DNA of 24,777 bases from Thermococcaceae archaeon (GTDB taxonomy: Archaea; Methanobacteriota_B; Thermococci; Thermococcales; Thermococcaceae): contig JAMOPD010000422.1 in NCBI GenBank assembly GCA_027064745.1, forward strand, positions 1-24,777, given 5' to 3'. A program made the translations under genes and the position numbers. The notes beneath the pieces are model-generated. The model was not told where the DNA came from. It ran no database searches and saw only the letters and a program-made list of their open reading frames with translations. Positions 1 to 24,777 of this stretch are shown piece after piece (positions within the stretch are counted from its first letter, which is position 1; the number at the start of each line of letters is the position of its first letter).

Positions 1-3000
1 GCAGTGATTGCACTAGCAGCAATATCCCCCACGATAGGGAACAACTTTAAAGTTTCTGTAAATATCTTATCTCCCTTTGTAAACTCCTCCATCATCTCTT
101 TAGACCCTTCTCTTCGTGCAAGGTTATACAAGAATCTAAGTCCAACCCCATATGTAAGAATAGATCTTACCGCAGCACCCTTTGATATATCACCTCGCAT
201 TGCAGATCGCACATCATTAATCATCGTTCTAGCTTGACTCGCAAGTGAGGTCTTAAACGTACCCATCACCTGCCCCACAACAGAATCAGCCTTAAACCTA
301 GGGTTATACATCGATGACCTATCTTGCTGAACCCTGAATCCAAAGTCCAAAGCTTTTGCAAAAGCCCACTTTTCAGCATACGCATCACTTTTCCCCTCAC
401 TCTTATACTTAGCCTTTAACCCCTCATACACTGGCATAGTTGCGCCAAGGAATCCAACTATATCACCACGCATAAACATCGTTGCCTTTCCACGAACAAT
501 ATCACCAGTCGTTTTGTCAACACTAAACTTATCAGACAAGTATAACGAATGTTCCATTGCAGACCCCTGAGTCATTCTATCCTTTATCAAGATGTTATCC
601 ATGAACTTCCTCTTTGTCTTTTTAAAGTTTTTCTTTGCGTTTTTCATTCCTACGGCTAACTCTTTCGCACTCAGTCCATTATATGCAAGAGCTGCTCCAG
701 CGGAGGTTGTTTGCCCCAAAGAGGACATTATATTTGCATTCATCGTAGCCCCTACATACCTTTTTTGGATACCAAGAGCAACGTTTGAAATCTTCCCATG
801 ATCCCTTCGAACATCTCCACGAATCAAGTCATCTATCCCATTCCTAAACGCAGTCAAAGCCCCCGCCTTACCCTTTTGTTTCATTGCCGCAGCAACCTCT
901 GGATTATACGCTATGGACTTCAAATCCTTAGCAAATTCTGTATTGGCAGCGTAATTAGCAGCTCTCTTCCCAGCCACTATCGCCTCAGTATGCAAATCAT
1001 ACAATTTTAACGGAGACCTATCTCCTGTCAGAGCCTTTACTGTATTTGGAGTGGTAACTAAAGAGCCAGCCATACCCTCACCATCTAACATGTTTATATC
1101 CTCCACATTGCTTGAACTTTTTTGTTTCGCGATTCTTAAATACCCTTCCCTATCAGCAAGTGTCTTCCCAGTATCTCTTTCATACTGCTCAAGGATCACA
1201 TCACGAATAGGCTTAAAGATCTTCTCAGAAGCAGTCTCCCCATATTTCTTTGCCCTATCAGATATTACATTTTCAACCTTTTTCCAATCAGCATCTGTTA
1301 TCTTATTAGCATTCTTTAGGTGATCTTGAATAGTTGGATCTTTACTCACATGCAACCCCCACAAAGTAGCTAGTTTCATCTGGCTTACATCATACTCAAT
1401 ACCGCCCAATTTTATTTTCATATTAACCTTTTTGTCTTGTTTTAGGGCTTTCTCAACCTCACCTTTTGTTTTAAAGTTGCCAGCTTCCTTGTATGTATTA
1501 TACGCATTCGCATATGTATCAGCCTCAATTTTAAGTTGCTTTTCCCTTGCATTGTTAAACTCATATGCAATCTTGTCATAAAGATGCCCCTCTCCAACCG
1601 CCTTTTGAAATGAAGACAACGCTCCACCATACATATCTTCCGTAGCAGAGAAAAAGTCCTGAACTTTCCCAAGTGACCGTTTTACAGCATTCTTCCCCAC
1701 TCTTTTCTTTGGATCAACATTCCCAGTAAGAACACCCTTGTTTAATTCCTCTCCACGAAGAGTTCTCTCAATAGTCTCCTCAGCAAGAGCCTTCCTCCTT
1801 TTTCTCTTTGCCTCAACCTCATCTCTCATCATGCTCCGCCCATTCTTGTATATGTATTCTAACTCTTTAAATGCCTGTTTCATAGCCCTTGACCCGGCCT
1901 TTTCCCCATATCCAGTAGCTCTGATTATTGCCATTTTATCATACACCTCTCCAGGGATATCCTCATTGTTGTCCCTATACGGAGCAAGTAGCTCGTCAAT
2001 CTCACCAGCGATCTCAATCTCACTCCTGCCCTTTGCCTTGAATCTCTCCCTTGCTTCATCTAAAAGCTTTTGAGATTCTATTGGCATCTTTTTTTCAAGC
2101 ATTCCACTTTGAGATTTTTTCTGTTTACTTAAGTCAAGAATCTTCCCTATTTTATCATAATACACATTAGTCTCATATTTCTCAGCCACAGCATCTATCT
2201 TATCTAAAGCTTTTTTCACACTCTTGTAATTGCTTGCATCTTTTAAATCCGTAAGTTGAGAAACCCGCCCCCTCTCAGATCTTGGGAGCTTAGTCATTAA
2301 ATAATTCTTAATTTGCTGTCTATTGTAAGCTGCAGCTTTTGCTTTGTCTTTTAAAGACATTATTTTCTTATTTTTTTTATCTAATCGAACATCAGCCTTT
2401 AATTTATCTTTAACCCTTTGACTAAAAGCCTTCGCTTTGATCTTTTCAATTTTTGTTGGGATGTGCGTATTTATTATCTTATCAGCTATCTTTCGCCCAT
2501 ATATACCACCACGCCGAGTAGCATTGTTCTCAGTTGGCACAACATCCTTAAATAAGTCAACCCCCTGTGCGGAGAGTTCTGTATCAAGCCTTTCCATAAT
2601 TGCGTCATGCAAATCGGCTTCTCTTGGCGTAAACTTTTCATCTGTCCCCAACTTCTCGGCATACGAATCGAACAATTTCTTTCTTCTAAGCCTAGGCTCA
2701 ACCCATTGTGGGAACATGCTTGGAGTTCTGTGCCATTGCAAATCATAGCTGCCTTCTATGGGAGTTGCAAACCTAGACCCTGCCTCCGCAGCGTCAAGTA
2801 CGGACCACATATTTGCTGCTGCCTCCATAACCGCATCGCTATCTTTCCCATATGTTTCAGTTATAAAGTCTTCATCCCACATCTTCCTTTTGAATGTATC
2901 CCTTTTAGCCTGAGCGAGAGCAGCCTCTTTTTCAGCGGTCTTCACATCCCTTGCCGTAGTCTCGTCAAAAGTCCCAGGGGGAGTAACCGTTGGAGCATTT

Positions 3001-4307
3001 TCACTGATCGGAGCAGGGAAGTCAATCCCAGGAGTCCCTTTATTAAGCCCCTTTAACCCAGCCATTTTCTCCTTGTCCATGAGGTCCATGTCTTTCATGG
3101 ATGACAGTAACCGCTTGTCAAGTTCAGAGACGGCTTTAAGAGCCGTATCTGGATCTACACCACCCTCTACCATCTTTTCAACCATATTTAATTTAGACTT
3201 ATGATGAGCAGCCTGATATATACCATTTGCACCACTACCAAATATAAAAGTCATTATAGCAGTCTTGATATAATCATCCCTTGTTGGCATTGGCTTACCT
3301 ATGGATACATAATCTATCGCACCATCGACTCCTTGTTGCACCAATTCCTCAGTCGTCTCTCCAGCACCCCCAATCGCCATCCTTAAGGGGACACTTAAAG
3401 CTTTTGGCAGTTCCCCAACGTGTGACATTATTCTATTTGAAATCTTACCCATAGCACCTTTTTCCATAACCCCCTCAACACCAATTTTGTTTGCATAAAA
3501 GTTCAGCACACCATGCAGTGCCCCAGTCAATGCAGCCTGCCCTTTCCCTTTCCCTGCATCCTTAACCTCCATATATGAATTACCAGCCGCTATGGCAGAT
3601 TGTGCAGCATTCATCTTCATAACATTCCCAGCACCCCCAGCGAATAGTTGCAACATATTAAGTCCAGTATCTGTAAATTCTGCAGCAATCTGGGCAGTCT
3701 TACTATCATTAACTCCAAGGTTTTCGTTAACAATCGCAGCCCCCTCTCTCATGTCATTTGCATAGCTATGAAGCCATTTTTGAATCCCCTCCGTGTGCCC
3801 CTTTAAAGGTTTCAGTCCTAAAATCACTGCGTCGTCAGACAAATCAACCGCACTGGCAAGAGTGTCCGTCATCCCAGCAAGCGTTCCATAAACAGATGAC
3901 GTCACACCCCCTTTAACTCCAGCAGCCACATCTTTCCCCACCTCCGCAGCCTCTGTCCCATACGTATAAGCCTTATTTACCGCAGACCTTGCAATCCCAG
4001 GAGCCTCGCTAAGGGTATCTCCACCCATGAAACCCCTCTCCTTTGGCTTATTCCAGGACTTCGCAGCTTCTTTTGCCATGAACTCAGCTTCACGCTTCTT
4101 TCTTCTTTCCGTGTTCATCTTCTCTCTAGCTTCACGCTCCCTCCTCTTTCTCGCAGCCTCAAGCTCAGCTTGCTTACGCCTCTCCTCAGCACGCCTGTTT
4201 ACCGACTCCAGAGTCCTAGCTCTAGCTTCCTTGCTTTTTACAGCATCATACGCACCTGCCGCAACCTTCCCAGTAAGCCTAGTCAAAGGCGTGTTTAAAA
4301 ATCCCAT
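1..4307 (-). CDS. Giant helical virion (ejection/internal) protein, 3' end outside window
   Basis: At least 1435 codons are open from the ATG at 4307 (MGFLNTPLTRLTGKVAAGAY) to the window edge with no stop, so the C-terminus is missing. The start lies one base past the stop of the upstream CHAP-domain gene. Residues about 19-74 are a highly charged Arg/Lys/Glu coiled-coil-like stretch. Residues about 200-365 contain Gly/Ala-rich hydrophobic helices, and residues about 560-1000 are Lys/Glu-rich helix. Residues about 1090-1430 resemble the large-polyvalent-protein-associated type of domain (LPD38-like) found near the C-terminus of very large phage virion proteins; this is recognition by eye, not a search. 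No catalytic domain was recognised in the visible part. Size, position after the adaptor, stabilisation protein and hydrolase, and helical composition fit an internal virion protein ejected with the DNA. Being a phage structural protein is fairly certain; the role is inferred. Confidence 0.8.
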   Translation of the reverse strand, partial: MGFLNTPLTRLTGKVAAGAYDAVKSKEARARTLESVNRRAEERRKQAELEAARKRREREAREKMNTERRKKREAEFMAKEAAKSWNKPKERGFMGGDTLSEAPGIARSAVNKAYTYGTEAAEVGKDVAAGVKGGVTSSVYGTLAGMTDTLASAVDLSDDAVILGLKPLKGHTEGIQKWLHSYANDMREGAAIVNENLGVNDSKTAQIAAEFTDTGLNMLQLFAGGAGNVMKMNAAQSAIAAGNSYMEVKDAGKGKGQAALTGALHGVLNFYANKIGVEGVMEKGAMGKISNRIMSHVGELPKALSVPLRMAIGGAGETTEELVQQGVDGAIDYVSIGKPMPTRDDYIKTAIMTFIFGSGANGIYQAAHHKSKLNMVEKMVEGGVDPDTALKAVSELDKRLLSSMKDMDLMDKEKMAGLKGLNKGTPGIDFPAPISENAPTVTPPGTFDETTARDVKTAEKEAALAQAKRDTFKRKMWDEDFITETYGKDSDAVMEAAANMWSVLDAAEAGSRFATPIEGSYDLQWHRTPSMFPQWVEPRLRRKKLFDSYAEKLGTDEKFTPREADLHDAIMERLDTELSAQGVDLFKDVVPTENNATRRGGIYGRKIADKIINTHIPTKIEKIKAKAFSQRVKDKLKADVRLDKKNKKIMSLKDKAKAAAYNRQQIKNYLMTKLPRSERGRVSQLTDLKDASNYKSVKKALDKIDAVAEKYETNVYYDKIGKILDLSKQKKSQSGMLEKKMPIESQKLLDEARERFKAKGRSEIEIAGEIDELLAPYRDNNEDIPGEVYDKMAIIRATGYGEKAGSRAMKQAFKELEYIYKNGRSMMRDEVEAKRKRRKALAEETIERTLRGEELNKGVLTGNVDPKKRVGKNAVKRSLGKVQDFFSATEDMYGGALSSFQKAVGEGHLYDKIAYEFNNAREKQLKIEADTYANAYNTYKEAGNFKTKGEVEKALKQDKKVNMKIKLGGIEYDVSQMKLATLWGLHVSKDPTIQDHLKNANKITDADWKKVENVISDRAKKYGETASEKIFKPIRDVILEQYERDTGKTLADREGYLRIAKQKSSSNVEDINMLDGEGMAGSLVTTPNTVKALTGDRSPLKLYDLHTEAIVAGKRAANYAANTEFAKDLKSIAYNPEVAAAMKQKGKAGALTAFRNGIDDLIRGDVRRDHGKISNVALGIQKRYVGATMNANIMSSLGQTTSAGAALAYNGLSAKELAVGMKNAKKNFKKTKRKFMDNILIKDRMTQGSAMEHSLYLSDKFSVDKTTGDIVRGKATMFMRGDIVGFLGATMPVYEGLKAKYKSEGKSDAYAEKWAFAKALDFGFRVQQDRSSMYNPRFKADSVVGQVMGTFKTSLASQARTMINDVRSAMRGDISKGAAVRSILTYGVGLRFLYNLARREGSKEMMEEFTKGDKIFTETLKLFPIVGDIAASAIT

Positions 4308-4308
4308 A

Positions 4309-7236
4309 TTATTTCATGTTATCTAAAATATCATCTATCTCAGTATCAAAACCACCTCCAGTCCCTGTGGCACCAGTCTCTAATCCAGCAAAATCGTCAC
4401 CCTTATTCTTCTTCTCCTCCTCAAGTTCACGGATGCTCTTATCTGTATAATTCAATGTATTTGTAAATCCCAAGTTATATCCAGCATCAAGCCCAGAATT
4501 TCCACTATTTAAGTTATATGTAGGTTTCTCATTGATCCGATCATTGAACGCAGTCAATATTGCAGACTGGTACTCCTGGCTCTTTCCCTTTATCGAATCC
4601 TTTAACTCAGCCTTGGCTTTTGCGATCGTACTAACCCTTGCTCTTTCTACATACTCGTCAAGCCGACTATTCTGTGATGTCGTAACCATAGCTTGGAACT
4701 CTGGCTTTAAAGGTTGTTTCCCATATCCTCTAATCTTTGGACTGTCCAATGGAACCCACCTATCTGTCCGTATTTTCTCACCCCCTGGGTAATTACTTTC
4801 TAACAGTCGCATAGACATAACCCCTTTGTGCATTTTTGTCTCAAGAATAGACGCTATATGTCCATACTGCGTTCCCTCATCAAATACCACCAAGTTTCCA
4901 GCTACAGGTTGGGCTTCTGGTTGAGTCATAGTGTTTATCTTGCTTTGTAAAGAATCCCCCATCATTGGGATGTCATATATCTGGTGCATAAACGATCCGC
5001 ACTGTCCACCATATGCACCTGGGGTAAACGATGCCCCTAAAGCACCTCCTATTGTACTATACGTATCACCATTTATGAATGAGTTAATCTCCCTTTGAGA
5101 TTGAACTTCCTTAACACTTGCTTGCATTTGTTTAGAATTAAGTCCAGACAAACTTCCTGGCTTTAAATTCAACAATTGCTCAATATCTCCTGGATTTCCA
5201 CCCATATCAATCATGTCAAACGCAGTCCTGTATGAATCTTGAGTTACGTCATGTGCATACTTCATCATGTCCATTGATCTATCATTGGCAGCCTCAATCG
5301 CCTTAAACGTCTTCACCCCAGTGTTATACACCTCTCCTTTGTCATTTACTCCATATACACTTCCTGTCAACCCACTTAATTTATAAGCCTGATCAACCAG
5401 ATCCTGAGTCTTCTGATATGAGAACTCAGCTTCTCTTTGAGCCCTGTCTTTTTTCTCCTTATCCAACTTCATCATATTGTCGGTAAACTCACTCATTGCC
5501 GCAGCCTTTAATCCACGCTTTTCAATCCCAGAGGAGATCAGCTCTTTGTTTATTGCCGTTATCTTATCCGTACTTACCTGTAAAGCATTATCCTTCTTAG
5601 TTTCAATATCCATTCCTATCTTTGTGATATTGTTTGCATAATCGGTCATTAGACGTCTTGACTCCAAGTTTAACTTAGCGATCCCCCGCATGTGCTCATT
5701 CTCAGCCATTTGCAACCTCATATCCGCTGCATTGATCTGGATTGCCATACTTGAAAGCCCTGCACTTGAATCTTGCATTTTAGTAGCATACAATTTTGCT
5801 TTTAGATATCCCTCTAAACGACCACGTTTCTCACGTTCTTGACCCATTACGAGGTTGTATTGTTTATTTTGATAGTCCTTCTCAGCGGCAATATCTTCCA
5901 TTACGAAGTCCGTATTCTGTTTGTATATTTTAGCGGATAATTGCTCTGCACTTGTTGGGACCATATCTTTCCCATCTATAATTGCATTCAGCCCAATTAA
6001 ATCATCTTTATATGTACCTATTGCATCCTCATATGAGTTCATTATCGTAAGCTTCTGCCCCTGCAAAAAGTTATCCATTGTAGGATCATTTGCCAAATCT
6101 ATCTGTTGCTGAGTCATAAGCACCTGTAACGCCTCTGCTGAGGATAAATCATTAAGGTTAAACCCTGCATCAGATAGTGTGGTAACTAGCGACTGTGGGC
6201 TAACCTGTCCGATACTCACTGCAGCCTGATCAATCAGTTGACTAGTCGGTACTTCAATATCTGGATTCGTGTTTACATCTACTGCCCCCTGTGATGGTGG
6301 AGCAGCCCTATCTGCAGCAGACGGTTGCCCCTCTGTCATTGCAGCAGCTGCGTCTTGCATTTCTTTGTACTCATCAGCCGTTAAGTTTGACTTTCCTGAC
6401 GCGTTTATAAGCCCATTTAAAGCTTCTTCATACGTCTTAGGAGCTCCTGTTGACTGAGGCTGTGCTTGCTGAATTTGTGTGTCATCAAACTGTATAGCAC
6501 CCCCACTTTTTGGATCAGACGGCGTTCCTATATCTTGACCACCCACCTGACTACCCGTTTGACTACCCGAAGTATACTTCTCCAATATGCTCTCAAAGTC
6601 CACACTCTCATTATTATCCACCGCCTCTTGTAGATCCTTCATCAGGTCTGGGGCGTTGAAATCTATCTCCTTACCTTGTTGTGCCATTGCCATAATCGCC
6701 TTATCAAATTGAGATCCTTGTGCTTGGACAACACCTTTTATATCGTTATACGCCCTTTCGTATGATTTTACACTCTTGTTTAGCTTGTCCGTATACCCCT
6801 TTACAGCACGATTTGTCGTGCTTAATAAGCGGCTGTAAGATTTTAAGGCATCCTTGTCTGGAGCAGATAATGACCAGTTCGTCATTCTTTGGTCTGGCTC
6901 AATAGGAGAAGTTAAACTCCCCTTCCCATTATCAAATTTGATTCGCCCACCACTCTTAGGAGCATCTGGCGTTCCTATATTATTAACCCACGAATCATCT
7001 TGTGATGGTCCTGAGGCTATATTATTTGCAAGATTGCTGCCAAAATTGTCAACAGAATCAGCATCTCCCGCTATTTGATTAAGCGTACTCCCGAATGTAA
7101 GTCCATGATTCCCGCTATTTGGGACACTGCCATTGTTTTTAACGTACGCATTATAATTTTCTTGTGTGAATTTCTTCCCACTAGCTTCTATCGCTTTCCT
7201 TGCCGCTCGCCTGTATTTTAGATCTCCTGTTGCCAT
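4309..7236 (-). CDS. Virion-associated CHAP-domain peptidoglycan hydrolase, 975 aa
   Basis: This long, mostly helical protein carries a CHAP (NlpC/P60-like amidase/endopeptidase) domain at residues about 725-840. The nucleophile Cys746 lies in GGQCGSFMHQ, His793 in QYGHIASILE, and the third acidic/amide position in LLESNYPGG (Glu813/Asn815); AGNLVVFD at about 779-786 is the usual strand before the His. The N-terminal 330 residues are low-complexity (Gln/Ser/Gly/Asp), with a duplicated motif, IGTP.PKSGG.I.FD, at residues about 87-102 and 236-251. Residues about 400-720 look like long coiled-coil helix. A hydrolase embedded in a large protein between fibre and giant ejection protein suggests a particle-borne enzyme that opens peptidoglycan during DNA entry, not the lysis endolysin, although no other endolysin is visible here. 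The start is preceded by an A/T-rich leader without Shine-Dalgarno. CHAP call strong; entry role inferred. Confidence 0.85.
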   Translation of the reverse strand: MATGDLKYRRAARKAIEASGKKFTQENYNAYVKNNGSVPNSGNHGLTFGSTLNQIAGDADSVDNFGSNLANNIASGPSQDDSWVNNIGTPDAPKSGGRIKFDNGKGSLTSPIEPDQRMTNWSLSAPDKDALKSYSRLLSTTNRAVKGYTDKLNKSVKSYERAYNDIKGVVQAQGSQFDKAIMAMAQQGKEIDFNAPDLMKDLQEAVDNNESVDFESILEKYTSGSQTGSQVGGQDIGTPSDPKSGGAIQFDDTQIQQAQPQSTGAPKTYEEALNGLINASGKSNLTADEYKEMQDAAAAMTEGQPSAADRAAPPSQGAVDVNTNPDIEVPTSQLIDQAAVSIGQVSPQSLVTTLSDAGFNLNDLSSAEALQVLMTQQQIDLANDPTMDNFLQGQKLTIMNSYEDAIGTYKDDLIGLNAIIDGKDMVPTSAEQLSAKIYKQNTDFVMEDIAAEKDYQNKQYNLVMGQEREKRGRLEGYLKAKLYATKMQDSSAGLSSMAIQINAADMRLQMAENEHMRGIAKLNLESRRLMTDYANNITKIGMDIETKKDNALQVSTDKITAINKELISSGIEKRGLKAAAMSEFTDNMMKLDKEKKDRAQREAEFSYQKTQDLVDQAYKLSGLTGSVYGVNDKGEVYNTGVKTFKAIEAANDRSMDMMKYAHDVTQDSYRTAFDMIDMGGNPGDIEQLLNLKPGSLSGLNSKQMQASVKEVQSQREINSFINGDTYSTIGGALGASFTPGAYGGQCGSFMHQIYDIPMMGDSLQSKINTMTQPEAQPVAGNLVVFDEGTQYGHIASILETKMHKGVMSMRLLESNYPGGEKIRTDRWVPLDSPKIRGYGKQPLKPEFQAMVTTSQNSRLDEYVERARVSTIAKAKAELKDSIKGKSQEYQSAILTAFNDRINEKPTYNLNSGNSGLDAGYNLGFTNTLNYTDKSIRELEEEKKNKGDDFAGLETGATGTGGGFDTEIDDILDNMK

Positions 7237-7255
7237 AATATTTTAAGTTAAATTT

Positions 7256-9244
7256 TTATCCTATATAAATACTGCTTGAAGACACAGCACGCCCAACCTC
7301 CACATCCCCAGATCCTGCAATTGCACCATCTGCACCTACGTAGTATTTTTGACCAACAGAAAGTCCTGCAAAGGAATCTTGTTGTCCAACCGTCTTAAAA
7401 CTAATCTCATCCCATGTAATTACATCACTAACACTAAACCCATCAAAAAAATTTGTTATAGCATTTGTATTATCACTCTTATATACAAAACCTGCATTTA
7501 AATACCCTGTGCCATAAATTTTAATAGTCAAATCTCCAATACTGCCCGACCATGTAGCACCACTATCAGCTGACGTTTTTGCACTGCCACCAGCATAAAC
7601 ATCTGAATCTTTATATAAAACAGAGTAATAATTTACTGAATCAACAGTCCCCCCAGCTTTTAATACAATTATATATTTTTCGCCAACCGTTAATTCACTT
7701 GAGAACACGCTATACATAACCCCATCATCATAAAGCACTTCTTTTGTTTCTAAAACGCTCCCTGTTGGATTTTCATTTGCATCTGCCAAAAACAATTCCA
7801 TGACTGGTAAAGAGGGGTTCCCCACAACAGACCCAGCAACCTCAACCATCCCAAGTGTTTTCATTTTTAGTGGTGTGAAGCTTTGCATTACTCTTTTAAT
7901 ACTTGAATCTAAATTATAAAGAGTACTTTGTTGTGATTGAATGATACTCTTACAATCGTAAAGTCCCATATAAAAAACAATGTCATTTTCACTGTCATTC
8001 CATTTACCACCAGGATAGACATCAGAGCCTGCTAATTGTATATAGTTTGACTGTGTTCCAGCCCCATTTGTAAATGAAAATGTAAACCTAGTGCCACTAG
8101 GTAGTCCCGTACTTACGTGGTGTTGAACAGAGAAACCTTGAACACCTGGAAACTCTTTTTCATAAAACATATTCCCACTAGTTCCTACCCCCTCATACCC
8201 CCTTATCCATAAAGTTTTAACTGGTGCATTTGAATTCCTAAATTTAAATATAAAATAACCAAATCTCTGAATATCAGTTTTAGTAAAAGTTTGATACCCA
8301 AGAACAGAATCATTCTCTGTGTATGTTGTTTGATTGGTCGTGGATACATTGTAGTACCCCCCCCCTGAAACAAAAATAGATTTTGGAGTTGAAGACCCAT
8401 CAATAGGCTCCCCAGCCGTAGCACTAACGAACCCCAACCCACTATGAATATGTAATGCATCTGCATTTGACCCATCTGTTAATGCTTCAAAATCAGTCTT
8501 AGCATTTGAGTCAAAACCCACCTTGAAGCTTTCGTCTGCACCAGTATTCTCTTTTGTCACCATAAAATGATCATCTGCCGTCAATTTATCCTCAAGATAA
8601 TTAGCATTCGTATCACCACTAGATACTTGCACAGCACCTTTTGCCTTAACAATCCCAGCCGTTATGTCAATACCATCCCCAGCAGTTATTGACCCTGTAC
8701 CTCCACCCACATCAGTAGTAGAAATACCATCATTAGAAAAAACCCATTTGTCATTAACTTTATCATATCGAATGAAAGGTTTATTTGTATCTGCATTTTG
8801 TGCGTAAAATGTTATATCACTATCAGTCTCGTCTCCAAGCCTAAAGTCTTTTCCACCAGTCCCCTCATTTCCCCTAAGTATCTCATTTAAGATCTCAAGT
8901 GGGATATGGACATCTGCAATCCCTATTTCTTTACCGATCACATGCCTATTCCCAGTCGCTGAACCAAGAACATTCCCATATTTAAGCAAAGAACGCCCAT
9001 TAGTTGCAACCGTGATCTCAGTCACCCCATCCGTAGTTGTATGACTCTCAGCTAATATCATTTCAAACTTCTCATCATCCTTGTCTAAAGTGAAGATAAG
9101 CGTACCAGCTTGTGGCTCTCGTGCTACCCCTGTCTTTTTATCTGTAAATTCTGCGTATATAGTTGTAGAGTCTGTCTGAACATTCTCCCGAACTATCATA
9201 CCTACCAATCCTGTCTCTGTTGACTGTGGTTTTTGTAAACTCAT
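7256..9244 (-). CDS. Tail fibre / appendage protein with repeated beta modules, 662 aa
   Basis: This beta-rich, Gly/Ser/Thr-rich protein was recognised by composition and layout. Residues 1-125 look like a virion-attachment domain. Residues about 130-270 are fibre-like, with the short segment DALHIHSGLG. Residues about 450-580 form a module beginning MQSFTPLKMK and ending SGATWSGSIGDLTIKIYG, of the 'choice-of-anchor'/carbohydrate-binding jelly-roll style; a diverged partial copy may occupy about 322-427 (SDVYPGG compared with SDVYAGG). The C-terminal 35 residues (VGQKYYVGADGAI...VGRAVSSSSIYIG) match a common phage fibre terminus. The gene is two bases from the stop of the stabilisation-protein gene and precedes the CHAP protein. 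Receptor binding is probable but the ligand is unknown. A baseplate or head fibre would be the alternative. Confidence 0.7.
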   Translation of the reverse strand: MSLQKPQSTETGLVGMIVRENVQTDSTTIYAEFTDKKTGVAREPQAGTLIFTLDKDDEKFEMILAESHTTTDGVTEITVATNGRSLLKYGNVLGSATGNRHVIGKEIGIADVHIPLEILNEILRGNEGTGGKDFRLGDETDSDITFYAQNADTNKPFIRYDKVNDKWVFSNDGISTTDVGGGTGSITAGDGIDITAGIVKAKGAVQVSSGDTNANYLEDKLTADDHFMVTKENTGADESFKVGFDSNAKTDFEALTDGSNADALHIHSGLGFVSATAGEPIDGSSTPKSIFVSGGGYYNVSTTNQTTYTENDSVLGYQTFTKTDIQRFGYFIFKFRNSNAPVKTLWIRGYEGVGTSGNMFYEKEFPGVQGFSVQHHVSTGLPSGTRFTFSFTNGAGTQSNYIQLAGSDVYPGGKWNDSENDIVFYMGLYDCKSIIQSQQSTLYNLDSSIKRVMQSFTPLKMKTLGMVEVAGSVVGNPSLPVMELFLADANENPTGSVLETKEVLYDDGVMYSVFSSELTVGEKYIIVLKAGGTVDSVNYYSVLYKDSDVYAGGSAKTSADSGATWSGSIGDLTIKIYGTGYLNAGFVYKSDNTNAITNFFDGFSVSDVITWDEISFKTVGQQDSFAGLSVGQKYYVGADGAIAGSGDVEVGRAVSSSSIYIG

Positions 9245-9246
9245 TT

Positions 9247-11334
9247 TTATGTAGTTACTTGTTTATTAATATATGCTTTTCTTGGGACTTGCTTAGCGTC
9301 TAATACAGTATAAGCTATCTCTATCTCATCTATCTTAAATGGCTGATCAGCCCCCTCGTTCTCAATAGTTATCTGGAATTCCAACCCCTCACGAACATCT
9401 TTTGATATGTCAAGTGGAGCATAGAACCTTTTGAATTGTGAGTCTTCTGGACTCTCTCCACCTTTCCAAGCGTCCCCCCTTATATTATCACCAATATAAT
9501 CCGAAAATGACTCCCCTAAAATAAATGATGAATCAACCTTGTATTTCCTCTTTGTCCCATCCATCTTCAATGTTATGTAGAACTCAGTGTTGTATGACAT
9601 TGCACCAGCAAATCTTATATGATTTATTTGTTTCATACGAGTCCCATGTCCAAAGGTGAAGATCTTACTTTTCCACATTCTTTTGTATCCATCACCATCG
9701 TAATTATATGAATCATTAAACTTATATATCTCACCAGAATTTGCATTCCCAAAGAATGTCTCCTGAACACCATCCTCATTCCTGAATGTTTCTATTGCCC
9801 CTGGGTTGAACCCACTTCTTGTATGCCAAACCTTTCTTTTCACATCGTATACAAAGACGCCGTCGTTACTTACAGACTTTCCAGTTGGTACGCATAGCCA
9901 ATACTTACGGTCCTTTTCAAGATACTTCGCAACTACCTTGTCTGTGTACTTTCTATTTATTACATCTAAGTACGGATCAATATCTTCACTCACGCTTAAT
10001 GGTCTAGGCAAGCCCATACTGTCAAACCTTTCCTCAACTCCGAGAGATACAACCCCCATTTCACTTAGGTATACAGCATTAGAACCTACCGCCTGAACAC
10101 TCTTTGGAGCAATACATCCGTATTTTCTTAAATAATCCTTGTATGGAATGATCAACTTATCATTATCATCCATATTAAACTTAATCCCTTGATTGTCGGA
10201 TCTTATAAATGATATAAGTCTGTCACCCTCAACCAAACATCCAGTGATTGTATCGTCCACCCCAATCGCACCAGCATCCCCAGTCGAAGCACTTCCCCAT
10301 GACGTCTCATCCTCAATTCCAGAATAGTACCATGTTGCATCTTTCGCAACGAATAGGTGTCCAAGGAATGGCGTACATATTGTGCCACCCTTCAACACCT
10401 CCTCCTTAATACTGCCTACTTGGGCAGAAGTGTCACGATATAGTAAGAAGTATATTGAATCTCCATACGCAGACCATGTTGCACCACTGTCATTTGAGGT
10501 GAATGCCGTACCGTTTTTATACTCACCACCTGTCTCAGTTTTTAACATTAAGTAGTAGTCCGTACCGCTTGCAGTAGCCCCAGATATTACAAAAGCATAT
10601 TCCTTTTCGTAATCTGGACACGCCCAATTTATATCAAACCTCATTGTCCCATATTTAGAAGATGCTCCACTTATTGAGCTAGGAGACGTGCTTAATGACG
10701 CTCCTGTAGGTTTCCCGTAATCATCGCACTCATATATATCACAAGAGAGATTCGCAGGACTCCCAACATCCTTAACCCTTAATTCAAGCTTTTTAATAGT
10801 GTATGGTGATTCATACTTAAAACTTTGTGAGATTCTTTTCCCACTAGAATCAATGTTCTCATATTTATAATTATCAACTTTTATCTGCCCATCAGATAAG
10901 TTTGAGCCTTCTCCAAGTATTATGGCCTTAGGGTAGTTATCCTTATCGCTTGACGTTATTATCGCCTTACGAATGACATCTCTCCCCTTGTATACACACC
11001 CATTCACAACTTCCGAATCATTTCCACACGAACCTATATACTCAAGAGTTTTAGAACCAGGCTCAAGGTAGTACATCTGATCATCACGTACTACGATTAA
11101 GAACTTGTCCTCTGGTGTTTTTTCATAATTAAGTAAAAATTTAATTGCACCCGCTCCAGCATCCGCAACCAATTCATACCCCGGAGAGGTGATTAACGCC
11201 CCCTCCTTGTTAGTTTCCATATTGTTCATTCCAACTGCGTCAGCCTTGCCTGTATCATCTCTATTAGGCTCAAGCACACGAGGATCAACATCAACCTTTA
11301 TCCCTTTAAAATTGTTTATTCTTAGTATTCTCAT
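9247..11334 (-). CDS. P22 gp10-like tail stabilisation / hub protein, 695 aa
   Basis: The N-terminus MRILRINNFKGIKVDVDPR, followed by an N-terminal NMETNKEGALITSPGYELV segment, is characteristic of phage stabilisation (P22 gp10-like) and tubular-tail hub proteins, which close the portal-adaptor channel in short-tailed phages. The body is beta-propeller-like with repeated strand/turn units (SGEIYKFND, GGTICTPFLGHLFVA, NAVYLSEMGVVSLG). An extra module at residues about 166-300 interrupts the propeller. It begins ISQSFKYESPYTIKKLEL, ends NDSGATWSAYGDSIYFLLYR, and resembles a module in the adjacent 662-aa fibre. The gene directly follows the adaptor gene, the order used by P22-like tail machines. 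The start at 11334 follows an AT-rich leader without Shine-Dalgarno. Family assignment is by pattern and synteny; confidence is moderate to good. Confidence 0.75.
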   Translation of the reverse strand: MRILRINNFKGIKVDVDPRVLEPNRDDTGKADAVGMNNMETNKEGALITSPGYELVADAGAGAIKFLLNYEKTPEDKFLIVVRDDQMYYLEPGSKTLEYIGSCGNDSEVVNGCVYKGRDVIRKAIITSSDKDNYPKAIILGEGSNLSDGQIKVDNYKYENIDSSGKRISQSFKYESPYTIKKLELRVKDVGSPANLSCDIYECDDYGKPTGASLSTSPSSISGASSKYGTMRFDINWACPDYEKEYAFVISGATASGTDYYLMLKTETGGEYKNGTAFTSNDSGATWSAYGDSIYFLLYRDTSAQVGSIKEEVLKGGTICTPFLGHLFVAKDATWYYSGIEDETSWGSASTGDAGAIGVDDTITGCLVEGDRLISFIRSDNQGIKFNMDDNDKLIIPYKDYLRKYGCIAPKSVQAVGSNAVYLSEMGVVSLGVEERFDSMGLPRPLSVSEDIDPYLDVINRKYTDKVVAKYLEKDRKYWLCVPTGKSVSNDGVFVYDVKRKVWHTRSGFNPGAIETFRNEDGVQETFFGNANSGEIYKFNDSYNYDGDGYKRMWKSKIFTFGHGTRMKQINHIRFAGAMSYNTEFYITLKMDGTKRKYKVDSSFILGESFSDYIGDNIRGDAWKGGESPEDSQFKRFYAPLDISKDVREGLEFQITIENEGADQPFKIDEIEIAYTVLDAKQVPRKAYINKQVTT

Positions 11335-11343
11335 TGTATATTG

Positions 11344-11997
11344 TTATCCAAGTAGTCTTTTCCTTGAGTATATTGACTTAACTTTCTTATTCTCCTTTAC
11401 CCCTCCAACATTTCTTGCGTAATTCCACGCTCGCCTCACTGCAGTCATGAAGAATTCTTTATAACCCATTGCCTCATTATATCTCCCCGCATTCTCATAC
11501 ACACGGTATACAGCACCAGCTACAACTGCCTCATCCCAGATTGGAGATAGCCCACTGTCATCAGTCGAATCAGATAGCTCAGTTGGGAATTTGTAGTATC
11601 TTATTTGTAAAGTCTTAGCGACAACTGGTCGCACTATAATCTTCCTGTCTGTACCTCCAACCGCATTGTCGATTGTCCAGAAGTACGCACTTGTAGGAGA
11701 TGTATCGTCCATGCTTAACGGATCAATGTACTCATACTTATTGGTCGCAACCCCTGTCGTAGCACTCTCGTCCCACAACCTAATCATTTTCATCATATCA
11801 GCAGGCACGTCAGCCTCTCCATTTGCATCTATATCTATTGTCGTTCTGTATTGCAATTCTGGCAAAGAATACATCTGTGCAATAGAAGATATGCTCTCAT
11901 TTATAGCAGTTTTCTTCATGGCTTCATCAAAGAAAACCTCGGAAGTATTTGCTATCCTATTTTCTAAATTATCATTATACGTATTATATGTAGACAT
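11344..11997 (-). CDS. Head-tail adaptor (P22 gp4 / tail-tubular-A-like), 217 aa
   Basis: This is a small mixed helical protein. The sequence MYSLPELQYRTTIDIDANGEADVP, the proline-bounded strand IRYYKFPTELSD, and the C-terminal helical pair (DEAVVAGAVYRVYENAGRYNEA, then FFMTAVRRAWNYARNVG) match the layout of phage adaptor proteins that dock under the portal ring. The length (217 aa) is usual for adaptors. It sits immediately before the stabilisation protein, as in P22-like podoviruses. The C-terminus is basic (KKVKSIYSRKRLLG), plausibly the portal-contacting tail. No enzymatic motif was seen. The leader GTAACAAGAATAATAT before the ATG lacks a Shine-Dalgarno sequence. The assignment rests on pattern and synteny. 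Confidence 0.65.
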   Translation of the reverse strand: MSTYNTYNDNLENRIANTSEVFFDEAMKKTAINESISSIAQMYSLPELQYRTTIDIDANGEADVPADMMKMIRLWDESATTGVATNKYEYIDPLSMDDTSPTSAYFWTIDNAVGGTDRKIIVRPVVAKTLQIRYYKFPTELSDSTDDSGLSPIWDEAVVAGAVYRVYENAGRYNEAMGYKEFFMTAVRRAWNYARNVGGVKENKKVKSIYSRKRLLG

Positions 11998-12009
11998 ATA
12001 TTATTCTTG

Positions 12010-12267
12010 TTACTTAATTATTACTAGTGACAAAATCCCGCCCAAGACCGCCAAGATTATCATCCAATTTAATCTCTTCATAGCTATCTCAACCTCCTTA
12101 CTAGCGTACCTCTTGTCAAGCTTATCAAAGATGTTAGCCAAAGTGGCTTCAATCCTAAGGACCGCATCCCTAAGCTCTTTATGCTCTTTCGTGTTGTACT
12201 CCTTCATACTTTTAACCTTTTCCTCGACTGCAGTTATCCTTTCAGCCATATTAATTGCGTTATCCAT
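12010..12267 (-). CDS. XhlA/holin-like coiled-coil protein with C-terminal membrane anchor, 85 aa
   Basis: Residues about 8-65 are a heptad-rich amphipathic helix (ERITAVEEKVKSMKEYNTKE, VLRIEATLANIFDKLDKRY), followed by one hydrophobic segment at about 68-84 (WMIILAVLGGILSLVIIK) ending in a single Lys. This layout matches the haemolysin XhlA family of phage proteins, which work with holins in host lysis; generic coiled-coil virion membrane proteins look similar. Its ATG overlaps the stop of the phospholipase-like gene by 8 bases (ATGGATAA), suggesting translational coupling and a shared job in the host membrane. A holin-type role is inferred; a membrane-anchored structural protein is the alternative. 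Confidence 0.6.
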   Translation of the reverse strand: MDNAINMAERITAVEEKVKSMKEYNTKEHKELRDAVLRIEATLANIFDKLDKRYASKEVEIAMKRLNWMIILAVLGGILSLVIIK

Positions 12268-12613
12268 TTGTTATTTTTGTTAAATCTGATATAGTCCTCT
12301 GTTTTCCCCAATTAAAGAAGAATATTCCAAATACTGATACCATTATATAATATACAGTTGACATTAGGAAATAAAATATTCTCAAATAGTATTTATCCAC
12401 TCTCCAAACGTCACACAACATGTAATAATAGAACCAATAATCTCCTCTAATCTTATCCCATAGATTTCCACCTCTCCAATAATAAAAGTCATGTTGGCAA
12501 CAATCTGCTAGGAAGATAAAGTTTGGAATGAAGAGGGCATATTTGCCCCCTCCACACCCATTGCATAAACTTGCTTTTTGTCCATCTGTAAGCTCTCTAT
12601 AATGCAATTTCAT
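12260..12613 (-). CDS. Phospholipase A2-like membrane protein, 117 aa
   Basis: The core has the prokaryotic PLA2 arrangement. A Cys/Gly-rich loop CNGCGGGKYALFIPN (residues 17-31) could be the calcium-binding region. It is followed by FLADCCQHDFYYWRGG (34-49), where His41-Asp42 match the C-x-x-H-D-F-x-Y catalytic motif of bacterial and phage PLA2-like proteins. A further Asp58 in RGDYWFYYYMLCDVW lies near where a second catalytic Asp would be expected. Residues about 76-101 form one very hydrophobic segment, probably membrane-spanning, so the enzyme domain would be membrane-tethered. The start overlaps the 99-aa gene by 17 bases and the end overlaps the holin-like gene by 8. Known PLA2s hydrolyse the sn-2 ester of phospholipids; activity here is inferred from motif only. 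Roles in lysis or in membrane penetration at entry are both possible. Confidence 0.65.
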   Translation of the reverse strand: MKLHYRELTDGQKASLCNGCGGGKYALFIPNFIFLADCCQHDFYYWRGGNLWDKIRGDYWFYYYMLCDVWRVDKYYLRIFYFLMSTVYYIMVSVFGIFFFNWGKQRTISDLTKITNG

Positions 12614-12896
12614 CTTGTTGTGGTAATGAATTTACAATTTTCCAATTAGGATTTTCTTCCATAACTTCATCCCACAATGCTAATTCCTCTTCACTAGACG
12701 TTGTTAGACGGTTCTTGTTAACTAAATCATATATACCTTTCACTACGTAACTGGAATCGTCTATAACAGTGTAATTCAGGTATTCACGTGGATCAGCTTC
12801 TGGATCGATTGTTAACCCTGGTAGTTCTGCAAACTTTTCAGGGATTGTTGCCACTGCATTTGCTTCTTCTAACGGTACTTTGATGTATTCAATCAT
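12597..12896 (-). CDS. Small acidic protein of unknown function downstream of fibre ORF, 99 aa
   Basis: I do not recognise this family. The protein is acidic, with IDPEADPREYLNYTVIDDSSY in the middle and an acidic helix EEELALWDEVMEENPNWKIV near the end. No membrane segment or catalytic motif is visible. It starts 21 bases after the stop of the LamG fibre ORF, and its end overlaps the PLA2-like start by 17 bases, so it is co-translated with both neighbours. Small genes directly after fibre genes are sometimes fibre-assembly chaperones, but nothing in this sequence shows that. The leader (AATATTAACATAACAACAAAC) has no Shine-Dalgarno sequence. It is real by packing and overlap; function is unassigned. 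Confidence 0.65.
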   Translation of the reverse strand: MIEYIKVPLEEANAVATIPEKFAELPGLTIDPEADPREYLNYTVIDDSSYVVKGIYDLVNKNRLTTSSEEELALWDEVMEENPNWKIVNSLPQQDEIAL

Positions 12897-12917
12897 GGGT
12901 TTGTTGTTATGTTAATA

Positions 12918-15608
12918 TTATTTATTTATACATTTTATAATTTTTGTCATATTCTCTGCCGTTTGAGGTGTGTCATACATCACTAATTTTCTGTGTTTCT
13001 TGTCTTCCATGTTCATCATTACTTGATGCTTGTTGCTGAAATCTTCTTCCATTTCTTCATAGAATAATGGCGGTATAGCCCCATCTTCCCACACGACTAT
13101 CTTAGAGATTGTAATATCCACAACACCTGAACGTTTAATTTCAATAACATTCCCAGTACTACTTGCTACTACACTGCCTGATACAATTCCGACAACCTCT
13201 AATTTAACATATTGACCGCCTAAATATATTGTAGCATATCCACTCCCTGAGAATTCTTCTATTACTATATAATATTTATACGTTTTATTTTCGTCTATTG
13301 TTTTAGTAGACATAAAATTATATAAAACATAATCTCCGTCTGGTGCATATAACCTTGTCCCAGCAGCTACTTTCTCTACTATACTCGTTCCAGTTGTTAC
13401 AATGTTTGCATCACGAATTTTAGTATCATTATTAATCCATTCTAACGATTTATTGTTTGTTAAACTAGCAATCAGAACACTATCTTGAATATCTTGATAT
13501 AATGGAGATAATTGTATTCCAGTCTCTGCCCCATTATGCCATCTATTAGCGGGATTAGTTAGTGGATAGTTTTTTATGTCTAACAAATTAGTCAAAGCTG
13601 GTATTGCTGGATAATATATCGAAGTACCAGATTTCGTTAATTTACCCCCACTAATCGAATCATAAAATCCATTTTTTATACCACTATGAAAATTATAATC
13701 TGCCACCAGCACATTATTTTCCCAAATTCTAACCAAATAAACAGTCATGTCCCTTTTTGCAACCGAATAAACACCGCCAACAGATAAAACTTCAGTATTT
13801 GTTCCTGACCAAGTACCAGTATTTGTGTCTGACAAAACACCATCGACATATAAACTACCATTTTCAATCAAGAACGTGTGGACTTTCGTATCAAAAGCAA
13901 CCGTGCCATTTCTGCCAACAAAAGATTCATTCCCCCAACCTAAAACAAAGGAGTCATTATATACCGCCACATAATATCTACCAGACTCATCAGAGGTGTA
14001 TGCGCCCAAAACAACGCCTTGTCCTTCATTTGTAATTGAACATACAACTTCAAGTTTTGTATTTTCAGACGGTACAATATCAGTTAACCCATGTGCCGAA
14101 GTTGTTATTGCCACACTACTAAATCCATTAAGCATATTATAATGGTATACATCTTGTCTTCCACTCCAGAAATCACTAAGTGTAGCACCTGATAATGTAG
14201 CGTCACCACCTGCCGTTCCAGTATTAAACAATGTACCCCCTGCACCCTCACTCATTGCGAACACATGTCCACTAGAAAGCCTTAGCTCCCAGCATGTCCC
14301 AGCAGTGAAAGTTATCTCTCCGTTAGCTATCGTTGGAACAGATGTACCCCCAGAGCTAATTACAGTCTCAGTACCAACTAAATCACTAACAAGCATTTTA
14401 GCTGAGCCATCGAATTCCCCACAAAAAGATTGAACCAATTTAGCATTAGCCGATTGCCAGAAACCGTCGTAGTAATTAATTATATCAGCACCGTTAACAG
14501 TTAACCCTGTTTGTTCTGTGAAGTCGAATGTTTTAGAACCAACTTTAGCATAAGCTATTTCACCAGTGAAATAATCATCATAAGCCACATTATCAGTATG
14601 CCCCAGTGTTGTCTTAGATGTACTATTTGTTTTTACATCAGTTATACTATAATTAACAGTTTGTTCAGCTCCACCATTCAAGGTATATGTTAACACCCCT
14701 GCATTAAAATTACCTTGCAAGTCAATCCAAGTATTAGCCTCAAGACCAGTCAATATAGTTTTCTGCTCTTGCGTTCCAGCACTATCAACCAAAATGAGGT
14801 ATAGGTTATTTGAACCAGTAGATGTGTAGGTAAAAAACAATATCTCACCGTTTACATCACTTATATATTTTGAAAATGGAACTTCGTAATCATCATTAAA
14901 CCCTAATTTCATAATGAAATGAAAATCAAAGTTTGTTCCATTATGTATAGGTGACGTATCCCCCTCAACATAACAAGTATTATCAAACACACCATACCCA
15001 TTTTTAACTTCAACAGTTCCAGAATAATCAGTTTGCCAGAAATCGTCTAAAGTAGCACCTGAAAGTGCTGCATCTGCTCCTGTGCCAGTGTTCTTTAATG
15101 TTGTAGTGCCATAGTCGTCGTCAAATGTGAATTCTGCAGTACCCATTTTGATATAATATATTTCACCATAGAATGGATACGTATTATCACTATCACGTGT
15201 CCCAATAGATGGGTTAACCTGACTGTCAAATAAAGTTGTAATTGTTGGCAAAGTAACCTTTGGGTAATCAACACCATTAACATTAATATTACACACACCA
15301 GCATTAAAAGACCCTATCACTGTGTATAACTCACCATTAACTAGACCTGTTGCAAACTCGGCAATCTCAAAATCCACACCATTCTCACTTGCGAACATAG
15401 ATAATGCACCACTTGAATTAACTCGTACACTAAATGAATAAGCACCACCACCATTAGACATTTGACCAAACACACCTTGAACAACCCCAATTGATAAATC
15501 AGCGGGACGAATTATAAATTTAAAATCTAATTCAGTAGAAGTTTGTAAAAAATCAGTTGTATCAACTAATCCATATGCAGAACCATCAAACACACCATAA
15601 TGTGTCAT
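12918..15608 (-). CDS. Multi-LamG/concanavalin-like fibre or adhesin ORF (possibly the -1 frameshift extension of the 169-aa gene)
   Basis: This is an 896-codon ORF from the first in-frame ATG at 15608. It contains tandem lectin-like beta-sandwich modules, each starting with a (G)VFDxSxYG-type strand and ending near a GEIYYIKMG/GEIAYAKVG strand. Module 1 spans residues about 3-165, module 2 about 205-365, a short degenerate copy about 395-480, and module 4 about 485-645. Linkers repeat LSGATLxDFW at about 182-191 and 472-481. A further beta domain lies at about 710-840, then a charged tail. LamG/ConA-like domains usually bind glycans. The same frame is open for 48 codons upstream of this ATG, back to a stop at 15755-15753, with no other ATG, and meets the preceding gene at a ten-A run. 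Expression may therefore be by frameshift and not by the 15608 start, although AAAGGA just before 15608 could support an internal start. Adhesin role inferred. Confidence 0.75.
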   Translation of the reverse strand: MTHYGVFDGSAYGLVDTTDFLQTSTELDFKFIIRPADLSIGVVQGVFGQMSNGGGAYSFSVRVNSSGALSMFASENGVDFEIAEFATGLVNGELYTVIGSFNAGVCNINVNGVDYPKVTLPTITTLFDSQVNPSIGTRDSDNTYPFYGEIYYIKMGTAEFTFDDDYGTTTLKNTGTGADAALSGATLDDFWQTDYSGTVEVKNGYGVFDNTCYVEGDTSPIHNGTNFDFHFIMKLGFNDDYEVPFSKYISDVNGEILFFTYTSTGSNNLYLILVDSAGTQEQKTILTGLEANTWIDLQGNFNAGVLTYTLNGGAEQTVNYSITDVKTNSTSKTTLGHTDNVAYDDYFTGEIAYAKVGSKTFDFTEQTGLTVNGADIINYYDGFWQSANAKLVQSFCGEFDGSAKMLVSDLVGTETVISSGGTSVPTIANGEITFTAGTCWELRLSSGHVFAMSEGAGGTLFNTGTAGGDATLSGATLSDFWSGRQDVYHYNMLNGFSSVAITTSAHGLTDIVPSENTKLEVVCSITNEGQGVVLGAYTSDESGRYYVAVYNDSFVLGWGNESFVGRNGTVAFDTKVHTFLIENGSLYVDGVLSDTNTGTWSGTNTEVLSVGGVYSVAKRDMTVYLVRIWENNVLVADYNFHSGIKNGFYDSISGGKLTKSGTSIYYPAIPALTNLLDIKNYPLTNPANRWHNGAETGIQLSPLYQDIQDSVLIASLTNNKSLEWINNDTKIRDANIVTTGTSIVEKVAAGTRLYAPDGDYVLYNFMSTKTIDENKTYKYYIVIEEFSGSGYATIYLGGQYVKLEVVGIVSGSVVASSTGNVIEIKRSGVVDITISKIVVWEDGAIPPLFYEEMEEDFSNKHQVMMNMEDKKHRKLVMYDTPQTAENMTKIIKCINK
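14164..14236. repeat. Fibre linker repeat, copy 2
   Basis: Imperfect direct repeat of the segment at 15033-15108. Both encode an N-T-G-T...LSGATLxDFW linker that ends a LamG module. DNA identity is clear over the block containing GTAGCACCTGA and CCAGAAATC, so the modules probably arose by tandem duplication within the gene. Confidence 0.6.
15033..15108. repeat. Fibre linker repeat, copy 1
   Basis: Partner of the repeat at 14164-14236. It encodes LKNTGTGADAALSGATLDDF followed by Trp, between LamG modules 1 and 2. A third, decayed version (LTVNGADIINYYDGFW) lies near 14453-14504, at the end of module 2. Confidence 0.6.
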
Positions 15609-15725
15609 GATTCCTTTTGACTCTTTTGTGTACTCATTAAAAACCGTTACCCCCTCTGGTGCTTTCTTATTGAGGTATACGGCTTGTAAACCAGCTTTTG
15701 GGAATTTACACCCCCTGCTTAGAAT
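15609..15725 (-). CDS. Untranslated-looking gap that is open as a 39-codon linker in the fibre frame
   Basis: Between the TAA of the 169-aa gene and the ATG of the LamG ORF, the fibre frame has no stop and reads ILSRGCKFPKAGLQAVYLNK followed by KAPEGVTVFNEYTKESKGI. This looks like normal protein and runs directly into MTHYGVFDGS. It contains no ATG. It would be translated only if ribosomes shift -1 on the A10 run, if RNA polymerase slips there, or if the run length in the record is wrong by one base. The reading is seen directly; translation is inferred. Confidence 0.55.
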
Positions 15726-15735
15726 TTTTTTTTTA
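15719..15735 (-). promoter_or_regulatory. Candidate programmed -1 frameshift site (A10 run)
   Basis: On the coding strand the 169-aa gene ends GTA AAA AAA AAA TTC TAA. The run provides A AAA AAA in the correct phase (X XXY YYZ), twice, two codons before the stop. The purine box AGGAG lies immediately upstream. Downstream, TGTAAA (15710-15705) can pair with TTTACA (15690-15685), and an AGC/GGG...CCC/GCT arrangement is an alternative fold. The -1 frame opens only after a TGA at 15755-15753 and stays open through the whole LamG ORF, so the two frames overlap by just 31 nt around the slippery run. Computed by eye; no folding program was run. Confidence 0.6.
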
Positions 15736-16228
15736 CTCCTGTGTACATAACCTCAGCAACCAGATCAACATTAGCACTACCAGAGTTAACCAATAGATAT
15801 TTAAATCTATTAGTAGCTATTACAGAAATAGCATCCTCAGATATTAGCGTATCACGTCTTAGAAGTAAGATATCTCCAGAAACAGCCTCAAAATCAGAAT
15901 CATTAACAGGTGAATATGTTAAAACATTCCCACTTATTGAATCTATTCGTATCGCCCCCTTGTGTTCACTTGCTGAATCTAAAACTGGCACAGTTTCCCC
16001 TATCCTGAACAGTGTTCCGTCTGCAACTGTATATGTGTTCCCAGATTGTGCAGAAGTCACAATAGAAGCCTCTGCAGTTCTTATAGCCAAACTATCAAAA
16101 TCAGAGTCCTCATTAACTTCCAAATAGAAAGTTGGTCCTCCTGAGCTAAGTAAGCTTATCGTTTGTCCATTAAAATCCTCTTTCAAATACAATTTCTGAT
16201 CGTTACCTGTTGTTGTTATTGTAGGCAT
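15719..16228 (-). CDS. Beta-rich head/fibre-base protein following the major capsid gene, 169 aa
   Basis: Outer parts (residues about 1-52 and 127-164) look like one beta domain (FNGQTISLLSSGGPTFYLEV; NRFKYLLVNSGSANVDLVAEV) split by an inserted module at about 55-125 with the phage-typical pattern YTVADGTLFRIGETVPV ... IRIDSISGNVLTYSPV. It is the first gene after the major capsid protein, a common place for decoration, head-fibre or minor capsid proteins. The C-terminus GVKKKF is encoded by the A10 run. A -1 shift would replace the final Phe with a 39-residue linker and the 896-residue LamG ORF, giving about 1103 aa, so this protein would be both a stand-alone product and the anchor of a long appendage. 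Its leader AATAAAAAATTAAAA lacks a Shine-Dalgarno sequence. The exact structural role is unproved. Confidence 0.65.
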   Translation of the reverse strand: MPTITTTGNDQKLYLKEDFNGQTISLLSSGGPTFYLEVNEDSDFDSLAIRTAEASIVTSAQSGNTYTVADGTLFRIGETVPVLDSASEHKGAIRIDSISGNVLTYSPVNDSDFEAVSGDILLLRRDTLISEDAISVIATNRFKYLLVNSGSANVDLVAEVMYTGVKKKF

Positions 16229-16253
16229 TTTTAATTTTTTATTATATATATAG

Positions 16254-16274
16254 AGGGGGGAATCTCACCCCCCT
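16254..16274 (-). terminator. GC hairpin between major capsid gene and next gene
   Basis: On the coding strand AGGGGGG pairs perfectly with CCCCCCT across the 7-nt loop TGAGATT, in otherwise very AT-rich sequence, 7 nt after the capsid stop. The following sequence is CTATATATATAATAAAAAA, not a U-tract, so this is not a textbook rho-independent terminator. A partial attenuator, an RNA-processing or stabilising hairpin protecting the capsid mRNA, or a terminator acting weakly are the options. Confidence 0.45.
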
Positions 16275-16281
16275 AAGTTGT

Positions 16282-17181
16282 TTAACCTTGTGATCCAACA
16301 ATACCGAAATAATCAGCAGCACCTTGTGTTTGTACGAATCTAACTTTTTCAAATAAGTTATCATTTGAATCGTCAACGTACATACTTAAAGATGGAGCAG
16401 TTTTTTGATATGCAGTTAGAGAATGGAAAGCCTTAGGCGTTAGCATATAATATGCAAATGCAGAAGCTTGGTCCAGTTGATCCCAAATAACAATCTTAAT
16501 ATTAAGAGAGTTAACGAAATTTCTATTATTATTAGAATCAGTTGGAGAATTTGGCGAATTTAAGAATTGCCATGCGTTCATTGCAAGAGCTCTTGGTACT
16601 AACAATACAGCTTCTTGTAAAGGCATGATAAGTCCACCATGATCTTTCATTTGACTTAATTTAACATACATCTCATTAATCTTCTCTGGCGATAAAGCCC
16701 CTGTTATAAGATTACCTTGAATTTGAGCAGCATTATCAGCAATTAGATGAGTAGCAGATAGCAAGTACTCACCATCGTAAGTTGTAGTCTCATTATGTGC
16801 ACCATTAATCACAGCAGCCAATAGAGCATCTTGTTTGTATCGTGCATTGTAACCCAATCTGTTCATAGCTTTCATTGACATACCGAAGTTTGAAAACTCT
16901 TGAGTAAGTAGAGATACACCTGCTTTCTTTCCGTATTGTACAGAAGTGAAAGTCATACTCCCTATTTCTCTAATTGGAGTTTCGCTATAAACTTCTCCCT
17001 CAGCCATTTCATCTATGCTACCGTCGATTGCTCCGATAGTTTCTTTTTCATGTAATCTTTCTGGAGATACTGTGTTAAAGATTTCTTTCCCTGTTGGTAC
17101 GTATGTTTTGTATCCTGTTTCAAACACCCCTCGTGATAATAAATCTATTTCATCTGGATGCAGTTTTGTAGTAGTTGCCAT
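16282..17181 (-). CDS. Major capsid protein, HK97-fold type, 299 aa
   Basis: The length and layout fit a small HK97-fold capsid subunit. The N-terminal arm (LHPDEIDLLSRGVFETGYKT) is followed by the extended loop region SETPIREIGSMTFTSVQYGK and a spine-helix stretch with KAMNRLGYNARYKQDALLAA. The peripheral/axial domain strands are AVLLVPRALAMNAWQFLN and LNIKIVIWDQLDQ, and the C-terminal strand is VRFVQTQGAADYFGIVGSQG. It follows scaffold and decoration genes, the canonical head order. No N-terminal protease domain or visible maturation protease is encoded nearby, so assembly probably relies on the separate scaffold. A strong hairpin lies just after the stop. The leader (TATTTAACAAAATTTTACA) is the Bacteroidota-style A/T type. 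Confidence 0.8.
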   Translation of the reverse strand: MATTTKLHPDEIDLLSRGVFETGYKTYVPTGKEIFNTVSPERLHEKETIGAIDGSIDEMAEGEVYSETPIREIGSMTFTSVQYGKKAGVSLLTQEFSNFGMSMKAMNRLGYNARYKQDALLAAVINGAHNETTTYDGEYLLSATHLIADNAAQIQGNLITGALSPEKINEMYVKLSQMKDHGGLIMPLQEAVLLVPRALAMNAWQFLNSPNSPTDSNNNRNFVNSLNIKIVIWDQLDQASAFAYYMLTPKAFHSLTAYQKTAPSLSMYVDDSNDNLFEKVRFVQTQGAADYFGIVGSQG

Positions 17182-17211
17182 TGTAAAATTTTGTTAAATA
17201 TTTTTATTGTT

Positions 17212-17667
17212 CTAGTTAGCGATAACTTCTATAACACCGTTTGTAGTGTCAAAGTTTGCAGCTCCGCCAGCTGGTCTACGAATTCGTAAGAATCCATTTG
17301 TAGTATCGTCTTCATCAATTGTGATCACCCCAGCAGCTACGTCTACGGTAACTTTTGTGTCAATTACACCTTGTGCTAAGTTTGCCTTAGTAGTAGCAGT
17401 CCCCTCAAGGATCATTCCTGGTGCAGTTACCAATTCAACTGTTCCATCTGCACTTGCAGTATCGCTTGAGTTTGAAGTAGCAATATATACACGAGTAGCT
17501 GTTGTAGAATTTTCCCCATTAGCCACCTTTCGAACATATCCATCATTCCCATCATCTGGGATAACTAGATCACCAATAGCGATTGAAGCAACCGCCCCAG
17601 CTTTAACATCTTTTACAACTCCTGTTGTAGATTCACCGTTCAGTGTACCTATTAATTTAAAGTCCAT
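17212..17667 (-). CDS. Capsid decoration/stabilisation-type protein, 151 aa
   Basis: This is a beta-rich, Val/Thr/Gly/Asp-rich protein with no long helix (GVVKDVKAGAVASIAIGDLV, VYIATSNSSDTASADGTVEL, KVTVDVAAGVITIDEDDTTN). It lies between scaffold and major capsid genes, where head decoration proteins are usually encoded. The GDLVI...GYVRKV pattern, followed by a Gly/Thr-rich barrel, resembles phage capsid spike and decoration proteins. It starts 11 bases after the scaffold stop and ends 30 bases before the capsid start, so the three form one unit. No catalytic or membrane signature. Role inferred from composition and position. Confidence 0.6.
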   Translation of the reverse strand: MDFKLIGTLNGESTTGVVKDVKAGAVASIAIGDLVIPDDGNDGYVRKVANGENSTTATRVYIATSNSSDTASADGTVELVTAPGMILEGTATTKANLAQGVIDTKVTVDVAAGVITIDEDDTTNGFLRIRRPAGGAANFDTTNGVIEVIAN

Positions 17668-17678
17668 TTTGATTTTGG

Positions 17679-18488
17679 TTAGTCATTAAGTCCTTCAAGG
17701 ATTAATGTATTACCATCAGACATTTTATCAAACCGTCTTTTTTGTGCAGCAAGAGCAGTTAGATCTTGCCCAGAAGCCTCAGCCATTTCTGCAAACTTCC
17801 TAGAGAACTTAACTGTCTCAACATTTGGTGCAGGAGCCTGAGTTCCAGAGCTTATTGGATTATACGCAGTATTAGATTGTGCTATGAACTTGTCTCTATT
17901 AACAAGTAGAGCAGCGTCTTCCAATCTGTCAATACCTAGGGCATTAACATTTGACTCAAATACGGCATATTCCTCACTGGTAAAGCCTAGTTCAACAGCC
18001 TTGGCTTTCATTGCACTTACATTTGCAGCATCTAATTGCTCCTTATATAACTCCAATTTAGCTTTAACCCTAGCCTTTTCTTCTATCTCAGCGAGATTGA
18101 TATCATTGGCTTCAACTTTCTCCTCAACCTTCTTCCCTGTAATTATACTTGCGTATGTGTCTGGGAATTTTGTTTTTAGATAATCGCTTGTTCCGACATC
18201 GCTTTCAATCATTTCCTTCACCTTTTCCTGTGCGACAGTACTTGTCTTAGCTAGTTCAATTAGATTTTTGGCAAAAGCCATCTTGCTCTCCTTCAACTTG
18301 CTAATTTTTTCAGCTGGAGCTTTGTCCCCCCCCTCATTAACGGTTTTCCCATCAACTACTGGAGTAACTGGTGCTTTCCCACCTTTGTCGTCCTGCTCAA
18401 CGGCTTTCGCCCCCGGCGTTACAACATCGTCTACAACCTCAAATTTAACTCCATCTGGTTGTTCGACCTTAGCTTGTTTCTCATCCAT
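17679..18488 (-). CDS. Head scaffolding protein, 269 aa
   Basis: An acidic, disordered N-terminus (residues 1-60, rich in Asp, Glu, Lys, Pro) is followed by long charged helices (KISKLKESKMAFAKNLIELA; EIEEKARVKAKLELYKEQLD) and a basic C-terminal part (FSRKFAEMAEASG, ALAAQKRRFDKM). This is the usual composition of phage scaffolds, which assemble inside the procapsid and bind the capsid protein through a charged C-terminus. It lies between portal and decoration/capsid genes, the standard place. The start is ATGGATGAG at 18488, preceded by CATTTTTAA and no Shine-Dalgarno. A hairpin lies 50-81 bases upstream. Confidence 0.75.
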   Translation of the reverse strand: MDEKQAKVEQPDGVKFEVVDDVVTPGAKAVEQDDKGGKAPVTPVVDGKTVNEGGDKAPAEKISKLKESKMAFAKNLIELAKTSTVAQEKVKEMIESDVGTSDYLKTKFPDTYASIITGKKVEEKVEANDINLAEIEEKARVKAKLELYKEQLDAANVSAMKAKAVELGFTSEEYAVFESNVNALGIDRLEDAALLVNRDKFIAQSNTAYNPISSGTQAPAPNVETVKFSRKFAEMAEASGQDLTALAAQKRRFDKMSDGNTLILEGLND

Positions 18489-18537
18489 TTAAAAATGGTT
18501 ACGATATATGTGTCCGAATATTATACATTAATACCCA

Positions 18538-18569
18538 GGGGGTGTACTCCCAAGTTGAGTACATCACCC
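18538..18569 (-). promoter_or_regulatory. Imperfect hairpin in the leader of the scaffold gene
   Basis: On the coding strand GGGTGATGTACTC is followed by loop AACTTGG and GAGTACACCCCC. Seven perfect pairs (TGTACTC/GAGTACA) are extended by a G-U, a G-C, a one-base bulge and three G-C pairs. It lies in the only sizeable intergenic gap of the head block, after the 108-aa ORF. No U-tract follows, so a processing site, an attenuator or a translation control element for the scaffold is more likely than a terminator. A TATAAT (18524-18519) lies between hairpin and ATG, but no matching -35 box at normal spacing is seen. Confidence 0.35.
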
Positions 18570-18575
18570 AGAACA

Positions 18576-18902
18576 TTAAGGTGTCATCCTTTTAAGGAGT
18601 TTCGAGAACCTTTTGCCCTCAACTTTTTCCTCCATCGCTCTTCTTTCCTTATTGTCGATTGCCTTTTCCATTGCCCTTAGATCAACTATCAAAGTCTTCA
18701 ATATTGACATTTGACCCGAGGCATACCCTCTATCCCATTGGGCTTCCAGCTTGTGGTTGAGGACTATATCCTTGCTCTCCTCCAGCCGCTTCTCCGCCCA
18801 CGTTCTGAGGAGCTTCAAATTTGCCCCCTGAAAGTTTTCGCTTTCTTTCCGCAGCTTTTTGCTGACGTTCCTCGACAGGCGTTTCGTTTTGTAATTGAAC
18901 AT
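18576..18902 (-). CDS. Small basic helical protein overlapping the portal 3' end out of frame, 108 aa
   Basis: The first 57 codons lie inside the portal gene in another frame, and the last 51 continue past the portal stop through sequence not otherwise explained. The protein is helical and charged (LRTWAEKRLEESKDIVLNHK, WDRGYASGQMSILKTLIVDL, AMEKAIDNKERRAMEEKVEG). The non-overlapping half reads as coherent coding sequence, so a gene here is likely. The start is less sure: ATG 18902 (MFNYK) gives the full overlap, while an internal ATG at codon 65 (MSILK) would give a 44-aa product with no overlap. The shared region is visibly richer in G+C than its surroundings, as expected if two frames are constrained. 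Position between portal and scaffold suggests a head-assembly accessory role; the family is not recognised. Confidence 0.55.
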   Translation of the reverse strand: MFNYKTKRLSRNVSKKLRKESENFQGANLKLLRTWAEKRLEESKDIVLNHKLEAQWDRGYASGQMSILKTLIVDLRAMEKAIDNKERRAMEEKVEGKRFSKLLKRMTP

Positions 18903-20805
18903 TTTGCATTGTTAATATTATATGTTCCTTAGCCGCTTTCTTAGCAGCATCCGTAGCATTCTTCTTAAAGAAGTTACTATTATTGAATTCCATATGTGCA
19001 TCAAGCTCACTCTCTGAATCCTCATCACTCCTAATAGGCGGTGTGATTCCAGCAAGTATTTGTTCATGCTCTGCGGTGATTGCGTCAATCTGGTATCCTT
19101 CTCTTTTAATAACTGGGAATATATCAGCTAATTCATTACTTAATCCTAATTCCTTAGCCTGCACCTTTAATAACTCATCAACCCTCATGTCTCCAAACAT
19201 TTCTGGAATTAATTGTGGTGCGAACTGTGCAAGAGAAGCCTGTGTTTGCATTATATTATTAGTTAGGACCATCAATTTCTCAGTCCTATCCCTCTTTAAT
19301 TCATCATCCTTAATTGCTGAGATCATCTCTAATTCTGTTTCCTCAAGCTCAAGTTTCATATTATCATTAAGATAGAACTCTCCACTCACGCCATCTTCTT
19401 TTGTAAATTTAGCAGTAGCGTCTTTGTCAGTCTGGACTACGTTATATCCACTAACCTTAACACTAGCCCTTACGACACGCCCATCTTTCTTATATGAAGC
19501 ACTGAACTCATTCTTAACAAAAGAGGCAATCTGCAACATTAAATACTTCTCAGAATCATACAGATTCATTTTCGCATTACTATCTATATCCTTATTTAAA
19601 TTCTTAGTCTTAGCCATTATCTGAGTAGCAAGCTGGTCTGGTCGGCTATATGTCGATACTGGATCATCTGCCATAACTGACATTCGACTATCCTCTAAAA
19701 CTTTTAACAAGTTTTGAACATTCATACTAAACCCATCTGGGATAACTAAAGGCATTATGTGATCCTGCAACCTACCCCCAGAAAGCCCCCTAGTTGTAAA
19801 GACAGCTCCAATATCTAGCTCATTCTCCTCTGTGTTAAAATCTATATCACCATCAACCACCATTGCAGGTTGTAGAGCCAATTCCGCACCTTTCATACCA
19901 AGGTTTAAAGAACGCTCTCTAAACAGATCATATGGGAGTGATTTTTCAATCTCTCCAATACCATTTACAGAGTCAAGTCTTGCAGTGTTCCTATACACAT
20001 GGAACGGCAACATCTTGTGAGAATATGGGATACCATCCTTTGACGAGTACAAGTGGACTCCGCCACTACCATATATCTCAAACATGTCTAGCTCCTGATC
20101 CCAATACTCTAGGACAGTAACAAAGGCATCACCCTCATTAGCAGTTTCCTCAGCCTCATGCTCAGTAACGAACGTATTATCACCCCAAACATTATATTCA
20201 CCCCAAGCTCCAGCCTTGATATCGCCAACATTCATCCACTTATGCCCCTCAGCAATTCTCTTAAAAGTGTCATATGTATATATCTTAACCCTGAATATAT
20301 ACGGACAAAAGTTCTGACCTGTATGGTCATGGATATTTTTAACCCCTGGCGTTGGGAATAGATTCCTCCACGCAACCGCCTCAGCAGACAGCCCTTTATA
20401 CATCAACTTAGGCTTTGCCCCCCTTATCTCTTTTATATATTCAACTGGCTGAATAAATATAGCACCAGTCCCAGTCGCTGCTACCTCAAGCATCATATGC
20501 ATTTTCTCTCTTTGCAAGTTTGACTGATTGACATATTTATCAACTGCCGCCTGCATTGGTATAGCTCCCTTTCCAACAAACTTAGCTTCTGGCAACGCTT
20601 CCATGAAATTATTATATCTCCTGTTAACATACCCTTGTTGCTCTGGCAATCTATATGATGAATCCCAAGACTCACCCTCTTTTAGATGTTTCTCGTAAGC
20701 ATACAGCCATATATAAGCGTTTTTTGCACGCTCGTTCTCATCTATCTTTGCCATATAAGCACCTTGCCATCTCTTTTTTATATCAAGTTCTGTAAGCGTA
20801 ATCAT
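18730..20805 (-). CDS. Portal protein (P22-like, long form), 691 aa
   Basis: This is the gene directly after the large terminase and before the scaffold, and its length is typical of the long podovirus portal. Recognisable features are an N-terminal helical segment (RAKNAYIWLYAYEKHLKEGE), the SYRLPEQQGYVNRRYNNFME segment, a central wing with ATGTGAIFIQPVEYIKEI, the stem-region sequences PYDLFRERSLNLGMKGAELA and NLLKVLEDSRMSVMADDPVS, and a C-terminal low-complexity Gln/Gly/Pro tail from about residue 640. The portal ring is the vertex through which terminase pumps DNA and to which the adaptor binds. The last 173 bases overlap the 108-aa ORF in another frame. A candidate promoter lies 25-52 bases upstream of the ATG. 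Identification is by layout and synteny. Confidence 0.8.
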   Translation of the reverse strand: MITLTELDIKKRWQGAYMAKIDENERAKNAYIWLYAYEKHLKEGESWDSSYRLPEQQGYVNRRYNNFMEALPEAKFVGKGAIPMQAAVDKYVNQSNLQREKMHMMLEVAATGTGAIFIQPVEYIKEIRGAKPKLMYKGLSAEAVAWRNLFPTPGVKNIHDHTGQNFCPYIFRVKIYTYDTFKRIAEGHKWMNVGDIKAGAWGEYNVWGDNTFVTEHEAEETANEGDAFVTVLEYWDQELDMFEIYGSGGVHLYSSKDGIPYSHKMLPFHVYRNTARLDSVNGIGEIEKSLPYDLFRERSLNLGMKGAELALQPAMVVDGDIDFNTEENELDIGAVFTTRGLSGGRLQDHIMPLVIPDGFSMNVQNLLKVLEDSRMSVMADDPVSTYSRPDQLATQIMAKTKNLNKDIDSNAKMNLYDSEKYLMLQIASFVKNEFSASYKKDGRVVRASVKVSGYNVVQTDKDATAKFTKEDGVSGEFYLNDNMKLELEETELEMISAIKDDELKRDRTEKLMVLTNNIMQTQASLAQFAPQLIPEMFGDMRVDELLKVQAKELGLSNELADIFPVIKREGYQIDAITAEHEQILAGITPPIRSDEDSESELDAHMEFNNSNFFKKNATDAAKKAAKEHIILTMQNVQLQNETPVEERQQKAAERKRKLSGGKFEAPQNVGGEAAGGEQGYSPQPQAGSPMG

Positions 20806-20829
20806 ATATATTTATTTTAATCTATACTT

Positions 20830-20857
20830 ATTATAAAACTTTTACCCCTTCCGTCAA
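20830..20857 (-). promoter_or_regulatory. Candidate sigma70-type promoter upstream of the portal gene
   Basis: On the coding strand TTGACG (20857-20852) and TATAAT (20835-20830) are separated by 16 bases. This is close to the general bacterial consensus and would start transcription about 15-20 bases before the portal ATG at 20805. The -35 box overlaps the terminase stop codon TGA. It does not fit the Bacteroidota -7 consensus (TAnnTTTG), which counts against it if the host is a Bacteroidota. Confidence 0.35.
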
Positions 20858-23424
20858 AACTTTATTTTCCTTTCCCACGGCTTGTCAAACCTGCGACCAC
20901 TAAATCTAAGTCCCTTAGGTTTCCTCTTTTGAAATAAAGGTGACATAGATCTACTCTTTCTTTCTGACCTATCTGGATCGTGTGCAATACACATATACCT
21001 GAATGCGTCTGCATAATCAGAAGTCCAATCATGTAAAGGCTTGTCCTTAAACACCTTTTTTATAGGGTCGTATTCTTTTTGATAATTCTCTAAGGCAAGG
21101 ATTAAGTCTTCATTCTTTTTCTCATCTATCCAGATATCCTTGAACCTAGCCCTTGTAACCTGAATGCCCTCCTGCTTATCACTCTGCCCTTTTCTTATAT
21201 AATTGGTTCTAAATCCAGCATCCTGAAATTGTTCACGAACTGTCCTTTTCATCCCAAACTTCTTGTGTTCCCCATCATGAGGAAACCACAACGTATCATA
21301 GATATACCCCCTCTTATTAAGCATATATACATATTCTCCAACATCTTTCCCATTTGAAGCCATATGGTCTATAACGTGAATTTCCTTCCCATTACTCTGT
21401 ACGAAGATAAACACGCTACTATCATGTTTCCCAATATCCGTATAGACAGAAACCTTCTTTGTAGGGTCATATGGAACATGACAAATCCTATCCTCTACTC
21501 GCATCTTCTGGATCTGATCAACATAATACGCACCAACAGCACCAACCTCAAAGGAACACGAATATTCTTGCTCAATCATTGCTGGCAACATACCACTATC
21601 CCTCTCCTTTTGAATATCATCTTCTGTTAAAAACCCTGTATCCCTCCATGTGAGCTTCTGATAAAACCAATCTGGATTATCCTTTGCAACCTGAGCCATC
21701 TTGTAGAAGTGGTTTTTCCCGTTTGGCGTATTGTGACTTATAAATCCATTAGAAAAAAACGAATGAGTATCTGGAATAACAAAATCATAAACACAATTCC
21801 TTGATCCTGAAATTGAAACAATTTCATCATAATAAAAATTATCGGATATAACCTTATCGAACTCGTTAGTTTTTAAAGTTTTTAATTTCCTATATGAGAT
21901 AACACCATTCCCCTGATGTTTTATATAATAATCCTTGGTCTTCTTTGCAGCCTCAAACAACGCACTCTTATTTACCTTAACAACATCACCATAATACTTC
22001 ATTGCAGACTCAGACAATAGGACTTTCCTATCTGATTTTCTACTCAATCTAAACCCTATATGTTCATGGAATAGATATGCACTATACCCATCAATTTCAA
22101 GCCTATAATATCTAGAAGACACCTTTACCTTTTTAGTTGGTGGTGTAATCCCAGTTTGATACTTAGCAACAATCCCATAATTCAACAGAATAACTTGCAA
22201 GTCCTTTGTGAGTTTCTTGCTGGCAGATGAGGACAGAACCCTTCCCCTAGTGTCTGCACATCCATCAGCATCAAAATATCCAGATATAAAAGCCGACTGA
22301 AAACGCTTAGACAAGGACAACACCCCCTCTGGAATAACCTTGTTTTTCGCAAGCAGTTTTTCAAACCCAATCGCTTGAAGTTTTTGCACATGATACTTAC
22401 TACACTTTCTATAATGTAAATCATCAAAATCTCTTTCATACCCCCTGCTTAACAAGAAATTCACTGTCTCTTTATCATTGGTTGTAACAACAACATATCC
22501 ACCCTTATAATTAATATACCCATCTCCTAGGATAAGACCAGCCTCATAAAAGAAGTCTTCTGAGAACCCATCCTCATAGTCTGTATCCTTGTTTTTACTT
22601 TTTCTAAACTCATTTAAACTTGGCAAATCTGGGACAAAATCACCGAATACATTTTGTCCTCGCTGTATTGCCACTGAGTCCCCAATCTTCCATTTATCAG
22701 CACGCACCCATTGATGCCCATTCCAGAGTTTATGCTCTGGTGTGCATTCTATTTCGTACCCAGACTTAGTCGTAATAACAAGCGTATTCCTCTCTCCTGC
22801 AACATAATATTGTTCAGCAGTATGAAACTCATTATCAAGCCCAAAATAATCTTCATTTATGTCCGTGTACCCCTGTGGTAAATTTCTACCTATTCTCTCA
22901 AAACCATTCCTCCCTAAAATCAAAGTATCAGCAACAACACAACTATTAAAAATAGCCCAACCACCATTAGCTCTCAAGATAGGAGAAACAACCGCAAAAG
23001 CCCTTGGGTCCTGAAAGGCGTACTCAGAGAATACGCAACCAACTGGGTTTGTTCCTCGAACCGAATCAAAACGGTCTGTCCCAATTATCTGTATAAGACT
23101 GCCATTCTTTAAGGTTATCTTCAATTCCTGAGAGTTCATGCTTTCTACAAATTCCTTTGGGATACAATCAACAAAACGCAGCCCATCATTAGTCATCCCA
23201 TCCCATATTATTTTTTTACCCTGTGAATATGTAGGCAGGAAATAATAATATATTCCAACCCTCTCAACGGCAAGACGTACCATTAGATTAAACATAGTAA
23301 AATCTTTACCTGCACGCCGATGCCACATGGCAAAAGCTCTCTTCCCCCCGGCCAACATAAACTCAATCAAAGGCTTCTGGTATTCCCTCGGCTTAAATGG
23401 TACTACAAAGGTCCTATCACTCAT
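20854..23424 (-). CDS. terL: Terminase large subunit interrupted by an intein, 856-aa precursor
   Basis: This is the packaging motor ATPase/nuclease. The N-extein carries a deviant Walker A, HRRAGKD, at residues 35-41, and a Walker B-like strand with acidic residue, GCVFSEYAF, at 129-137. The coupling motif is split: AIFNS (157-161) is joined after splicing to TPNGKNHFY (566-574). The nuclease domain in the C-extein has Asp663 in YTDIGKHDSS, Asp717 in FPHDGEHKKFG and Asp803/Asp806 in TSDYADAFRY, matching RNase H-fold terminase nucleases. Removal of residues 162-565 gives a 452-aa terminase, a normal length. The neighbours are the GroES-like gene (11-base gap) and the portal. The leader AACAAAATAAAAC lacks Shine-Dalgarno. 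The identification is strong. Confidence 0.93.
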   Translation of the reverse strand: MSDRTFVVPFKPREYQKPLIEFMLAGGKRAFAMWHRRAGKDFTMFNLMVRLAVERVGIYYYFLPTYSQGKKIIWDGMTNDGLRFVDCIPKEFVESMNSQELKITLKNGSLIQIIGTDRFDSVRGTNPVGCVFSEYAFQDPRAFAVVSPILRANGGWAIFNSCVVADTLILGRNGFERIGRNLPQGYTDINEDYFGLDNEFHTAEQYYVAGERNTLVITTKSGYEIECTPEHKLWNGHQWVRADKWKIGDSVAIQRGQNVFGDFVPDLPSLNEFRKSKNKDTDYEDGFSEDFFYEAGLILGDGYINYKGGYVVVTTNDKETVNFLLSRGYERDFDDLHYRKCSKYHVQKLQAIGFEKLLAKNKVIPEGVLSLSKRFQSAFISGYFDADGCADTRGRVLSSSASKKLTKDLQVILLNYGIVAKYQTGITPPTKKVKVSSRYYRLEIDGYSAYLFHEHIGFRLSRKSDRKVLLSESAMKYYGDVVKVNKSALFEAAKKTKDYYIKHQGNGVISYRKLKTLKTNEFDKVISDNFYYDEIVSISGSRNCVYDFVIPDTHSFFSNGFISHNTPNGKNHFYKMAQVAKDNPDWFYQKLTWRDTGFLTEDDIQKERDSGMLPAMIEQEYSCSFEVGAVGAYYVDQIQKMRVEDRICHVPYDPTKKVSVYTDIGKHDSSVFIFVQSNGKEIHVIDHMASNGKDVGEYVYMLNKRGYIYDTLWFPHDGEHKKFGMKRTVREQFQDAGFRTNYIRKGQSDKQEGIQVTRARFKDIWIDEKKNEDLILALENYQKEYDPIKKVFKDKPLHDWTSDYADAFRYMCIAHDPDRSERKSRSMSPLFQKRKPKGLRFSGRRFDKPWERKIKF
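21730..22941 (-). mobile_element. Intein with LAGLIDADG homing endonuclease inside terL
   Basis: This is an in-frame insertion of 404 residues (precursor 162-565). It begins with the splicing Cys in CVVADTLILG (block A). Block B has TPEH in SGYEIECTPEHKLW, two LAGLIDADG-type motifs are AGLILGDGY (Asp301) and ISGYFDADG (Asp387), block F is YDFVIPDTHSFFSNG, and it ends FISHN followed by extein Thr566. All residues needed for class-1 splicing are present: Cys1, block-B Thr/His, penultimate His, terminal Asn and a +1 Thr nucleophile. Both endonuclease Asp residues are kept, so it looks active and mobile. The insertion point is the S-TP of the terminase coupling motif, a conserved site typical of inteins. 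Confidence 0.93.
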
Positions 23425-23435
23425 GTTTTATTTTG

Positions 23436-23678
23436 TTATTTTTTATCTTCTACGGCAAAGACATCGGAACTGTGAATGATAAAACTATCTCCAGCAGTGT
23501 CAAGAGCATACTTTGCAAATACGGCAATATCACCCACCTTGATAACATCGCTATCAGAAGCGATAACCTCACCCCTTGAGAATTTTGCATTAGAGTCCAC
23601 ACTTGTTATGAACCCTGAGTTATCCAACTCATTGTCTTCTTTTTTAACTATAATGTTTCCGTTTATTGGTTTAAGCAT
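23436..23678 (-). CDS. GroES-like co-chaperonin, short form, 80 aa
   Basis: The pattern follows the Cpn10 barrel: LKPINGNIIVKKED (the N-terminal strand PLgdRvlVk), then a loop ELDNSGFIT at the place of the GroES mobile loop, AKFSRGEVIASD (GroES STRGEVLAVG), VIKVGDIAVFAKYA (DVKVGDIVIF), and a C-terminal DSFIIHSSDVFAVEDK (EVLIMSESDILAIVE). At 80 aa it is shorter than GroES (about 97) because the roof region between GEV and KVGD is trimmed. Co-chaperonins cap GroEL; phage versions (T4 gp31 type) adapt the host chaperonin to fold the capsid protein. It overlaps the upstream gene by 8 bases and precedes terL, consistent with a head-assembly role. Assignment by motif order; GroEL binding is inferred. 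Confidence 0.75.
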   Translation of the reverse strand: MLKPINGNIIVKKEDNELDNSGFITSVDSNAKFSRGEVIASDSDVIKVGDIAVFAKYALDTAGDSFIIHSSDVFAVEDKK

Positions 23679-24144
23679 CGATTTTTTTTATAAATTTTCT
23701 AATTTCTCCTTTATCAGTCCCGCTTCTAGCAAGATCAATTAATTCATGTAGCATCTTAATAAGTTCCTCCTTTTTAGCTATGCTAGTTTTAATCATACGT
23801 CTCAAGTTTGATCGGAATCTCCCATCTAGATTCTTTTTGAACAATTCATCCATAATCCCATTTTTAAGATCATTGTAATCAACAGCGGTAGATTGTTTTT
23901 TAACCTTTGCTGCAATCTCCTTTGCCTCCTCTGAACTCTTCACGGCTTCTATAACCTCCTCGACAGGTTTACTCGTGTCATCTGCAATTTCCTCAGCCTT
24001 AACAGCCGTAGCAGCCCCTCTCATATCTTTAAGCTTTTTAAAGATAGCTTTGTCGGCACTAGACAGATTAACCCATTTAACTCCTGCCTTTGCCATGATT
24101 TCTCTCATTTCGTTCAGAGTCTTTGCTCCTGCGTAATCACTCAT
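23671..24144 (-). CDS. Helical charged protein of unknown function before the GroES-like gene, 157 aa
   Basis: The family is not recognised. The N-terminal third is YAGAKTLNEMREIMAKAGVK and SSADKAIFKKLKDMRG. The middle is an acidic/Ala-Lys helix (PVEEVIEAVKSSEEAKEIAA). The C-terminal third is basic (DELFKKNLDGRFRSNLRRMI, KGEIRKFIKKIDA). There is no membrane segment. The gene stop overlaps the GroES-like start by 8 bases (ATGCTTAA). Small, helical, basic-ended proteins shortly before the large terminase are often small terminase subunits, but no helix-turn-helix could be identified by eye, so that is only a possibility. A DNA-binding or assembly protein would also fit. The leader AATAACAAAAAACATT has no Shine-Dalgarno. 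Confidence 0.7.
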   Translation of the reverse strand: MSDYAGAKTLNEMREIMAKAGVKWVNLSSADKAIFKKLKDMRGAATAVKAEEIADDTSKPVEEVIEAVKSSEEAKEIAAKVKKQSTAVDYNDLKNGIMDELFKKNLDGRFRSNLRRMIKTSIAKKEELIKMLHELIDLARSGTDKGEIRKFIKKIDA

Positions 24145-24161
24145 AATGTTTTTTGTTATTA

Positions 24162-24326
24162 TTATAATTTTCTTAATATCTTTCTTAGTACGTGCCTAGC
24201 CTTAGGATTACGTGCTTCTCTAAGCATATCCTTAACACTCCCCTTATTTTGCCTTTTAGTCATCCCCTCGACATCCTCAGCCTTTTGGACACCATTATCA
24301 ACTATCTCAGTGACATTATACTGCAT
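24162..24326 (-). CDS. Small basic protein of unknown function, 54 aa
   Basis: This is a short gene that packs exactly into the gap between its neighbours. ATG at 24326 overlaps the end of the RusA-type gene by 11 bases, and TAA at 24164-24162 lies 18 bases before the next start. The product begins MQYNVTEIVDNGVQKAEDVE and ends with a basic helix, KARHVLRKILRKL. There is no recognised family or membrane segment. Basic C-terminal helices in such small phage proteins often bind nucleic acid, but that is a guess. The overlap and lack of any other explanation for the interval support it as real; as a 54-codon ORF it could still be chance. Confidence 0.6.
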   Translation of the reverse strand: MQYNVTEIVDNGVQKAEDVEGMTKRQNKGSVKDMLREARNPKARHVLRKILRKL

Positions 24327-24672
24327 ATTTGCTTATTTTAATAATTATTCTCTCATCCTCTTTGCTTGAGACCTTCCATTTTTCAGAAGACACCCTTTTT
24401 ATATATCTATCATCTAATATCACCTTTGCATGCGTAAGTGAATCAAGAATTGGTTTTATCATATTATCAGCATCCGCCCTCTGAAAGTTTTTTATATAAA
24501 ATTCCAGATCAACCACTATCCACTCCTTCATCTCCGTAAAAGGCTTCTCACTTATAAGCATTGTAGCCACATCAAGCCCCCACTGCTTGTATACCTTTGA
24601 TTTAAACCTACGCCCCTGCCAACACTTATTAACAGATATAGGGGGTACTTTAACGATTATTTTTCTGCTCAT
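24316..24672 (-). CDS. rusA: RusA-type Holliday junction resolvase, 118 aa
   Basis: The sequence has the RusA signature: an N-terminal VPPISVNKCWQGRRFKSK loop, then the strand DLEFYIKNFQRADADNMIKP with Asp67 and Asp69, Lys73, Asp77 in ILDSLTHAKVILDD, and Asp88 in the terminal acidic pair. These match the catalytic acids (Asp70, Asp72, Asp91) and the Lys of E. coli RusA. The length is usual (about 120 aa). RusA dimers cut four-way junctions symmetrically; in phages they resolve recombination and branched replicative DNA before packaging, fitting its place upstream of the terminase. It overlaps both neighbours (23 bases upstream ORF, 11 bases downstream), indicating one operon. Active-site residues appear complete. 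Confidence 0.88.
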   Translation of the reverse strand: MSRKIIVKVPPISVNKCWQGRRFKSKVYKQWGLDVATMLISEKPFTEMKEWIVVDLEFYIKNFQRADADNMIKPILDSLTHAKVILDDRYIKRVSSEKWKVSSKEDERIIIKISKYAV

Positions 24673-24777
24673 GCCTAAGTCTTTTAAATTTTATATCAGT
24701 ATTTATATGATGAAAATCAACATAAACTCTTCTCTTTTTATTAACCTTATTAAATTTTCTGAATGCTTTAATCATTG
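24650..24777 (-). CDS. Short basic ORF at the window edge, possibly 5'-truncated
   Basis: From ATG at 24775 the frame encodes 41 residues (MIKAFRKFNKVNKKRRVYVD ... RLRHEQKNNR) and stops at 24652-24650, 23 bases inside the RusA-type gene. The frame is also open to the window edge, so the real start may lie outside. The product is very basic, has no recognised domain, and overlaps the next gene in the manner of the other small genes here. It could be a small gene, the tail of a longer one, or a chance ORF. Confidence 0.4.
   Translation of the reverse strand, partial: MIKAFRKFNKVNKKRRVYVDFHHINTDIKFKRLRHEQKNNR

Follow-up and report, generated by a model that had tools for sequence, protein, structure and literature searches.

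Organization of the locus

In the window, which is the whole 24.8-kb stretch of DNA analysed, a short gene on the minus strand runs into a long open frame coding for an adhesin-like protein, and two small genes lie beyond it. The features of this region are listed below; the two RNA structures stem from fold prediction.

15719–16228, minus strand: short zero-frame gene, 169 aa, ending ...GVKKKF* (sequence)
15725–15734, minus strand: A10 slippery run, containing A_AAA_AAA twice in phase (sequence)
12918–15752, minus strand: open -1 frame of 944 codons, comprising the overlap with the zero frame, the linker and the adhesin (reading of the open frame)
15609–15724, minus strand: linker of 39 codons, read in the -1 frame from the last A of the run onwards, with no ATG, GTG or TTG; homologous in L002, L073 and P0007
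15700–15715, minus strand: predicted hairpin of 6 bp with a 4-nt loop, spacer 9 nt
15641–15685, minus strand: predicted larger stem AAGCCGUA.ACCUC/GAGG..ACGGUU, its 5′ arm identical in L002
12918–15608, minus strand: LamG/concanavalin A-like adhesin, 896 aa past an internal ATG (PF13385, E 9.3e-10)
12597–12896, minus strand: gene of 99 aa, 50% identical to a 95-aa gene of L002 over 94 residues
12260–12613, minus strand: gene of 117 aa, 68% identical to its L002 counterpart over 109 residues

The 169-aa gene ends with GTA AAA AAA AAA TTC TAA, as the initial annotation of this DNA had stated, and the two overlapping heptamers are placed in phase two and one codons before the stop. Behind a TGA, the -1 frame is open from 15752 to 12918. 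Its earliest ATG, GTG or TTG is the ATG at 15608, so that the linker, previously noted to be free of ATG, is free of the two other start codons as well. The length of the fusion that had been given as about 1103 aa agrees with the sum of 168 and 935 residues. The A10 run is the sole A/T run of at least nine bases in the window, and in-phase A_AAA_AAA or A_AAA_AAG heptamers are found six times in total at the 8059 in-phase positions of the 19 open reading frames.

It had further been argued that this combination is hard to get by chance. For the open frame alone this does not hold, as 39 random codons of the window's composition stay open in 5.2% of trials (about 1 in 20), and the window without its relatives makes no more than a suggestive case for recoding. 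The argument stands once the relatives are added: the junction is more than chance because it is conserved in them.

Relatives of the short protein and their junctions

A protein search yielded seven relatives at E 0.001, the protein of the window included (3730 candidates from 5.8 billion). The family may be larger, because this search catches only relatives that have short exact words in common. The other six proteins are 33–66% identical to the one in the window; P0008 is nearly the same as the L002 protein and thus not independent. KKK is found within the last five residues of all seven proteins and directly before the last residue in six of them. The 169-aa domain matched no family in either PHROGs or Pfam at E 1e-3. 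Of five structure models one reached a mean pLDDT of 81 and the other four stayed below 60; the modelled domain is rich in beta structure and has a common barrel, a fold that does not indicate its function.

Four viral contigs carry the small domain: L002 and L003, found by search A2, and L073 and L076, added by search A5. Search A2 in genome contigs and search A1 in viral contigs gave none, searches A6 and A7 returned only contigs already known, and single-sequence scans of viral contigs with the 169-aa protein and the major capsid protein (MCP) found none. The DNA pattern of the linker hit 4 viral and 63 genome stretches; these were scored against the linker, and among the best 15 the only relatives were the copies of the window itself and the two viral contigs already known (scores 264–267, the next being 57). 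With tblastn there was no match in phages and plasmids, and among 115 genomes of the phylum of the bin only the bin itself, G000, matched.

L002 and L003 are identical in sequence through the junction and are counted as one lineage. The L002 homologue (7381–7887, 37% identical) ends CTA-AAA-AAA-AAA-TCT-TAA, its A10 at 7872–7881 is the sole A/T run of at least eight in 15.0 kb, and its -1 frame codes for a linker and a LamG protein homologous to those of the window. The L073 homologue (8001–8528) ends GTA-AAA-AAG-TAT-TAA and its protein accordingly KKY, with KK instead of KKK. Its site is A_AAA_AAG at 8516–8522, without a long homopolymer (A6G), and the -1 frame again encodes a homologous linker and adhesin. 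A comparison of homologues for the run and the frame had been called for, and it shows a slippery site (A10 in L002 and L003, A_AAA_AAG in L073) and a homologous -1 frame in both lineages. P0007 contains the linker as translated protein, and its aligned junction reads TPF-I without a lysine run; as a speculation, this junction could read CCC-TTT (C_CCT_TTA, then TAA), which fits the residues.

These junctions bear on two simple explanations. Some sequencers have difficulty with a run such as A10, and a wrong homopolymer length could hide one continuous gene in the true genome. However, the same layout is present in separate contigs, in L002 and L003 and, without the long run, in L073. In addition P0003 (169 aa) and P0005 (890 aa), which have the same source, both list 17,095 bases as their longest contig and probably represent the same split on a single contig. 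Because the junction recurs with a homologous linker in L002 and L073, a private homopolymer error and a chance open frame are both strongly argued against, and we give a sequencing error practically no weight. Alternatively, a former fusion gene might have decayed and been split at a homopolymer by chance. A fused arrangement does exist, as L076 codes for a 305-aa protein (7983–8900, after the tail genes) in which the small domain (E 9e-13 to that of L073) and a different C-terminal region share one frame. Thus recoding is not obligatory for the small domain. Yet three lineages (window, L002, L073) have kept a conserved open -1 frame, with the zero-frame stop one codon past the slip site in each, and decay is therefore highly improbable. 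The junction has the look of a functional switch rather than of a sequencing error.

The linker and the downstream RNA structure

The linkers of L073 and L002 are related with a BLAST E of 1e-8 in the -1 frame, those of the window and P0007 with 1e-13. At conserved linker residues of the window and L002, 18 of 24 codons are identical, versus 42 of 94 in the flanking genes, that is, the 169-aa gene and the first 100 adhesin codons (Fisher p 0.011). This excess could reflect either a constraint at the RNA level or a recent recombination or exchange of the linker.

The conservation of the linker also bears on whether the locus simply consists of two genes, in which case reinitiation or coupling would start the adhesin at the internal ATG (15608). 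In favour of this, L002 has an ATG at the equivalent place (8001). Against it, this ATG has no AGGA, GGAG or GAGG upstream, although most L002 starts lack these motifs too; P0007 (GITKHYG) and L073 have no methionine there, L073 having a GTG within the linker; and upstream of the ATG the linker shows conservation at the protein level in its own frame. We consider two separate genes improbable.

The predicted 6-bp hairpin has a counterpart in L002, also with a 4-nt loop but with a 10-nt spacer and with arms differing from those of the window; such 6-bp hairpins are predicted at 11–13% of positions anyway. By the same test L073 showed no hairpin with 6 bp and a 4-nt loop. For a broader comparison 80 nt starting 4–5 nt past the slip site were folded and ranked among segments of the respective contig. 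The folding energy was matched or beaten by 18 of 412 segments for the window, 17 of 250 for L002 and 1 of 275 for L073. By z-score 40 of 412 and 25 of 250 segments were as good or better for the window and L002, which is unremarkable; only L073 has an outstanding z (-4.4), its downstream structure being the strongest of the three. An alternative fold of L073 is predicted to close with a GCCGAG/CUCGGC stem at a spacer of 6 nt, and a longer stretch is predicted to prefer another fold. An Rfam scan of the window gave no match at the gathering score.

AGGAG (15736–15740) and the pair TGTAAA/TTTACA, which the initial annotation had brought forward as possible signals, are both present. The latter was rejected as a downstream stem, since the predicted fold does not contain it; AGGAG is taken up below together with the host.

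Proposed expression of the adhesin

We suggest that the adhesin is expressed by a programmed -1 ribosomal frameshift at the slippery run, and put the probability of this reading at roughly three in four. The earlier proposal of such a frameshift is thus supported, the junction recurring in two further phage lineages with a homologous out-of-frame linker. The slippery site, the linker and the stop are conserved in three lineages; from this arrangement we infer the slippage itself, its ribosomal site and its efficiency. The majority of ribosomes would read NTA AAA AAA AAA (or NTA AAA AAG) and one more codon before the stop, giving the short 169-aa protein, and a minority would shift one base backwards within the lysine run, giving a minor fusion of about 1103 aa. 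The slip may be aided by the downstream RNA structure. Both products would join the same virion structure, in which a limited number of copies would bear a sugar-binding arm.

The same two products might arise during transcription: if RNA polymerase slips on the A10, mRNAs with more or fewer A's result, and these would be translated normally into the fusion. A run of at least nine A or T is present at the junction in the window and in L002, where A10 is found in both, and bacterial RNA polymerase slips efficiently in vivo on 9 A or T, according to the available part of PMC5009743. The run is absent at the L073 junction, however, which has only A6G, and the E. coli enzyme was found in one study to need a minimum of 7 T or, for A, a run longer still, as far as the available text goes (PMC6260861). 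Because L073 does not reach this length, has the shift-prone A_AAA_AAG and, without a long run, shows the strongest downstream structure, ribosomal slippage is the better reading, and polymerase slippage appears rather unlikely. In E. coli A_AAA_AAG is far more shift-prone than A_AAA_AAA and the other heptamers tested (PMC5009743, in the part available). This comparison counts against the sites of the window and L002, because both are A_AAA_AAA, present instead as two overlapping copies. The natural variants A10 and A6G offer a means to separate ribosomal from polymerase slippage.

Annotated as two genes, the locus has an adhesin without a convincing start or anchor; read as a frameshift product, the adhesin would be a fixed minor arm of the virion.

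The adhesin and the accompanying genes

Homologues of the adhesin are P0005–P0007 and the proteins of L002 and L073. Laminin_G_3 (PF13385) is matched with 39.3 bits in the window (Pfam cut-off 27.6) and with 55.6 bits in L002; it is the sole domain matched in these two adhesins and spans about 100–120 residues. The L073 adhesin matched no family, and its C-terminal part is 36% identical to that of the window over 212 columns. Binding of host glycans by the LamG arm is what its domain would imply.

The 99-aa gene is related to a 104-aa gene of L073 via L002, the relation between L002 and L073 being weak. The L002 counterpart of the 117-aa gene resembles a 223-aa gene of L073 over 42 residues (E 7e-5) around C..HD. 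NGCGGG...FIPNF...C..HDFYYW is found in the products of the window gene (12260–12613, minus strand) and of L002 11803–12156; the L073 counterpart lies at 12176–12847. This sequence is reminiscent of the catalytic motif of phospholipase A2; no Pfam match was obtained even at E 5.

Virion types and host

In the window the MCP and an SU10-type adaptor are encoded nearby, and a phrog_2941 virion protein is present in both the window and L002; from their genes both look like short-tailed phages. L073 is long-tailed by its gene order, with a tape-measure-sized gene, a chaperone-like slip and a weak match to a tail-fiber family. The "post-capsid" position assigned to the short gene initially is therefore accidental, as the same gene pair sits in the tail module of L073. 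What lies next to its gene, namely the MCP and the SU10-type adaptor gene of the window and a tail gene of L073, would place the short protein in the virion.

The MCPs (BLAST E 0.10) and the portal proteins (E 0.36) of the window and L002 are unrelated, and for this reason the cassette appears to have moved together with its slip site. We read it as an exchangeable adhesion cassette, made of a small virion anchor, a minority of whose copies would carry a LamG arm, and two small genes. Tentatively, and at somewhat less than even odds, we extend this to a mobile cassette (anchor with slip site, linker and LamG arm, plus the two small genes) which takes its own recoding signal from phage to phage, whether short- or long-tailed, and from host to host, whether or not Shine–Dalgarno initiation is used. 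If this is true, only part of the anchors would bear the arm in any virion acquiring the cassette. The frameshift reading as such suggests that setting the dose of a receptor-type domain through recoding is a conserved and transferable trait in its own right.

By its RNase P RNA, bin G000 is archaeal (RF00373, 198 bits, cut-off 84; bacterial RF00010 53 bits, cut-off 100), and a search of the bin for a bacterial 16S gave none. The tetranucleotide correlation with contig C63 of the bin is 0.55 for the window versus 0.74–0.83 for five other, shorter contigs. AGGA, GGAG or GAGG within 20 bases upstream of the start is found at 1 of the 17 starts listed for the window, 1 of 16 in L002, 6 of 11 in L073 and 7 of 12 in L076, and the single such start of the window is one inside the linker. 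Starts without Shine–Dalgarno motifs are the pattern of Bacteroidota. The window contig (G000:C422) is probably mis-binned and its host probably belongs to the Bacteroidota. Given this host, AGGAG before the run is an unlikely stimulator; the window has one start with a Shine–Dalgarno motif, and the L002 run is not preceded by AGGAG.

Comparison with known systems

In the two long-tailed relatives, L073 (1361–1840) and L076 (1282–1668), genes that we name tail-chaperone-like by position only end TTA AAA AAA AAA TAA/TAG with a -1 frame behind; the L073 gene had no match in PHROGs. These A10 junctions serve as an internal yardstick for the signature of -1 recoding. As in the lambda G/GT chaperone, the slip would take place near the end of the short gene, and the corresponding genes of L073 and L076 end NTA AAA AAA AAA stop. 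In lambda, however, the product is a chaperone extension and not an adhesin. The heptamer A_AAA_AAG of L073 is identical to that of E. coli dnaX, where the shift leads to an early stop, whereas here the zero frame holds the stop and the shift would lead to a long extension.

According to the parts available of the respective sources, frameshift-extended virion proteins with Ig-like domains are known from T3 and A2, and coat and tail extensions also from Listeria phages (PMC5009743); SPP1 gp17.1* gains an FN3 domain by frameshift (PMC6316719), TpeX of the lactococcal 936 phages a BppA-like carbohydrate-binding module (CBM; PMC6669499), and a site of this kind has been employed as a display tool (PMC13370021). 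The present system would resemble those of T3, A2, SPP1 and the 936 phages, as described there, in that two products have the same structural domain at the N-terminus and the one made by frameshift ends in a domain for surface binding. It differs in that the base is an undescribed 170-aa family and not the major capsid or tail-tube protein, in the LamG payload of about 935 aa and in the lysine-run site. A very large lectin-domain protein within a structural module has its parallel in gp76 of phiCbK, a large concanavalin-like protein near the head genes; the available text of PMC3556154 reports no frameshift for gp76. Of the matches listed, mostly from outside subscription journals, none speaks in its title or in the opening of its abstract of a LamG adhesin gained through frameshifting. 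Thus the principle is known, and the base protein family, the LamG payload, the lysine-run site and the cassette across virion types appear to be new.

Other genes of the window

All further genes mentioned here lie on the minus strand. In the gene 23671–24144 an A_AAA_AAA lies in phase, three codons ahead of the stop; judged by coordinates, the gene that follows does not use the -1 frame. The terminase large subunit (20854–23424) is split by an intein that carries a LAGLIDADG domain (PF14890, PF14528). The region 23436–23678 codes for a Cpn10-like co-chaperonin, just under the Pfam cut-off, and 24316–24672 is a RusA-type nuclease gene.
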